Shown here: piece after piece, positions 1 to 64,000 of the stretch
How the letters are laid out: each line of letters opens with the position of its first letter
Position numbering within the stretch: the first letter of the stretch is position 1
NCBI RefSeq assembly: GCF_900607225.1
Contig: NZ_LR027842.1
Coordinates: 1,176,651-1,240,650 of the forward strand
Direction of reading: 5' to 3'
Length of the DNA stretch: 64,000 nucleotides
Source: [Pseudopropionibacterium] massiliense
GTDB taxonomy: Bacteria; Actinomycetota; Actinomycetes; Propionibacteriales; Propionibacteriaceae
The notes under the pieces: model-generated
Seen by the model: only the letters and a program-made list of their open reading frames with translations
Databases searched by the model: none
What the model was told of the DNA's origin: nothing
Position numbers and translations under genes: made by a program

Positions 1-31
1 ACGGCGCTCCGGTCCCGTCCCCGGAACCTCC

Positions 32-37
32 TAAACT
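32..37 (+). promoter_or_regulatory. Candidate -10 element upstream of ilvD
   Basis: TAAACT fits the actinobacterial -10 consensus TANNNT and lies 28 bases before the ilvD ATG, leaving room for a short leader with the AAGGAGAG Shine-Dalgarno. No convincing -35 is visible, so this is a weak call. Confidence 0.35.
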
Positions 38-65
38 GGGCGGATTCGACGCATGAAGGAGAGAC

Positions 66-1910
66 ATGCCCGCGCTTCGTTCCCGCACGTCCACCCACGG
101 CCGAAACATGGCCGGCGCCCGCGCGCTCTGGCGTGCCACGGGCATCACCGACTCCGATTTCGGCAAACCCATCATCGCGGTCGCGAACTCCTTCACCCAG
201 TTCGTTCCCGGCCACGTCCACCTGCGCGACATGGGAAAACTCGTCTCGGAGTCCATCAGGCAGGCCGGGGCCGTGGGGCGCGAATTCAACACCATCGCAG
301 TCGATGACGGCATCGCCATGGGGCACGGCGGGATGCTGTACTCGCTGCCGAGCCGCGAACTGATCGCCGACGCGGTGGAGTACATGGTCAACGCCCACTG
401 CGCCGACGCCCTGGTGTGCATCTCCAACTGCGACAAGATCACCCCGGGGATGCTGCTGGCCGCGTTCCGGCTCAACATCCCCACGGTGTTCGTCTCCGGC
501 GGTCCCATGGAGGCGGGCAAGGCCATCATCCGCGACGGCCAGGCCGTCACCTCCCTCGACCTCATCAACGCGATGACCGCGGCTGTCGACCCGAACGTCA
601 GTGACGAGGAACTGTGGCGTATCGAGGCCAGCGCCTGCCCGACCTGCGGTTCGTGCTCGGGGATGTTCACCGCGAATTCCATGAACTGCCTGCTGGAGGC
701 GATCGGGCTGGCCCAGCCCGGCAACGGTTCCACCCTCGCCACCGCCGCGGCCCGCCGAGACCTGTTCATCAACGCGGGCCGGCTCGTCGTCGACCTGTGC
801 CGCCGCTGGTACGACGAGGACGACGCCTCCGTCCTGCCCCTGTCGATCGCCACGAAATCGGCGTTCAGCAACGCCATGCGCCTGGACGTCGCGATGGGCG
901 GATCCACCAACACCGTTCTGCACCTGCTGGCCGCCGCCCAGGAGGCCGGGGTGGACTTCGACCAGGACGACATCGACGCCATTTCCCGCGTCACCCCTTG
1001 CCTGTCCAAGGTAGCGCCCAACTCGGAGCGCTATTTCATGGAGGACGTCCACCGCGCGGGCGGCATCCCCGCCATCCTCGGGGAGCTGCGCCGCGGCGGG
1101 AAACTCGACGAGGACGTCCACGCCATTCACTCGCCGTCGCTGGAGCGCTGGCTGGCGGACTGGGACATTCGCGGCGGCAGCGCGACCGAGGAGGCCGTCG
1201 AGCTTTTCCACGCCGCCCCGGGCGGGGTGCGCACCACCGTGCCGTTCAGTTCCACCAACCGGTGGGAGTCCCTCGATCTGGACTCCGCGAGTGGTTGCAT
1301 CCGTTCCGTGGAGCATCCCTACACCGCCGACGGTGGCCTGGCGGTGCTGAGGGGCAACCTCGCACCCGACGGTGCCATCGTCAAGACCGCGGGGGTGCCC
1401 GAGCACCAGTGGGAGTTCACCGGCACCGCTTTCGTCACCGAATCCCAGGAGGAGGCGGTTGAATCCATCCTCGGCGGGAAGGTCAAGGAGGGTGACGTCG
1501 TGATCGTCCGCTACGAGGGCCCCAAAGGCGGTCCTGGGATGCAGGAGATGCTCTATCCGACCTCCTACCTGAAGGGGCTGGGGCTGGGCCCGAAGTGTGC
1601 GCTGATCACCGACGGCCGGTTCTCCGGCGGCTCCTCCGGGCTGTCGATCGGGCACGTCTCTCCGGAGGCGGCATCCGGGGGGCCGATCGCGCTGGTGCGC
1701 ACCGGCGATGAGATCACCGTCTCCATTCCCAACCGGTCGATCGTGCTGAACGTGCCCGACGAGGAACTGGCGGCCCGTCGCGCCGAACTGGAGGCTGGCA
1801 ACGGTTACCGTCCCGCAGCCCGGCAACGGCAGGTCTCGACCGCGTTGAGGATCTACGGTTCGTTGGCGCAGTCGGCGGACAAGGGGGCGTCGCGGCGTTT
1901 CGACGGTTGA
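66..1910 (+). CDS. ilvD: Dihydroxy-acid dehydratase
   Basis: This enzyme dehydrates 2,3-dihydroxy-isovalerate and 2,3-dihydroxy-3-methylvalerate to the 2-keto acids that precede valine and isoleucine. The 614-residue length is normal for the family. Cysteines of the iron-sulfur cluster are visible in CISNCDK (C118, C122) and CPTCGSC (191-197), and the C-terminal domain has the conserved [10 protein letters not shown] stretch. The ATG is chosen because AAGGAGAG precedes it at good spacing. The gene stands alone here, without ilvBNC next to it. Its last 58 bases overlap the end of the convergent DedA-like gene. Confidence 0.97.
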
Positions 1911-2374
1911 CCGCCGCGGCCGCGTCCGAAAAGGAAGAAGCTGGCCACCGCCGCGGCCATCACGGCGAGCCCCGTGATTGTCATCGCGGGGCTGTGTTCC
2001 CACGCCATGGACAGGAGCACGAGGCTGATTATTCCGCCGGTGCCCCAGATGAACGCCCAGACGGTGCAGCCGACGATCACGGCCGGCAGATAACGGCGCA
2101 TCGGCATCCGAGCGACCCCCGCGGCCAGATTGACCATGGTCTGCAGGCCGATGACGAGGAAACTCAGGGTGACCGCGGGTGGGCCCCAGCGGTTCAGCCA
2201 GGAGCTTCCCACCCGGTAGGGGCGGGTTTCCAGCACCCGTCGCCAGCGGGTGTGGCTCGTGCCCGCGACGATGCCGCGCCCGATCCAGTAGGTGCCGTTG
2301 AAACGGATCATGACGATGCAGAAGAGAGCCAGGATCGTCAGCCCGTAGGGCAGGTTCCAGTCCTGTGGATGCAT
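1853..2374 (-). CDS. DedA/SNARE-associated-type membrane protein
   Basis: A 173-residue integral membrane protein with about four hydrophobic segments. The central part (LNRWGPP, then [19 protein letters not shown]) resembles the conserved DedA core, in which an arginine/proline segment is followed by AGVxRMPxxRF. DedA proteins are thought to be membrane transporters or scramblases involved in lipid-carrier handling; no specific substrate can be read here. The ATG has AGAGGA five to six bases upstream. It is shorter than typical DedA proteins (about 200 residues), and its C-terminal codons are antisense to the ilvD 3' end. Confidence 0.7.
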
Positions 2375-2581
2375 CGAGTCCTCTCGGGTTGGGAAGCAAC
2401 AGCTTAGGTTACCCTGCGTTCGGGAACCAGTGGTGGGTTCTGCCTGACTCCAAATGTGCAGGGACGACGGCCGGTGCCGTGGCCCGGCGGTGACCCCGAG
2501 CGGGGGGAAGGAAATCTTGGGCGCTCCGCCGGGGTGGCCCCTGTTTTCGGTTTGCTAGGTTGAGTCCGGGAGGTGGGCTGC

Positions 2582-3442
2582 ATGGCTGACATTGAAGATT
2601 TTGATCTGGACAAGACCACCAAGCAGGCATGGGACGAGTTCACCGAGAGGCTCGCCGACGTGCTGTCCGTGATGGACGCCAGCGCCGACCTGACCATTTC
2701 CGCGGTCAACGGCGAGGAGACCCGCGAGACCCCACCCGCAGTGCGTTTCTCGGCCGTGGAACCGGGGGTGGTCGAAGCCACCCTGGTCGGCGTCGACTCG
2801 CCGCGGCTAACGGAACTGGGTTGGACCTCCTCCCCCCGGGGATTCACCGCTCGCAGGGACCAGGAGGAGGCCACCGAACTGGCGAACCTCACCACCGCCA
2901 CCATGACCGAAGTGGTGGGCGTGCTGCACCCGATATTCCTGGAACCCGATCAGCTGGCGGAGCTGCTGACCGCCAGGGAGAGCAACCCGGTCAAACCCAC
3001 CCCCGGGCCCTACGGCGTGGTGCTTCCCACCAGCCAGGCGCAGCTCGACGCCATCGTCGATGCGGAACTGGAGAAAATGTTCGGGCATCCCGCGCTGCGA
3101 AACGCGGCGGGCGAGGTGGCCATCCGGGTCGGTTCCACCATGGTTTTCTGCCGCTCCACCCCGGACTTCGAGGAACTGGTCCTGTTCGCGGTTCTCGTGC
3201 ACGACGTGAACGGGCGTTCCCGGGCCTGCGAGGTGCTCAACGACCTGAACGTGGAGTCCCGTTACTGCCGGTTCGCCCTGCACCGCGACCGGGTGTTCGT
3301 GCAGGTCTCGGTGCCCGCCCAGCCGTTCGTCCCCCGGCATCTCCGGCAGGCCCTCGAATCCATCTCCCACGTCGCCGACGGCATAGACGACGACCTGGCC
3401 CACAAACTGGGCGGACGCACCACCTTCCCCACCACCGGCTGA
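2582..3442 (+). CDS. YbjN/TY-Chap-like two-domain protein of unknown function
   Basis: A 286-residue soluble, acidic protein that appears to consist of two repeated alpha/beta halves (about 1-130 and 145-286), as in proteins annotated as T3SS-chaperone/YbjN-like (TY-Chap). No catalytic motif is visible, and peptide or protein binding would be the family-based guess. The ATG at 2582 is preferred over an in-frame GTG at 2573 because GGGAGGTGGG sits just upstream. A TAGGTT hexamer at 2556 could be the -10. The next gene follows after 26 bases. Confidence 0.55.
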   Translation: MADIEDFDLDKTTKQAWDEFTERLADVLSVMDASADLTISAVNGEETRETPPAVRFSAVEPGVVEATLVGVDSPRLTELGWTSSPRGFTARRDQEEATELANLTTATMTEVVGVLHPIFLEPDQLAELLTARESNPVKPTPGPYGVVLPTSQAQLDAIVDAELEKMFGHPALRNAAGEVAIRVGSTMVFCRSTPDFEELVLFAVLVHDVNGRSRACEVLNDLNVESRYCRFALHRDRVFVQVSVPAQPFVPRHLRQALESISHVADGIDDDLAHKLGGRTTFPTTG

Positions 3443-3456
3443 GCGGATTCAGCCAC

Positions 3457-3462
3457 TAGAGT
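3457..3462 (+). promoter_or_regulatory. -10 element of a probable leaderless transcript (PNPOx-like gene)
   Basis: TAGAGT matches TANNNT and ends six bases before the ATG at 3469. No Shine-Dalgarno is present in between, so transcription would start at or next to the A of the start codon. Confidence 0.5.
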
Positions 3463-3468
3463 TCTCCC

Positions 3469-3864
3469 ATGACCGAGGTCACATACTTCGAGCGGCTGGA
3501 CGCCCCCGAGTGCCTGCGGCTGCTCAGGGGTGGGGGAGTCGGGCGCGTGGTCTGGCAGGACGACGACGGACTGAGTGTGCTGCCCGTGAACTACCGGGTC
3601 ATCGGCGACTCGGTGGTGTTCCAGACCAATGCCGCCTCCACACTGGCGCGCCTGGCAGAACCCACGAGGGTTGCGTTCCAGGTCGACGAGGTCGACCACG
3701 CCACCGCCGTCGGCTGGTCGGTGCTGGTCCGGGGAACGAGCGGGGCCCGGGATGCGGGCGATGTCGTCAGTTTCCTGCCGCAGGACCCGGCCGTCGGTGT
3801 AGCGGTGAGGATCGAAGAGGTGACGGGCCGGGTGATTTCCGGCAATCCCGTTCCCCGGAGTTGA
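3469..3864 (+). CDS. Pyridoxamine 5'-phosphate oxidase-fold protein
   Basis: A 131-residue single-domain protein with the split-barrel flavin-binding fold of the PNPOx-like family: the conserved start (LRLLRGGGVGRVVW), the strand pair LPVNYRVIGDSVVFQT, and VAFQVDEVDHATAVGWSVLVRGT. Small actinobacterial members bind FMN, F420 or heme; the cofactor cannot be decided from sequence alone. It sits ten bases upstream of a universal stress protein gene, and this pairing suggests a stress or dormancy role. The start is supported by the -10 hexamer placed for a leaderless mRNA. Confidence 0.8.
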   Translation: MTEVTYFERLDAPECLRLLRGGGVGRVVWQDDDGLSVLPVNYRVIGDSVVFQTNAASTLARLAEPTRVAFQVDEVDHATAVGWSVLVRGTSGARDAGDVVSFLPQDPAVGVAVRIEEVTGRVISGNPVPRS

Positions 3865-3874
3865 GGAGGAAGAC

Positions 3875-4747
3875 ATGGAGGACCGCAAGCTCGTGGTGGT
3901 GGGCGTCGACGGCAGTGAGGACGGGCTGCGTGCCGTCAAGTACGGTGCCAGTTTCGCGGCCGAGATCGGCGGCGAGCTGCTGCTGGTGCACGCCGTCGAC
4001 GACGCCATGCTGGCCGGGGCGTGGGGCGTGGTCTACGACCCCGAGGTGCTGCAGAACGCGGGGGTCAGCGCCAACGAGGCGGCGGCCGCCAGGGCCCGGG
4101 AGATCGGTCTGCCGGAGGAACGCATCCGCACCGAGGTTGTCCTCGGTTCACCCGGCGGGGTGCTGGGGAGGCTCAGCGAGGTGGCGGACCTGATCGTCGT
4201 GGGCCGGCGCTCCGTCTCCGGGTTGGAGCGAATGTTCGTGGGTTCCACGAGCGTCTCCGTGGTCGCCAGCTCACGCTGCCCGGTGCTGGTGATCTCCGCC
4301 GCCGCGCACCCGCAGGACGTCGGGAACAAGAAACTGATCGGGGTCGGGCTCAACACCAGCCGGGTGAACCACTCCACCCTGGCGGCGGCCTTCGAGCAGG
4401 CCCAGCTGCTCGGTGCCCGGCTCGAGATCGTCCATGCGCTGCAACCACCCATCGGGCTGTTCGGCCCGAAACTCGGACCCGCCGACCTGGAGGAGCTGAT
4501 CCGTTTCACCCGGGGCGGCATCGAGGCGATGGCATCGGAACAGACCAAGACCTTCCCCGGCGTGCCCTACGAGGTGGTCGTGGTGGCGGCCACCCCGATC
4601 AACGAGTTCGTCACCCGCTCCGAGAACTACGACCTGCTGGTGCTCGGCGCCGGCGAGGAGGCCATCCCGGGTTTCGGGCTGGGTGGCCTGTTGCGCGGCC
4701 TGATGGCCCACTCGCTGTGTCCGCTGTACATCACCCACGGTAAGTGA
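3875..4747 (+). CDS. Tandem universal stress protein (two Usp domains)
   Basis: A 290-residue protein of two UspA domains, about 4-145 and 152-290. Domain 1 begins with the VVGVDGSEDG strand-loop and ends in VVGRRSVSGLERMFVGSTS, close to the G-2x-G-9x-G-S/T nucleotide-binding pattern but with Ser at the second glycine. Domain 2 has a weaker version (LVLGAGEEAIPGFGLGG). Tandem Usps of actinobacteria typically bind ATP and are induced in hypoxia or stationary phase; binding is inferred. AGGAGGAAG precedes the ATG. The stop overlaps the start of hrpA (GTGA). Confidence 0.88.
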   Translation: MEDRKLVVVGVDGSEDGLRAVKYGASFAAEIGGELLLVHAVDDAMLAGAWGVVYDPEVLQNAGVSANEAAAARAREIGLPEERIRTEVVLGSPGGVLGRLSEVADLIVVGRRSVSGLERMFVGSTSVSVVASSRCPVLVISAAAHPQDVGNKKLIGVGLNTSRVNHSTLAAAFEQAQLLGARLEIVHALQPPIGLFGPKLGPADLEELIRFTRGGIEAMASEQTKTFPGVPYEVVVVAATPINEFVTRSENYDLLVLGAGEEAIPGFGLGGLLRGLMAHSLCPLYITHGK

Positions 4748-7700
4748 ACCCGCAGCCGCGGCTCGCCTTCGACCCGGCGCTGCCGATCTCCGCGGAGGCG
4801 CCGAGGATCGCGTCCCTCATCCGCGACCACCAGGTGGTCGTGGTCGCCGGTGAAACCGGATCGGGAAAGACCACCCAGCTCCCGAAGATCTGCCTGCTGG
4901 CGGGCAGGGAACGGATCGCCCACACCCAGCCGAGGCGGATCGCGGCCCGCACCGTCGCGCACCGGATCGCCGAGGAGTGCGGCACCGAGCTGGGGGAGTT
5001 CGTCGGCTATCAGGTGCGCTTCACCCGCAGGGTGAGTCGCGCCACCCGCATCAAGGTGATGACCGATGGCGTGCTGCTCAGTGAACTGGCCCACGACCGC
5101 GACCTGGAACGCTACGACACGATCATCATCGACGAGGCCCACGAACGCAGCCTCAACATCGACTTCCTGCTCGGCTACCTCAAACAGCTCCTGACGCGCC
5201 GACCGGAACTCAGGGTGATCGTCACCTCCGCCACCATCGACACCGCCCGGTTCGCCGTGCACTTCGACGATGCGCCGATCGTGGAGGTTTCCGGACGCAC
5301 CCATCCCGTGGAGATCCGCTACCGGCCCATCGATGAGGGCGTCGACGAGGTGGACGCCGTCGCCTCCGCCGTGGAGGAACTGGCGGCCACCACGTCCTCG
5401 GGGGATGTGCTGGTCTTCCTGTCCGGGGAACGGGAGATTCGCGACGCCACGGATGCCGTCGATTCGTTGAAACTCGCCGGCTGGGAAACCGTTCCCCTGT
5501 ACGCGCGGCTGGCGGCGGCCGATCAGCAGAAGGTGTTCCAGGGCCATTCCGGCAGGCGGGTGGTGCTGGCCACCAACGTCGCGGAAACCTCGATCACGGT
5601 GCCCGGAATCCGGTTCGTGATCGACGCCGGTGTGGCCCGCATCTCCCGCTACTCGGCGCGCACCAAGGTGCAACGGCTGCCGATCGAACCTGTCTCGCGG
5701 GCCAGCGCCAATCAGCGGGCGGGCCGCTGCGGCCGGCTTGGCCCGGGGGTCGCGATCCGGCTCTACAGCGAGGAGGACTTCAACTCCCGCCCCGAGTTCA
5801 CCGAACCGGAGATCCTGCGCACCAACCTGGCCACCGTCATCCTCCAGATGGCCCAGGCGGGGCTCGGCGAGATCGAGAGCTTCCCGTTCGTGGAGGCCCC
5901 GGTCGCCTCCCAGATCAGTGACGGCCTGCGGGTGCTGCAGGAACTGGGCGCGATCAAACCGCGTCGCCGCCACGAACGGGTGCGGCTCACCCGCACGGGA
6001 CGCCTGCTGGCGCGGATGCCCGTCGATCCCCGGCTCGGCCGGATGCTCATCGAGGGAGCCCGGAGGGGTGCGCTGCGCCAGGTGCAGGTGATCGTCGCCG
6101 GACTGACGGTGCCAGACGTGCGGGAACGCCCCAGCGAACATCAACAGGCCGCCGACGAACTGCACCGGCGTTTCACGCAACCGCCCGCCGGCGAAACCGG
6201 TCCTCCCGGAGACGGGGAGCCCAGACGCCACACCGTCCATACCGGAACCCGCCCCGTCAAACAGGGCAGGGGTTCCTTGGCGGGCGGCGACTTCGAGGCC
6301 CTGCTCAACGTCTGGGAATACCTCAGGGGGCGTCGCCGGGAACTCTCCGGAAGCGCGTTCCGCAGGCTGTGCCGGGCCGAGTTCCTGCATTTCGTGCGGT
6401 TCCGGGAATGGGAGGACCTCGTCTCCCAGCTTCGCGAGGTGTGCCGGGAACTGGAGCTGCCCGGCGAGGGGGACGCGGCGATGGACGTCGTCCTCGACTG
6501 CCTGCTCACCGGGTTGCTGTCCAACATCGGGCTGGCCCTGCCACCACCCCCGAAGGTGCAGGGCAGGCGCCGTCCCCTGACCGAGTACCAGGGAGCACGG
6601 GGCGCCAGGTTCGCCATCGCGCCCGGCTCGGCGTGCTCGCGGTCCACGCCCCCGCTGGTGGTGGCCTACGAGCTGGTCGAGACCTCCCGGCTGTGGGCGC
6701 GCACCGTCGGCCCGGTGACCGCGGCTCAGATCGAACGCGCCGCCGGGGACCTGGTGACCCGCACCCTCTCCGAACCGGCCTTCTCGCCCCGCAGCGCCAC
6801 GGTCACCGCCAGCGAAACCGTCAGCCTGTTCGGGGTGCCGATCATTTCCGGGCGTCGCACGAACTACGCGGCCAGCTATCCGGAGCAGGCCCGGGAGATC
6901 TTCATCCGCACCGGGCTGGTGGAACGGGAATGGGAGACCCGAAACCCGGTGGTGGTGGCGAACCGGTTCGCCTACGACGAGGCCGAGAGGCTCACCGACC
7001 GGATGCGCCGGCCCGAACTGCTGATCCCCGACCAGGCCCTCCACGACTTCTACGCCGCCCGGCTGCCCGCCGAGGTGGTCTCCGGGGCCACCTTCGACAA
7101 GTACGTGAAATCCTTGGGCGACGACTCCGTGCTGCGGCTGACGCCCGCGGACTGCATGACCGACCCCGGGGCGCTCAGCGTCACCGACTTCCCCGACCGG
7201 TGGCAGGTCTCGGGCCTGGAACTGCCCGTCAGCTACGTCTACGACCCCGGGGCTGGACACGACGGTGTGACGATCGAGGTGCGGCTGGAACAACTCGGGG
7301 TCCTGGAACCCGAACCCTTCACCTGGCAGGTGCCGGGGCTGCGCGAGGACCTCGCCACCGCTCTGATCCGCAGCCTCCCCAAGAGGATCCGTACCTCCTT
7401 CGTGCCCGCCCCCGACTTCGCCCGCCGCGCAGTGGCGTGGCTCCGGGAACGGGGAACGGACGACGGCACCGCCTTCCCCGAGGCGCTGGGAAGGGCGCTC
7501 ACCGCCCTCACGGGGGAGCGGGTGGCCCCCGGTGACTGGCGGCCCGGGGCCGTGGATTCCCACCTGCGGCCGACCTTCGTCGTGGTCGAGGGGCGCAAGG
7601 AGGTGGGTCGGGGCGAGGACCTGGCGGCGTTGAAGACCCGGCTCAGCGCGCGGGTGGCGTCGCGGCTGACCCGCTCCGCGGGACGGATCGCGACGACGGG

Positions 7701-8544
7701 ACGCACCGACTGGGACTTCGGGGAACTGCCCCTGACCCGGCGCCTCGGCGGGGGAGTCGAGGGGTATCCCTGCCTCGTGGACGAGGGAGGCAGCGTCGGG
7801 GTGCAGGTGGTGGACTCGGCCGCGAAGGCGGAACGCCTCCACGCCGCGGGGGTGCGGCGCCTGCTCACGCTGGTGAATCCGTCGCCGATCCGCTGGGTGG
7901 TCTCCCACCTCGGAAACCCCGAGAAACTGGCTCTCGGGGCGAGTCGGTACGACTCGGTCCCGGAGCTGTTGGAGGATGCCTGGCTGAAGGCGTCCGACAG
8001 GCTGCTGCGGACGGTTGCGGACCCGGTGCGGGTCCGCGACGCAAGGGAATTCCGACGTGTCGCGGAAGCGGTGCGCGCCGACTGCCCCGCAACCACGGCC
8101 GCCGTGGTCGGCACCGCGGCGAGGGCCCTGGCCGCCCAGGCGGCGGTGGAACGGCGGCTCGCCGCGTTGCCGGGGGACGACGATGCGCGCGCCGACATCA
8201 CCGAACAGCTGGCCAACCTCACCTTCAAACGGTTCATCTCCGCCACCCCGGACCCGTGGTTCGACCGCATCCCCGTGTGGATCGAGGCCTGCGGGACCCG
8301 ACTCGTCACCCGCGGCAGGAATCCCGCCAGGGACGAACGCAACCGCGTCGAGATCATGGAACTGGAGGCCCGCTACGGACAGCTGTGCGACGCCCAGCCA
8401 CCTGGTCCGCTGTCCGCGGACGTGGAGGAGATCGCGTTTCTGCTGGAGGAGTTCCGGGTCAGCCTGTTCGCCCAGGGGACGCGCACCCTGGTGCCCGTCT
8501 CGGCGAAACGGATCTCGCAGGCCATGGGAAGAATCGGGCGATAA
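4744..8544 (+). CDS. hrpA: ATP-dependent RNA helicase HrpA (DEAH box)
   Basis: A 1266-residue DEAH-box helicase, close to the usual 1300 for HrpA. Walker A is GETGSGKT (36-43), Walker B is DEAH (130-133), motif III is SAT, and the QRxGRxGR-like motif VI is NQRAGRCGR. The helicase core is followed by HA2, an OB-fold and the long DUF3418-type C-terminal region that distinguishes HrpA from smaller DEAH proteins. It is a 3'-5' RNA helicase; in E. coli HrpA resolves stalled ribosomes. The GTG start overlaps the usp stop by four bases, indicating translational coupling. Confidence 0.95.
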   Translation: MNPQPRLAFDPALPISAEAPRIASLIRDHQVVVVAGETGSGKTTQLPKICLLAGRERIAHTQPRRIAARTVAHRIAEECGTELGEFVGYQVRFTRRVSRATRIKVMTDGVLLSELAHDRDLERYDTIIIDEAHERSLNIDFLLGYLKQLLTRRPELRVIVTSATIDTARFAVHFDDAPIVEVSGRTHPVEIRYRPIDEGVDEVDAVASAVEELAATTSSGDVLVFLSGEREIRDATDAVDSLKLAGWETVPLYARLAAADQQKVFQGHSGRRVVLATNVAETSITVPGIRFVIDAGVARISRYSARTKVQRLPIEPVSRASANQRAGRCGRLGPGVAIRLYSEEDFNSRPEFTEPEILRTNLATVILQMAQAGLGEIESFPFVEAPVASQISDGLRVLQELGAIKPRRRHERVRLTRTGRLLARMPVDPRLGRMLIEGARRGALRQVQVIVAGLTVPDVRERPSEHQQAADELHRRFTQPPAGETGPPGDGEPRRHTVHTGTRPVKQGRGSLAGGDFEALLNVWEYLRGRRRELSGSAFRRLCRAEFLHFVRFREWEDLVSQLREVCRELELPGEGDAAMDVVLDCLLTGLLSNIGLALPPPPKVQGRRRPLTEYQGARGARFAIAPGSACSRSTPPLVVAYELVETSRLWARTVGPVTAAQIERAAGDLVTRTLSEPAFSPRSATVTASETVSLFGVPIISGRRTNYAASYPEQAREIFIRTGLVEREWETRNPVVVANRFAYDEAERLTDRMRRPELLIPDQALHDFYAARLPAEVVSGATFDKYVKSLGDDSVLRLTPADCMTDPGALSVTDFPDRWQVSGLELPVSYVYDPGAGHDGVTIEVRLEQLGVLEPEPFTWQVPGLREDLATALIRSLPKRIRTSFVPAPDFARRAVAWLRERGTDDGTAFPEALGRALTALTGERVAPGDWRPGAVDSHLRPTFVVVEGRKEVGRGEDLAALKTRLSARVASRLTRSAGRIATTGRTDWDFGELPLTRRLGGGVEGYPCLVDEGGSVGVQVVDSAAKAERLHAAGVRRLLTLVNPSPIRWVVSHLGNPEKLALGASRYDSVPELLEDAWLKASDRLLRTVADPVRVRDAREFRRVAEAVRADCPATTAAVVGTAARALAAQAAVERRLAALPGDDDARADITEQLANLTFKRFISATPDPWFDRIPVWIEACGTRLVTRGRNPARDERNRVEIMELEARYGQLCDAQPPGPLSADVEEIAFLLEEFRVSLFAQGTRTLVPVSAKRISQAMGRIGR

Positions 8545-8545
8545 T
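8540..8545 (+). promoter_or_regulatory. -10 element of a probable leaderless tesB transcript
   Basis: GATAAT (five of six to TATAAT) overlaps the hrpA stop codon and ends six bases before the tesB GTG. No Shine-Dalgarno lies between them. Confidence 0.45.
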
Positions 8546-8551
8546 GGTCGG

Positions 8552-9391
8552 GTGCCAGCCACCACGGATGATCTGATGCAGCTCTTCGACCTCGTCGAGG
8601 TCGGCAAGGGAAGGTTCCGGGGCCCGCAACCGGAGACCCAGTGGCAGCGGTTGTTCGGCGGACAGGTGATGGCGCAGAGCCTCGTGGCAGCGATGCGCAC
8701 CGTTCCCGGGAACCGGGTGGTGCACTCGCTGCACGGGTATTTCCTGCGGCCCGGCAGCCGCGAGGAGCCGCTGCGGTTCGGGGTGGAGCACGTCCGGGAC
8801 GGTCGCACCTTCTCGGCGCGCCGGGTGATCACCCGCCAGCACGACGACGTGATCTTCGACCTGAACGTCTCCTTCCAGGAACCGGAGGAAGGGCTCAGCC
8901 ACTCGGCGGTCCAACCGGAGTCGGTGGCCTCACCCGAGGACTCCTCGCCACTGGGACAGGTGCTGGAGGAACGGTTCGGCGCCCCGATCCGGATGCTGTC
9001 GGAGTGGGATGCCCTCGACGTGCGGTTGGCCTCCACCCCGGTGCCGAGCCAGAACGGGGGAGTGATGCGGGCCTGGGTGCGCACCCAGGACGCGATGCCG
9101 GAGGATCCACGCCTGCACGCAGCCGTGCTGGCCTACCTGACGGACCTGCTGCTGCTCAGCGTCTCCACCGTCCAGCACGAGGTGGAGTTCCTGTCCCCGA
9201 GCCTGCAGACCGCCTCCATCGATCATGCGATGTGGTTCCACCGCCCGGCCCGCTGCGACCGGTGGCTGCTCTACGACATGGTCTCGCCATCGGCCTCCGG
9301 GGCCCGGGGATTCTGCCAGGGAAGATTGTTCCAGGACGGGAAGCTGGTGGCCTCCTGCGCCCAGGAAGGGCTGATCCGGCTCGTCGGATGA
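8552..9391 (+). CDS. tesB: Acyl-CoA thioesterase II
   Basis: A 279-residue double-hotdog thioesterase that hydrolyses acyl-CoA to free fatty acid and CoA. The FGGQVMAQ motif, HSLHGYFLRPG and the C-terminal SIDHAMWFHRP with QGRLF segments are diagnostic for TesB. The frame is open far upstream through hrpA, but similarity begins only at this GTG (VPATTDDLMQLFDLVEVGKGRFRG). It begins seven bases after the hrpA stop. Confidence 0.93.
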   Translation: MPATTDDLMQLFDLVEVGKGRFRGPQPETQWQRLFGGQVMAQSLVAAMRTVPGNRVVHSLHGYFLRPGSREEPLRFGVEHVRDGRTFSARRVITRQHDDVIFDLNVSFQEPEEGLSHSAVQPESVASPEDSSPLGQVLEERFGAPIRMLSEWDALDVRLASTPVPSQNGGVMRAWVRTQDAMPEDPRLHAAVLAYLTDLLLLSVSTVQHEVEFLSPSLQTASIDHAMWFHRPARCDRWLLYDMVSPSASGARGFCQGRLFQDGKLVASCAQEGLIRLVG

Positions 9392-9401
9392 GCCGGATCA
9401 G
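9371..9401. terminator. Hairpin between convergent tesB and sigB
   Basis: Perfect 12-bp inverted repeat, CTGATCCGGCTC / GAGCCGGATCAG with a 7-base loop, overlapping the tesB stop codon and ending 10 bases before the sigma factor stop. It has no U tract on either side. It probably acts as a bidirectional terminator or 3'-end stabiliser. Confidence 0.72.
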
Positions 9402-9410
9402 GGACGGTGG

Positions 9411-10340
9411 TCAGGCGGCGGCCTGGTATTCGCGCATCTTGACCAGCGCGAGGCGCTCGATCTGACGGACCCGCTCGGCGGTGATCCCCCAGTGCTGCCC
9501 GATGTCGGCCAGCTTGGCCTGGCGTCCGTCGAGGAGACCGTAGCGGCGGCGCACCACATCGGCAGAGCGGTCGTCGAGGGCGGAGAGCATCCCGTCGAGA
9601 CGGGCGCGCTCTTCCGCGTCGAGCACCACCTCGTCCGGGCCGGGGGCGGTTTCGCGGGCGATCAGGTCGCCGAGCGCCGTGTCGCCATCGGCTTCGACGG
9701 GGGCGTCGAGAGACACGTGGTCGCGGGCGTAGCGGATCAGGTCGACGACCTTGTCCTCGGCGAGGTTCAGTTCATCCGCGATCTCGCTGACCTCGGGTTC
9801 GCGGCCCAAGGTGCGTTCCAGGTTGCGGCGCACCGCGGAGACCTGGTTGACCTGCTCGGCGACATGCACGGGCAGCCGCACGATGCGGCCCTGCTGGGCG
9901 ATGCCACGGGAGATGGCCTGCCGTACCCACCAGGTGGCATAGGTGGAGAACTTGAAACCCTTGGTGTAGTCGAACTTCTCCACAGCACGGATCAGGCCGG
10001 TGTTGCCCTCCTGCACCAGGTCGAGCAGCGGCATCTGGGCGCGGCCGTACTTGCGGGCCACGGAAACCACCAGACGCAGGTTCGCCTTGATGAATCGCTG
10101 CATGGCCTGATCGCCGAGTTCGACGAGTTGTTCCAGTTCTTCGCGAGTGGCGTCCGTCGAGGTGGTCTCGTTGCCGTCGAGGATTTCGCGAGCGAACAAC
10201 CCGGCCTCGATGGCGTGGGCCAGCTGCACCTCTTCCTCGGCGCTCAGCAGAGGGGTCTTGGCTATCGCGTCCAGGTAGAGACCCACGGCATCCTTGCCAT
10301 CGATGCCGTCGGTGCTACGGGTTCGCGCAGTCGTGATCAT
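9411..10340 (-). CDS. sigB: Group 2 (SigB/HrdB-like) RNA polymerase sigma factor
   Basis: A 309-residue sigma-70 factor with regions 1.2 to 4.2 but no long N-terminal extension: DAVGLYLDAIAKTPLL (1.2), NLRLVVSVARKYGR and [23 protein letters not shown] (2), region 3 around LPVHVAEQ, and the 4.2 helix-turn-helix WGITAERVRQIERLALVKMREY. Such group 2 factors resemble the housekeeping factor and serve stationary-phase or stress transcription. The ATG at 10340 is chosen over one at 10370 because AAAGGCGGA sits seven bases before it. It is divergent from sigA. Confidence 0.93.
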   Translation of the reverse strand: MITTARTRSTDGIDGKDAVGLYLDAIAKTPLLSAEEEVQLAHAIEAGLFAREILDGNETTSTDATREELEQLVELGDQAMQRFIKANLRLVVSVARKYGRAQMPLLDLVQEGNTGLIRAVEKFDYTKGFKFSTYATWWVRQAISRGIAQQGRIVRLPVHVAEQVNQVSAVRRNLERTLGREPEVSEIADELNLAEDKVVDLIRYARDHVSLDAPVEADGDTALGDLIARETAPGPDEVVLDAEERARLDGMLSALDDRSADVVRRRYGLLDGRQAKLADIGQHWGITAERVRQIERLALVKMREYQAAA

Positions 10341-10541
10341 TGGATCCGCCTTTCTGACGTCTACACCCATCCAAACGCGCCTGGTGGGTCAAAGGTTCCC
10401 GAAATCGTGACCCAATCGTTATCTCAGGGGTGCATCAGACCGTGGTATGACGATGCGGGACGGGTGGCCGGGTCGAGGTCGGGAAATCCCCGGAGGGAAT
10501 CGTGTTTGAGTGTTCCGACCGCTCGTGGAAAGATGGATTTC

Positions 10542-10568
10542 GACACCCCTTGACCGCAACGGGGTGTC
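10542..10568 (+). repeat. Inverted repeat in the sigA leader
   Basis: GACACCCC and GGGGTGTC form a perfect 8-bp stem with an 11-base loop that contains TTGACC. It lies 28 bases before the sigA start, in the probable 5' untranslated region. It may be a regulator site or RNA hairpin; no known family is recognised. Confidence 0.45.
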
Positions 10569-10596
10569 CTGTGCCCAGATGCGAGGAGAAACCGCT

Positions 10597-12054
10597 GTGA
10601 CCTCTGGTTCGAGCTCCGAACAGGCTCCGAAGAGCACCCGTAGTCGCACGAGGAAGACCGCCACTGCAACCGTGGAGAAGAAGACCACGTCCGCCACGAA
10701 ACGCCCCCAGGCCACGAAGGTCGCGAAGTCCGAGGGCGGGGAGAAGGCTGCTGGAACCAGGACCGTGAAGACTGCGACCAGGACCAGGACAACCACCGCC
10801 AAGAAGACCAGGACGGCAACCAGGTCCACCGCGAAGCCCACGAAGAGCGAAGCGACCAAACCCGCACGTTCCCGCGCCAAGACGAAGACCGGCGTCGAGG
10901 AGACCGAACCAACCATTGCGCAGCTCACGTCGGGGGAGATTGAGGTCGAGGTACAGCGCGACGGTGACGACGTCGTGCTGAAGGTCGGGGGCAAGAAACG
11001 TTCCCTCGACGAGGTCGACGATTCCCAGTTCGTCGAGGAGAAGGAAGCCACCCTCGAGAAGGAACTCGTCGAGGAGGAGGGATTCTCCCTCTCTGACCAG
11101 GACGACGCCGATGAACCGGAGCAGCAGGTCGTATCGGCCGGCGCCACAGCCGATCCCGTCAAGGACTACCTGAAGCAGATCGGCAAGGTGGCCCTCCTCA
11201 ACGCCGTCCAGGAGGTGGAGCTGGCCAAACGGATCGAGGCTGGGCTCTTCGCGGAGGAGCGGATCGCGGACGGCGAGAACCCCATCCTCCCGGACGACCT
11301 CGAGGACTTCGAATGGATCGCCAACGACGGGCGCAACGCCAAGAACCATCTTCTTGAGGCGAACCTGCGTCTCGTCGTCTCCCTGGCGAAGCGCTACACG
11401 GGCCGCGGGATGCTGTTCCTCGACCTCATCCAGGAGGGCAACCTGGGGCTGATCCGCGCCGTCGAGAAGTTCGACTACACCAAGGGCTACAAGTTCTCCA
11501 CCTACGCCACCTGGTGGATCAAACAGGCCATCACCCGGGCCATGGCCGATCAGGCCCGCACCATCCGCATCCCCGTGCACATGGTGGAGGTCATCAACAA
11601 GCTGGCCCGCGTGCAGCGGCAGATGCTGCAGGACCTCGGCCGGGAACCGACCCCGGAGGAGCTGGCGAAGGAACTCGACATGACCCCGGAGAAGGTCGTC
11701 GAGGTCCAGAAGTACGGCCGCGAACCCATCTCCCTGCACACCCCACTCGGTGAGGATGGCGACTCCGAGTTCGGCGACCTCATCGAGGACTCCGAGGCGG
11801 TCGTGCCCGCTGATGCGGTGAACTTCACCCTGCTGCAGGAACAGCTCAACGATGTCCTGGACACCCTCTCCGAGCGGGAGGCGGGCGTGGTCTCGATGCG
11901 CTTCGGGCTCACCGACGGTCAGCCCAAGACCCTCGACGAAATCGGCAAGGTCTACGGAGTCACCCGGGAACGGATCCGCCAGATCGAGTCGAAGACCATG
12001 AGCAAGCTGCGACACCCGTCACGTTCCCAGGTGCTCCGCGACTACCTCGACTGA
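10597..12054 (+). CDS. sigA: Principal RNA polymerase sigma factor SigA/RpoD
   Basis: A 485-residue primary sigma factor. Residues 1 to about 105 form a Lys/Arg/Thr/Ala-rich, low-complexity extension typical of actinobacterial HrdB/SigA, followed by an acidic linker. Conserved regions then run from [16 protein letters not shown] (1.2) through [23 protein letters not shown] (2.3-2.4) to the 4.2 helix-turn-helix [20 protein letters not shown]. The GTG is chosen because GAGGAG lies eight bases upstream and the frame's earlier ATG at 10579 has no ribosome site. It recognises the housekeeping promoters described in this window. Confidence 0.96.
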
Positions 12055-12095
12055 ACAGCGGCCGCCTGCACGTGGGGGCATGTTAAGGAGAGAAC

Positions 12096-13046
12096 TTGCG
12101 AGAGAATCCACGTTCCTTCGAGGACGACACCCCGACCGTGGAACTGCCCGCCATCACGACACCGCTGCCCCCGGTACGGCCGCCCCTCGTCCGGCAGCAG
12201 GTTCCGGCGTCGCCACCCCAGACGCAGGTGCAGCCGCGGGTGGGGTCGTGGGGCACCCCGACCGAGGTCGACGCCGTCGCCATTCCCGTTTCCGAGGGAC
12301 GAACCCCGGGGCCGCCGGTCGAGTCCGAGAAGGAACGTCTGCGGCGCGAGATGAACGAGTACCGCTTGGCCGTCTGGGAGCGTAGGTTCGTGGCCTGTGT
12401 GCGCTGGCTGTACTCGCGGGTCAGGATGGCGGTCCACATCACCGCGGTCGTGGTGTTGCCGGGATTGCTGTTCCCACCCGTGAAGGGATACCTCACCTGG
12501 GTGATGGTCGCGAACCTGGCCCTGGTGGGTTTCGTCGCGGTCTCCCTGGTGGCGGGGGAGGTCACGAGCCGGAAACCCCAGTGGCCGTGCATGTTCGGCG
12601 CCCTGTTCCGGCTGCTGCTGGTGGGTGGCTTCGCCATCGCCTGCGGATACGTCAGCGAGGCCGATCCGTGGAAGGAGACCTTCGCCTCGCTGCTGGGCTT
12701 CGCCAGACCCGTCTGGCTGCAGATCCAGGCCTTCCTGGACTACGCATCCCTCGACCACGCCGTCTTCATGTGGCTGGGCGTGCTGCTGGCCCACCGCAGC
12801 CTCAGGACCTTGGCCGAGGGCGGGAGAATTCACCTGGAGGGCACGTCACGATTCGGGACCAGACCGGGCTGGAGCCTGAAGGACTACTACATCGGTCCGG
12901 ACCCGCGCAAGCAGCAGGGCCGGGTGGAAGCCCCCGGCGTCTTCGCATACCGTCGAGCGGTGTTCCGTTTCTACCTCGGGCGCTTCTGGGTGCTGCTCAA
13001 CAGCGTCTATGTCCTCGTCCTGATGTTCCTGATCGCCTCGGCGTGA
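12096..13046 (+). CDS. Unknown polytopic membrane protein with proline-rich N-terminus
   Basis: A 316-residue protein I do not recognise. Residues 1 to about 75 are proline/valine-rich and probably disordered and cytoplasmic. About five hydrophobic segments follow (near 113-130, 137-160, 168-188, 215-235 and 290-314). A soluble stretch between the last two contains GTRPGWSLKDYYIGPDPRKQQGR. The TTG start is supported by AAGGAGAG at good spacing. It lies 41 bases after sigA in the same direction and may be cotranscribed. No enzyme motif is visible. Confidence 0.7.
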   Translation: MRENPRSFEDDTPTVELPAITTPLPPVRPPLVRQQVPASPPQTQVQPRVGSWGTPTEVDAVAIPVSEGRTPGPPVESEKERLRREMNEYRLAVWERRFVACVRWLYSRVRMAVHITAVVVLPGLLFPPVKGYLTWVMVANLALVGFVAVSLVAGEVTSRKPQWPCMFGALFRLLLVGGFAIACGYVSEADPWKETFASLLGFARPVWLQIQAFLDYASLDHAVFMWLGVLLAHRSLRTLAEGGRIHLEGTSRFGTRPGWSLKDYYIGPDPRKQQGRVEAPGVFAYRRAVFRFYLGRFWVLLNSVYVLVLMFLIASA

Positions 13047-13055
13047 CGGACCGGT

Positions 13056-14258
13056 TCAGCCGCGGGCCCGGACCGTGGCAATGGCCTTCGCGACGACCCC
13101 CAGGTTGCCGTCGTTGAGGGCCGCGACACACATCCGCCCCTTCTCGGTGCCGTAGACGCCGTGGTCCCGGCGCAGCGCCAGCATCTGGTCCCGGGTCAGA
13201 CCCGAGTAGCTGAACATGCCCGCCTGCTGGGCGATGAAATCCATGTCCCCGACCCCTTCGGCGCGCAGCGCCTCGACCAGGCGGGTACGCATCCGCCTGA
13301 TGCGCTCGCGCATCCGGTCGAGTTCCCGCTCCCACGAGGCTCGCTGGGTGGGGTCACCGAGCACGTCGGCCACGATGGCCGCGCCGTGGGTGGAAGGGTT
13401 CGAGTAGTTGGTGCGGATGCAGATCTTCACCTGGGACAGCACACGGGTGGCCTCCTCCGAGTCCCGGCAGGCGATGTGCAGGGCGCCGACGCGTTCGCCG
13501 TAGAGCCCGAACGACTTCGAGAACGAGGTGGAGACGAACACCGGCAACCCTGCCTCCACGAAACGGGAGATCACGGCCCCGTCCTCTGCCACCCCGGCCC
13601 CGAAACCCTGGTAGGCCATGTCCAGGAACGGGATCAGTTCGCGCTCCGAGAGCACCCGGATCACCCGGCCCCACTGCTCGGGGTTCAGGTCGTACCCGGT
13701 CGGGTTGTGGCAGCAGGCATGCAGCACCACGACGGTGCCCGGCCGTGCCGCATCGAGGTCTGCGATCATGCCCTCGAAGTCGACGGCCCTGGTTTCGGCG
13801 TCGTAGTAGCGGTAGGTGCCGACGGTGAAACCGGCGCGGGTGAAGATCGCCCGGTGGTTCTCCCACGACGGATCCGAGACCAGGACGGGTGCGCCCGGGC
13901 TCAGGGTCGCGATGAAGTCGGCGCCGACCTTCAGCGCGCCGGTGCCGCCGAGGCTCTGCACCGTCGCGATGCGGCTCTGGGTGACGGCGGGCGAATCGCC
14001 CCCGAAGACCAGCTCCTGCGCCAGGCGGACGTAGCCGGGGAGTCCATCGATGGGGAGATAGGCGTGCGGTTTCGCGGCCGCGGCCAGCCGGTCCTCGGCG
14101 GCGTGGACGCATTCCATCAGTGGCAGCTGCCCGTTCTCGTCGAGGTAGACGCCGATCCCGAGGTTCACCTTGGATGTGCGCTCATCCGCCCTGAACGCCT
14201 CGGTCAATCCCAGGATCGGATCGGCGGGAGCCAGTCGGACGTGCTCGAAAACGGACAT
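13056..14258 (-). CDS. Aromatic/aspartate aminotransferase (class I, PLP-dependent)
   Basis: A 400-residue fold-type I aminotransferase of the Asp/aromatic subgroup (TyrB/AspC-like). The PLP lysine is in STSFSKSFGLYGERVG (about K248), HACCHNPTGYD supplies the Asn that contacts the cofactor, and NYSNPSTHG is the usual arginine-adjacent loop. It would transfer amino groups between aspartate, tyrosine or phenylalanine and 2-oxoglutarate; the sequence leans toward the aromatic/aspartate type but cannot separate the substrates. AAAGAGGC precedes the ATG. It follows recD by 32 bases on the same strand and may be read with it. Confidence 0.88.
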   Translation of the reverse strand: MSVFEHVRLAPADPILGLTEAFRADERTSKVNLGIGVYLDENGQLPLMECVHAAEDRLAAAAKPHAYLPIDGLPGYVRLAQELVFGGDSPAVTQSRIATVQSLGGTGALKVGADFIATLSPGAPVLVSDPSWENHRAIFTRAGFTVGTYRYYDAETRAVDFEGMIADLDAARPGTVVVLHACCHNPTGYDLNPEQWGRVIRVLSERELIPFLDMAYQGFGAGVAEDGAVISRFVEAGLPVFVSTSFSKSFGLYGERVGALHIACRDSEEATRVLSQVKICIRTNYSNPSTHGAAIVADVLGDPTQRASWERELDRMRERIRRMRTRLVEALRAEGVGDMDFIAQQAGMFSYSGLTRDQMLALRRDHGVYGTEKGRMCVAALNDGNLGVVAKAIATVRARG

Positions 14259-14290
14259 GCGTGGGCCTCTTTCTGTTCAGCGTTCCAAGA

Positions 14291-16045
14291 CTAGCGTTTC
14301 GCCTCTTCCGGGGTCGCGGTCCGCACCAAACCGCTCGCCCGCCTGGCCCGGGTCCCGACTGCTTTCCGCAGCGCATCGGGGGAGCCGTACAGCCGGACCC
14401 CCGACTCGGCACGGGTGACGGCCGTGTACAGCAGCTCCCGGGTCAGCAGCGGCGAACCCGGAGGGGGCAGGATCACGCTGACCCGCTCGAACTGGCTTCC
14501 CTGTGACTTGTGGATGGTCATGGCGTGCAGTTCCTGCGCAGCCTCCAGCAGCAGCGGGTTCAGCAGCTCCGCGTGCCCGCCCCGGTCCACGGCCGCCAGC
14601 AGCCGTCCATCGCTCTCGACGATCACCGCCACATCGCCGTTGCTGACCAGATCCGAGTTGCGGGTGACGATCAACGGCTGCCCCGGGTACTGGCCGACCT
14701 CGGGTGCGTAACCGGGCAGCGCCGCGGCCAGGTGCCTGCGCACCGCCTGCTGCCAGTACCCGGTTCCGAAGGGACCCTCCCGGTGTGCGCACAGCAGGCG
14801 GTGTCGTTCCAGGGCCCGCACGGCCCGGTCGCCGTCGCCCGCCAGCGCGGCGTCCAGGGCGTCGCGGGCGGCGGCCCCGAGGTCGGCTGCCAACTCCGGC
14901 AGGTCGGCGAGCGGCTCGGCGCCGCCGTCCGCGGTGGGCGTGCCCGTCGCCGAGCGTTCCAGCAGCGCCAGGCAGCCGTCCGCGTCGCCGTCGCGGATGG
15001 TCTCGGCCAGCCGGGCCACGTCGTCGAGGTTGCGGTGGCTGCCGCCGAGCCGTACCACGGCGGGCCCTCCCGGGGAGGTGACCAGGTCCGGGGCGGCGGA
15101 GATGTCGGCGAGCACCGCTCCCGCCTCCACGGAGGCCAGCTGGTTCGGGTCGCCGATCAGGACCAGCCGGGTGGAGTCGGCCACCGCATCCAGCAGCCAC
15201 GCCATCAGCGTGATCGACACCATCGACGTCTCGTCCACGATCACCACGTCGAAGGGCAACGGGTTCAGCGCGTCGTGGGTGCGTTCCGCGCGGCCCGGGA
15301 CCACACCGATGATCCGGTGCAGCGTGCCCGCGGTCAGGGCGGCCCGTTCCGGGTGCCGCAACCTGTCGCGCACCGCGGTCTCCAAACGGGTGGCGGCCTT
15401 CCCGGTGGGGGCGGTCAGGGCGACGGTGACCGGTCCCCGGGCGGTCAGCGCGTCGATGATCCGGGAGACCACCGTCGTCTTGCCGGATCCGGGACCGCCC
15501 GTTATGACGCTGGTGCGGGCCCGGGTGGCCGCCCGGACCGCGGCGTCCTGGGTGGGGTCGGGCATCATGCCGGGCCCGGGGTCGGGCGGTTCGGGGGAGG
15601 GCAGGTCCGGCAGCGCGCTGCGGTGCCTGAGGCGAGCTGCCAGTTCTTGTTCCTCCGTGAAGAACCGGTCCAGGTACAGCAGGCCACCGGCCAGACGGAA
15701 GGGTCGCGGCCCGGTCCCCGGGCCCGCCACCGCGGGCGAGGCCGCCACCGCCGCTGCCCAGGCATGCGGCTCCGGCCAGGGCAGCTCGACGGGTTCCGCC
15801 ACCGATCCGTCGTCGGCCTCGCCCGGAACGATCAGCTCGGGGGCGCAGGCCAGGTCCAGGCACACCGAGCCCAGGCGCAGTTCCCGCACCGTCAGGGCGA
15901 GGGCCAGCAGCACGCGGTCGTCGTCCTCCCCGCAGTACGCGGCCATTCGGCGGGCCAGGTGGAAGTCGGCCACGTGGATCATCCCGGCCTCGGCGAAGGC
16001 CCTCAGCAGTCCCGTGGCCGCCACGGGAACCTCCGGTTCTTTCAC
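14291..16045 (-). CDS. recD: Exodeoxyribonuclease V alpha subunit RecD
   Basis: A 584-residue superfamily 1B helicase, the 5'-3' motor of RecBCD, slightly shorter than E. coli RecD (608). Walker A is GGPGSGKT (183-190), motif II is VDETSM, motif III is GDPNQLASVEAG, and motif VI is LYTAVTRAE near the C-terminus. The GTG start overlaps the recB stop (GTGA), matching the tight recC-recB-recD arrangement. The open frame extends further upstream, but that part is antisense-free recB sequence in another frame and is not coding for RecD. Confidence 0.94.
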   Translation of the reverse strand: MKEPEVPVAATGLLRAFAEAGMIHVADFHLARRMAAYCGEDDDRVLLALALTVRELRLGSVCLDLACAPELIVPGEADDGSVAEPVELPWPEPHAWAAAVAASPAVAGPGTGPRPFRLAGGLLYLDRFFTEEQELAARLRHRSALPDLPSPEPPDPGPGMMPDPTQDAAVRAATRARTSVITGGPGSGKTTVVSRIIDALTARGPVTVALTAPTGKAATRLETAVRDRLRHPERAALTAGTLHRIIGVVPGRAERTHDALNPLPFDVVIVDETSMVSITLMAWLLDAVADSTRLVLIGDPNQLASVEAGAVLADISAAPDLVTSPGGPAVVRLGGSHRNLDDVARLAETIRDGDADGCLALLERSATGTPTADGGAEPLADLPELAADLGAAARDALDAALAGDGDRAVRALERHRLLCAHREGPFGTGYWQQAVRRHLAAALPGYAPEVGQYPGQPLIVTRNSDLVSNGDVAVIVESDGRLLAAVDRGGHAELLNPLLLEAAQELHAMTIHKSQGSQFERVSVILPPPGSPLLTRELLYTAVTRAESGVRLYGSPDALRKAVGTRARRASGLVRTATPEEAKR

Positions 16046-19000
16046 CGCCCACCTCCCAGCAGATCGGAGACCTCCACCACCAGGTCGGCCGGTGGGAACC
16101 ACTCGAAAACCCCGCAACGCCCGCCCGCGACCACCGGGGTCCCGGGCCCGGCCATACCCCGCACGAACAGATAACCCACCCCGCCCAGATGCCTCCCGGG
16201 CGAGTAACCGGGAAGCCGCCAGGCCAGGAAACGGTGCAGGGCTGCGCAGTACAGCAGCGCCTGCAGCGGATAGTGGGCCTGCATCATCGCCTCCGCCATC
16301 GTGGACGGAGCGTAGTGCTCGACGGACAGCTCCTGCTCCGGTGGCACCGGGAGCCGGTTCGTCTTGTAGTCCACCACCACGAAACCTCCCGAGGGCAGTT
16401 TCAACACCACGTCGATCGAACCGGTCAGGAAACCCCTCAGCGACGCGTGGGCGGCGTCGGTGGCGAGCAGCCGGGCCGGGTAGGGGGCGAGCGGATCGGA
16501 TGCGGGCAGGTGCCTGGACATCGCCTCCGCCAGGTCCGCGACCACACGGGCCGGGCCGCGATCCCCCAAAGGCAGGTCGAAGTCCAGCTCTGCCAGCCGC
16601 TCGGCGACGGGCAGGTCCGCCAGGGCACCGTCCCACAACCGACCCAGCGGGGTCGTGACCACCAGGCGTAGGGCCTCGGCGAGCCGCTGCGCCTGCTCCC
16701 GGTCCAGCCCGAAGGCGGGAGCCCGGGCGGCCACCACCTGTTGCACGTGCCCCGGGTCGGTCCAGTCAGCTTGTTCCAGGACCTGTCTCGTATACACCTC
16801 TGACGCCGCCGACGAAGAGGATAGAGTAGATCCCGGTGGGCCCGGCGTCCTCATAAAAGCGCCCCCGGGGGGCAGGTCGAGTTCCTCCGGTTCGTCCGGC
16901 GCGTTCTCGTGGAGGTTCGCGGTCAGTCCGGAGTAGGAGGTGCGGCGCCACTCCTGGTCGATGTCGCGGGTGAAACGGGCGATCCGGAGCTTCCCGGAGC
17001 CCGGCCCGGGGGTGGGGTCCGGGAGCCCGGAACCCCAAGGGGGTGCGGTGACCGGGGACAGGTGCACCAGGATCGGGTCGAAACCGAACGCGGGGGGCAG
17101 CCTGGGGTATTCGGGGCGAAGCCGCGGGACCGAGCGGTCGCGGCACAGCAGCGCCGTCAACGGCCCTGAGGACGCCCTGCGGTCCATCACGTGCCAGGCG
17201 ATCGCCAGGTGTTCGGCGCGGGTGAGACCCACGTAGAGCAGGCGGAGTTCCTCGTCGCGCGCCTGTCGCCTGGCGAGGGCGGACAACTCGTCGCGGCTGC
17301 CGGGGCGGGCGCCGACGTGCAGCACCCGCCGGCCGTCCGCATCCAGGTAGGGGAAGGCGCCGCGCAGGTTCACCTCCGTGACGCTCACCTGCGGCAGCAG
17401 CACGATCGGGAACTCCAGGCCCTTCGCCGAGTGCATGGTGCACACCCGCACCGCGGCCCGGTCGGAGGCCAGGCGGGTGGCCGGTTCGTCGCCCGGGGTG
17501 GCGGCCCGGGCGACCAGCCAGGCGTGGAGTCCGTCGAGGTCGGTGGCGTCCGACCCGAGCAGCAGCTCACCGACCCGGGTCAGGTCGGCCAGAAGACGTT
17601 CCCCATCCCCGAGCCGGGCCAGGTGGGGGCCGAGGCCCGCCAGCAGCTCACCGACCAGCGAGGTCACCCCACCGGCCGCGAAGCACCGGGCCAGCTCGTG
17701 GATCCGCTGCGACGCGGGGGTTTCGTCGCGCCCTGCCAGCAGGTCGGTGGCGGGCAGGCCGAGCAGCTCGCCCAGGGCGGCCTGGAGGATGCGGGCGCGG
17801 GTCGGCTGGGCGATGGCCGCGAGCACCGCCAGCCAGTCGGCCACGGCCGGGGAGTCGAGGGCTGAACCGGGGCCGTGCCAGGTGGCGGGCAGCCCCGCCG
17901 CGCGCAGCTCGGAGACCAGGGCCATGCCTCGGCCGCGGGTCCGGGTGAGGATCGCGATGTCCCGGGGGCCGACGGGCCGTTCCCCTGCGTCGCTGCGGAA
18001 CCGTGCCCCGGCCAGCAACGCCCGCACGTGCGCCACCACGTCGTCCGTCACGGCGCGTTCCGGGTTGCCGGTGGCACCGGGGCCGTGCCCGCGCAGCCAG
18101 ATGCGGGCCGCGGGGGCGGCGTCGAGGACCAGGACCTCCTCATCCGGGGAGCGGGCGGAGCGCACGGGGGTGACCCGGATGTCCGAATCACCCAGGCAGA
18201 GGTCCCCGAACAGGTCCGTCACTCCCGCGACCACCCCGGGTTCGCTCCGGTGGTTGGTCTCCAGGGTGGCGCGGTGCCGGACCACTCGCGTGGCCTCCAG
18301 GTAGGAGCCGAGATCCGCGCTGCGGAAGCCGTAGATCGACTGCTTGGGGTCGCCGATCAGCGTGATCATCGCGCCCGCGTCCACGAAGGTGCGCCGCAGG
18401 ATGGCCCACTGGTCCGGGTCGGTGTCCTGGAACTCGTCGACCAGCACCACGGGAAAGCGGCGCCGGAGTTCCGCGCGCACCTGCTCGGCGACCGGGGAGT
18501 CGGTGACCAGGGACCGCAGCCTGCCCGGCAGGTCGTCGAAACTGACCAGCCCCAGCGCGCGCCGGCGCGCCGCGAAACGGGCCCGCACCCGTTTCTGGAA
18601 GTCCAGCAGCTCCTGGTCCGCCGAGGCGAGGGGAAGCCGCGACGGGGCCGCGGTGGCGGCGACCAGAAGCGCGCGGCGCGCGTCCAGCGGCGGGTCGGGG
18701 TGGTGGAGATAGCTGGCCAGGTACTCGTCGGTGGCGCACTCGCGCACCAGGGTGGAGACGTCGGCGGTCACCTCGTCGGCGCCGTCCCAGTCCCCCAGCA
18801 CACCCAGGCTCTCCAGTTGTCCCTGGCAGAACGAATGGATGGTGGTGATCGTCGCGGTCCCGAAGTCGTCCAGGGCCGCCCGGAGCCGTTGCCGATGGCG
18901 TGAGGCGTGGCGGTCGGCCCCGAGCAGCCGCGAGACCGGGTCCACGGGTTCGGGACCGCCCGCCAGCATGTTGTCCAGGTCATTCGCGACGGATGCGAGC

Positions 19001-19200
19001 CGGGAGTGGACCCGGCCCCGCAGTTCCGCGGCGGCCGCGTTGCTGAAGGTGATGAGCAACAGCTCCCCGATTGCCACTCCCGCCTCGGCGATGTGGCGGG
19101 CTGCGAGTCCCGCTATGGTCCAGGTCTTGCCCGTCCCGGCGCTGGCCTCCAGCAGCATCGGGCCGTCGGGCAGGGGACCGGTGATCTCGAACGGAATCAT
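16042..19200 (-). CDS. recB: Exodeoxyribonuclease V beta subunit RecB (sequence corrupted near residue 790)
   Basis: A 1052-residue UvrD-like helicase fused to a RecB-family nuclease. Walker A is ASAGTGKT (19-26), motif II is VDEFQD, motif III is GDPKQSIYGFR, and the nuclease has GSID (D930) and VDYKTN (D944, K946). Residues about 782-806 are encoded by adapter sequence (16783-16858). In RecB proteins this position, just before VLEQADW, normally reads like AFGTLVH and supplies the conserved nuclease His. The frame stays open only by chance, so the CDS is probably intact in the organism. The ATG overlaps the recC stop (ATGA). RecB is the 3'-5' motor and nuclease for double-strand break resection. 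Confidence 0.93.
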   Translation of the reverse strand: MIPFEITGPLPDGPMLLEASAGTGKTWTIAGLAARHIAEAGVAIGELLLITFSNAAAAELRGRVHSRLASVANDLDNMLAGGPEPVDPVSRLLGADRHASRHRQRLRAALDDFGTATITTIHSFCQGQLESLGVLGDWDGADEVTADVSTLVRECATDEYLASYLHHPDPPLDARRALLVAATAAPSRLPLASADQELLDFQKRVRARFAARRRALGLVSFDDLPGRLRSLVTDSPVAEQVRAELRRRFPVVLVDEFQDTDPDQWAILRRTFVDAGAMITLIGDPKQSIYGFRSADLGSYLEATRVVRHRATLETNHRSEPGVVAGVTDLFGDLCLGDSDIRVTPVRSARSPDEEVLVLDAAPAARIWLRGHGPGATGNPERAVTDDVVAHVRALLAGARFRSDAGERPVGPRDIAILTRTRGRGMALVSELRAAGLPATWHGPGSALDSPAVADWLAVLAAIAQPTRARILQAALGELLGLPATDLLAGRDETPASQRIHELARCFAAGGVTSLVGELLAGLGPHLARLGDGERLLADLTRVGELLLGSDATDLDGLHAWLVARAATPGDEPATRLASDRAAVRVCTMHSAKGLEFPIVLLPQVSVTEVNLRGAFPYLDADGRRVLHVGARPGSRDELSALARRQARDEELRLLYVGLTRAEHLAIAWHVMDRRASSGPLTALLCRDRSVPRLRPEYPRLPPAFGFDPILVHLSPVTAPPWGSGLPDPTPGPGSGKLRIARFTRDIDQEWRRTSYSGLTANLHENAPDEPEELDLPPGGAFMRTPGPPGSTLSSSSAASEVYTRQVLEQADWTDPGHVQQVVAARAPAFGLDREQAQRLAEALRLVVTTPLGRLWDGALADLPVAERLAELDFDLPLGDRGPARVVADLAEAMSRHLPASDPLAPYPARLLATDAAHASLRGFLTGSIDVVLKLPSGGFVVVDYKTNRLPVPPEQELSVEHYAPSTMAEAMMQAHYPLQALLYCAALHRFLAWRLPGYSPGRHLGGVGYLFVRGMAGPGTPVVAGGRCGVFEWFPPADLVVEVSDLLGGGR
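16783..16858 (+). other. Illumina Nextera adapter read-through embedded in the assembly
   Basis: 16783-16815 reads CTGTCTCgTATACACcTCT then GACGCcGCCGACGA, 30 of 33 identical to the reverse complement of the Nextera read-1 transposase adapter. 16816-16823 is AGAGGATA, exactly the reverse complement of i5 index S503/N503 (TATCCTCT). 16824 onward matches the reverse complement of P5 (GTGTAGATCTCGGTGG, 14 of 16, then degrading), and 16853-16858 is A-rich, as when a read runs off the fragment. On the minus strand it translates to SSAASEVYTRQ, a variant of the well-known contamination peptide SSAASDVYKRQ. This is a sequencing or assembly artefact, not biology. Confidence 0.96.
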
Positions 19201-22088
19201 TGCGCGGCCTCCAGGAGAGGGGAGTGCAGGGCCAGCGCCCAGCCCCCGAAGGCGCCGAAACGCCCGGGACCTGCCGGGTCGCCGTCCTGGGGAGGATCGG
19301 TGAACAGCTCCGAGGCGGGGCCGGTGTAGAAATGTTCCCAGTGAGCCGGGCGCCAGGCCCAGGGGGAGTTCCAGCTGCTGGTGGGCAGATCCCAGTCTGC
19401 GGCGTTGAACCGTCTCTCCCGCGCCGATTCCGCCAGCGCCCGGGCCGGTTCCGCGGGGACCGGGACCAGCCGGGAACGGCTCAGGCGGGCGCCGCGCACC
19501 AGGACCTCCAGGTGCGCGGCGGCCTCCTTCGGTGGGGTGAGCGTCACCGATCCCGGGAAGAACTCGCCGTAGTGGCGTCGCAGGTGATGGATGCGGGCCC
19601 GCGTCCTGAACCCGGAGGCCGCCAGGGCCAGCAACTGCGCCCACGGCTCGAACAGGGGGCGGGGAAGGTCGCTGGGGGAGAGGACCACCAGTTCATCGCC
19701 GCGCAGTCGCACGGTGCCCGTCAACCGCAGGCCGGAGCACTCCAGGTCGACGGGGACGTCGCGGACCGGGCGGTCCCAGTCCGGGCGGGCCTGCTGCCAG
19801 AGTCGTCGGACCAGCTCCACGTCCGCGTCGAGAACCGCTCCCCCCAAGGGGCCGGTGGGCAGCAGTTCCCTGTGGGCCTCGGCGCGGATCGCCTCGTCGG
19901 GGGGGCACCCGCCACGGGCCGCCGTCAGCAGCCGGGAACGGATCCCCCAGGCGCCCAACCCGGTTGCCCCGAGCGGCAGGTCGTCGCTGATTTCCGGGGA
20001 GAATTCTCCCCGGATTCCCGCCCGCTCACGCAGGAAGGCGGCTGCGGGGTCGCGCAGGAAACGGGCCGCCTCGTCCAGGGACATGGGGCCGGTGTCGTCG
20101 CCGACGGGCAGGTGGAGGGCGGCCCGGCGACGCTCCACACTGGCCGGTGTGGTTCCGGCGGGTCCGGTTCGCAGGCGGCGGGCCATCTCCAGGGCGGTGG
20201 CGTCGAAACTCGGGTCGGGGCCCGTGAAGTTCCTCTCCGAATGCGCCGTCAAGGGCTGTTCCCGCAGCTCGGGTGTGACCCCCAGCCGACGCCACAGCCA
20301 GGTGAGGGTGGTCGGGTGCTCCAGAACGGCGCCGGTGGTCTCGGAACGGTGCTGGTGCACCACCACCAGGTGCCGGGCGGCCCGGGCGTGATCCAGCAGG
20401 TCCTCCAGGCGCTCCTGCCCGGGATCCGGCAGGAGGCCGGGGATCGCGTCGGGAACGGGATCGAGCCCGCCGTCCTCGAAACCGAGCAACGCGACCACGG
20501 GGAAACCCACGCCCTTGAGCTCCCCCGGGCCGACGACGGTGAGATTGCCGTTGCCGGCCACCATGCGGGGGCCGGGTTCGGCGGCGAGCTGCTCCAGCAG
20601 CCGGGCGAAGTCGGAGGCCGTCATCTCGACCGGGCTGGCGGCCCCCTCCGCGGCCAGCCGCGCCAGGCGGGAGGTGGCCTCCTGGAGCAACGAGTCGTCC
20701 CCGGGCGGCAGGTCGACGAGCTCGTCGAGCAACCTCCGGGCCCGGGCGACCCATTCCGGGAGGGTGGCGGGTTCGGCGGCGGCCGCGTAACGCCGCAGCC
20801 GGGTGAAGATCTCCGTGAGCGAACCGATCAGCTCCAGCTCCGATGTGCCGACGGCATCCACGCCGGAGATGGGCAGGGCGGTGCTTCCGGGGGCAAGGGC
20901 GAGCCCGGCCAGCAGCCGGTCCAGGCCCCGGGCCCAGGTGTTCTGCACGATCCCGGGAAGCCCCTGGGCCGCACGGTGCCGGGCGTCGAGGCCCCAACGG
21001 ATCCCGGCGGCGTCGATCAACCGGGCCAGTTCGTCGCGTTCCGGCAACCGCCAGCGGTACGAGACCGGCGCGAGATCCAGCAGGTCCAGCAGGGAACTCG
21101 CGGTGGCGCGGGAATCCCGCAGCCCGGTGGCCTCGGCCAGGGCGTGCAGCACGGGATTGGGGGCGCGGACCTCGGGTGGCGCCTGGAGCCGCAGGCGCCG
21201 GCCCGGGTGGGGGCTGCCCTCCAGCGGCGCGAAGGCCAGGCCGAGGGCGGGCCACCAGGCTGCAGGGTCGGGAACGACCACCAGGACGTCGCGTGGCTCC
21301 AGGGTGGGATCCTCCTGCAGGATGCGGCACAGTTCGTCGCGCAGCACCTCGGCCTGCCGCAGGGGGTCGTGGGAACCCAGCCATGTGATCCTCTCCGGCA
21401 CCGCGGTGTTCCGCAGTTCCAGGACGGGGACGTCCCGGAACTGGCCGACGGCCTCCAGCAGCAGCTTCGTCGCGGCGGGCAGGTCGGGGCAGTGCAGCAC
21501 GGCCGTGGCCGGCCCGGGTGTCTCAGCCAGGGCGGCTCGCACCCGCGCCAGCTCCTCGACCGGATCCCATTCGAGGATCTCGGTGACGCGCGCCGTGAGC
21601 TCCGGCTGCCAGCCCAGGTGCCCGGGCAGTTCCTCGGCGGCCCCCTCCGGATCGGTGAGCCAGCGGGCCAGCAGCTCCGGGTGGTGCTCCGAGTAGCGTC
21701 GCAGCAGGATCGCCAAGCGTTGCGAAGCGCCGCGCAGCCTGCTCGGGCCCGCCCTGAGATGCTCCGCCACCACGGGATGCGAACCCCGGAACCCCGGGTC
21801 CTGGAGGACCTCCCGGATCGCCAGCTCCAGCGCCGTGCCTCGCCACGGGGAGGGCTCCCCGTCGCCCAGTTCCGCCTGGAGCTGCGCCACCCAGCGATCG
21901 GCCGGTATCAGGTCCACCCCCGCGAGGATGCCGATCCGGGCGGCCAGGGCCTGCCCCGCCAGGCGCGCGGTGGCGGCCGAGGACGTGATGATCCGCACCC
22001 GTTCCAGCGGCCCGGGGCGCAGTTCGTCCAGCCATGCTGCCAGGGCCTCGATCAACTCCTCCCAGCGCTCGGCCGATCTCCTGTCCAC
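19197..22088 (-). CDS. recC: Exodeoxyribonuclease V gamma subunit RecC
   Basis: A 963-residue RecC, shorter than the E. coli protein (about 1120) and divergent, as usual in actinobacteria. It contains inactivated helicase-like domains and a C-terminal RecB-nuclease-like fold without catalytic residues. It serves as the scaffold that splits the DNA and reads Chi. Recognisable parts are IRWGLDARHR, the LGFEDGG/DPVPD region with RSETTGAVLEHPTTL, and the C-terminal WRPAHWEHFYTGP. The GTG start has GGAAGGAGA eleven bases upstream. It is the first gene of the operon and lies directly downstream of the damage promoter at 22121-22143. Confidence 0.9.
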   Translation of the reverse strand: MDRRSAERWEELIEALAAWLDELRPGPLERVRIITSSAATARLAGQALAARIGILAGVDLIPADRWVAQLQAELGDGEPSPWRGTALELAIREVLQDPGFRGSHPVVAEHLRAGPSRLRGASQRLAILLRRYSEHHPELLARWLTDPEGAAEELPGHLGWQPELTARVTEILEWDPVEELARVRAALAETPGPATAVLHCPDLPAATKLLLEAVGQFRDVPVLELRNTAVPERITWLGSHDPLRQAEVLRDELCRILQEDPTLEPRDVLVVVPDPAAWWPALGLAFAPLEGSPHPGRRLRLQAPPEVRAPNPVLHALAEATGLRDSRATASSLLDLLDLAPVSYRWRLPERDELARLIDAAGIRWGLDARHRAAQGLPGIVQNTWARGLDRLLAGLALAPGSTALPISGVDAVGTSELELIGSLTEIFTRLRRYAAAAEPATLPEWVARARRLLDELVDLPPGDDSLLQEATSRLARLAAEGAASPVEMTASDFARLLEQLAAEPGPRMVAGNGNLTVVGPGELKGVGFPVVALLGFEDGGLDPVPDAIPGLLPDPGQERLEDLLDHARAARHLVVVHQHRSETTGAVLEHPTTLTWLWRRLGVTPELREQPLTAHSERNFTGPDPSFDATALEMARRLRTGPAGTTPASVERRRAALHLPVGDDTGPMSLDEAARFLRDPAAAFLRERAGIRGEFSPEISDDLPLGATGLGAWGIRSRLLTAARGGCPPDEAIRAEAHRELLPTGPLGGAVLDADVELVRRLWQQARPDWDRPVRDVPVDLECSGLRLTGTVRLRGDELVVLSPSDLPRPLFEPWAQLLALAASGFRTRARIHHLRRHYGEFFPGSVTLTPPKEAAAHLEVLVRGARLSRSRLVPVPAEPARALAESARERRFNAADWDLPTSSWNSPWAWRPAHWEHFYTGPASELFTDPPQDGDPAGPGRFGAFGGWALALHSPLLEAAQ

Positions 22089-22120
22089 TGCGATGGTTGT
22101 CTCCTTCCCTGCGACCGATC

Positions 22121-22143
22121 ACATTAGTGCGCGCCACCGACAA
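22121..22143 (-). promoter_or_regulatory. RecA-NDp/PafBC-type DNA-damage promoter of recCBD
   Basis: On the minus strand TTGTCGGTG (22143-22135), eight bases, then TAATGT (22126-22121). This is an exact match to the actinobacterial LexA-independent damage promoter TTGTCRGTG-N8-TANNNT recognised with PafBC. Transcription would start near 22114, about 26 bases before the recC GTG, with the Shine-Dalgarno in that leader. Confidence 0.82.
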
Positions 22144-22182
22144 AACCGCAGGGGTGGTGTACACCGACCGGGGTTTTGTCGG
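22137..22182. repeat. Nested palindrome between recC and uvrD2
   Basis: The outer arms CCGACAAAACC (22137-22147) and GGTTTTGTCGG (22172-22182) are perfect. At nearly the same centre lies a perfect inner palindrome GGTGTACACC (22156-22165). The outer arms are the two divergent -35-type elements; the inner one is unexplained. Confidence 0.75.
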
Positions 22183-22198
22183 CGCGGCCTGTTTGAAT
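22176..22198 (+). promoter_or_regulatory. Degenerate RecA-NDp/PafBC-type promoter of uvrD2
   Basis: TTGTCGGCG (one mismatch to TTGTCRGTG), eight bases, then TTGAAT in place of TANNNT. The hexamer ends at 22198, seven bases before the GTG at 22206, which would make the mRNA leaderless. Confidence 0.58.
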
Positions 22199-22205
22199 GG
22201 TCCCC

Positions 22206-24260
22206 GTGACTGATCCGATCCTCGACGCCCTTGACCCCGAGCAGCGGCGGGTGGCGACGCTGCTGGACCGGCCGTTGGTGGTGTTGGCGGGGGCGGGAAC
22301 GGGCAAGACGCGGGCGATCACGCACCGGGTCGCCCACGCCGTCCGGGAGGGGCGCTACGTCCCGACCGCGACCCTCGCGGTCACCTTCACCACGCGGGCG
22401 GCGGGCGAGCTGAAGTCGCGGCTGGCCGGGCTCGGGGTGCGCAGGGTCTCGGCCCGGACCATCCACGCCGCCGCGCTCAGCCAGTGCCGATACTTCTGGC
22501 CCGCGGCCTACGGTTCCGAGTTCCCGGCGCTGCTGGACAACCCCTTCCCGCTGGTGGGACGGGCCGCGAACCGGGTGCTCGGCAACGCCGACACGAACCT
22601 GGTGCGGGACCTGATCGGGGAGATCGGCTGGGCCAAGTCCAGCAACGTTCCCCCCAGCCGCTACGCCCGGCTCGCCCGCGGCCGTGAGGTCGCGGGGGTG
22701 GAACCCGAACGCGTGGCCCAGGTGATGGAGGCCTACGAGAAGCACAAGACCAGCGCCGGGGTGGTGGATTTCAACGACATCCTCCTGTGCGCGGCCGCGC
22801 TGCTGGTGGAACACCCCGCCGTCGCCGAGCAGATCCGGGGCGCCTACCGGCACTTCGTGGTGGACGAGTACCAGGACGTCTCCGCGATCCAGCACCGCCT
22901 GGTGTCGCTGTGGGTGGATGGCCGCCCCGACATCTGCGTGGTCGGTGATCCCCAGCAGGCCATTCACGGTTTCGCCGGCGCCAGGGCCGACTGCCTGACG
23001 GGTTTCGCATCCGAGCATCCCGGAACCCGTCAGGTGAGACTGGTTCGCAACTACCGCTCCAGCCCGGGTATCGTCCAGCTCGCGAACCGCATCGTGCGCC
23101 GCCGTCCCAGCGCGGGGGACCTGCGTCCCACGCGTCCCGAGGGGCCGCCCCCCGAGTTCCACGCCGACGGCACGGAGGAGGACGAGGCCCGGGCCGTGGT
23201 CGCCTGGCTGGGGGAGCGGCACGCCGAGGGCGTCCCGTGGGGTGAGTGCGCGGTGCTCTACCGCATCAACGCGCAGTCACCCGTTTTCGAGTCCGCCCTG
23301 GACGCCGCCCGCATTCCCTACCAGGTCAAGGGCACCGACCGGTTCTGGGAACGTCCCGAGGTGCGCGACGCGGTGAACCGGCTTCACCGCGCCGCGAAGC
23401 GGGGCCCCGGAACCCGGCCGGGGACACTTCTCGACGAGGTGCTTGGCGAGCTGCGATGGAACCCGGAGGCCCCGTCGGGAATGGGCGCCCAGCGTGAACG
23501 CTGGGAGTCCATCAATTCGCTGGCGCAGATGATCCGTGACGCCCAGGAGACCACCCCGGACTGGACGGCTCCCGATTTCACCGCCTGGCTGGACGACCAC
23601 GCGGGCCTCGAAACCCCACCCGCCACCAGCGCCGTCACGCTGGCAACCATGCATGCTGCCAAGGGCCTCGAATGGGATGCGGTGACCGTGGTCGGGGTGC
23701 GCGAGGGCATGGTTCCCTTCGCGCTGAGCCAGGAGGAACCCGCGTTGTCGGAGGAGCGGAGGCTCCTGCACGTCGCGGTCACGCGGGCTAGGCGGTGGCT
23801 CCGGGTCTCGTGGCCCGGCAAACCTTCCCGTGGTCGTGGTGCGCGCTCCCGGTTCCTGACGGGCCTCGTGCCCGAGGGGCAGGTTCCCGCCACCCGGGCC
23901 GACAGGACCGGGCGTGGCAGCGTGCGTTCCCGGACCTGTTTCGTCTGCCGGGAGCAGCTGACCGACGCTGCTGAGCGCAAACTGGGACGTCACCTCGGTT
24001 GTGAGGCGCCTTTTGACGAGAAGCTCCTGGCCGCCCTGAAGACCTGGCGATTGGAGACCGCCAACGCTGCATCCCAACCGGCCTTCGTGATCTTCACCGA
24101 CGCCACTTTGCAGGCCGTCGCCGAGGCCGAACCGGCGGATCGCGCCGAGCTGCTGCGGATCAGTGGCATCGGCACGGTGAAGGCGGACCGGTTCGGCGCG
24201 GACGTGCTGCGGATCGTCGCGGAGCACGGCGCGAAGCCCCCGAACTCGGTGGAGGAATGA
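22206..24260 (+). CDS. uvrD2: UvrD-like 3'-5' DNA helicase with HRDC domain (UvrD2)
   Basis: A 684-residue superfamily 1A helicase. GAGTGKT (29-35), VDEYQD, GDPQQAIHGF, LVRNYRSSP, TMHAAKGLEWD and VAVTRAR are the usual motifs. A cysteine cluster (CFVCRE and a later HLGC) and a C-terminal HRDC domain (about 605-684) identify the UvrD2 type found in mycobacteria and relatives, which acts in DNA repair and maintenance. An ATG nine bases upstream (22197) is in frame, but the GTG at 22206 fits the promoter spacing and the family start (TDPILDALDPEQR). It is divergent from recC. Confidence 0.93.
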   Translation: MTDPILDALDPEQRRVATLLDRPLVVLAGAGTGKTRAITHRVAHAVREGRYVPTATLAVTFTTRAAGELKSRLAGLGVRRVSARTIHAAALSQCRYFWPAAYGSEFPALLDNPFPLVGRAANRVLGNADTNLVRDLIGEIGWAKSSNVPPSRYARLARGREVAGVEPERVAQVMEAYEKHKTSAGVVDFNDILLCAAALLVEHPAVAEQIRGAYRHFVVDEYQDVSAIQHRLVSLWVDGRPDICVVGDPQQAIHGFAGARADCLTGFASEHPGTRQVRLVRNYRSSPGIVQLANRIVRRRPSAGDLRPTRPEGPPPEFHADGTEEDEARAVVAWLGERHAEGVPWGECAVLYRINAQSPVFESALDAARIPYQVKGTDRFWERPEVRDAVNRLHRAAKRGPGTRPGTLLDEVLGELRWNPEAPSGMGAQRERWESINSLAQMIRDAQETTPDWTAPDFTAWLDDHAGLETPPATSAVTLATMHAAKGLEWDAVTVVGVREGMVPFALSQEEPALSEERRLLHVAVTRARRWLRVSWPGKPSRGRGARSRFLTGLVPEGQVPATRADRTGRGSVRSRTCFVCREQLTDAAERKLGRHLGCEAPFDEKLLAALKTWRLETANAASQPAFVIFTDATLQAVAEAEPADRAELLRISGIGTVKADRFGADVLRIVAEHGAKPPNSVEE

Positions 24261-24284
24261 AAAAAAAGACCTCCGTCGGGAGGC
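24260..24284 (-). terminator. Intrinsic terminator of the DUF2342 gene
   Basis: On the minus strand CCTCC-CGAC-GGAGG is followed by TCTTTTTTTT (an A8 run on plus at 24260-24267). It can extend to a longer stem, with 24311-24321 pairing with 24266-24276 in ten of eleven positions. It lies about 80 bases after the stop of the minus-strand gene and abuts the uvrD2 stop. Confidence 0.82.
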
Positions 24285-24360
24285 TCGCCTTCCCCTGCGA
24301 ACCGCATCCAACGGAGATCTTGGTACAAGTCAACCGTGCGGAGGGCACTTTCGTCAAGTG

Positions 24361-25668
24361 TCACTCACCCAGCAGTTTCCGAAGCTCCGCGTCGAAGTCC
24401 CCGTCATCCTGATCCCTGTGGTTCGGGTGGACGTAGGAGAGGGGGTCCTCCAGATGCCGGGCGGTCGGCAGCATGTCGGGATGTCGCCACACGCCATCGC
24501 GCTCGAGTGCACCGTGACGATGCTCCATGGCCGCCCACAGATTCTCCGCGTCGCGGATCAGACGGGGACGCAGGTCCAACCCGAGCAGGTCCCGGAAAAC
24601 CTCGCGGGTGGGGTCCGCGGAGGCGCGGCGTCGACGTATCACCTCGTCGAGCTGCGTGGAGTTGGTCATCCAGCTCGAGGCGGCGCGGTTCGTGACGTGA
24701 TCCACCCATCCCTCGATCAGTGCCAGCAGCACCTCGAGGCGCCCCAGGATCTCCAGCTGCAGGTCGGTGCTGGCGGGCTTGAAGAAAGAGCCACGCACTT
24801 TTTCCCCAACCGCGACGATCTCCTCCAGCGAGACCTCTTCGTCGCCGATGTCCAGTTGTGACGACAGCGCCTCGAAGTCGATCCGGATCTCGCGGGCGTA
24901 GTGGGCCAGGAGCGCCTCCAGTTGGGGGGACAACCAACTGATTCCTTGGAACAGTCTCTGCCGGGCGGCCTCTCGCAGCAGCAGATAGAGCATGACGTCG
25001 CTGTCGGGCAGATCCAGATCACGGGTGAATTCGGCGACGTTCGCGGGCAGTACCGTCACCGCGGCCCCCTCGGTGAGGGAGATTCCCACCTCCGAGCCGG
25101 TGAGTGTGGATCCGGCGACCGAAGCCAGCACCTTGCTCAGCCGATCGCGGTAGATCAACGACGCCGAGGTTCGCATCATGGGTGCGAGCATCGACGAGAA
25201 ATCGGCGAACTGCGAATCCCCGGGGCCCGTTGTTCCCCGCTGCAGCGCGTCGGCGAGTCCGTCGATGATCGGTTCGACCAGACGTCGCCATCCTGCGGAT
25301 GTGGCCTCGATCCATTCCTCACGGCGCTGCGTCACCAGCGGTGTTCCCGAGGACGTGAACTGTGTCACCGGGTCCAGCCAGGACTGGGCCAACCGTTCCG
25401 CGTCGACTATGGCGAGTCGTTCTCCGGGGGTGAGGGACGGGTCGGGCCCCAGCTCCGATGCGAGATGACGTGCCGCGGTGATCGTGGTTCGCCATGCGGC
25501 TTCCGGGTCCTGATCGGCCGGGGTGATGCCGAACCTGATTCCACCGGATTCCTGAAGACGTTGCATCTGTTTCATCAACTCGTCGAGATCCAGGTCATCG
25601 GCGTTGAGACCGAGCTGCTCCATCATGCGCTTGAGCTGCTCGAAGTCGAACCCTCCGGGAGTTGACAT
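24361..25668 (-). CDS. DUF2342 family protein (putative zinc-dependent hydrolase)
   Basis: A 435-residue member of the actinobacterial DUF2342 family, often labelled zinc-dependent metalloprotease or F420-associated protein. The region LREAARQRLFQGISWLSPQLEALLAHYAREI and the helix VLLALIEGWVDHVT are typical. I see no HExxH motif, and the position where I recall a histidine in relatives (REAAHxRLF) is arginine here, so metal binding is doubtful. The N-terminus is Met/Leu/Gln-rich and looks helical. The ATG has only a weak ribosome site. It is divergent from the Lon-like protease gene and ends at a U-tract terminator. Confidence 0.72.
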   Translation of the reverse strand: MSTPGGFDFEQLKRMMEQLGLNADDLDLDELMKQMQRLQESGGIRFGITPADQDPEAAWRTTITAARHLASELGPDPSLTPGERLAIVDAERLAQSWLDPVTQFTSSGTPLVTQRREEWIEATSAGWRRLVEPIIDGLADALQRGTTGPGDSQFADFSSMLAPMMRTSASLIYRDRLSKVLASVAGSTLTGSEVGISLTEGAAVTVLPANVAEFTRDLDLPDSDVMLYLLLREAARQRLFQGISWLSPQLEALLAHYAREIRIDFEALSSQLDIGDEEVSLEEIVAVGEKVRGSFFKPASTDLQLEILGRLEVLLALIEGWVDHVTNRAASSWMTNSTQLDEVIRRRRASADPTREVFRDLLGLDLRPRLIRDAENLWAAMEHRHGALERDGVWRHPDMLPTARHLEDPLSYVHPNHRDQDDGDFDAELRKLLGE

Positions 25669-25808
25669 TGGACATCAGGCCTTTCGCACGGGAAACCGAT
25701 TCGGAAACCATTCAACCCTATGGGATCAAGGAAAACCGAGAAGGACGGTCCGGTGAGGTCCACTTGGTAGGCTTGTCGCCACCGACACGGCAGGCAAGGA
25801 GGGGCGAG

Positions 25809-26849
25809 TTGTCGCGAAACATGGTGGCCATCGTGTCCTCGGCGCTGTTCGTGCTGCTCGCTGCGGGGCTCATCCTGATCCCGGTGCCGTTCGTGACCTG
25901 GCAGCCCGGTAAGACCGTTGACGTGATGGGCAGCACCGAGGAAGGGCCGCTCATCGAGATCTCCGGCATCCCCACGAGCAACAGCGGTGGCAAGTTGCTG
26001 ATGACAACGGTTTCCACCACACAGGTGGACTCCATCATCAGCCTCCCCGCGGCGCTCATGGCCCATGTCGCGGTTGATTCGGACGCCTTGCCGCGCGATG
26101 TCGTGTACCCGGCCGGCAAAACGAACGCCGAGGTGCAGAACGAAGCGGTCGCCATGATGGATTCCTCCCGTGTCAACGCGACCGTCGCCGCTCTCAGGGC
26201 GGCGGGACAGCCCGTCACCGAGATGCCGATGGTGTCCTCGGTCAGCCTGTCCGGACCCGCGAACGGGCAACTGCGTCCCGGCGACCTCATCGAGGCCGTG
26301 GACGGCAGTGAGGTGACAACCAACGATGAGGTGAAAACCGCCATCCAGACCAGGGCCGTCGGAGATCCCATCGTGTTCAGGGTGCTACGTGGCGGTGCCA
26401 GTGAAGAGATCACCGTGACAACCGCTACGGAGCGGGACGGGGCCCCGTATCTCGGGATCTCGCTCTCGGTCGGCTACCGCTACGCACCCTCGGTCGCCTA
26501 CCGGATCGACCCCGGCATCGTCGGCCCCTCCGCGGGCCTGGTGTTCGCCCTGGCGATCTACGACCGCATCACCGACGGGGTGCTGCGCGAAGGACGCGTG
26601 GTTGCCGGCACCGGTCAGGTGGATGCCGCCGGAAAGGTGTACGGCATCGGTGGAATCCGAGAAAAGATCAAGGGAGCGGAGGCCGCCGGGGCGAAGCTGT
26701 TCCTGATGCCCGCCAGCAACTGCGCCGACCTGGGGGATCTGCGCACCGACCTCAGGCTGGTTCCCGTGGGTACCCTCAAGGACGCGATCGCCGCGCTGCA
26801 GCTGGTCAACGAAGGACAATCCACACAGGAGGTGCCCAGCTGTGGCTGA
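25809..26849 (+). CDS. Membrane-anchored PDZ/Lon-like serine protease (YlbL type)
   Basis: A 346-residue protein with one N-terminal membrane anchor (about 5-27), a PDZ domain (about 130-205, PANGQLRPGDLIEAVDGSEV) and a C-terminal S16 Lon-like domain. The Ser-Lys dyad is GPSAGL (S241) and EKIKGA (K286), 45 residues apart as in Lon. The active site faces the extracytoplasmic side. In Bacillus the related YlbL degrades cell-division or damage-response proteins; the substrate here is unknown. The TTG start is chosen because AAGGAGG precedes it at six bases; an ATG at 25821 is the alternative. Confidence 0.9.
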   Translation: MSRNMVAIVSSALFVLLAAGLILIPVPFVTWQPGKTVDVMGSTEEGPLIEISGIPTSNSGGKLLMTTVSTTQVDSIISLPAALMAHVAVDSDALPRDVVYPAGKTNAEVQNEAVAMMDSSRVNATVAALRAAGQPVTEMPMVSSVSLSGPANGQLRPGDLIEAVDGSEVTTNDEVKTAIQTRAVGDPIVFRVLRGGASEEITVTTATERDGAPYLGISLSVGYRYAPSVAYRIDPGIVGPSAGLVFALAIYDRITDGVLREGRVVAGTGQVDAAGKVYGIGGIREKIKGAEAAGAKLFLMPASNCADLGDLRTDLRLVPVGTLKDAIAALQLVNEGQSTQEVPSCG

Positions 26850-27366
26850 GGTGGATCCGAGCCGCCTGATCGCGGCCCTGGCCGACATCGAACGTCACGT
26901 CTCGGAACTCGGGTGGGATCAACCCGCGCGGCTCTTCGCGCTGGTGGAGACCGCCACGCTGCTCGAGCTGGAACCGCAGTTGCGGGGGCGGGTCACCCAG
27001 ACCGCGAAGGACGCGTTGACCGCTGTCGAGCAGGAGGACTTCCAACTCGGCGGTGACATCGCCGCCCGACTGGCGTGCTTGACCTGGCCTGCCACCGTTA
27101 CCGGATGCGCGATCGCGATGGAACGTGCCTTCCTGCCCCCCGGGTTCGAGTCCCAGGTGCCCGTGGAACCCGATGAAGCCATCGAGTTCGTGAACAACCA
27201 CGAGGCCCGCACCGACGTCCGGGTGGTGGTCGGTGCGCTGCGCGACGGGGCGCGACACGGTCTGGCCCGTGTCCTCAGCAACCCGGAAGACCTGCTCGGC
27301 GCCGAGGACCTCGTTCCCGGCCTGGCCGATGCCCTGCTGGCCACGTTCAAGGAGGAGAACGCATGA
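26842..27366 (+). CDS. PPA1309-like family protein
   Basis: A 174-residue acidic cytoplasmic protein of the family named after Cutibacterium acnes PPA1309, widespread in actinobacteria and without known function. Typical parts are LGWDQPARLFALVETATLL, CLTWPATVTGCAIAMER and EARTDVRVVVGALRDGARHGLARV. The GTG overlaps the protease stop by eight bases and the stop overlaps the next start by four, so the three genes form one translationally coupled unit. Confidence 0.85.
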   Translation: MAEVDPSRLIAALADIERHVSELGWDQPARLFALVETATLLELEPQLRGRVTQTAKDALTAVEQEDFQLGGDIAARLACLTWPATVTGCAIAMERAFLPPGFESQVPVEPDEAIEFVNNHEARTDVRVVVGALRDGARHGLARVLSNPEDLLGAEDLVPGLADALLATFKEENA

Positions 27367-30239
27367 GCGCAGAAGCCCAAGCCGGTGCCGAGAAGCGCCG
27401 AAACCCGTTGTTGATCTCAATTCTGATCGTTGGTGTTCTGGTCCTCCTGGCTGTGGTGGCCGCCCGGTTCTACACCGACTACCTGTGGTTCAGCAGCGTG
27501 TCCGCATCGACGGTTTTCACCACTCAGCTGGCTGCCCGGGTGGGGCTGTTCCTGGGATTTGGATTGTTGATGGGGGGTGGGGTGTTCGGTTCCCTGGTGC
27601 TGGCCTACCGGCTGCGTCCCCCGGTTCGGCGCGCGAATCTGGATTCCGAATTGCTGCTCCAGTTGCGTGACAACCTGGATCGGCGTTCCCGCATGCTCAT
27701 GTTGCTGCCCGCTGCTGTGGCTGGCCTGTTGGGCGGTGGGGTGGCCGCCGGCCAGGTTCCGGTCTTTCTGGCATGGGTTCGCGCCACCGACTTCGGCACC
27801 CCCGACGCCGTGTTCGGGCTGGACGCCTCTTTCTACGTGTTCCAGCTGCCCTGGTGGCGGTTCGTGCTGAGTTACGTGAGTTTCATGGTGGTGGCCTGTC
27901 TCGTCGGGTCGCTGCTGGTCCATTTCCTCACCGGAGCCATGAATTCCACGGCCTTCCGGAGGTCGGGTAATCTCAAGGGAGCTGGCAAGGCGGCCCAACG
28001 GCAGGTGTCCATTCTGCTCGGGGTCGCGTTGCTGTTGTACGGACTTGCGTCCTTCCTCGACCGATACGGATATCTGACGTCCCAGAACAACTTGTTCACG
28101 GGCGTCAACTACACGGATGCGACCTCCCGGATCCCGGCCAGTCTGATCGTTGCCGCGATCGCGGGGATCTGTGCGCTGGTGTGCTTCTACAACGCATGGC
28201 GGGTGCGGTGGAGCGTGCCCGGTATCGCACTGGGGCTGCTGGTGATCTCTGCGATGATCCTCACCGCCGTCTACCCGTGGGCGGTTCGTAGTTTCGTGGT
28301 CAAACCCAACGAACCCGACCTGGAACGTCCCTGGATAGCGAACAACATCGAGGCGACACGAAAAGCCTTCGGGATCGATTCGGTTCAGATCACGGATTAC
28401 GAGGCCGTGGACAGTGTCAGTGCAGGGCAGCTGCGCGCCGACGCGGCTGCGTTGCCCGCGATCCGGTTGATGGACCCGGCCATCATCGCCCCGACCTTCG
28501 AGCAGCTCCAGCAGGTGCGCGGCTACTACCGGTTCCCCTCGACCCTCGACGTCGACCGCTACAACCTGGACGGCCGGGAAACGGATTCCGTCGTCGCCGC
28601 TCGCGAGCTCGACCTGAACGCTGTCGAGGCGGGCAACACGTGGAACAACATGCACACGGTCTACACCCATGGTTACGGCCTGGTGGCGGCGTACGGCAAC
28701 CGTCGCGAATCAAACGGGGAACCCACCTACTTCTCGGGAGGTATCCCGACCGAGGGTCTGATCAAGCAGGAACAGCCCCGCATCTACTTCGGTGAGGAGT
28801 CCAAACACTGGGTCATCGCCGGTGCCCCCGATGGCGCGGAACCAGTGGAACTCGACACCCCTGGAGGCGGGCAGGAACACACCGAGACCAAGTACACCTA
28901 CCAGGGCAGCGGTGGCGTTCCCGTCGGCGATCTCCTGAACAAGACCGCGTTCGCCGTGCGTTTCGGGGACATCAACCTGCTGCTCTCCGAGAGGGTCAAT
29001 CCCAACTCGCGTCTACTGTTCAACCGGGTTCCCGTGGACCGGGTCAAGGAGGTGGCGCCGTTCCTGACGGTCGACTCCGATCCCTACCCGACGGTGGTCA
29101 ACGGGCGTATCGTCTGGATCATCGACGCCTACACCACCACCGCTGACTACCCGAACTCGACCCGCGTCGACTGGACCCAGGCCACCAAGGACACCCGTAC
29201 CAGTGGTGATCGCACGGCCTCCGGCACGCAGGTCAACTACGTCCGCAACTCGGTCAAGGCGACAGTGGACGCCTACGACGGCACCGTCACCCTCTACGGT
29301 TGGGACGAGTCGGATCCCATCCTCCAGACCTGGTCAAAGGTCTATCCGGGGATCATCACTCCCAAGTCCGAGATCAGCCCCGAACTGATGGCGCATCTGC
29401 GATACCCGCAGGACCTTTTCAAGGTGCAGCGCCAGATGCTGGGGCTCTACCACACGACGAACCCGTACACCTTCTTCCAGCAGTCGGACATCTGGGAGGT
29501 GCCATCCGATCCCGTCAAGGGCGGTGAGAACGGGACAAAGGAACCCCCTTATTTCCTGACCATCAAGTGGCCCGGGGAGGAACAGGCCCACTATTCGAAC
29601 ACGACGGTCTTCGTCCCGCGGGGACGTGAGAATCTCTCGGTCTACATGGCGGTGAATGCGGACGCGATCAGCCCGAACTATGGTCAGCTGCGAGCGTTGA
29701 AACTCTCTGACGCCAAACAGATTCCCGGGCCGGGGCAGACGTTCAACGCGATCTCTACCAACGAGGCCGTGGCGGAGCGGCTGCTTCCGTTCAACCGTCA
29801 GGGCAACACGAGCGCCATCTACGGGAACCTGCTCACCATCCCGGTCGGTGGCGGGTTGATGTACGTGCAGCCGATCTACACCCAGACCAGCGCCACCAGC
29901 GGCGGTTATCCCGCACTGCGGTTCGTCGTGGCGCGTTTCGGTGAACACGTGGGCATCGGCGACACCCTGAAGGCGGCACTCGACCAGGTGTTCCAGGGCG
30001 ACGCAGGAGCCGAGACGGGTGAAAAGCCCGTGGAGAGTTCCACGAATGGACAGCAGCAGCCCCCACCGACGTCTGAGGAGGACACCAAGGAACAGGCGAA
30101 GGCGCTGCTGAAAGAGGGCGTGACCCTGTTCGCAGAGGCTGATCAGGCGCTGAAGGCTGGTGACCTCGCCACCTATCAGCAGAAGACCAACGAGGCAAAG
30201 GCCAAGACGGAAAAGGCGCTCGCCCTGCTCAACCAGTGA
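27363..30239 (+). CDS. UPF0182 family large membrane protein
   Basis: A 958-residue protein with about seven transmembrane segments in the first 310 residues, then a large extracytoplasmic domain (VYTHGYGLVAAYGN, YFGEESKHWVIAG, YPQDLFKVQRQML and QSDIWEVPSDP are family signatures). The C-terminal tail is Gln/Pro/Glu-rich, followed by a short helix. UPF0182 proteins occur throughout actinobacteria, cyanobacteria and some firmicutes; the function is unknown. The ATG overlaps the PPA1309 stop (ATGA). Its stop overlaps by 11 bases the end of the convergent M16 gene. Confidence 0.92.
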   Translation: MSAEAQAGAEKRRNPLLISILIVGVLVLLAVVAARFYTDYLWFSSVSASTVFTTQLAARVGLFLGFGLLMGGGVFGSLVLAYRLRPPVRRANLDSELLLQLRDNLDRRSRMLMLLPAAVAGLLGGGVAAGQVPVFLAWVRATDFGTPDAVFGLDASFYVFQLPWWRFVLSYVSFMVVACLVGSLLVHFLTGAMNSTAFRRSGNLKGAGKAAQRQVSILLGVALLLYGLASFLDRYGYLTSQNNLFTGVNYTDATSRIPASLIVAAIAGICALVCFYNAWRVRWSVPGIALGLLVISAMILTAVYPWAVRSFVVKPNEPDLERPWIANNIEATRKAFGIDSVQITDYEAVDSVSAGQLRADAAALPAIRLMDPAIIAPTFEQLQQVRGYYRFPSTLDVDRYNLDGRETDSVVAARELDLNAVEAGNTWNNMHTVYTHGYGLVAAYGNRRESNGEPTYFSGGIPTEGLIKQEQPRIYFGEESKHWVIAGAPDGAEPVELDTPGGGQEHTETKYTYQGSGGVPVGDLLNKTAFAVRFGDINLLLSERVNPNSRLLFNRVPVDRVKEVAPFLTVDSDPYPTVVNGRIVWIIDAYTTTADYPNSTRVDWTQATKDTRTSGDRTASGTQVNYVRNSVKATVDAYDGTVTLYGWDESDPILQTWSKVYPGIITPKSEISPELMAHLRYPQDLFKVQRQMLGLYHTTNPYTFFQQSDIWEVPSDPVKGGENGTKEPPYFLTIKWPGEEQAHYSNTTVFVPRGRENLSVYMAVNADAISPNYGQLRALKLSDAKQIPGPGQTFNAISTNEAVAERLLPFNRQGNTSAIYGNLLTIPVGGGLMYVQPIYTQTSATSGGYPALRFVVARFGEHVGIGDTLKAALDQVFQGDAGAETGEKPVESSTNGQQQPPPTSEEDTKEQAKALLKEGVTLFAEADQALKAGDLATYQQKTNEAKAKTEKALALLNQ

Positions 30240-31542
30240 GCGTGGTCTGGATTCCGGCGGCCTGCAGGCCGGGCTTGAGCGCCTCGGCCGGGCCGCCGAT
30301 CACGATGGTGACGTCCTCGGGGCGGATGTTCGCTCGCCAAGCGGTGTTGACCTGTTCTGTCGTGGCATTGGCCAGGGCAGCGCGGTGGTGATCCACGAAG
30401 TCGGGGTCGAGGTCCGCAGCGATCAGGGCCGCGGCCTGGACCGTGATGTCGGCTGCCGTCTCGTACCGCAGAGGAGAGGCCTGTACCAGATAGCGGGCGG
30501 CATCCCTGACCTCGTCATCGGTGAAGGGGTCGGGTGACAGGAGCGCATCCAGGATACGAGCGGTGGCATCTGCTGCTGAGGTGTTGCTCAGGGCTGTCTC
30601 CAGCATGAGAGAGCCCCCCGTGCGGCGTGCCGACACCCCACCCGAAACGCCGTAGGTGTACCCGAGACGTTCGCGGAGCTCCAGGTTCAGGCGACTGGCG
30701 AATGCCCCGCACAAGATGTGCCCGCCCAGTTTGAGGGATGCCCAGGCAGGGTCCCGGCGACCAGGGGTTGGGACGAATGCCTGGACCACGGTCTGGGCCG
30801 CATGCGGGAGATCGACCAGCACGATTCCGGGGCGGCCGGGGATTCCTTGAGGAGGCGGCGAAGGGGCGCGGGTGCCCTGCCAGGTCTCCAGGGGAGCCAC
30901 GAGCTCCTCCGGGTCCAGGCCCTTCAGATCGCCGGCGAGGATCAACGTCGAGCCATCGGGTACCCATGTGCGTTCATGCCACTCCCGGGCTGCTTCACGG
31001 GTGATCGCCCCCAAGGTCTCGGGGGAGCCTGCGAGGGGACGTCCCTCGCGTTGTTCCGAGCCGAACAAGGAGGTGTGCAGGGTTTCCCGGGTGACAGCCG
31101 TGGGGGAGGCCATCCTGGTTCTCCAAGCGGCAATCTGGGTCTCGACGTGATGAGCCAGGTCGGGCTCATCGAAGGCCGGCTCCCTGACCACGGAAGCGAA
31201 CAGCTCCAGTGCCTTCGGCAAGCGGCGGGCCGGTGCGCTCAGACCCAGACGGGTGTACCCCCACGTGGATTTTCCGAGCAGTGTGGCTCCTTGCAGTTCA
31301 AGCCGCTCCACGACGTCGGGCAGGGTGATGGTGGCCTCGTCGCAGGAGTGCAGGACCACGGTGGCCACCCCTTCCAATTCGCGAGGCTCGGCTTCGAGAG
31401 GGGCGGGAAGCACCAGCTCCACGGAGGCGAGGGCCTGGCCTGGCAGATCGATGAAAGCAACATCCAGCCCTGAGCCGAGTGAGGAGCGAAGTAGTTTCGG
31501 GAAATGCCACGGGCGTGGTTCCACTATGGCGGGACGGATCAC
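30229..31542 (-). CDS. M16 peptidase-like subunit lacking the zinc motif
   Basis: A 437-residue M16B-fold protein without HxxEH, hence probably not catalytic. It keeps the C-terminal-half signature RLNLELRERLGYTYGVSGG, whose Arg/Tyr bind substrate in trans. Together with the upstream gene it matches the heterodimeric M16B layout (active subunit plus R/Y subunit), known for example from Sphingomonas Sph2681/2682 and analogous to mitochondrial processing peptidase. The ATG overlaps the partner's stop by four bases. Confidence 0.87.
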   Translation of the reverse strand: MIRPAIVEPRPWHFPKLLRSSLGSGLDVAFIDLPGQALASVELVLPAPLEAEPRELEGVATVVLHSCDEATITLPDVVERLELQGATLLGKSTWGYTRLGLSAPARRLPKALELFASVVREPAFDEPDLAHHVETQIAAWRTRMASPTAVTRETLHTSLFGSEQREGRPLAGSPETLGAITREAAREWHERTWVPDGSTLILAGDLKGLDPEELVAPLETWQGTRAPSPPPQGIPGRPGIVLVDLPHAAQTVVQAFVPTPGRRDPAWASLKLGGHILCGAFASRLNLELRERLGYTYGVSGGVSARRTGGSLMLETALSNTSAADATARILDALLSPDPFTDDEVRDAARYLVQASPLRYETAADITVQAAALIAADLDPDFVDHHRAALANATTEQVNTAWRANIRPEDVTIVIGGPAEALKPGLQAAGIQTTLTG

Positions 31543-32807
31543 GATGCACCCTTCGGCAAGTAGTGAAGCTGGCTGGACGAGGGGCGATTCGTGAGCACAC
31601 GGAACACATCGTCGGAGGTCACAGCCGCGAGGTCGGCCAGTCGGTTGTTGATCAGCGCCGGATCACCCATGGTCGTCCATGTGTCGGCCGTGGCTTCCGC
31701 GCGGTCCTCGACGGCGGCAAGCTCGAGGAGCCAGCCGCGTTCGTACTGGGCCTTGGCCCGCTCCAGCTCCTGTTCGGACGGGGCTTCCATGTCAGCCAGT
31801 TCTTCCAGGATCGCCTCGGCCAGCTCCCGGGTATCCACCCCATCCGCGGGCCTTGCGCTCAAGGACGCGATGGAAGGGGAACGGAGATGACCCAGCAGCG
31901 TGCCGTGCACTTCGTGGGCGATACCCCGTTCTCTGACGAGCCGACGATGGAGACGGGACGCGTGCCCATCCGAGAGCACGGACAACCCCAGTTCCAAGGC
32001 CATGAGGCCGGGCGTGCCGGCCGCCGGAGCCTGCCACGAGCAGTACACCAGGGGATGGGGGACCTCTCCGGTGACGGTGATGTTCCCACCCGGCAGCGTG
32101 GATTCCGTGATGGCCTTCCGTGGGGGCGGGGAAAGATCCTCGAGATCGCCGAAGTATCGCTCGACCAGGTTGATGGTCTCATCCGGGTCGAGTGCCCCAC
32201 AGACTACCAGTTTTGCATGTGAGGGGCGATACCATCTCGAGTGGAAGGCCGTCACCTCAGCCAGGCTCGCTGCTGCCAGGTCCGCCATGGAACCTATGGG
32301 CAGGTGCCCGTAAGGATGTCCGGAACCGAAGTGTTGCCCCACCAAACCCGCCAACAGATCCCCGTAGGGCCGGTTGTCGTAGCGTTGACGCTTCTCCTGG
32401 GCCACCACGTCACGTTGGGCGTCGAGATTTTCCTGCGTCACCGCGAGGCTGCGAAGACGATCCGCTTCCAGCCACAGCACCAGTTCCAGGGCCCCTACCG
32501 GTACGCACTCGTGATAGACCGTGCGATCGGTGGATGTGAAGGCGTTGACGTTGCCGCCCGAGGCCTCGATCACGGACATGTGCTCCCCCGGGGCCACCCT
32601 GGAGGAGCCCTGGAACATCAGGTGCTCGAAAAGATGGGCGAAACCCGTGCGTCCCGGGGTTTCGTCGACGGATCCCACCTGAAAACTGAGATTGACGGCC
32701 ACGGCGGGAGCGTGCGGATCGGGCAGCAGAGCAAGCTCAAGTCCATTTCCCAACCGATATCTGACAACGGTGAATCCGGACGATACGGGAAATCGGGTAT
32801 CGGCCAC
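31539..32807 (-). CDS. M16 family zinc metallopeptidase, catalytic subunit
   Basis: A 422-residue M16B peptidase. HLFEH (58-62) is the inverted zinc motif HxxEH, and E138 in VVAQEKRQR is the third ligand at the expected distance. The glycine-rich loop and ASGGNVNAFTSTDRTVYHE are typical of processing-peptidase-like M16B enzymes, which clip short or unfolded peptides. The GTG start follows the DUF3040 stop by three bases. The second subunit is encoded immediately downstream with a four-base overlap. Confidence 0.92.
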   Translation of the reverse strand: MADTRFPVSSGFTVVRYRLGNGLELALLPDPHAPAVAVNLSFQVGSVDETPGRTGFAHLFEHLMFQGSSRVAPGEHMSVIEASGGNVNAFTSTDRTVYHECVPVGALELVLWLEADRLRSLAVTQENLDAQRDVVAQEKRQRYDNRPYGDLLAGLVGQHFGSGHPYGHLPIGSMADLAAASLAEVTAFHSRWYRPSHAKLVVCGALDPDETINLVERYFGDLEDLSPPPRKAITESTLPGGNITVTGEVPHPLVYCSWQAPAAGTPGLMALELGLSVLSDGHASRLHRRLVRERGIAHEVHGTLLGHLRSPSIASLSARPADGVDTRELAEAILEELADMEAPSEQELERAKAQYERGWLLELAAVEDRAEATADTWTTMGDPALINNRLADLAAVTSDDVFRVLTNRPSSSQLHYLPKGAS

Positions 32808-32810
32808 GAT

Positions 32811-33197
32811 TCAAAGATCGCCGCCCTGCTGACGCTTGCGCCAGCGTTCTTCCAACTTGTTCATGAAGTCCGTTCCGGAAACGGAGGGGCGGGTGGACCT
32901 GCTGGAGAGGCGTGTCGTATCCGTCTGACCCTCCACTCTGGGCCATGCGCTGATCCCGGTGATCGCTGCGATGAGCATCATGACGAAGCCGATGATGGAG
33001 ATCACCGGCTGGAACTGGACCCCGAGGATCAGAGCGGTCAGTCCCGCCACGAAGACCACCCCGGCGAAGGCGGCGCGGCGACGCTGGACGCGGAACTGAG
33101 GAGCACCCCTCAGGGTGTCTGCGAATTTCGGGTCATCGGCGAGCAGCGAGGCCTCAAGCTGGTCCAAGCGCTTTTGCTCCTGCTCAGACAAAGCCAT
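32811..33197 (-). CDS. DUF3040 small membrane protein
   Basis: A 128-residue protein. The DUF3040 N-terminus MALSEQEQKRLDQLEASLLADDPKFADTL-type segment is followed by two transmembrane helices (about 41-60 and 64-82) and a basic tail. In actinobacteria it is often encoded near mraZ and dcw genes; function unknown. The ATG has AGGAGA six bases upstream. The open frame continues upstream, but that part has no family similarity. Confidence 0.85.
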   Translation of the reverse strand: MALSEQEQKRLDQLEASLLADDPKFADTLRGAPQFRVQRRRAAFAGVVFVAGLTALILGVQFQPVISIIGFVMMLIAAITGISAWPRVEGQTDTTRLSSRSTRPSVSGTDFMNKLEERWRKRQQGGDL

Positions 33198-33273
33198 CGT
33201 GGTCTCCTGTCCTGGTTCTTCGGGCACCCCGTCCCTGCCATTGTAGGTGCCCTGCTGGATGGGTGGGAAAAGG

Positions 33274-35433
33274 CTATCGCGAATCGCGGTCCGGTTCTCC
33301 GCCACGGGCGTTCCTCGACGGCCACAGGGATGCGGGAAACAGGAACGCCAGCAGACGTTTCAGGGTGGGGACGCCCCTGCGAAGCTCACGGGTCAGGAGC
33401 CTCACGCGCTCAGGAAGCTGATTCGTCGGTGGGGATTCGCGGGCGAACTGGGTGCGCTGCACGACCTCGGCCACCTCGAGCAGATGTGCTGCCGTGCCCT
33501 CGGGAAGATCGGGCCCCATGGCCTTGGCCGCTTCGACGGGCGAGCCCGGCAGAAAAACTCGGCCGAGATCCCGGTGGGAAGCTGCCAGTTCACGCCACGC
33601 GGCGGCGGCAGCGGGCGCCGGGGGTTGCCCGTTGCGCAGGCGCCAGGCGCGTAGGGACAGTCGTACCACGGCGGGGGAGAGCAGCAGCAGAAGCGCGGGA
33701 AGCGTCCAGATCAGCCAGGTCCAGTTCGCAGAGCTGCTCCTGGATGTTCCCGGGGTTGTCTGCTCTGAGGATGGCGTCGGTTCGGTGGGCCGGGGTTCGG
33801 GGGATGCGGCCTGCGTGCTCGGAGGCGTCATGGGTTCGGAACTCGGCGGAGACGGTGAGGAGTTCTCCCCCGTGGTGGAGGAACCGATGGACTTGGTCGG
33901 TTCAAATGGCAACCAACCCAGACCTTCGAAATACAGCTCGGGCCAGGCGTGCATGTTGTCGGTGGTCACCTTGTAGCCCTCCCCGTCCCGTGTGCCACCC
34001 GTGAAACCGATCGCGACGCGCGACGGAATGCCCTCGAGCCGAGCGAGTATCGCCATGGCCGTGGCGAAGTGGATGCAGTAACCGGCCTGGTCCTTCAACA
34101 GGAAGGCGCTGATGGTTTCCGTTCCGGTCGATGCGGGGGCCTGAAGGGTGTAGGTGAACCTGTCGGAGGTCAGATATTCCTCGATCGCCTTTGCCTTGGC
34201 GCCATCGGTACTCGCGTTTCCGGTGATCTTGGCGGCCAGGCCCCGAACCTCGTCGGAGATGCCGTCGGGAATCCTGAGGGTTTCCTCACCCGCCGGGTCC
34301 GATCCTGCACGAGCAGTTGCCAGGGATGCTCCTCCGGTCGGGATCACGGAGGTGACCCGATATTCCAGGTTCGCTGTCTGATCCGCTCCCCGATCACCCG
34401 TCGCCACCACGGAGAGGGTGTTCTGATCGAAACCCCAGTTTCCGGACGCGTCGAAACCGTCGACCGCGAAAGGAGCCGGCAGGTACTGGGAGGGAAAGCG
34501 CATCGAGACGTTGACGTCAATCCTTTCCCCAGGGGCGTCGTAGGCCTCTCGGATGCCTGAGCTGCGCAGCCTCATGGATTCCAGCTGTGCGCCGTCGGTG
34601 GTCAGATGGGTCAGGGCCGTGGTGCGTAGGTAGTGGGGTTTTTGATCGCTGGCGCGATACGTGAGAACGTCGACGGGGTTCGGGCGTTGCAGATTGCGAC
34701 TCAGCTCGATGGTCGGGTCGCTGAGCTGGATGGGTTTGTCGGTGCCGCTGTTCAACCAGGGTTGTTTGTGGCCCATGGGCAGGACGGATGTGATACCCAG
34801 GGTCAGGGCCGCGGCCGCCGTGGCGGCGATCAGACCGACGAACCAACGTGCCAGTTGGAATCCTGTTCCGCCGCGGGCAATGCCCGGTCCACCGGCTGTG
34901 AGCAGGATCGCGACATAACCGCCCGCAACCAGCAGGAAACCCGTGAAGCCGAGATCGGTGGGATGCACGAGCGCGGTGAGGGCATACGGCAGTGCCAAGG
35001 GGGCAATCACCCAGGCCGGTTGTTCCAGGGATTCGGCCAGCACGTAGGAAACCAGCCACAACACGAATGCCAGGAGCAGCAGTAGCCAACCCAGCGCGGG
35101 ATGATCGGGAATCGGCGGCCGCGACTCTCGCAGGAACTGGAAACCGCTGGTGAGCAGGTTCGGAATTCCGGTCACTGGGGAACCAGTCGGTGCAACGGTC
35201 GTTCCCAGCCAGATCAGCAGGACCGTTCCGGACAGGGCAGCCAGTGTCACGGACCAGGAACGTCTCAGGCGGAGCAGCGCGACCGCGGCGCCGATCAGGC
35301 CGGGCAGCCCGATCGTCAGGAGCAAGGACCACGAGAACACGGGGGCGGCGAACAGGGGGCCGAGGGAGAGCATGGACAGGGTCACCGCGACCGAGATCAC
35401 CGGGGGCAGGAGAGCTGAGGATCTGTTGTTCAC
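33274..35433 (-). CDS. TgpA-type membrane transglutaminase/protease-like protein
   Basis: A 719-residue protein: about six transmembrane segments (1-200), an extracytoplasmic region, a transglutaminase-core domain, a Ser/Pro/Thr-rich linker (about 535-590), another transmembrane segment and a DUF4129-like C-terminus. The catalytic triad is visible as GYCIHFA (C453), NMHAWPELYF (H495) and the acidic residue after it. Actinobacterial TgpA homologues always accompany MoxR and DUF58 genes, as here. The GTG overlaps the DUF58 stop by three bases. The substrate is not known; a role in cell-envelope protein crosslinking or cleavage is inferred. Confidence 0.9.
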   Translation of the reverse strand: MNNRSSALLPPVISVAVTLSMLSLGPLFAAPVFSWSLLLTIGLPGLIGAAVALLRLRRSWSVTLAALSGTVLLIWLGTTVAPTGSPVTGIPNLLTSGFQFLRESRPPIPDHPALGWLLLLLAFVLWLVSYVLAESLEQPAWVIAPLALPYALTALVHPTDLGFTGFLLVAGGYVAILLTAGGPGIARGGTGFQLARWFVGLIAATAAAALTLGITSVLPMGHKQPWLNSGTDKPIQLSDPTIELSRNLQRPNPVDVLTYRASDQKPHYLRTTALTHLTTDGAQLESMRLRSSGIREAYDAPGERIDVNVSMRFPSQYLPAPFAVDGFDASGNWGFDQNTLSVVATGDRGADQTANLEYRVTSVIPTGGASLATARAGSDPAGEETLRIPDGISDEVRGLAAKITGNASTDGAKAKAIEEYLTSDRFTYTLQAPASTGTETISAFLLKDQAGYCIHFATAMAILARLEGIPSRVAIGFTGGTRDGEGYKVTTDNMHAWPELYFEGLGWLPFEPTKSIGSSTTGENSSPSPPSSEPMTPPSTQAASPEPRPTEPTPSSEQTTPGTSRSSSANWTWLIWTLPALLLLLSPAVVRLSLRAWRLRNGQPPAPAAAAAWRELAASHRDLGRVFLPGSPVEAAKAMGPDLPEGTAAHLLEVAEVVQRTQFARESPPTNQLPERVRLLTRELRRGVPTLKRLLAFLFPASLWPSRNARGGEPDRDSR

Positions 35434-36680
35434 CGGGCCTCCCGCTGGGCGACGAGTCGACTCCAGGCCTGTGTGACGGATGTGTCGGGGCCGAAGGTCG
35501 CCACGTTCCACCCGGATGTGGTGAGCAGTCGGCAGGCCTCCTCGTGGGCGACCACCACCTCCACCGGGAGACGAAAAGCACGCGCGTCCGGGACCAGGGC
35601 ATCGATGTCGGCGACCCTGGTCGTCGCTGCAGCGAGTGCTGCTGCGTCACGGGAGTGGAGCAGGCCGAGTCCGGCGACCACGGCTCGTGCGGTCCCGAGG
35701 GCATCCGGGTCTGCGAGACAGTCTTCCAGGAAGGAACGTCCGGATGGTTCGACGTCGGTCACGGTGGCCAGCAGCCGGGACGCGGCGCCCGTTGATTCGC
35801 CGTTGACAGGGCGGAAGATCACTCCGTCGGAGCCGAGAAGACCGACCCTGAGACGATCGCGAAGAAGCTCGACCGCCAGGGAAGTGCACAGCGACAGCAC
35901 CCATTCCAGCGTGGAGTTGGGTCCGCTGCCGATGTGCGCAGTGGCCCGTGTGTCAACGATGATCGTCATGGCCGGATCCCAGGGCTGCTCCTCCAGGCGG
36001 ACCATCAGCTCACCACGTTTTGCACTCATCCTCCAGTGCACGCGACGCATTCCGTCGCCGTGACGGTGTTCGCGTACCAGGACGTCATCGGTACCCGCGT
36101 TCCCGATGCGCTGCGGGGTGGCGTCCCCGCTGGCCCCCGACGCCCGGCCACCCCTGGGGAGGGCCAGAGGCCACAGCCTCGGCGTCACGCGCAGCGACGT
36201 GGTGTGTTCGGTTGCCTGCCAACTGCGCCAGGCAACCCCGAAGGCGTCGGAATTGCGTACCAGCAGGGGGCCGATCCGGAAGTGGCCGCGCTGTTGGGTG
36301 GCGATGTCGTACCCGGCTGCCTGGGTCCAGCGTCCCAGGCCGCGAATGAGGTCGAAGGTTGCATCGCGCCCCAGCGCGTCGGGAAGCCGATCACGAAAAC
36401 CGAGCGCGGAGAAGGAAACCGTCCTGCTGCTCGTGACCAACAGGCGTACCCGGGCCGCATCCCCGACGGGCAGGGAATCGGGCACGACGGACCGTTCGCA
36501 GGTGAGGCGTGGTGGCAGAGCCATCACGATCACGAGCCCCAGGACGGGTAGCGACAGGATGAACACCCCCACCCACGCCAGATCGGGTTCGCCGATCATG
36601 GTTGCTCCCGCGGCGATGAGGCCACCGAACATCAACATCGTCAGGCCGCGTCCCGTGAGCCCGAATCGGAACCCCTGCAT
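35430..36680 (-). CDS. DUF58 domain protein
   Basis: A 416-residue protein with two N-terminal membrane segments (about 16-60), a beta-rich middle (VPDSLPVGDAARVRLLV) and the DUF58 signature REHRHGDGMRRVHWRMSAKRGELMVRLEEQ, followed by a VWA-like fold (MTIIVDTR). It works with the MoxR ATPase encoded one base upstream. The ATG at 36680 is chosen because the earlier in-frame ATG at 36761 would overlap moxR by 80 bases; the ribosome site is weak, consistent with coupling. Confidence 0.9.
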   Translation of the reverse strand: MQGFRFGLTGRGLTMLMFGGLIAAGATMIGEPDLAWVGVFILSLPVLGLVIVMALPPRLTCERSVVPDSLPVGDAARVRLLVTSSRTVSFSALGFRDRLPDALGRDATFDLIRGLGRWTQAAGYDIATQQRGHFRIGPLLVRNSDAFGVAWRSWQATEHTTSLRVTPRLWPLALPRGGRASGASGDATPQRIGNAGTDDVLVREHRHGDGMRRVHWRMSAKRGELMVRLEEQPWDPAMTIIVDTRATAHIGSGPNSTLEWVLSLCTSLAVELLRDRLRVGLLGSDGVIFRPVNGESTGAASRLLATVTDVEPSGRSFLEDCLADPDALGTARAVVAGLGLLHSRDAAALAAATTRVADIDALVPDARAFRLPVEVVVAHEEACRLLTTSGWNVATFGPDTSVTQAWSRLVAQREAR

Positions 36681-36681
36681 G

Positions 36682-37653
36682 TCAGTTCCGGTGTGGTGGC
36701 TGGGTGGTGTTGACGATGCGTGTGATGACGCTCTCGTTCGACTGACGGGCGATTTGCGCATCCACGGTCAACAAGACCCTGTGGGCCAGCAGCGGAACGG
36801 CCAGGGTCGCGACATCCTCCGGGATGACGTAGTCGCGTCCTTGGAGGGCGGCCTCGACCCGGGCCGCGCGCATCAGGTGGACGCAGGCGCGGGGACTTGC
36901 GCCGAGACGGAGCTCCGGGTCGGCGCGGGTGGAGCTCACGAGCCTCACGATGTAGTCGTTTATCACGGGCGCGACGTAGATCCCCTGCATTGCGGCGATG
37001 GCCCTTTCCACATGGGCGACGTCCGTGACGGGGCGGACTGCGGTGAGTTGATCTCCTCCTGCCTGGGCCGTGAGCATGGCCATTTCTGCCTGGTGTCCGG
37101 GATAGCCCATCTCGATTCTCGCCATGAAACGGTCACGCTGGGCCTCTGGTAGTGGATAGGTGCCCTCCATCTCGATCGGGTTCTGGGTCGCCACCACCAT
37201 GAAGGGCTGTTTGAGCTGGTAGGTCTGCCCGTCTGCGGAAACCTGTCCCTCGGCCATTGCCTCCAGCAGCGCGGACTGGGTTTTCGGTGATGCCCGGTTG
37301 ATCTCGTCCCCCAGCACGATGTTGGCGAAGATGCCGCCGGGTTTGAACTCGAACTCACGACTCTGCTGGTTGAAGACCGACACTCCGGTGACATCACTCG
37401 GAAGCAGGTCGGGGGTGAACTGGATGCGGCTGACCGCCCCCGAGATGGAACGTCCGAGAGCCTTGGCGAGAACGGTCTTGCCGACCCCGGGCACATCCTC
37501 GAGCAGGAGATGTCCCCGTGCGAGCAGCACCAGAACCGCCATGTGTATCTGGTGTGGCTTGCCCTCTATGACGCTGCCGATCGACTGTTTCACCTGGTTC
37601 GCCAGCGCACTCACCTCGGCCAGCGCCAGGGGGGTTGCAGCGGTCTGGGTCAT
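36682..37653 (-). CDS. moxR: MoxR family AAA+ ATPase
   Basis: A 323-residue AAA+ ATPase. EDVPGVGKT is Walker A, LGDEINRASPKTQSALLEAM is Walker B with sensor-type residues, ATQNPIEMEGTYPLPEAQRDRF is the MoxR signature, and GASPRA is sensor 2. MoxR proteins act as chaperone-like ATPases on their VWA or DUF58 partners. The ATG has GAGGAG just upstream. It is the first gene of the minus-strand run moxR-DUF58-tgpA-DUF3040-M16-M16 and is divergent from the dcw cluster. Confidence 0.94.
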   Translation of the reverse strand: MTQTAATPLALAEVSALANQVKQSIGSVIEGKPHQIHMAVLVLLARGHLLLEDVPGVGKTVLAKALGRSISGAVSRIQFTPDLLPSDVTGVSVFNQQSREFEFKPGGIFANIVLGDEINRASPKTQSALLEAMAEGQVSADGQTYQLKQPFMVVATQNPIEMEGTYPLPEAQRDRFMARIEMGYPGHQAEMAMLTAQAGGDQLTAVRPVTDVAHVERAIAAMQGIYVAPVINDYIVRLVSSTRADPELRLGASPRACVHLMRAARVEAALQGRDYVIPEDVATLAVPLLAHRVLLTVDAQIARQSNESVITRIVNTTQPPHRN

Positions 37654-37694
37654 GGGGCTCCTCGGGGCTAGCGACGCTTTTCTGACGTGGATGA

Positions 37695-37723
37695 AGCCTA
37701 GGGCATCGACCAAACACGCCCAA
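37695..37723 (-). promoter_or_regulatory. Promoter of moxR operon
   Basis: On the minus strand TTGGGC (37723-37718), 17 bases, TAGGCT (37700-37695). The start point would be near 37688, about 35 bases before the moxR ATG. Confidence 0.55.
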
Positions 37724-37743
37724 CGGGTGAGGACACGCGTTGA

Positions 37744-37811
37744 GTGGAGCTGTGATGGAGGAAAGTGGGGTAGTGTGGGGGCAAATGGAGCGAAGTGGGG
37801 GCTTTGTGGAG
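37744..37811 (+). promoter_or_regulatory. MraZ operator: seven phased GTGGRG-type boxes
   Basis: Seven copies of [GA]TGG[AG]G begin at 37744, 37755, 37765, 37775, 37785, 37795 and 37806, spaced 10 or 11 bases, exactly one helical turn. MraZ in E. coli binds three GTGGG direct repeats with 5-base spacers; here the array is more than twice as long. It ends 17 bases before the mraZ start, so it overlaps the promoter or leader and implies autorepression of the dcw cluster. Confidence 0.88.
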
Positions 37812-37827
37812 GAGAGGGGGTTTCCGG

Positions 37828-38262
37828 TTGTTCCTTGGCACGCACACGCCGAAATTGGACGAGAAGGGGCGTTTGATCCTTCCCGCGAAGTTTCGGGAGG
37901 CGCTCGGGGGGGGACTCGTCGTGACGCGTGCACAGGAACGAGCACTTGCCATCTATCCCAAGGACACGTTCGAGGCGCTCATGGCTCCCGTGAGTGCCGC
38001 ACCCTCCACGCTGAAGCAGGTTCGCGACTACCAGCGCATGCTGACCGCAGGAGCCAGCTTCGAGGTTCCGGACCGGCAGGGGCGGATCACGATCCCCCCG
38101 ATCCTTCGCGCCTACGCGGGTCTGGAACGCGACGTCGTGGTGATCGGCGCCATGAACAGGGCCGAGATCTGGGACGCCGAGCACTGGGCCGAGTACCAGG
38201 CGGAGCAGGAATCCGGTTTCGCCGAACTCGACGCGGAGCTGCTGTCCCAGCTGGGGCAGTGA
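37828..38262 (+). CDS. mraZ: Transcriptional regulator MraZ
   Basis: A 144-residue AbrB-fold protein with two SpoVT-like repeats: FLGTHTPKLDEKGRLILPAKFRE at the N-terminus and FEVPDRQGRITIPPILRAYAGL in the middle, each carrying the DxxGR motif. It forms ring oligomers and represses its own operon by binding tandem boxes, which are present just upstream. The TTG start is chosen because all similarity begins there and the purine run GAGGGGG lies about seven bases before it. It is the first gene of the dcw cluster. Confidence 0.94.
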   Translation: MFLGTHTPKLDEKGRLILPAKFREALGGGLVVTRAQERALAIYPKDTFEALMAPVSAAPSTLKQVRDYQRMLTAGASFEVPDRQGRITIPPILRAYAGLERDVVVIGAMNRAEIWDAEHWAEYQAEQESGFAELDAELLSQLGQ

Positions 38263-38265
38263 GAT

Positions 38266-38356
38266 CCCCGAGGTGGTGGTCCGTCACCGGGGTTGACCCT
38301 GGCCTTCCTTCCCCGAGGCCAGGTGCGATTCCGGTGAGGGAACCTCTGGTTCGGGG
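38266..38356 (+). ncRNA. Structured leader RNA upstream of rsmH (mraW motif type)
   Basis: The mraZ-rsmH gap folds as a set of nested stems: outer CCCCGA (38266-38271) with TCGGGG (38351-38356), middle TCACCGG (38284-38290) with CCGGTGA (38331-38337), and a terminal hairpin CCTGGCCT (38298-38305) with AGGCCAGG (38316-38323) closed by a CU-rich loop TCCTTCCCCG. Position and architecture agree with the actinobacterial mraW RNA motif, a presumed cis-regulatory element. I assign the family from memory without a covariance search. Confidence 0.68.
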
Positions 38357-38402
38357 GACGTGAGCAGATGAATCGACGAGACAAACAGGAGGGAGGCGAA
38401 TC

Positions 38403-39359
38403 ATGACGACCGGCGATGACATCCACGATCCGGTCATGCTCGACCGTGTGGTCGAGTTGTTGCTTCCGCCCCTCGTTCCGCCCGGCGCCGTCTACGTCGA
38501 CTGCACCGTCGGTCTCGGCGGTCACGCCCGTGCGATTCTGACGGCAGCCCCGTCAGCGCGGCTCATCGGTATCGACCGTGACCCGGACGCCCTGGACGTG
38601 GCCCGGGAACGGCTCGCATCGTTCGCGGAACGGGTCACCCTCGTCAAGGCCGTCTACGACGAACTGCCGGAGGTCCTCACCGATCTCGGTGTCGGCCAGG
38701 TGCATGCGGTGCTCGCCGATCTCGGGCTCAGCTCCCTGCAGATAGAGCGCGAGGAGCGGGGATTTGCTTATCGGGTCGATGCTCCCCTCGACATGCGCAT
38801 GAGCAGGGGGGAGGGGCGTAGCGCCGCGGACCTGCTCAATTCCGCCACCCCGGTGGAACTCGTGCGGATTCTCCGAAGCCATGGCGAGGAGAGGTTTGCG
38901 GAACGAATCGTCGCCGCGATCGTTCAAGAACGGGAGAAGCAACCCTTCAGCTCGTCAGGTCGCCTGGTGGACGTCATCTCGGGTGCCCTCCCGGCCGCGG
39001 CCAGGCGCTCCCCGGGGCATCCTGCCAAACGAACCTTCCAGGCTCTCCGGATCGAGGTCAACGATGAGCTGGGAGCCCTGGAGAAGTTCCTGCCTGCCGC
39101 GACCGATTCTCTTGCGCTGGGGGGGCGGATCGCTGTGCTGGCCTATCACTCACTGGAGGACAGGCGCGTCAAACGGCACCTCGCGGCATTGGCCGCCGAC
39201 GGGACGCCGCGGGACATGCCCATCGTCCCCGAGCACATGCAGCCCCGTTTCACACTCCTGACCCGGGGGGCCGAGCGGCCCTCGGAACAGGAGGTCCAGT
39301 CGAACCCGCGTGCGGCATCCGCCAGGCTACGTGCCGCAGCCCGAGTCAAGGAGGCATAG
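38403..39359 (+). CDS. rsmH: 16S rRNA (cytosine1402-N4)-methyltransferase RsmH
   Basis: A 318-residue class I SAM methyltransferase (MraW). [13 protein letters not shown] is the SAM-binding motif, followed by GIDRDPDAL, and [30 protein letters not shown] and [19 protein letters not shown] are family signatures. It N4-methylates C1402 of 16S rRNA in the ribosomal P site. AGGAGGGAGG precedes the ATG. The stop directly abuts the TTG start of ftsL. Confidence 0.97.
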
Positions 39360-39881
39360 TTGAGTGCGCTTGCCGCCGAAATCGAGCAAACGACCCGGGA
39401 GACCTCGCGTCCCCGGCTGCGGCTCGTTCCTCCGGTCAAGGCCCGTGTCTCCACGTTCGGGTTCCTCCTGATACTGGCCGCCCTGGTGGTGGTGGGTATG
39501 GTTTTCGTCATGGTCGTGACCACGCAGGTCGGTGCCCAGTCCCGCGATCTTTCAAACCTTCGACGAGAAGCAACACAGCTGTCCTACGAGGTGGCGGCCC
39601 GCCGCACGGAGCTTCAGGGCGTCTCCAGCAGCGGATCGCTTGCTCTTCGGGCCGCGGAACTCGGAATGGTACCGAACCCCTTCCCTGCTTTTGTCGATCT
39701 TTCAAACGGAGCCATTGTGGGGCAGCCTCAGCAGGTGAAGGGAGATGAGGCGCCTTATCTGACCGAGCGGCCAGGACCTCTACAGACACCAGCCCCTGCC
39801 GCGTCGGAGCCGGCTGCTCCCCAGACGCCACCTGCGCCGACCGGGGAGGCGTCTTCGCGAACAGGGGAAGGTGAGCGGTGA
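39360..39881 (+). CDS. ftsL: FtsL-like cell-division membrane protein
   Basis: A 173-residue bitopic protein: a cytoplasmic N-terminus, one membrane helix (about 33-55), a short coiled-coil-like stretch (LSNLRREATQLSYEVAARRTEL) and a Pro/Ala-rich tail. Size, topology and position between rsmH and the PBP gene identify it as the FtsL equivalent, a partner of FtsQ and DivIC in the divisome; sequence similarity alone would be weak. The TTG has AAGGAGG upstream. Its stop overlaps the PBP start by four bases. Confidence 0.82.
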   Translation: MSALAAEIEQTTRETSRPRLRLVPPVKARVSTFGFLLILAALVVVGMVFVMVVTTQVGAQSRDLSNLRREATQLSYEVAARRTELQGVSSSGSLALRAAELGMVPNPFPAFVDLSNGAIVGQPQQVKGDEAPYLTERPGPLQTPAPAASEPAAPQTPPAPTGEASSRTGEGER

Positions 39882-41722
39882 GCCGCCGCCCGGCCGGTCA
39901 CAGGAGGCGCCGCTCCTGGAAGCTGCCCCTCGGACGCTCCAGCATGCGTATCCGCGCGTTCATGATGGCCCTGTTGCTGCTGGTGATGGTCTGCGTCGGA
40001 CGCGCCGTTCAACTGCAGGCCCTCGAGGCCCAGAGTTTTGCCGCCCAGGCCGCGGAGAAGATGCAGAACACCAGGGAACTGTTGCCCGAACGTGGTGCCA
40101 TCACCGACCGCAACGGGGTGGTGCTCGCCACCACCCAGCCGGCCATGCACATCACGGCCGACCCGGACATGGTTCAGAGCAACGGGGCGGACAAACGCTA
40201 TCCGATGAGCGCGAAGAAACAGGAGGAGGCCGATGCCGCTCCGAAGGCCGTGGCCAAAATCCTCGCCACGCATCTGGGTGGCAACGAGTCCGGGTACCTG
40301 GAGATCCTGTCGGCCACGGGAGTCAGGTACGCGGAAATCGCCAGGCACGTCCCGGCGGCCACCTGGACCGAGATCGAGAATGACATGCGCAAAGGTATTG
40401 ACGGGGACGGCAAGCGCCGCTGGTACGGCCTTTTCGCCGAGAGCGACCCTCTGCGCACCTACCCGAACCGGACGCTCGCCAGCAACGTCGTCGGTTTCGT
40501 CAACGGGGAGGGGAAAGGAGCCGCGGGACTCGAGGGGCTGCTCGACCCGCAGTTGACCGGGATTCCTGGACAGGAGGTCTACGAACGTTCGACCTACGGT
40601 CGCATCCCGCTGGGAACCAGCGTTCTCACCCCGCCGGTGAACGGCGCGAGCTACTCGTTGACACTGGACGCCGACCTGCAGTGGTTCGCGGAGCAGGCAC
40701 TGGCCGATGGCATTGCGAAGGCCGGTGCGAAAACCGGTTCGGTTCTCGTGATGAACCCGAACAACGGAGAAATTCTGGCTCTGGCGACGGCGCCCTCCTT
40801 CGACTCTGCCAACCCCGGTGCCACTGATGCCGGGAACCTCGGCAACCGCACGGTGACCGAGGCCTATGAGCCGGGTTCCACGGAGAAGGTACTGACCATG
40901 GCAGCCCTGACGGACTCGGGGTTGGTGACTCCTGACACGAAGGTCGACGTTCCTGCCAGCATTGCATCCGGGAGCGGCACCGTCACGGATTCCTTCGAAC
41001 ACGGGAGGCTCAAACTGACCGCCCGTGGCGTGGTCGCGCAGTCCTCGAACATCGGCACCATCAAGCTCGCCCGTCAGATGGACAAGGCGAAACTGCACGA
41101 GTACCTGACTTCGTTCGGGCTCGGTTCGGCCCCGGGATCGGGATTGCCCGCGGAAACCGCCGGCTCTCTTCCAGGAGCGGACATGGCCGACTACACGCGC
41201 GACCAGATCTCCTTCGGGCAGGGACTGTCCGTCTCGGTCGTGCAGATGGGGGCAGCGCTCTCCGCGGTCGTCAACGGTGGCACCTACCATCAGCCGAGGA
41301 TCATCCACTCCGCCACGAACCCTGACGGAACCCCGATCGCGCTGGCAACCCCGGCATCGCGCCGCGTGATCTCGGAGGATGCGTCTGGCATGGTGGTCAA
41401 CATGATGGAATCTGTCATCACGAGCGTCAGCTCAGAGCGGGCGATTCCCGGATATCGCACCGCGGGCAAATCCGGTACCGCTCAGCGCTACGACTCCAGC
41501 TGCAAGTGTTACAACGGCTACACCTCGTCGTTCGTCGGGATTGCTCCGGCGGAGAATCCTCAGTTGCTGGTCTACGTCGTGCTCGATCAGCCAACGAACG
41601 GCAATCTCGGAAGCCAATTGGCCCTACCCGTGGTCAACAACGTTCTCCAGATGGCGCTGCCCAGGTACAACGTGGCTCCTTCGAGTACCCCTGCGCCGAA
41701 GGAGCCACTGGAGTGGGAGTGA
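39878..41722 (+). CDS. ftsI: Class B penicillin-binding protein (FtsI/PBP3-type transpeptidase)
   Basis: A 614-residue class B PBP: a basic N-terminus, one membrane helix (about 24-43), a dimerisation region from RGAITDRNGVVLA, and the transpeptidase domain with SXXK = STEK (334-337), SXN = SSN (389-391) and KSGT (531-534). It crosslinks septal peptidoglycan together with FtsW. There are no PASTA repeats. A CKCYNG segment with two nearby cysteines after KSGT is unusual. The GTG overlaps the ftsL stop (GTGA). Confidence 0.93.
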   Translation: MSRRPAGHRRRRSWKLPLGRSSMRIRAFMMALLLLVMVCVGRAVQLQALEAQSFAAQAAEKMQNTRELLPERGAITDRNGVVLATTQPAMHITADPDMVQSNGADKRYPMSAKKQEEADAAPKAVAKILATHLGGNESGYLEILSATGVRYAEIARHVPAATWTEIENDMRKGIDGDGKRRWYGLFAESDPLRTYPNRTLASNVVGFVNGEGKGAAGLEGLLDPQLTGIPGQEVYERSTYGRIPLGTSVLTPPVNGASYSLTLDADLQWFAEQALADGIAKAGAKTGSVLVMNPNNGEILALATAPSFDSANPGATDAGNLGNRTVTEAYEPGSTEKVLTMAALTDSGLVTPDTKVDVPASIASGSGTVTDSFEHGRLKLTARGVVAQSSNIGTIKLARQMDKAKLHEYLTSFGLGSAPGSGLPAETAGSLPGADMADYTRDQISFGQGLSVSVVQMGAALSAVVNGGTYHQPRIIHSATNPDGTPIALATPASRRVISEDASGMVVNMMESVITSVSSERAIPGYRTAGKSGTAQRYDSSCKCYNGYTSSFVGIAPAENPQLLVYVVLDQPTNGNLGSQLALPVVNNVLQMALPRYNVAPSSTPAPKEPLEWE

Positions 41723-43236
41723 GAACGCTCAGGCCGGAGTTCGTTTCCCCCGTCGCCATCCGGGAAGTGGTGGCCGGGCTCGGTGTGTCCGGTGAGACCG
41801 GGTCCATTTTCACGACGGGGGTCTGTCTCGACTCGCGCCTGGTGCGCCCGGGCGACATCTACGTTGCCCTGCCGGGGTTCCATGCCCACGGAGCAGTGTT
41901 CAGCATGCAGGCCGTGGAACAGGGAGCCGTCGCCGTACTGACAGACCCGGATGGGGCCCGGATCGCGGAGGAAGCCGGTGTTCCGGTGCTGGTCAGCGAA
42001 CGACTGCGTCCCACGATGGCCGAGGTGAGTGCCCGCGTCTACGGCAAACCCGCGAGCGAGCTGGAACTTTTCGGGGTCACGGGCACCAACGGCAAGACCA
42101 CCACGGTCGCCCTGCTGGAGGCCACGCTTGCCGCCACGGGACGGCGTGTCGGGACAATCGGGACGCTCGGTTTCCGTCTCGGCGGTGTGGCACTGCCATC
42201 AGGTCGCTCCACAGTGACCACACCCGACTCACCGGATCTCCAGGCCTTGCTCGCGCTGATGAGGGAGCGGGGTGCGGAAGCGGTGGCGATCGAGGTGTCA
42301 AGCCACGCCATGGCCATGTCGCGTGCGGATGCCCTGAGGTTCGAGGTGGCGGCCTTCCTCAATCTGGGGCGGGATCACCTCGACTTCCACCGCGACATGG
42401 AGGAGTACTTCGAGGCCAAGGCCTCGCTGTTCACCCCCGAGCACACCCGGGCTGCCGTGGTCTGGATCGACGACGAACACGGCCGCCGAATCGCCGACAG
42501 GGTCCGAGGAACTGGTCTTCCGTTGGCCACGGTCGGCACGTGCGAGGAAGCCGACTACAGGCTGACGGGATACGAACCGATCGCTCCGCTGGGTGGGCGT
42601 GCGCAATTGCGCACCGCATCGGGGGGGATGACGGTGGAACTGGCGCTACCCGGCTGGCACAACATGGTGGATGCGGCCATCGCCGCGGCGATGCTCGAAC
42701 GCGCGGGGATCCCGGTCGAGGCCACGCTTCCGGGCCTGGCGCGGGCGCAGGTCCCCGGGCGGATGCAGGTGCTCCCGCTGCCCGAGGCGGCCCCGACCGT
42801 GGTCGTGGACTTTGCCCACACCCCGCAGGCCGTGGCGGCAACCCTGGATGCGCTCCAGGGATTCAGCGAGGTGATAACCGTTGTCGGTTGTGGTGGGGAC
42901 CGGGATCCGGACAAACGTCCCCTGATGGGACGTGCCGCGGCTGAACGCAGCGACGTTCTGATCATCACGGATGACAACCCACGAACCGAGGAGCCGGCCG
43001 ACATCCGGGCCGCTGTGCTCGCAGGAACCGGGGAATCGCGGGCCAGGGTCATCGAGGTCGGGGGAAGGGGTGAGGCGATCGGGCTGGCGCTCACGACAGC
43101 AGGGCGCGGTAGTGTTGTGGCGATTCTCGGGAAGGGACACGAACAGGGCCAGCAGATTGGCGATCGGATCGTGGCCTTCGACGATGCCGTGGTCGCTCTC
43201 GAGACCTGGCGACGGATGGAAGGAAGTGGTCGATGA
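41713..43236 (+). CDS. murE: UDP-MurNAc-L-Ala-D-Glu:diaminopimelate ligase MurE
   Basis: A 507-residue Mur ligase. The ATP loop is GTNGKT (124-129), the UDP-sugar region is TTGVCLDSRLVRPGDIYVALPG, and the third-amino-acid motif is DNPR (421-424). DNPR is the signature of DAP-adding MurE; propionibacteria often use LL-DAP, but the isomer cannot be read from this. The GTG at 41713 is chosen because AAGGAG lies nine bases upstream; a second GTG at 41719 overlapping the PBP stop (GTGA) is equally plausible. Confidence 0.95.
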   Translation: MGVRTLRPEFVSPVAIREVVAGLGVSGETGSIFTTGVCLDSRLVRPGDIYVALPGFHAHGAVFSMQAVEQGAVAVLTDPDGARIAEEAGVPVLVSERLRPTMAEVSARVYGKPASELELFGVTGTNGKTTTVALLEATLAATGRRVGTIGTLGFRLGGVALPSGRSTVTTPDSPDLQALLALMRERGAEAVAIEVSSHAMAMSRADALRFEVAAFLNLGRDHLDFHRDMEEYFEAKASLFTPEHTRAAVVWIDDEHGRRIADRVRGTGLPLATVGTCEEADYRLTGYEPIAPLGGRAQLRTASGGMTVELALPGWHNMVDAAIAAAMLERAGIPVEATLPGLARAQVPGRMQVLPLPEAAPTVVVDFAHTPQAVAATLDALQGFSEVITVVGCGGDRDPDKRPLMGRAAAERSDVLIITDDNPRTEEPADIRAAVLAGTGESRARVIEVGGRGEAIGLALTTAGRGSVVAILGKGHEQGQQIGDRIVAFDDAVVALETWRRMEGSGR

Positions 43237-44666
43237 GGGCGAGGCGGCTCAGCGAGCTGGTGGAGTTGATGCAGCCAGCGGCCGTCGAGGTGGTGGGTGA
43301 TGACACCGTGGTCGGTCCCGATGTGGTGCTGGACAATCGTGCAGCCACTCCCGGCAGTCTTTTCGTCGCCATTCCTGGCGCCCGGGTCGACGGTCATGCC
43401 TTCGCCCCGCAGGCCGTGGCCGCTGGGGCCGCAGCGGTGCTCGGCAGTTCCGTGACCGAGGCCGAGGTTCCCCACATCCTGGTCGAGGACACCGTGCAGG
43501 GGCTCTCGTGGCTTGCGCGGGGCCTGGTGCGGGAAGAGCGTGCTCGGGGAATGGCGAGCATCGGGGTGACGGGATCATCCGGGAAGACCTCCACCAAGGA
43601 TCTGCTCGCACAGGTGCTCGAGGCGAAGGGCGCCACCGTGGCGCCGGTGGGAAATCGGAACAACGAGATCGGTGTGCCACTGACGGCATGCCGGATCGAT
43701 GGGACAACGCAGTTCCTCGTCAGCGAGATGGGGTCCCGGGGGATCGGGCACATCGAGTGGCTCACATCACTGGTGGGCCTCGACGTCGGGGTGGTCCTGA
43801 ACGTCGGGCGTGCCCACGTGGGCGAGTTCGGCGGGGTGGAGCGGACCGCCCGGGCGAAGTCGGAGATCATTGCGGGACTGGGATCCGGGGGATGGGCGGT
43901 GTTGAACGCCGACGACCCGGCCTGCCGCGCGATGCGGGACACGACCGCGGCACGGGTGGCCTGGTTCGGGGAGGGGGAGCCTCCCGCAGGGGATTTGCTG
44001 GTGAGTGCCCGTGACGTCGCGAGCGACGATTCCGCGCGGGCCACCTTCACGCTGGCCGTCACCCGGGACGGGGAAACCGCATCGGCTCCGGTGTCGCTCC
44101 GTGTGATCGGCCGGCACCAGGTGTCCAACGCCCTGGCCGCGGCCGCCGCAGGGCTGGCGGTTGGCATGACCGTCCCCGAGGTGGCCGGGGCCCTGTCGGC
44201 CGCCGAGCCCCGTTCGGACTGGAGGATGGAACTGGTGCGTTGTGATCAGGATCGGATCATCCTGAACGACGCCTACAACGCCAACCCTGACTCGATGGCC
44301 GCCGCTTTGCGGACCGCTGCGCGCCTGATCGCAGGGCAGCGTGGGCGCCATCCCGGGGCCCGCGCCGTTGCAGTGCTGGGGGACATGCTCGAACTCGGCC
44401 CCGAATCGGGGAGACTGCACGCCGAGGCCGGGGCGCTGGCCGCTGACCTCGGGATCGACGAGGTGGTCTCGGTCGGGGAGTACGCCGGGATCGTGGCGGA
44501 AGCGGCACGCGAACGGGGAATCGAGGCCCGGGTGGCCACCCGTGAGGAGGCCTCGCAGCTGGAGCTCGCACCGGGAGATCTTCTCCTGGTCAAGGGTTCG
44601 CGCAGCGTGGGTCTGGAGCTGGTGGCCGACGCCGTGACGAAACGGATCGGAGGCGTCCCCAAGTGA
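43233..44666 (+). CDS. murF: UDP-MurNAc-tripeptide:D-Ala-D-Ala ligase MurF
   Basis: A 477-residue Mur ligase that adds the D-Ala-D-Ala dipeptide to complete the UDP-MurNAc pentapeptide. GVTGSSGKTSTKDL is the ATP loop, GNRNNEIGVPLT and EMGSRGIGHI are typical of MurF, and ILNDAYNANPDSM is the C-terminal domain signature. It is slightly longer than E. coli MurF (452). The ATG overlaps the murE stop (ATGA). Confidence 0.96.
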   Translation: MRARRLSELVELMQPAAVEVVGDDTVVGPDVVLDNRAATPGSLFVAIPGARVDGHAFAPQAVAAGAAAVLGSSVTEAEVPHILVEDTVQGLSWLARGLVREERARGMASIGVTGSSGKTSTKDLLAQVLEAKGATVAPVGNRNNEIGVPLTACRIDGTTQFLVSEMGSRGIGHIEWLTSLVGLDVGVVLNVGRAHVGEFGGVERTARAKSEIIAGLGSGGWAVLNADDPACRAMRDTTAARVAWFGEGEPPAGDLLVSARDVASDDSARATFTLAVTRDGETASAPVSLRVIGRHQVSNALAAAAAGLAVGMTVPEVAGALSAAEPRSDWRMELVRCDQDRIILNDAYNANPDSMAAALRTAARLIAGQRGRHPGARAVAVLGDMLELGPESGRLHAEAGALAADLGIDEVVSVGEYAGIVAEAARERGIEARVATREEASQLELAPGDLLLVKGSRSVGLELVADAVTKRIGGVPK

Positions 44667-45733
44667 GAACTATCCTGGCGGCGGGCGGTCTGTCCCTCCT
44701 GCTGACCCTGCTGGTCACCCCGCAGTTCATCAAGTTCCTGACCCGGCGTCAGTACGGTCAGTTCATCCGCGACGACGGCCCCAAGGAGCACCTGACCAAG
44801 CGCGGTACCCCGACCATGGGCGGTGTCGTCATCATCGCATCCGTGGTGCTGTCCTATTTCCTGGCCCATCTGATCCTGTGGGAATCGGTGACGGTCTCCG
44901 GGGTGCTGCTGGTCGGGGTCATGACCGCCCTGGGTTTCCTGGGTTTCCTGGATGACTGGGCGAAGATATCCAAGGAACGCTCCCTGGGACTCACCCCGAG
45001 GGGGAAGCTGATCGGGCAATTCGCGATCGGCGGGGTCTTCGCGGTGCTGGCTCTCAACTTCCCCGACGAACGCGGACTCCGCCCCGCATCGGAGTTCGTG
45101 TCCTTCCTGCGCGACCTGCCCTGGTTGCACCTCCCGTTCTTCCTGGCCGTGATCTGGATCGTCTTCCTGCTGATGGCCTGGCCCAACGCCACCAACCTGA
45201 CCGACGGTCTCGACGGGCTGCTCGCGGGCAGCGCGACACTGGTGTTCGCGACCTTCTCGTTGGTCAACATCTGGCAGTTCAACCAGTGGTGCGGAAGAGT
45301 TTCCAGCGTCGGTCCCCTCTGCTACGAGGTGCGTGACCCGTACGACCTGGCGGTGGTCTCGACAGCGCTCGCCGGTTCCTGTTTCGGCTTCCTGTGGTGG
45401 AACGCCAAACCCGCCCGGATCTTCATGGGCGACACCGGCTCCATGGCCATCGGCGCGGCCCTGGCGGGATTGTCGATCATGACCCGCACGGAGCTGCTGT
45501 TGGTGATCATGGGTTTCCTGTTCGTCATGGAGGCCGGCTCCGTGGCGCTCCAGGTGGGGTATTTCAAGGCGACGAAGGGCAAACGCATCTTCAAGATGTC
45601 GCCCATCCACCACCATTTCGAGCTTCTCGGGTGGCAGGAGGTCACGGTGGTGATCCGGTTCTGGATCATCTGCGGCCTGTGCGTTGCCATCGGTGTCGGT
45701 ATCTTCTACGCGGAATGGGTGGTTGGTCAGTGA
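44663..45733 (+). CDS. mraY: Phospho-N-acetylmuramoyl-pentapeptide transferase MraY
   Basis: A 356-residue membrane enzyme with about ten transmembrane helices that transfers phospho-MurNAc-pentapeptide onto undecaprenyl phosphate to make lipid [13 protein letters not shown] carries the DDxxK catalytic aspartates, [15 protein letters not shown] is the second catalytic motif, and [13 protein letters not shown] is the histidine loop. The GTG overlaps the murF stop. Confidence 0.97.
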
Positions 45734-47184
45734 GGGAGTTCCTGTTGACGGCGAATCGGCTGAGTGACTGGAGCCGGGTGCACGCCGTCGTGGCGGGTCT
45801 TGGCGTCTCGGGGTACTCGGCGGCCGACGGGCTGTTGTCGCTCGGTGCACGGGTCACGGTCCTCGACGAGTCGACGGCCCACGCCGACAAGGCGGCCATT
45901 CTGGAGACCCTCGACGCCACGGTGCGGCTCGGAAAGGGGGTAACCGCCGAGCTGCCCGGGGACACGGACCTGGTGGTCACATCCCCGGGGTGGCGGCCCG
46001 ACGCCCCGCTGCTCACCCGGGCGCTGTCCCGCGGGATCCCGGTGTGGGGGGACATCGAACTCGCCTGGCGGATGCAGCAGCCCGACCGTGTGATTCCGTG
46101 GCTCGGGGTCACCGGAACCAACGGCAAGACCACCACCACCCAGATGGCCGAGTCCATGCTCCGGGCCGCCGGGATGCGGGCGGCGGCGGTCGGGAACATC
46201 GGCCGCCCCATCGTGGAGGCCATTCTCGACGACGAACCCTACGACGCGCTGGTGGTCGAGCTGTCCAGTTTCCAGCTGCACTGGGTGCACACCCTCGCCC
46301 TCCACTCCGCGGCGGTGCTGAACCTGCACGAGGATCACCTCGAGTTCTACGACGGACCCGGCGGGTACGAACGCTACGTGGCCGACAAGGCAAGGATCTT
46401 CGAACGGGTCACGAACGCCTGCGTCTACAACGTGGCCGAGCCGGAGACCGAACGCCTGGTGGAGGAGGCCGAGGTCACGGAAGGGGCCCGGGCCATCGGT
46501 TTCACCACCGGCATCCCGGCGATCTCCATGGTCGGTGTGGTGGACGGCCTGATTGTCGATCGCGCCTTCGTCCCCCAGCGGCACAGCTCCGCGCTGGAAC
46601 TCGCCAAGGTCACCGACGTGCAACCCTACGCCCCACACAACGTCGCCAACGCCTGCGCCGCGGCCGCGCTGGTGCGCAGCCTAGGGGTTCCGGCGAGGGC
46701 CGTGGCCCAGGGGCTTCACGACCTGCGACTCGCGGGGCACCGCATCGCGGAGGTGGCAGAGATCAACGGTGTGCGCTGGATCGACGACTCGAAGGCGACG
46801 AACCCGCACGCGGCGGATTCGGCGATGCAGGCCTTTCCGTCGTTCGTGTGGGTGGCGGGCGGTCAGACCAAGGGAACCAGCTTCGATGATCTGATCACCA
46901 CTCATCGTGACCGGATCCGGGCCGCGATTCTCATCGGCGTCGACCGGCAGGTCATAGCTGACTCATTGTCCCGACACGCGCCCGATGTTCCGGTGATCAT
47001 CCTGGACAGCAGCGACCATGGGGTGATGGACGAGGTGGTCTCCCACGCGGCGCGTCTTGCCCGCGAGGGCGACGCGGTGCTCCTGAGCCCCGGAAGCGCC
47101 TCGCTCGACATGTTCACGGGCTACGACGACCGCGGAGAGTGTTTTGCCGCCGCGGTCCGGAGCCTTCAGGCACCGAGCAGTTAG
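45730..47184 (+). CDS. murD: UDP-MurNAc-L-Ala:D-glutamate ligase MurD
   Basis: A 484-residue Mur ligase adding D-Glu to UDP-MurNAc-L-Ala. [16 protein letters not shown] is the N-terminal Rossmann motif, [12 protein letters not shown] the ATP loop, ELSSFQL the conserved MurD stretch, and [13 protein letters not shown] and [12 protein letters not shown] the C-terminal signatures. The GTG overlaps the mraY stop (GTGA). The open frame extends back through mraY but carries no MurD similarity there. Confidence 0.96.
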
Positions 47185-47192
47185 GCACGCCA

Positions 47193-48422
47193 ATGGCCAA
47201 AGCGCCCTCTGCCGGACGGTCGTCCGGCACCATGGTGCGTGCACTGACCCGGTCCCCGATGGCCGATCACCATCTCATCATCTTCGCGACGGTCATCCTC
47301 ACGGCCATCGGGGAGATGATGGTGTTGTCGTCGTCGTCGGTGATCGCCCTCTTCCAGGGCGAATCCCCCTACTACTACATGATTCGCCAGCTCATCTTCC
47401 TGATCGTCGGTTTGCTCCTGATGATCCCCGTCAGCCGTATGAAACCGGAGACCTTGCGAAAACTCGCGGCTCCCGCGTGGGTTGCCGCCATGATCGGGTT
47501 GATACTCGTCCAGACCCCGCTGGGATACGAGACCAATGGCAACCGCAACTGGATCCGGATCGGTGGTCTGCTGACCATCCAGCCCTCGGAGTTCGCGAAA
47601 CTGGTCCTGGTGCTGTGGGCAGCCGCCCTGTTCCACAACAAACGTCGCCGCTTGGAGGAACCCGCCCAGCTGCTGCTGCCCTTCATCCCGGGGGCGTTGG
47701 CGATGCTGGGGCTGATCCTCGCCGGGCGGGATCTCGGCACCGGGTTGATATTTGGCGCCATGATCTTCGCCCTGTTGTTCTTCGTCGGGACCTCGCTGCG
47801 GATCCTGGTGCCGTCGCTGCTGGCGGCGGTCGGTGTCGTGCTGGTGCTGGTGATGGGTTCGGAGAATCGCATGGCGCGTTTCATGGCCTTCTTCGATCCG
47901 CAGGCGAACCCCGACCTGGCATCCCAGCCCCTTTCTGCTCTGTACGCACTGGCCAGTGGCGGTTGGTGGGGCCTGGGGCTAGGGGCGGGCAAACAGAAAT
48001 GGGGTGGATTGAAGGACGGCGCCCACACGGATTTCGTGTTCGCGGTGCTGGGTGAGGAGCTCGGCTTGTTCGGGGTGCTGCTCGTGATCGGGTTGTTCGC
48101 CCTCCTGATGCGCAGCGGTTTCCAGGTGGCGCTCAAGTCCGACAAGCTGTTCAATCGCATCGCTGCCTCCGGTGTGACCGCATGGTTCCTGCTCCAGGCG
48201 ATCGTCAACATAATGGTCGTCATGAACCTGCTGCCCGTCCTCGGCGTCCCGCTACCCTTCATCTCCTCAGGAGGTTCCGCCCTCATGGCCAATCTGCTGG
48301 CCGTCGCCGTTCTGTTGTCCTGCGCCCGGGACACCCCCAGTGCCCGCGCCTACCTCGAGAACCGGCGCCGCGGAGCGGGCCCACGCATGACCAGTGTGCT
48401 CGCCGCAGGAGGTACTTCATGA
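47193..48422 (+). CDS. ftsW: Septal peptidoglycan glycosyltransferase FtsW
   Basis: A 409-residue SEDS protein with about ten membrane helices. NGNRNWIRIGGLLTIQPSEFAKL holds the region around the catalytic aspartate side, LALASGGWWGLGLGAGKQKWG-like and HTDFVFAVLGEELGLFG, and NLLPVLGVPLPFISSGGSALM are classical SEDS signatures. It polymerises lipid II together with the class B PBP encoded upstream. The ATG lies nine bases after the murD stop, and the first upstream ATG-like codons of the open frame belong to murD. Confidence 0.95.
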   Translation: MAKAPSAGRSSGTMVRALTRSPMADHHLIIFATVILTAIGEMMVLSSSSVIALFQGESPYYYMIRQLIFLIVGLLLMIPVSRMKPETLRKLAAPAWVAAMIGLILVQTPLGYETNGNRNWIRIGGLLTIQPSEFAKLVLVLWAAALFHNKRRRLEEPAQLLLPFIPGALAMLGLILAGRDLGTGLIFGAMIFALLFFVGTSLRILVPSLLAAVGVVLVLVMGSENRMARFMAFFDPQANPDLASQPLSALYALASGGWWGLGLGAGKQKWGGLKDGAHTDFVFAVLGEELGLFGVLLVIGLFALLMRSGFQVALKSDKLFNRIAASGVTAWFLLQAIVNIMVVMNLLPVLGVPLPFISSGGSALMANLLAVAVLLSCARDTPSARAYLENRRRGAGPRMTSVLAAGGTS

Positions 48423-49516
48423 CCCGCGTCGTACTCGCCGGGGGTGGCACCGCAGGGCACACGTCCCCTCTCATCGCCACGGCCCAGGCGCTTGCCGAAC
48501 TGGATCCGGAGGTGGAGATCACCTGCATCGGGACGAACAAGGGGCTCGAGACCAGGGTGATCCCGCAGGCCGGGCTCAAGCTGGAGCTGATCCGCCCCGT
48601 TCCCATGCCGCGGAAACCGAACCTCGACCTCGTGAAGCTGCCCTGGAACCTGACCCAGTCCGTGCGGGAAGCACGTGCCATCCTGCGCCGGGCGAAGGCC
48701 CAGGCGCTGATCGGGTTCGGCGGCTACGTCGCCATTCCCGCCTATCTGGCCGCCCGCACCATGCGGGTCCCGGTTCTCGTACACGAGGCGAACCTCGTGG
48801 TCGGCATCGCGAACAAGGTGGCGGCCAGGTTCGCTGCCTTCACCGGCTACACCTTCCCCGATACCCGAATCCGGGGCGGAAGACGGATCGGGATGCCGAT
48901 GAACCGCACCATCACGCGACCCGGAATCACCCGGGCCGAGGCCAGGGAGCGTTTCGGACTGGACCCCGGTCGGCCCACGCTTCTCGTCAGCGGGGGCTCC
49001 CAGGGCGCGCGGGCCATCAATCAGGCGCTCTCGGCCGCGGTTCCGGCCATCCTGGACGCCGGGATCCAGGTGCTGCACGTGCTGGGAGCCAAGAATTTCA
49101 CGGACGCGGATGTCGTGATCGAGTCCGGGAACGGGGCGCGCTACATCCCGGTCGCCTACGTCGACGCCATGGTCGAGGCCTACTTGGCCGCGGACCTGAT
49201 GATCGGGCGGGCCGGGGCGGGCACCGTCATGGAGACGGCGGTCCTGGGACTGCCCGTGATCTTCATTCCCCTGCCATGGGGCAACGGTGAGCAGGCCCGA
49301 AACGCTGCAGGCCTGGTGGCGGACGGGGCGGGCATCCTGCTTCCCGAGGCCGAGCTCAGCGCCGATAAACTGTCGGACCTGGTGATCCCCACCATCACGG
49401 ATACGGAGAAGCTGGCTCGCATGGCCGAGCTGGCTCGCCCTCACTCGCCCGCGGACGCCGCCGACGTCCTGGCGCGGGCCGCCGTGAACGTTGTTCGAGG
49501 AGAAGAGGCATCGTGA
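48419..49516 (+). CDS. murG: Lipid II synthase MurG (GlcNAc transferase)
   Basis: A 365-residue GT-B glycosyltransferase that adds GlcNAc to lipid I on the inner membrane face. AGGGTAGHTSPLIATA is the first G-loop, GFGGYVAIPAYLAA and VHEANLVVGIANK follow, SGGSQGARAIN is the second G-loop, and RAGAGTVMETAVLGLPVIFIPLPWGNGEQARNA is the UDP-GlcNAc site. The ATG overlaps the ftsW stop (ATGA), and GCAGGAGG lies just before it. Confidence 0.97.
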   Translation: MTRVVLAGGGTAGHTSPLIATAQALAELDPEVEITCIGTNKGLETRVIPQAGLKLELIRPVPMPRKPNLDLVKLPWNLTQSVREARAILRRAKAQALIGFGGYVAIPAYLAARTMRVPVLVHEANLVVGIANKVAARFAAFTGYTFPDTRIRGGRRIGMPMNRTITRPGITRAEARERFGLDPGRPTLLVSGGSQGARAINQALSAAVPAILDAGIQVLHVLGAKNFTDADVVIESGNGARYIPVAYVDAMVEAYLAADLMIGRAGAGTVMETAVLGLPVIFIPLPWGNGEQARNAAGLVADGAGILLPEAELSADKLSDLVIPTITDTEKLARMAELARPHSPADAADVLARAAVNVVRGEEAS

Positions 49517-50964
49517 GCTTGCTCACCCCCATCGAGGTCCAGCCCGCCGCCGAGGTCGGTCCCGTTCATTTCATAGCCATCGGCGGTTCCGGGATGAACG
49601 GCATCGCCCGGCTCTACGCGAAGCTCGGCATCCCCACCAGCGGATCCGACCGGTCCGAATCCGCCACGCTGGAATCCCTGCGGGAGGCCGGGATCACCTG
49701 CTACGTCGGCCACGACGCATCCCAGCTCGGTGATGCCAGGACCGTGGTGATCTCCTCCGCGATCCGTGAGGACAACCCGGAGCTCGCGGAGGCCCGCCGC
49801 CGCGGACTGCGGGTCTGGCATCGTTCGGCGGCGCTGGCCGCCCTCATGCTGGGCAAGCGGGGGGTCTCGATAGCCGGCACCCACGGCAAGACCACCACCA
49901 CGGCCATGACAGCCGTCATGCTGCAACAGGCCGGAGCAGATCCCAGCTACGTCATCGGAGGGAAGCTCGCGGCCACCGGGGTCAGCTCCGACATAGGCAC
50001 GGGGGATGCCTTCGTCATCGAGGCGGATGAGTCGGACGGGTCCTTCCTCCAGTACCCGACCCGGATCGCGATCATCACCAGCGTCGAACCCGATCACCTG
50101 GTCAACTGGGGCACCCCGGAGGCCTACACCGAGGGATACCACACCTTCGCGACCCTCCCCACCGTCGAGTGGGTGATCATCAACGTGGACGATCCCGGCG
50201 CCCGCGCGCTGGCCGACAGGCTCCGTGCCGAAGATCGGAAGGTGATCCGCTACGGATTCGCCGAGGACGCCGACGTGCGGGTCACGGATGCCCGCCCGGT
50301 CAGGGAGGGAATCACCGGAACCCTCCGATACGGGGACGAGACGAGTGTGCTCCGGCTCAAGGTGCCGGGCAACCACAACCTGTCCAACGCCTCGGCCGCC
50401 TACGCGGCGGGCCGGGTCCTCGGTCTCGGGCACGAGGAGGCGCTGGCGGCGCTCGGGCGGTTCACGGGAACGCTGCGCCGGTTCCAGCTCATCACCGACA
50501 CCGCCGGGATCCGGGTCTATGACGACTACGCCCACCACCCGACGGAGATCCGGGCGGCCCTGACCGCCGCGCGGCACGCCACCGAGGTCGGCAACGACGA
50601 CACGGGACTCGAAGGGCGGCTGATCGCCTGCTTCCAGCCCCACCTGTACTCCCGGACCGCGGACTTCCACGAGGAGTTCGGCGAGGTGTTGACCCTCGCC
50701 GACATCGCGGTGATCAACGATGTCTGTGGCGATCGCGAGGATCCGATCCCAGGGGTCACGGGCCAGCTCGTGGTGGATGCCGCCCGGCGGCACGGAGTTC
50801 GTGACGTGGTCTACGTGGTGGACAAGTATGACCTCCCCGCGGCCCTGAACGAGATCTCTCGTCCCGGAGACCTCATCATCACCCTCGGATGTGGTGATGT
50901 CACGATCGTGGGTCCTTTGCTGGCACCTCTCCTGGCCCGGCGTCCGGAGGCGCAGAACCGTTGA
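49513..50964 (+). CDS. murC: UDP-N-acetylmuramate:L-alanine ligase MurC
   Basis: A 483-residue Mur ligase catalysing the first peptide addition. HFIAIGGSGMNGIARLYAKLGI is the Rossmann start, SIAGTHGKTTTTAM the ATP loop, IEADESDGSFL the metal site, and VYDDYAHHPTEI and FQPHLYSRT the MurC-specific signatures. The GTG overlaps the murG stop. No murB or ddl follows it, unlike in some other dcw clusters. Confidence 0.97.
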   Translation: MSLLTPIEVQPAAEVGPVHFIAIGGSGMNGIARLYAKLGIPTSGSDRSESATLESLREAGITCYVGHDASQLGDARTVVISSAIREDNPELAEARRRGLRVWHRSAALAALMLGKRGVSIAGTHGKTTTTAMTAVMLQQAGADPSYVIGGKLAATGVSSDIGTGDAFVIEADESDGSFLQYPTRIAIITSVEPDHLVNWGTPEAYTEGYHTFATLPTVEWVIINVDDPGARALADRLRAEDRKVIRYGFAEDADVRVTDARPVREGITGTLRYGDETSVLRLKVPGNHNLSNASAAYAAGRVLGLGHEEALAALGRFTGTLRRFQLITDTAGIRVYDDYAHHPTEIRAALTAARHATEVGNDDTGLEGRLIACFQPHLYSRTADFHEEFGEVLTLADIAVINDVCGDREDPIPGVTGQLVVDAARRHGVRDVVYVVDKYDLPAALNEISRPGDLIITLGCGDVTIVGPLLAPLLARRPEAQNR

Positions 50965-51680
50965 CGAACGCCCCGGGTGAGTTCGCGAAGGCGTTGCAGA
51001 CCAAGCTCCGCAAGCGGCGCCGGGCCCGTTGGGTGATTCTGGGGTCCGGGCTCCTGGTGGCGTTGCTGGTCGGGATCGCCACGTGGCTGGTCTGGTTCTC
51101 GTCGGTGCTCGCAGCGACCGAGGTCAGGATCAACGGTGTGTCGCTGCTCACCGAGCAGCAGGTCACCGACGCCGCTGCCGTCGAGCTCGGCGGCCCGCTC
51201 GCCACACAGGACGTGGACGCCATTCGCGCTCGCGTCGCTGCGTTGGCGCCGGTGGCCGAGGTACGTGTGGAGAGACGTTTTCCGCACACCATCGAGATCA
51301 CCGTCACCGAGCGCACTCTCGCCTACGTGTGGATGGACGAGGGTGTGGCCCGCTGGGTCGATGCGGACGGTGTGGTGTTCCACGAGGGAGGAGAAACGGC
51401 GCAGGGGATCGTCACGGCCAGTATCACGGCCCCCGATCAGCGCCTATTGAAAGATGTGGCCACGGTGGTCTCCGCCGTGGTACCGGTGTTGGGGGAACGG
51501 GTCGCACTGCTCCAGGCCTCGGCCGTGGATCGAATCGAGATCCAGTTGTCCGACGGTGACACCGTCGTGTGGGGTAGTGCGGAACAATCCCAGGTGAAGG
51601 CCCGGGTGCTTTCGGTGCTGCTGAGTCAGGAAGCCAGCGTCTATGACGTCTCGGCTCCGCACGCTCCGACGACACGCTGA
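50961..51680 (+). CDS. ftsQ: Cell-division protein FtsQ
   Basis: A 239-residue bitopic protein: a basic cytoplasmic N-terminus (KLRKRRRARW), one transmembrane helix (about 25-46), a POTRA domain (from TEVRINGVSLLTEQQVTDAAAV) and an FtsQ/DivIB beta domain (VRVERRFPHTIEITVTERTLAYVW). It links FtsL and the late divisome proteins. The TTG start overlaps the murC stop (TTGA), a rare start codon that recurs in this window. Confidence 0.93.
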   Translation: MTNAPGEFAKALQTKLRKRRRARWVILGSGLLVALLVGIATWLVWFSSVLAATEVRINGVSLLTEQQVTDAAAVELGGPLATQDVDAIRARVAALAPVAEVRVERRFPHTIEITVTERTLAYVWMDEGVARWVDADGVVFHEGGETAQGIVTASITAPDQRLLKDVATVVSAVVPVLGERVALLQASAVDRIEIQLSDGDTVVWGSAEQSQVKARVLSVLLSQEASVYDVSAPHAPTTR

Positions 51681-51693
51681 CAACCCGTGAAAC

Positions 51694-51712
51694 CCTCAAC
51701 CTCTGGTTGAGG
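51694..51712. repeat. Perfect inverted repeat between ftsQ and ftsZ
   Basis: CCTCAACC-TCT-GGTTGAGG, eight perfect base pairs with a 3-base loop, 14 bases after the ftsQ stop and upstream of the ftsZ promoter candidate. No U tract follows, so it may be either an attenuating hairpin or a regulator-binding palindrome. Confidence 0.65.
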
Positions 51713-51739
51713 TGATTTCTGGAAGTTGCGGCATGGTCG

Positions 51740-51769
51740 TTGGATAGTGCGCCCGTCTGCCCCTAGCCT
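51740..51769 (+). promoter_or_regulatory. Candidate ftsZ promoter
   Basis: TTGGAT (51740-51745), 18 bases, TAGCCT (51764-51769). The start point would be near 51776, giving a leader of about 17 bases that contains GAGGACAGGA. Confidence 0.5.
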
Positions 51770-51792
51770 TCTTTTCGACTACGAGGACAGGA

Positions 51793-53001
<1,209 letters not shown>

Positions 53002-53081
53002 CGGCGTGTCGGCAGTCATTGCACCCGGTTGCGGGCACCCTGTCTGTAGTCTCAAGCGAAAGTGTTTTAGGGAGGCGTGCC

Positions 53082-53633
53082 GTGGGTGTACGGAAGCTGG
53101 CTGAATGGATGGGTCTCGTCGAGGACGGGCGCTACAGCGACCCCAAGGACGAGCTGTCCGAAGAGTACTCAGTGGATGAGTACGTGGAGCCGGAACCCGA
53201 GCCCAAGCCCGTGGCCAAGCTTCACCGCCATCCTCATGCTGCCAGGCCCGAGCCTGCCGCACCCGCTCCGGCGCAGGTCCACAGTCCCGCTCCGGCCCCC
53301 GCGGTGACTTCTCTTCCCGCCACCCCAACCCTGGAGCCGCGTCAGGTGACAGACCTCAGCAGAATCATCTATGTGCGACCTCGCAGCTACAACGAGGCGC
53401 GCTCCATCGGTGAGAACTATCGTGACGGGATCCCCGTCATCATGAACCTCTCCGACATGGAGCGCGGGGAGGACAAGAGGCTCGTGGACTTCGCCGCTGG
53501 CCTGATCTTCGGGTTGCGCGGCAACATCGAGCGCATTTCCAGCCAGGTCTTCCTGCTGTGCCCGCACAACCTCGTCGTCGGCCCGGAGGACAAGCAGAAG
53601 CTGGCCACAGGCGGTTTCTTCAACCAGAGTTGA
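53082..53633 (+). CDS. sepF: Cell-division protein SepF
   Basis: A 183-residue protein: an N-terminal amphipathic helix (VRKLAEWMGL) for membrane binding, an acidic Pro/Glu/Ala-rich linker (about 25-95), and the SepF core (IIYVRPRSYNEARSIGENYRDGIPVIMNLSDM, then RLVDFAAGLIFGLRGNIERISSQVFLLCP). It anchors FtsZ to the membrane in place of FtsA. AGGGAGG lies six bases before the GTG. It follows ftsZ directly; the pgeF and yggS genes often found between them are missing. Confidence 0.96.
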   Translation: MGVRKLAEWMGLVEDGRYSDPKDELSEEYSVDEYVEPEPEPKPVAKLHRHPHAARPEPAAPAPAQVHSPAPAPAVTSLPATPTLEPRQVTDLSRIIYVRPRSYNEARSIGENYRDGIPVIMNLSDMERGEDKRLVDFAAGLIFGLRGNIERISSQVFLLCPHNLVVGPEDKQKLATGGFFNQS

Positions 53634-53637
53634 TCCC

Positions 53638-53922
53638 GTGGTTGCGCTGACGCTGTTCTGGCTCCTCCAGATCTACATGCTGATCCTCCTGGCGAGGGTC
53701 CTGCTCTCATGGGTGCCGGTGGTGAGTCGGGGCTGGACTCCTCGCGGGATTGCGCTGGTGCTGGTGGAGTCCGTCTACTTCGTCACCGATCCTCCCCTGA
53801 AGCTGCTTCGCTCGTTCATCAAACCCATGCGGATGGGAGCGGTTTCACTGGACCTGGGGGTGCTTGTGCTGTTCCTGATCATCTACCTGCTCAGGAGCAT
53901 CGTCCGCTGGATCCCGTTCTGA
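53638..53922 (+). CDS. YggT family membrane protein
   Basis: A 94-residue protein with two to three hydrophobic segments and the YggT signature TDPPLKLLRSFIKPMRMGAVSLDLGVLVLFLIIYLLRSI. The family occurs downstream of sepF in most actinobacterial dcw clusters and has been linked to osmotic stress and division; its function is unclear. The GTG starts four bases after the sepF stop. Confidence 0.92.
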   Translation: MVALTLFWLLQIYMLILLARVLLSWVPVVSRGWTPRGIALVLVESVYFVTDPPLKLLRSFIKPMRMGAVSLDLGVLVLFLIIYLLRSIVRWIPF

Positions 53923-53949
53923 TCCGGGCGTGTCGTGCTGGTTTCGTCG

Positions 53950-53978
53950 TTGGATCTGATGAAGTATTAGAGTAACCT
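53950..53978 (+). promoter_or_regulatory. Candidate divIVA promoter
   Basis: TTGGAT (53950-53955), 17 bases, TAACCT (53973-53978). The -35 is identical to that of the ftsZ candidate. The leader would be about 58 bases. Confidence 0.48.
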
Positions 53979-54042
53979 TAACGTTGTGCCCGGGGTTTCT
54001 CAGGATCGGGTACAAAGATTTTTCAACCGTGTGGGAGTAAAG

Positions 54043-54996
54043 ATGAGCCTGACCCTGGAAGAGGTTCGCCGAGTCCGGTTCCGGATGGCACGCCGTGGCG
54101 CCACCGGCTACGAGGTCGGTGACGTCGACACTTTCATAGACAAGGTGGAGGAGTCGTTCGCGCAGTTTGAGAACGAACGGGATCTGCTTCGCCGGGAGGT
54201 CGAGGCCGCCCGTACAACAGGGGACCCGGCACCTGCGGGCAACGATGAGGCCTTGATGGCCAAGGATCACGAGATCAACTCACTTCGAGGTGAGATCGAA
54301 CGGCTGCGCAGCCAGATGGCGCAGCAGGCCAAGCAACAGGTTCCGGTAGCAGCACCCGGGCAGCTGGATGACAAGCGTGTCGCGCAACTCACCCAGGACA
54401 ATGAGCGGCTTCGAAGCGAGCTCGACCGCACCCGTCGTGAACTCGATGAGGCACGCAGCAGTTCTCGTGTCAGCCACATGGCAGGAAACACGGAGACCCT
54501 TCAGGTCGCCACTCGCGAAGAAGCGACTCCCGCAGTCGTTCGGTTGGTGTCGTTGGCCACGGAGCAGGCGGAACGGCTCGTGGACGAGGCCAACAACGAG
54601 GCCCAGCGCAAGATCAACGAGGCCAAGCAGCAGGCTTACGAGATCACCAGCGATGCCCGTACCCGGGCCGAACGCATCGAATCCGAGGCCCGCGTCAACG
54701 CCGATCAGATCAACCGCGAAGCCCAGAGCCGTGCGGATCGTATGAATGGTGAGGTGGATCGCCGTCGCACGGAACTGTTTGCCGAGCTGGAGCGGGAACA
54801 AGGCATCCTCACCCAGAAGGTCGCGGCGCTGCGTGGCTTCGAGTCCAGCTACCGTGAGAACATGCGCGGCTATCTGTCACGGCATCTCGAATCCCTTGAA
54901 CAGAACCTGCCGGAACCCTTGGATGTTCCGGAACTGGCCGAGCGCTCCAGGACGCCGCGTCTGGATGCGCTCGCCGCTCAGGACCGCTTGGCCTGA
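54043..54996 (+). CDS. divIVA: Polar growth and septum-site protein DivIVA/Wag31
   Basis: A 317-residue coiled-coil protein. The N-terminal DivIVA domain (MSLTLEEVRRVRFRMARRGATGYEVGDVDTFID-type) binds curved membrane. It is followed by a first coiled coil (about 60-140), a linker, and a long Glu/Arg/Ala-rich second coiled coil (about 165-290). In actinobacteria it organises polar or septal wall synthesis. The ATG is supported by GGGAG five bases upstream; the frame is open earlier without similarity. Confidence 0.95.
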   Translation: MSLTLEEVRRVRFRMARRGATGYEVGDVDTFIDKVEESFAQFENERDLLRREVEAARTTGDPAPAGNDEALMAKDHEINSLRGEIERLRSQMAQQAKQQVPVAAPGQLDDKRVAQLTQDNERLRSELDRTRRELDEARSSSRVSHMAGNTETLQVATREEATPAVVRLVSLATEQAERLVDEANNEAQRKINEAKQQAYEITSDARTRAERIESEARVNADQINREAQSRADRMNGEVDRRRTELFAELEREQGILTQKVAALRGFESSYRENMRGYLSRHLESLEQNLPEPLDVPELAERSRTPRLDALAAQDRLA

Positions 54997-55016
54997 GTGA
55001 AAGGCAGAAAACTGGT

Positions 55017-55052
55017 GATGGTCCGGTGAGGGTGTACTCTCGCCGGACCATC
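55017..55052. terminator. Long hairpin between divIVA and the dksA-like gene
   Basis: GATGGTCCGGTGAG and CTCGCCGGACCATC form a 14-bp stem (one G-T pair) with an 8-base loop, 20 bases after the divIVA stop. There is no U tract. The loop and right arm hold TACTCT, which fits a -10 element, so it could also be an operator for the next gene. Confidence 0.6.
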
Positions 55053-55077
55053 CAACTCAAAACCCCCGAGGACGACA

Positions 55078-55497
55078 ATGCCACCCAGCAACCCCCCAGA
55101 GCCTGTGATCCTTCCAGTTCGTGACGGTGAGGAGCCATGGACCCCGGAGGAGATCCAGGAGCAACGCGAAGTCCTCGTTGAGGAGCTGGACAGGCTGGAC
55201 AAAAAGGTGGCCGCCACCGACAGCGAGCTGAGCGATCTTCTGCTCCAGGGCAATGACGGCGCCGGACGAGACCCGGCGGACGTGGGCTCATCCAATTTTG
55301 AACGTGACCAGGAACTGTCCTTGGCGCAGAACGCCCGCGAGATGGCCGATCAGGCGAGGCTCGCCCTGCATCTGTTCGACGAGGGCCAGTACGGGCTCTG
55401 CGAGGTCTGCGGGAATCCGATCGGGAAGGGCAGGCTTCAGGTCTTCCCACGGGCGACGATGTGCGTCGCATGCAAACAACGTGAGGAACGCCGCTGA
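55078..55497 (+). CDS. TraR/DksA family zinc-finger protein
   Basis: A 139-residue protein with a long helical coiled-coil-like half (EIQEQREVLVEELDRLDKKVAAT) and a four-cysteine zinc finger CEVC-x17-CVAC (C108, C111, C129, C132). DksA-type proteins bind the RNA polymerase secondary channel; many actinobacterial members are uncharacterised. The DxxDxA tip motif of E. coli DksA is not evident. Its stop overlaps the probable CTG start of lspA. Confidence 0.88.
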   Translation: MPPSNPPEPVILPVRDGEEPWTPEEIQEQREVLVEELDRLDKKVAATDSELSDLLLQGNDGAGRDPADVGSSNFERDQELSLAQNAREMADQARLALHLFDEGQYGLCEVCGNPIGKGRLQVFPRATMCVACKQREERR

Positions 55498-55991
55498 ACC
55501 GCAGGCCCCCGGCCCTGCTCGCCGTGGGCGTCGCCCTGTTGGGTTTGGGGGTGGATCAGGCATCCAAGGGGGCCGTGCTGGAGGCCCTGTCCCCTGGGCA
55601 GCCCACGGAGATCGTTGGAGACCTCGTACGGTTCAATTTGACCTTCAACCCGGGAGCGGCCTTCAGCCTGGGGACGTCAATGACGCTGGCGCTCAGCGTC
55701 TTCGCGATCGTCGCCCTGGCGGTCTGCGTCTTCGTCGCCCTGTGCAAGGTGCGCACCCTTCCCCAGGGGATGGCGGTCGGGTTACTGATGGCAGGTGTCT
55801 CGGGGAATCTCCATGACAGGTTGTTCCGTGCTCCGGGGCCACTGCTCGGGCATGTCGTCGACTTCATCCAGCTTCCCCACTTCGCCATCTTCAACGTAGC
55901 CGACATGTGCATCACCAGCGCCGCCATCCTGGTGATCCTGTTGAGCCTGCGCAGCCCTTCCGAGGGGGAGAAAAGGTCCAAGCGGGCATGA
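55494..55991 (+). CDS. lspA: Lipoprotein signal peptidase LspA (probable CTG start)
   Basis: A 165-residue membrane aspartic protease that removes signal peptides from prolipoproteins, with four membrane helices. The catalytic aspartates are in GNLHDR (D108) and NVADMCI (D137), and FNLTFNPGAAFSLG is conserved. The CTG at 55494 is chosen because AGGAA lies six bases upstream, it overlaps the preceding stop (CTGA) like its neighbours, and it restores the basic NRRPPALLAV N-terminus. The alternative GTG at 55524 has no ribosome site and would cut into the first helix. Confidence 0.92.
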   Translation: MNRRPPALLAVGVALLGLGVDQASKGAVLEALSPGQPTEIVGDLVRFNLTFNPGAAFSLGTSMTLALSVFAIVALAVCVFVALCKVRTLPQGMAVGLLMAGVSGNLHDRLFRAPGPLLGHVVDFIQLPHFAIFNVADMCITSAAILVILLSLRSPSEGEKRSKRA

Positions 55992-56908
55992 GCGTTTTCC
56001 TGGTACCGGACGCCCTGGCGGGCCAGCGGATCGATGTCGTTGCCTCCCGGGTGACGGGGCACAGCCGTTCCCGGGTGGCCGAGTTGATCGCGACCGGGGG
56101 GATGCTGCTGGACGGCGAGATCGTGAAGCGGGCCTCGCAGGTCGTTGCCGCGGGGGCGATGCTGGAGCTGGTCACCGATCCCCGACCCACCCGGGTTACG
56201 GCGGAACCCCGGCTGGTCGGCGGCCTGGAGATCATCCACGAGGACCGGGACATAGTCGTGGTGGACAAACCGGCGGGGGTTGCGGCCCATCCGAGCCTAG
56301 GCTGGGCGGGTCCCTCCGTCACCGAACACCTGGCCGCTGCCGGGATCGCCATCGCCACATCTGGAGCACCGGAGCGGCAGGGGGTGGTCTCACGGCTCGA
56401 TGTCGGGACCTCCGGGTTGATGGTGCTGGCCCGTTCCGAGCATGCCTACTCCGTGTTGAAACAGGCGTTCCGGGACAAGGCCGTCGACAAAACCTACCAG
56501 GCGCTCGTGCAGGGACATCCCGATCCGTTCTCGGGAACCATCGACGCCCCGATCGGTCGGCATCCGGGACATGAGTGGAAGATGGCGATCGTGGCTGGGG
56601 GACGGGAATCGGTCACGCACTACGAGACCCTCGAGGCGCATCGCGCCGCCACCCTCGTCGAGGTCCGGTTGGAGACCGGGCGCACTCATCAGATCCGGGT
56701 GCATTTCGCCGCGATCGGGCATCCCTGTTGCGGGGATCCGCTCTACGGTTCGGACCCGGCTCTGGCAAGACGGCTGGGACTCGACAGGCAGTGGCTCCAC
56801 GCCACCCGGTTGGCCTTCGAGCACCCGGTGAAGGGAAACCGCGTCGAGTTCGAATCGGGGTTGTCGCAGGACCTCGAACACGCCCTGCACGAGGTGAGGT
56901 CGGACTGA
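55988..56908 (+). CDS. RluD-family 23S rRNA pseudouridine synthase
   Basis: A 306-residue protein with an N-terminal S4 domain (AGQRIDVVASRVTGHSRSRVAELI) and an RluA/RluD catalytic domain. The catalytic aspartate is D138 in VVSRLDVGTSGLMV; this is usually HRLD and here reads SRLD. GRTHQIRVHFAAIGHPCCGDPLYG is the second signature. It probably modifies uridines of 23S rRNA. The gene next to lspA is a conserved pairing. The ATG overlaps the lspA stop (ATGA). Confidence 0.93.
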   Translation: MSVFLVPDALAGQRIDVVASRVTGHSRSRVAELIATGGMLLDGEIVKRASQVVAAGAMLELVTDPRPTRVTAEPRLVGGLEIIHEDRDIVVVDKPAGVAAHPSLGWAGPSVTEHLAAAGIAIATSGAPERQGVVSRLDVGTSGLMVLARSEHAYSVLKQAFRDKAVDKTYQALVQGHPDPFSGTIDAPIGRHPGHEWKMAIVAGGRESVTHYETLEAHRAATLVEVRLETGRTHQIRVHFAAIGHPCCGDPLYGSDPALARRLGLDRQWLHATRLAFEHPVKGNRVEFESGLSQDLEHALHEVRSD

Positions 56909-56918
56909 GGCCGTGAGG

Positions 56919-56924
56919 TAGTGT
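56919..56924 (+). promoter_or_regulatory. -10 element of a probable leaderless pyk transcript
   Basis: TAGTGT ends six bases before the pyk GTG; no Shine-Dalgarno lies between. No clear -35 is visible. Confidence 0.5.
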
Positions 56925-56930
56925 TGCGAC

Positions 56931-58361
56931 GTGCGTAGAGCAAAGATCGTTTGTACTCTGGGTCCGTCCGCCAATACGACTGACCGTCTCGTTCAACTCA
57001 TCAACGCCGGAATGAATGTCGCTCGCCTCAACATGAGTCACGGGGACTACTCCGAGCACGAAAGCCGTCTCAACGCCGTCCGTGAAGCCGCCAGGGTCAC
57101 CGGTCGCACCGTGGGCGTCCTCGCTGATCTTCAAGGACCGAAGATCCGTCTCGGCAGGTTCGCCGATGACCAGAAACACTTCCTGGAAGCGGGGGACCAC
57201 TTCACCATCACCATCGAGGACGTCATCGGCACCAAGGAGCGCTGTTCCACCACCTTCAAGGGTCTCCCAGGGGACGTGAAGCCGGGGGACCAGGTCCTGA
57301 TCGACGACGGCAAGGTGGGTCTTCGGGCGCTGGAGGTCTCGCCCACCGAGGTGCTCTGTGAAGTGGTCGTCGCGGGTCCCGTGTCCAACAACAAGGGAAT
57401 CAACCTTCCCGGGGTCGCCGTCTCCGTTCCCGCCATGAGCGAGAAGGACGAGAGGGATCTGCGCTGGGCGCTCTCGAAGGACATCGACATGATCGCTTTG
57501 TCCTTCGTCCGCAGTGGCGATGACATCAAGCGGGTCCACGAGATCATGGATGAGGAGGGCCGCCGCATCCCTGTCATCGCGAAGCTGGAGAAGCCGCAGG
57601 CGATCGCAAACCTCCAGGAGATCGTCGACGCCTTCGACGCCTTCATGGTTGCTCGCGGTGATCTGGGTGTCGAGCTCCCGCTCGAGGACGTGCCGCTGGT
57701 CCAGAAGCAGATCATCCGCGCGGCGCGCAAGTGGGCCAAACCCGTCATCGTCGCCACCCAGATGCTGGAGTCCATGATCTCGGCTCCGCGACCCACTCGC
57801 GCCGAGGCCTCCGACGTGGCGAACGCGATTCTCGATGGTGCGGACGGCGTGATGCTGTCCGGTGAGACCTCGGTCGGTGACTACCCCGTGGAGACCGTCC
57901 AGACCATGGCCCGGATCGTCGAGGCCACGGAACATGACGGTCACGCCGAGATTCACGCCATCGACTGGGATCCCCACACCACAGGTGGTGTTCTGGCGCA
58001 CGCGGCGGTGGAGGTCACCCGGAGGGTCGGGGCCCGCTACCTGGTCGCCTTCACCAAGTCCGGCGACACCGCCCGGCGGCTGTCCCGTCTGCGCCCCTCC
58101 ATCCCGCTGCTGGTGTTCACCCCGGAGGTCACCACCCGGCAGGCCATGACCCTCACCTGGGGTGTCGAGGCCCACATCACCCCGGATTTCACGGTTCAGG
58201 AGCAGATGGTCGAGACCGTCGACGCGTTCCTCCGGGAGCGGGGCATGATCGAGGTCGGTGAGCGCATCGTCATTCTGTCCGGTTCGCCCATGGGGGTTCC
58301 CGGGAAGACGAACAACCTGCGTGTCCACAAGGTCAAGGCCAAGAACGAGATCGACGTCTGA
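56931..58361 (+). CDS. pyk: Pyruvate kinase
   Basis: A 476-residue glycolytic enzyme converting phosphoenolpyruvate and ADP to pyruvate and ATP. KIVCTLGPSANT starts the barrel, NAGMNVARLNMSHG contains the substrate arginine, ADLQGPKIRLG follows, VARGDLGVELPLEDVPLVQKQII is the catalytic region with the metal ligands, and the C-terminal domain ends normally. The GTG has no ribosome site, but a -10 hexamer is placed for a leaderless mRNA. Confidence 0.97.
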   Translation: MRRAKIVCTLGPSANTTDRLVQLINAGMNVARLNMSHGDYSEHESRLNAVREAARVTGRTVGVLADLQGPKIRLGRFADDQKHFLEAGDHFTITIEDVIGTKERCSTTFKGLPGDVKPGDQVLIDDGKVGLRALEVSPTEVLCEVVVAGPVSNNKGINLPGVAVSVPAMSEKDERDLRWALSKDIDMIALSFVRSGDDIKRVHEIMDEEGRRIPVIAKLEKPQAIANLQEIVDAFDAFMVARGDLGVELPLEDVPLVQKQIIRAARKWAKPVIVATQMLESMISAPRPTRAEASDVANAILDGADGVMLSGETSVGDYPVETVQTMARIVEATEHDGHAEIHAIDWDPHTTGGVLAHAAVEVTRRVGARYLVAFTKSGDTARRLSRLRPSIPLLVFTPEVTTRQAMTLTWGVEAHITPDFTVQEQMVETVDAFLRERGMIEVGERIVILSGSPMGVPGKTNNLRVHKVKAKNEIDV

Positions 58362-58373
58362 GCTTCTCTCGAG

Positions 58374-58411
58374 GAGAGGGTGGGAACCGGTTTCTCGGTT
58401 CCCACCCTCTC
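58374..58411. terminator. 16-bp hairpin between pyk and tRNA-Leu
   Basis: GAGAGGGTGGGAACCG and CGGTTCCCACCCTCTC pair perfectly over 16 bases with a 6-base loop, 13 bases after the pyk stop and five bases from the tRNA 3' end. It lacks a U tract and serves both convergent transcripts. Confidence 0.78.
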
Positions 58412-58415
58412 GTCG

Positions 58416-58499
58416 TACCCGGCAGGGGACTCGAACCCCTACGGCCCTGCGGGCCAACTGATTTTGAGTCAGTCGCGTCTACCATTCCGCCACCCGGGC
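58416..58499 (-). tRNA. tRNA-Leu (anticodon CAA)
   Basis: An 84-base class II tRNA, read on the minus strand. The anticodon stem ACTGA/TCAGT encloses the loop CTCAAAA, giving anticodon CAA (reads UUG). The long variable arm GGCCCGCAGGGCC, T loop TTCGAGT with stem AGGGG/CCCCT, and D-arm GGTGGCGGAATGGTAGACGC are typical of tRNA-Leu. CCA is not encoded (CGA follows the discriminator A). Acceptor pair 7-66 reads G-G, an unexpected mismatch. Confidence 0.93.
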
Positions 58500-58627
58500 A
58501 GCAGGGAACCATTGTGCCACAACTGGCCGTTTCTTCGCCCAAACCCCTAGTGGCGCGCTAGAATGCCAGCTGAATCCATGTCTTGGAGACCTAGTCGGTC
58601 CACTCGAAGGGGAATGGAGCTGGAAGC

Positions 58628-59215
58628 ATGGGCCAGAAGCGGCCGAGGAAGGTGCTCATCGCCGAGGACGAGGCGCTCATTCGTCTCGACCTGGTGGAGT
58701 TGCTGACCGAAGAAGGTTTTGAAGTGGTGGGGCAGGCGGCTGACGGCGAGGAGGCCGTCAAGCTCGCCCGGGAGTTGGAGCCCGACCTGATCATCATGGA
58801 CGTGAAGATGCCCGGCATGGACGGCATCACCGCGGCTGAGATCATCGGTGAGGAACGTATCGCACCCATTCTCATGCTCACCGCCTTCAGCCAGAGCGAG
58901 CTGGTTGAGCGGGCGCGGGACGCCGGGGTGATGGGGTACCTCGTCAAACCCTTTGGCGCCAACGAGGTGGTGCCTGCCATCGAGGTCGCCATCGGACGTT
59001 TCGCCGAGCTGAGGGCGATCGAGGAGGAGCTGGCGAATCTTGAGGATCGTTTCGAATCCCGGAAGATCATCGACCAGGCCAAGGGAATGCTGCAGGAAGG
59101 GCTCGGGTTGACCGAGCCCGAGGCGTTCCGTTGGATCCAGAAAACGGCCATGGACCTGCGCAAGTCGATGCGCGAGGTCGCCGAGGGCGTCATCTCCCAC
59201 AAGCGAAAGAAATGA
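58628..59215 (+). CDS. ANTAR-domain response regulator (PdtaR-like)
   Basis: A 195-residue protein: a receiver domain (about 8-122) with phosphoacceptor D58 in IIMDVKMPGMDG, T in LTAFS and K in LVKPFG, then a helical ANTAR RNA-binding domain (about 130-190, AKGMLQEGLGLTEPEAFRWIQKTAMDLRKSMREVAE). ANTAR proteins bind paired stem-loops to antiterminate transcription; in mycobacteria PdtaR works with the kinase PdtaS, which is not seen here. A TAGAAT at 58559 may be the -10. GGAGCTGGAAG precedes the ATG. Confidence 0.94.
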   Translation: MGQKRPRKVLIAEDEALIRLDLVELLTEEGFEVVGQAADGEEAVKLARELEPDLIIMDVKMPGMDGITAAEIIGEERIAPILMLTAFSQSELVERARDAGVMGYLVKPFGANEVVPAIEVAIGRFAELRAIEEELANLEDRFESRKIIDQAKGMLQEGLGLTEPEAFRWIQKTAMDLRKSMREVAEGVISHKRKK

Positions 59216-59611
59216 TCATCCCCGGGGGGTCACGAATCGGGAGGTCAGGCGGCCGAGAGCGGTGAGCCGTCCCGTGTCGTCGCGCACCTCGACCGTGTGA
59301 ACGGCTCCCCCGTTTCCCAGGTGAACGGGAACAGCCCTGCCCGTGACCCTGCCGGAGGCGACGGGGCGCAGGTGGGTGACGCTGAGGTCGACGCCCACCG
59401 CGACCCGTTCCGGCTGGGCGTGCAGCCAGGCGGCCAGGGAGGCCAGGCCCTCCACCAGCGCCGCGGTCGCCCCGCCGTGCAGCAGCCCGGCAGGCTGTGT
59501 GTTCCCCGCCACGGGCATGGAACCGACCACCTCCACCGCACGGGCCGAGGTGATCTCGATGCCCAGTTTTTCGTGCAGCGAAGAGTGGGGTATCGCGGTG
59601 GCGTCGATCAT
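59216..59611 (-). CDS. Hotdog-fold thioesterase (PaaI/YbdB type)
   Basis: A 131-residue hotdog protein. QPAGLLHGGATAALVEGLASLAA is the conserved active-site segment (HGG plus Glu), and GVDLSVTHLRPVASGRVTGRA follows. Such enzymes hydrolyse aryl- or acyl-CoA thioesters; in actinobacteria this gene is regularly found beside polA and the ANTAR regulator. The ATG at 59611 is chosen from the family start. Its stop directly abuts the response-regulator stop. Confidence 0.88.
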   Translation of the reverse strand: MIDATAIPHSSLHEKLGIEITSARAVEVVGSMPVAGNTQPAGLLHGGATAALVEGLASLAAWLHAQPERVAVGVDLSVTHLRPVASGRVTGRAVPVHLGNGGAVHTVEVRDDTGRLTALGRLTSRFVTPRG

Positions 59612-59626
59612 GACCGTCAGTCTCGC

Positions 59627-59636
59627 ACAGTAGATT
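59627..59636. promoter_or_regulatory. Overlapping divergent -10 elements of polA and the thioesterase
   Basis: TAGATT (59631-59636, plus) ends six bases before the polA GTG, fitting a leaderless mRNA. TACTGT (59632-59627, minus) would serve the thioesterase gene with a leader of about ten bases. The two hexamers share two bases, so the promoters should exclude each other. Confidence 0.48.
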
Positions 59637-59642
59637 GGGGAC

Positions 59643-62312
59643 GTGAATCGCCTGCTCCTCATCGATGGACACTCCATGGCCTACCGGGCCTTCTTCGCCC
59701 TTCCGGCCGAGAACTTCCAGACCTCGACGGGACAGCACACGAACGCCGTGCACGGTTTCGTCTCCATGCTCATCGGTTTGCTGACCGCCGAGGAACCGAG
59801 CCACGTGGCCGTCGCCTTCGACGTGGGCCGGGAGTCCTTCCGCAATGAGTCCTACCCTCAGTACAAGGCCACCCGGAGCGCGTCGCCGCAGGAGTTCAGG
59901 GGGCAGGTGGAACTGATCAAGGAGGTCCTCGACGGGCTGCGGATAGCGCACGTCGAACTGCCCGGCTACGAGGCCGACGACATCATCGCGACCATGGCCA
60001 CCCGGGCGGAGGCCGCAGGCTACGAGGTGCTGATCTCGACGGGCGACCGCGACGCCCTGCAGCTGGTGACCGACCGCACCACGGTGCTGTACCCACGCAA
60101 GGGGGTGAGCGACCTGGTGCGGATGACCCCGGCCGTGGTGGAGGAGAAGTACCTAGTGCCGCCGCGGCGCTACCCGGAGCTGGCGGCGCTGGTGGGGGAG
60201 ACCAGCGACAACCTGCCCGGGGTGCCCGGGGTTGGCCCCAAGACCGCCGCCAAGTGGATCAACACCTACGACGGTCTCGCCAACATCATCGAACGCGCCG
60301 AACAAATTCCCGGCAAGGCGGGTCAGTCGTTGCGGGACCACCTCGACGACGTGCGACGCAACCGGCGCCTGAACCGGTTGCTGCGGGACCTGGAGCTGCC
60401 CCTGGGCTTCGAGCAGACCGAACGCCGCGACTGGAACCGGGAGGCCATCACCCAGTTGTTCGCCGCCCTCGAGTTCCGGTCCCTGCGGGAACGGCTTGCC
60501 CAGCTGTACGGGAACAACGGGGACGAACAGAACAACACCCGGGAAGCTTTCACCATCACGGGGAGGGCCCTGGAACCCGGCGAGGTGGCGGCCTGGCTGG
60601 AGGAGAACGCCACGGGGGAGGTGGCGCTGTCGTTCGTCGGCGTCTGGGGGGCCGGGACTGGTGATCTGCGGGGCCTCGGCCTGGCTGCCGCCGGGGGGCC
60701 GGAGGCGTTCATCGACCCCGGGTCCCTGACCCCCACCGACGACGAAGCGGTGGCGCAGTGGCTGGCGGATGAGGAAAGCTCCAAGGTGGTCCACGACGGA
60801 AAGGGCCCGCTGCTGGCGATCTGGGCCAGGGGCTGGGAACTGGGCGGGGTGGTCCTGGACGTGGCCCTGGCGGCCTATCTGCTGCGCCCCGACGTCAGGG
60901 GGCAGGAACTGGCCTCCCTGGTGCAGCGGTACCTGCACCGCGAGCTGGTGGCGGAGACGGCCACCGAGTCCCAGGAATCCCTGTTCGAGGTGGACGAGGG
61001 AGCCACGGCCGCGGCGGCCATGCTGAATGCCCGGGCGATCGCGGAGCTGGCTCGGGCGCTGCGGCCCGAACTCGAGTCCCAGCCCGCGGCGAAGCTCCTG
61101 AAAGATGTGGAGCTGCCGCTGCAACGGACCCTGGCGAAATGCGAGCGCGTCGGCATCGCTGTGGACCGGGATGTCCTGGACGGGCTGCGGGCCGAGTTCG
61201 ACTCCGCCGTCGTGGCCGCCCAGCAGGCGGCGTGGGACGTGCTGGGGCACGAGGTGAACCTCGGTTCCCCGAAACAGCTGCAGAAGGTGCTGTTCGAGGA
61301 ACTCGACATGCCGAAGACCCGGCGCACGAAGTCCGGGTACACCACCGACGCCGAGGCCCTCGAGGGGCTTTTCGAACGCACCGGGCACCCGTTCCTGGAG
61401 CATCTCCTGGCGCACCGGGACCGCATCCGGCTACGGCAGACCGTCGACGGGTTGCTGGCCGCAATCCAGCCCGACGGCCGCATCCACACCACCTACGTGC
61501 AGACCATCGCCGCGACGGGAAGACTGTCCTCCACCGACCCGAACCTGCAGAACATTCCCATCCGCACCGAGCTGGGGCGGCGGATCCGCAGCGCCTTCGT
61601 GGCCGGTGACGGTTTCGAGGCGCTGATGAGCGCCGACTACTCCCAGATCGAGATGCGTCTCATGGCGCACGTCTCGGGCGATGAGGGGCTGATCGCCGCA
61701 TTCAGGTCCGGAAGAGACTTCCACGCGGAGATGGCGGCCATCGTCTTCGGGGTCGCCCCGGAAGAGGTCACGGGGCAGATGCGGGCCCGGGTCAAGGCCA
61801 TGAATTACGGTCTCGCCTACGGGCTCGGCGCCTACGGGTTGAGCACCCGGCTCGGGATCTCCGTCACCGAGGCGAAGGAACTGATGGAGGTCTACAACTC
61901 GCGAGTGGGTGGGGTGCAGCAGTACCTGGCGGAGGTGGTGACCGAGGCCCGGAAGGTGGGATACACCTCGACCCTGCTGGGGCGGCGGCGTTATCTGCCG
62001 GACCTGAACTCCAGCAACCGACAGCGGCGCGAGATGGCGGAGAGAGCGGCGCTGAACTCCCCGATCCAAGGTTCTGCGGCCGACATCATCAAACTGGCGA
62101 TGCTCGAGGTCGAACGCGGTCTGATCGCGGAAGGGTTGCGCAGCCGCATGCTGCTCCAGGTGCACGACGAACTCGTCCTGGAAATCCATCCGGGGGAAAG
62201 GGAAGCGGTGGAGGAGCTGGTGTGCAAGGAAATGGGCACCGCCATGGATCTGGCGGTGCCCCTGGAGGTTTCGGTCGGGGTCGGCGACTCGTGGTTCACT
62301 GCGGCACACTGA
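59643..62312 (+). CDS. polA: DNA polymerase I
   Basis: An 889-residue family A polymerase: a 5' nuclease domain (1 to about 290, with DGHSMAYRAFFALP, YEADDIIAT and GETSDNLPGVPGVGPKTA), a degenerate 3'-5' exonuclease-like domain (about 310-490), and the polymerase domain with DYSQIEMRLMAH (motif A), KAMNYGLAYGLGAYGL (motif B) and QVHDELVLE (motif C). The acidic exonuclease residues (DTET, DYD-type) are absent, as in mycobacterial PolA, so no proofreading is expected. It starts with GTG directly behind a -10 element. Confidence 0.96.
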   Translation: MNRLLLIDGHSMAYRAFFALPAENFQTSTGQHTNAVHGFVSMLIGLLTAEEPSHVAVAFDVGRESFRNESYPQYKATRSASPQEFRGQVELIKEVLDGLRIAHVELPGYEADDIIATMATRAEAAGYEVLISTGDRDALQLVTDRTTVLYPRKGVSDLVRMTPAVVEEKYLVPPRRYPELAALVGETSDNLPGVPGVGPKTAAKWINTYDGLANIIERAEQIPGKAGQSLRDHLDDVRRNRRLNRLLRDLELPLGFEQTERRDWNREAITQLFAALEFRSLRERLAQLYGNNGDEQNNTREAFTITGRALEPGEVAAWLEENATGEVALSFVGVWGAGTGDLRGLGLAAAGGPEAFIDPGSLTPTDDEAVAQWLADEESSKVVHDGKGPLLAIWARGWELGGVVLDVALAAYLLRPDVRGQELASLVQRYLHRELVAETATESQESLFEVDEGATAAAAMLNARAIAELARALRPELESQPAAKLLKDVELPLQRTLAKCERVGIAVDRDVLDGLRAEFDSAVVAAQQAAWDVLGHEVNLGSPKQLQKVLFEELDMPKTRRTKSGYTTDAEALEGLFERTGHPFLEHLLAHRDRIRLRQTVDGLLAAIQPDGRIHTTYVQTIAATGRLSSTDPNLQNIPIRTELGRRIRSAFVAGDGFEALMSADYSQIEMRLMAHVSGDEGLIAAFRSGRDFHAEMAAIVFGVAPEEVTGQMRARVKAMNYGLAYGLGAYGLSTRLGISVTEAKELMEVYNSRVGGVQQYLAEVVTEARKVGYTSTLLGRRRYLPDLNSSNRQRREMAERAALNSPIQGSAADIIKLAMLEVERGLIAEGLRSRMLLQVHDELVLEIHPGEREAVEELVCKEMGTAMDLAVPLEVSVGVGDSWFTAAH

Positions 62313-62330
62313 GCCGCCGACCCTGCGGGA

Positions 62331-63047
62331 TCAGGCTCCGTCGGTCACGGGCTTGAACTTGAAGAAGATCCGCGAGTCCCATTCGTTGGTGTCCTTGTTG
62401 TGGTCCCAACAGATGACGATGGCGAGTTCGGGATCACCGCTCTTGCGCTCCAACACCTCCGAGTTCTGATCGAACTCGGAGACCATGATCTTCTGGGCCT
62501 CGGTGAACTGGTAGCAGGCGGTGCGTCCATCCGCGCTGGTGAGCTTCAGGACGTCTCCGGCCGCGAGCTGACTTGTGCCGTCCTTGTAGAGCTGATTACC
62601 GACGGCCTCACCGCTCTGGTAGGTGTGGATCGAGAGGACGACCTGGCCCGCGTTGGAGCCGGCGGCCGGGCCCTGGTTCCACCAGGCAGCGGTCTTCGGC
62701 TCGTCCTTGGGCGGCGCTTCGATGTGGCCTTCGCTGTCGCTCCCCAAGGAGAGGACGTTGGCCTCGACCCCCAGCTTCTCGATCGAGTAGCTGACCGGCA
62801 CGAACCCCGCCTCATCCGTTGCGCTGCATGCGCCCGGGGATGCGGGGGTCGTGGCTTCGGGAGAGGTCACGGCCGTGCCATCGGCGTTTCCACTGGCGCT
62901 GGCCGCCGGTGGGGTGTCAGCCTGGTTGGGGTTGTCGTTCTTGGGCTGAAGGACCCATACGAGGGTCAGGGCTACTGCCAGAAGAATTGCAACCACGGCT
63001 ATACCGAGCTGCACCTTCCGGTTCTTGAGAGCTTCGACGAGATTCAC
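62331..63047 (-). CDS. Class E/F-type sortase
   Basis: A 238-residue membrane-anchored cysteine transpeptidase: a transmembrane helix (about 13-33), a Pro/Ala/Thr-rich stalk (to about 75) and a sortase barrel with H141 (LSIHTYQSG), C213 (AIVICWDHN) and R226 (WDSRIFFKF). VPVSYSIEKLGVEANVLSLG is the usual sortase start. No LPxTG-type substrate gene is adjacent, so it is probably a housekeeping anchor enzyme. The GTG sits at the predicted transcription start of a TTGGCG-N17-TAACCT promoter. Confidence 0.87.
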   Translation of the reverse strand: MNLVEALKNRKVQLGIAVVAILLAVALTLVWVLQPKNDNPNQADTPPAASASGNADGTAVTSPEATTPASPGACSATDEAGFVPVSYSIEKLGVEANVLSLGSDSEGHIEAPPKDEPKTAAWWNQGPAAGSNAGQVVLSIHTYQSGEAVGNQLYKDGTSQLAAGDVLKLTSADGRTACYQFTEAQKIMVSEFDQNSEVLERKSGDPELAIVICWDHNKDTNEWDSRIFFKFKPVTDGA

Positions 63048-63053
63048 GGGAAC

Positions 63054-63082
63054 AGGTTAATCCCTGCTCCAACCACCGCCAA
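63054..63082 (-). promoter_or_regulatory. Promoter of the sortase gene (leaderless)
   Basis: On the minus strand TTGGCG (63082-63077), 17 bases, TAACCT (63059-63054), then GTTCCC and the GTG start. Both elements and the spacing are good. Confidence 0.62.
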
Positions 63083-63131
63083 CCGGCCTACCGCGATTAG
63101 TTTTCCCCGGTGATGTCGAATTGGTTTGATC

Positions 63132-63160
63132 TTGACCGGCTCCCGGGGCAACGATAGGGT
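63132..63160 (+). promoter_or_regulatory. Promoter of rpsA
   Basis: TTGACC (63132-63137), 17 bases, TAGGGT (63155-63160), the best sigma-A-type promoter in the window. It implies a leader of about 120 bases before the rpsA ATG. Confidence 0.65.
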
Positions 63161-63288
63161 GAAGGGGCGCTGTGGCCTGCCTGCCCTCGGACCGAGTGGG
63201 GCTGGCACGTCCGTCCTCCCGAGTCCGATCCCGGCCCGGGACGATGGACAGGGCACAGGGCGAAACCTTATTGTGAAAGCCCTACTAC

Positions 63289-64000
63289 ATGTCCTCCTCC
63301 TCCACTGAGGCCTCGACCGTGGCAGTCGACGATTTCGGTTCCCCGGAAGCCTTCATGGCGGCCGTCGACGCCACCATCAAGTACTTCAACGACGGCGACA
63401 TCGTCTCCGGAACCGTTGTCAAGGTCGACCGGGACGAAGTCCTGCTCGACATCGGCTACAAAACCGAAGGCGTCATCCCATCCAAGGAACTCTCCATCAA
63501 GCATGACGTCGATCCTTTCGACGTGGTTCAGGTCGGCGACGAGATCGAGGCCCTGGTCCAGCAGAAGGAGGACAAGGAGGGTCGTCTCATCCTCTCCAAG
63601 AAACGCGCCCAGTACGAGCGCGCCTGGGGAACGATCGAGAAGATCAAGGAGGAGGACGGCGTCGTCTCCGGCTCCGTCATCGAGGTCGTCAAGGGCGGTT
63701 TGATCGTCGACATCGGCCTGCGCGGCTTCCTGCCCGCGTCGCTGGTCGAGATGCGTCGTGTCCGTGACCTCCAGCCCTATGTCGGCATGGAACTCGAGGC
63801 CAAGATCATCGAGCTCGACAAGAACCGCAACAATGTGGTGCTGTCGCGTCGCGCCTGGCTGGAACAGACCCAGTCCGAGGTTCGCCAGACCTTCCTCAAC
63901 CAGTTGCAGAAGGGTCAGATCCGCAAGGGCGTGGTCTCCTCCATCGTCAACTTCGGTGCATTCGTGGATCTCGGTGGGGTCGACGGCCTGGTGCACGTCT
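63289..64000 (+). CDS. rpsA: 30S ribosomal protein S1 (5' part, runs off the window)
   Basis: The first 237 codons of ribosomal protein S1, which binds mRNA on the small subunit. The S1 domains are visible: VSGTVVKVDRDEVLLDIGYKTEGVIPSKEL (about 38-105), VSGSVIEVVKGGLIVDIGLRGFLPASL (about 125-188), and the start of the third (RKGVVSSIVNFGAFVDLGGVDGLVHV), where the window ends. The ATG lacks a good Shine-Dalgarno (GAAAG is the only purine run), a feature also known for rpsA elsewhere. The gene is partial only because of the window edge. Confidence 0.96.
   Translation, partial: MSSSSTEASTVAVDDFGSPEAFMAAVDATIKYFNDGDIVSGTVVKVDRDEVLLDIGYKTEGVIPSKELSIKHDVDPFDVVQVGDEIEALVQQKEDKEGRLILSKKRAQYERAWGTIEKIKEEDGVVSGSVIEVVKGGLIVDIGLRGFLPASLVEMRRVRDLQPYVGMELEAKIIELDKNRNNVVLSRRAWLEQTQSEVRQTFLNQLQKGQIRKGVVSSIVNFGAFVDLGGVDGLVHV

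Follow-up and report, generated by a model that had tools for sequence, protein, structure and literature searches.

The window analysed here, a stretch of 64,000 nucleotides, lies within a 3,469,457-base contig of a genome that comprises 3,476,625 bases in 6 contigs. It carries on its reverse strand a recB reading frame, and within this frame there is a segment that matches Nextera library adapters (Table 1). Window positions 16783-16839 could be aligned without gaps to a reverse-complemented adapter sequence made up of the Nextera read-1 transposase adapter, i5 index TATCCTCT and the first bases of P5, with 52 of the 57 bases being identical. Past 16839 the P5 match decays, and after a run of AAAA native-like sequence is found again from about 16867. 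In the kit index list TATCCTCT is presumably S503. The first-pass annotation of this DNA had already described the transposase adapter, an exact index and a decaying P5 match, and all its counts were reproduced by our alignment. It had placed the segment at 16783..16858; the start and the adapter parts stand, but the damage is longer than stated and reaches about 16866.

Table 1. Features of the recB locus (window positions) and adapter remnants at three other sites of the genome (contig positions)
Feature	Position	Strand	Match or remark
recB reading frame carrying the adapter segment	16042..19200	-	putative start ATG at 19200, chosen from the translated sequence
Nextera read-1 transposase adapter, reverse complement (19-base mosaic end + 14-base tail)	16783..16815	+	30/33
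i5 index TATCCTCT, reverse complement	16816..16823	+	8/8
P5 reverse complement, first 16 bases	16824..16839	+	14/16
Degraded P5 remainder, short A-run (16856-16859) and noise	16840..16866	+	right edge approximate, where the similarity to relatives resumes
Site (a): near-exact i7-side adapter, index CAGAGAGG (8/8) and P7	C1:2645065-2645140	-	74/76 query bases
Site (b): i7-side adapter, index (7/8 of CAGAGAGG) and P7 with a four-base gap	C1:2075001-2075062	-	
Site (c): poorer i5-side copy	C1:474621-474671		close to the end of a gene whose product has a von Willebrand type A domain

The segment stands out clearly from its surroundings. Its local alignment score was 42, while the best scores elsewhere in the window, with the segment masked, were 12 on the forward and 11 on the reverse strand. 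The 33-base adapter pattern, when up to three mismatches were allowed, occurred once in the window and in none of 100 dinucleotide shuffles, and a search of the whole genome with the adapter as query returned the recB site with an E value of 7.7e-17. The G+C content over the 50 bases from 16783 is 0.54, compared to 0.67 for the whole window.

The recB frame remains open through the adapter segment. One frame of the unaltered adapter, translated in the same orientation, encodes the peptide MIRRPPRSTLSSSSAASDVYKRQ, and the peptide in the window is a slightly changed version of it, thus the open frame and the peptide are both adapter-derived. In the RecB protein of the window Pfam recognized the helicase domains as well as PDDEXK_1; the match to the latter began at profile position 70, as opposed to position 35 in two relatives. 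When this protein was aligned with 11 relatives (G003, G004 and nine from a set of 35 loci), all 11 carried FGTLVHE or FGTVVHE where the nuclease domain begins, whereas the window RecB had STLSSSSAASEVYTRQ instead. A functional variant of the RecB nuclease would be expected to keep the conserved FGT..HE start of the PD-(D/E)XK domain, whose histidine is catalytic in RecB, but this motif is missing from the protein encoded in the window.

The native state of the site can be seen in the nearest relatives. When 700 bases around the site were searched in 41 genomes, the own genome being one of them, some match was found in 30. Besides the own genome, matches over the full 700 bases were obtained with G003 (88% identity) and G004 (80%), and G017 matched over 684 bases at 66%. 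In the comparison with G003 the identity was 279/300 in the left and 133/140 in the right flank (93-95%), and 15-21 of 57 inside the segment depending on the offset; the corresponding values for G004 were 262/300 and 122/140 (87%) in the flanks, and 12-24 of 57 inside, again depending on the offset. Both genomes have an ordinary native recB sequence at the site, from which the adapter is absent. As this native stretch is 85 bases long in both nearest relatives and 88 bases long in the window, we conclude that native sequence was replaced rather than added to. As a separate observation, the aligned recB stretch of the MAG S30M_Sa_58 contains one in-frame stop.

When the complete genome was searched with the two Nextera adapters, three remnants besides that in recB came to light, i.e. 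four adapter sites in total. The remaining genome-wide matches (E values of 0.4 and above) were taken as chance, except for one with an E value of 2.78, which is site (a). At site (a), which adjoins a putative zinc metallopeptidase gene, the P7 sequence is followed by further A and AT-rich noise, and 180 bases are found in place of 128 in G004. Site (b) interrupts a CobS-like gene (Pfam was run on the part before the adapter). Here the adapter is followed by noise, 101 Ns and then a piece of about 46 bases, which in G003 and G004 is inverted and lies slightly further downstream, and the whole replacement amounts to 239 bases, Ns included, in place of 66 in G003. With the inverted piece, this one join shows two kinds of assembly fault. 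For site (c), both flanks could be aligned with G004, but the sequence between them is different. The i5-side copies at site (c) and in recB have one deviation in common, T to C at adapter base 25. Common descent of these two copies was considered and rejected, since they are otherwise different. The index CAGAGAGG is presumably N708, and a single dual-indexed library would be expected to leave just such a trace in an assembly, one i5 index together with one i7 index. The order and the orientation of the adapter parts, as well as the library index, are as the first-pass annotation had described them, and its interpretation as read-through is backed by the partner adapter (i7/P7), which occurs at two sites elsewhere in the assembly.

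We confirm that the approximately 80 bases in recB are a Nextera adapter remnant, a laboratory artefact and not a biological feature. With a probability of about 98%, the segment arose during sequencing and assembly, by adapter read-through and subsequent joining of contigs. This reading is based on the partner adapter found elsewhere in this assembly, on the native recB in the relatives, and on the loss of the nuclease motif together with the adapter-encoded peptide. Four features that Nextera read-through leaves behind were found: adapter, index and P5 follow each other in this order, as reverse complement, on the 3' side of the insert, the index belongs to the kit, the partner adapter occurs elsewhere in the assembly, and the close relatives lack the segment at this site. 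At one of the copies a gap of Ns lies right behind the adapter.

The most likely course of events is the following. Tagmentation would have given a short fragment with one end in recB, which was sequenced to that end, and the read, which from the library geometry would be of the read-2 type, would have run on across transposase adapter, i5 index and P5 until it reached blank cycles. Because of the errors in its adapter part the read would have passed trimming, the assembler would have used it to extend a contig end, and contigs would have been merged or scaffolded later into one chromosome-length contig, about 85 native recB bases being replaced by 88 others. Three elements of this scheme are inferred: the type of the read, its passage through trimming, and the mode in which two contigs were joined at recB.

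Some observations count against the artefact reading. At the right-hand join in recB we found neither Ns nor a second adapter. The length differs from the native one by only three bases and leaves the reading frame open, an outcome to be expected in roughly a third of random joins. For a single Illumina read, five mismatches in 57 bases is a high number, and the deviation common to both i5 copies need not be produced by independent errors. It is conceivable that polishing or hybrid correction overwrote recB with adapter bases where the short-read cover was thin, mixing native and adapter letters, which would be an artefact of the same library by a different route. The open frame and the near-equal lengths of the replaced and the native stretch would fit such overwriting, but at the five adapter mismatches the window has the base of the relatives in only 0-2 of the five positions (depending on offset and relative), which lends it no support. 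Moreover, the replaced and native lengths are far apart at sites (a) and (b), so the near-equal length at recB is probably a coincidence, and we consider the polishing route unlikely.

Explanations that do not involve the library fare much worse. The Nextera mosaic end derives from Tn5, and the copy in recB is diverged, as might be expected if it were the end of a genuine Tn5/IS50-type mobile element or an old insertion that has since changed. The match, however, extends into the synthetic tail, the index and P5, while transposon sequence was not found past the 19-base mosaic end; the P7-bearing partner is present in the same assembly, and the site is free of any such insertion in both G003 and G004. 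A mobile element is therefore highly improbable. Even less credible is that a rapidly evolving linker of recB resembles the adapter by chance: although the frame is open and the remainder of the gene looks normal, the E value, the shuffles, the exact index and the loss of a motif kept by all aligned relatives speak against it, and it is already refuted by the presence of the partner adapter in this assembly.

The first-pass annotation had proposed that the mismatches let the adapter escape trimming. This fits our results and is indirectly supported: a search for the 19-base mosaic end with up to three mismatches gave two matches in the own genome, each with exactly two mismatches. The default threshold of the Illumina trimming software is 90%, which two mismatches in 19 would just miss. 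The other two adapter copies of the genome have 4 and 9 mosaic-end mismatches when aligned without gaps. Among 198 genomes of the family the mosaic end was matched in 14, and the reversed control pattern once in each of five genomes. Apart from the two matches in the own genome, there were six in G083 (five with two mismatches, one with three), 30 in G099, of which all 20 listed were exact, and six in G159, five of them exact; in each of the other ten genomes there were one or two hits, which had 1-3 mismatches. Judged by these sequences, G099 and G159 look untrimmed. The 33-base adapter was found in 4 of the 198 family genomes and in 13 of 394 genomes of the class sample, its control having no hits in either set. 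Among the matches listed for the class sample, some genomes had only exact copies, some only error-bearing ones, and some both. A rule that survivors have at least two mismatches in the mosaic end holds for the present genome (2/2) and for G083 (6/6), but not generally: one-mismatch copies were among the matches listed for G321, G339, G389, G424, G458 and G467 of the class sample. The data fit the removal of clean copies by trimming in some data sets, with no universal threshold. It is possible, though we hold this only tentatively, that survivors with errors make up a type of contamination of their own which is under-counted, and that trimmed assemblies joined to chromosome length keep mainly mismatched copies.

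It is useful to compare the recB segment with known cases. Adapter contamination has been documented in deposited microbial genomes, both isolates and MAGs (Moeller et al. 2024, PMC11536531). That survey relied on exact matching of a 12-base TruSeq adapter, and its hits were concentrated near contig ends. The recB copy resembles these cases in that an adapter was built into a deposited genome, but differs from them in being Nextera-derived and error-bearing, and in lying inside a contig of 3.47 Mb. Within the same family, G083 is similar in having error-bearing transposase adapter inside a long contig, with an index after each copy, although the index is a different one (TACTCCTT and variants); in the three copies that were read, a single N was found within 48-108 bases of the start of the copy. 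The drafts G099 and G159 also share this transposase adapter, and an index comes after it wherever the contig extends far enough, but the four copies that were read are exact and located at contig ends, which extend at most 13 bases past the 33-mer. The recB segment is the same kind of fault as the documented contamination, an ordinary artefact.

The genome is rated 100% complete with 0.07% contamination, and its main contig is 3.47 Mb long. Such completeness and contamination figures do not reveal the adapter fault, and the record should be flagged. Three more places of the chromosome were damaged by the same library, thus users of the genome should mask all four. If error-bearing survivors do form a class of their own, exact-match screens would miss them, and they could be mistaken for in-frame variants of genuine proteins. 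Read literally, the record presents a RecB without the conserved motif of the nuclease domain, in a genome that looks nearly finished.
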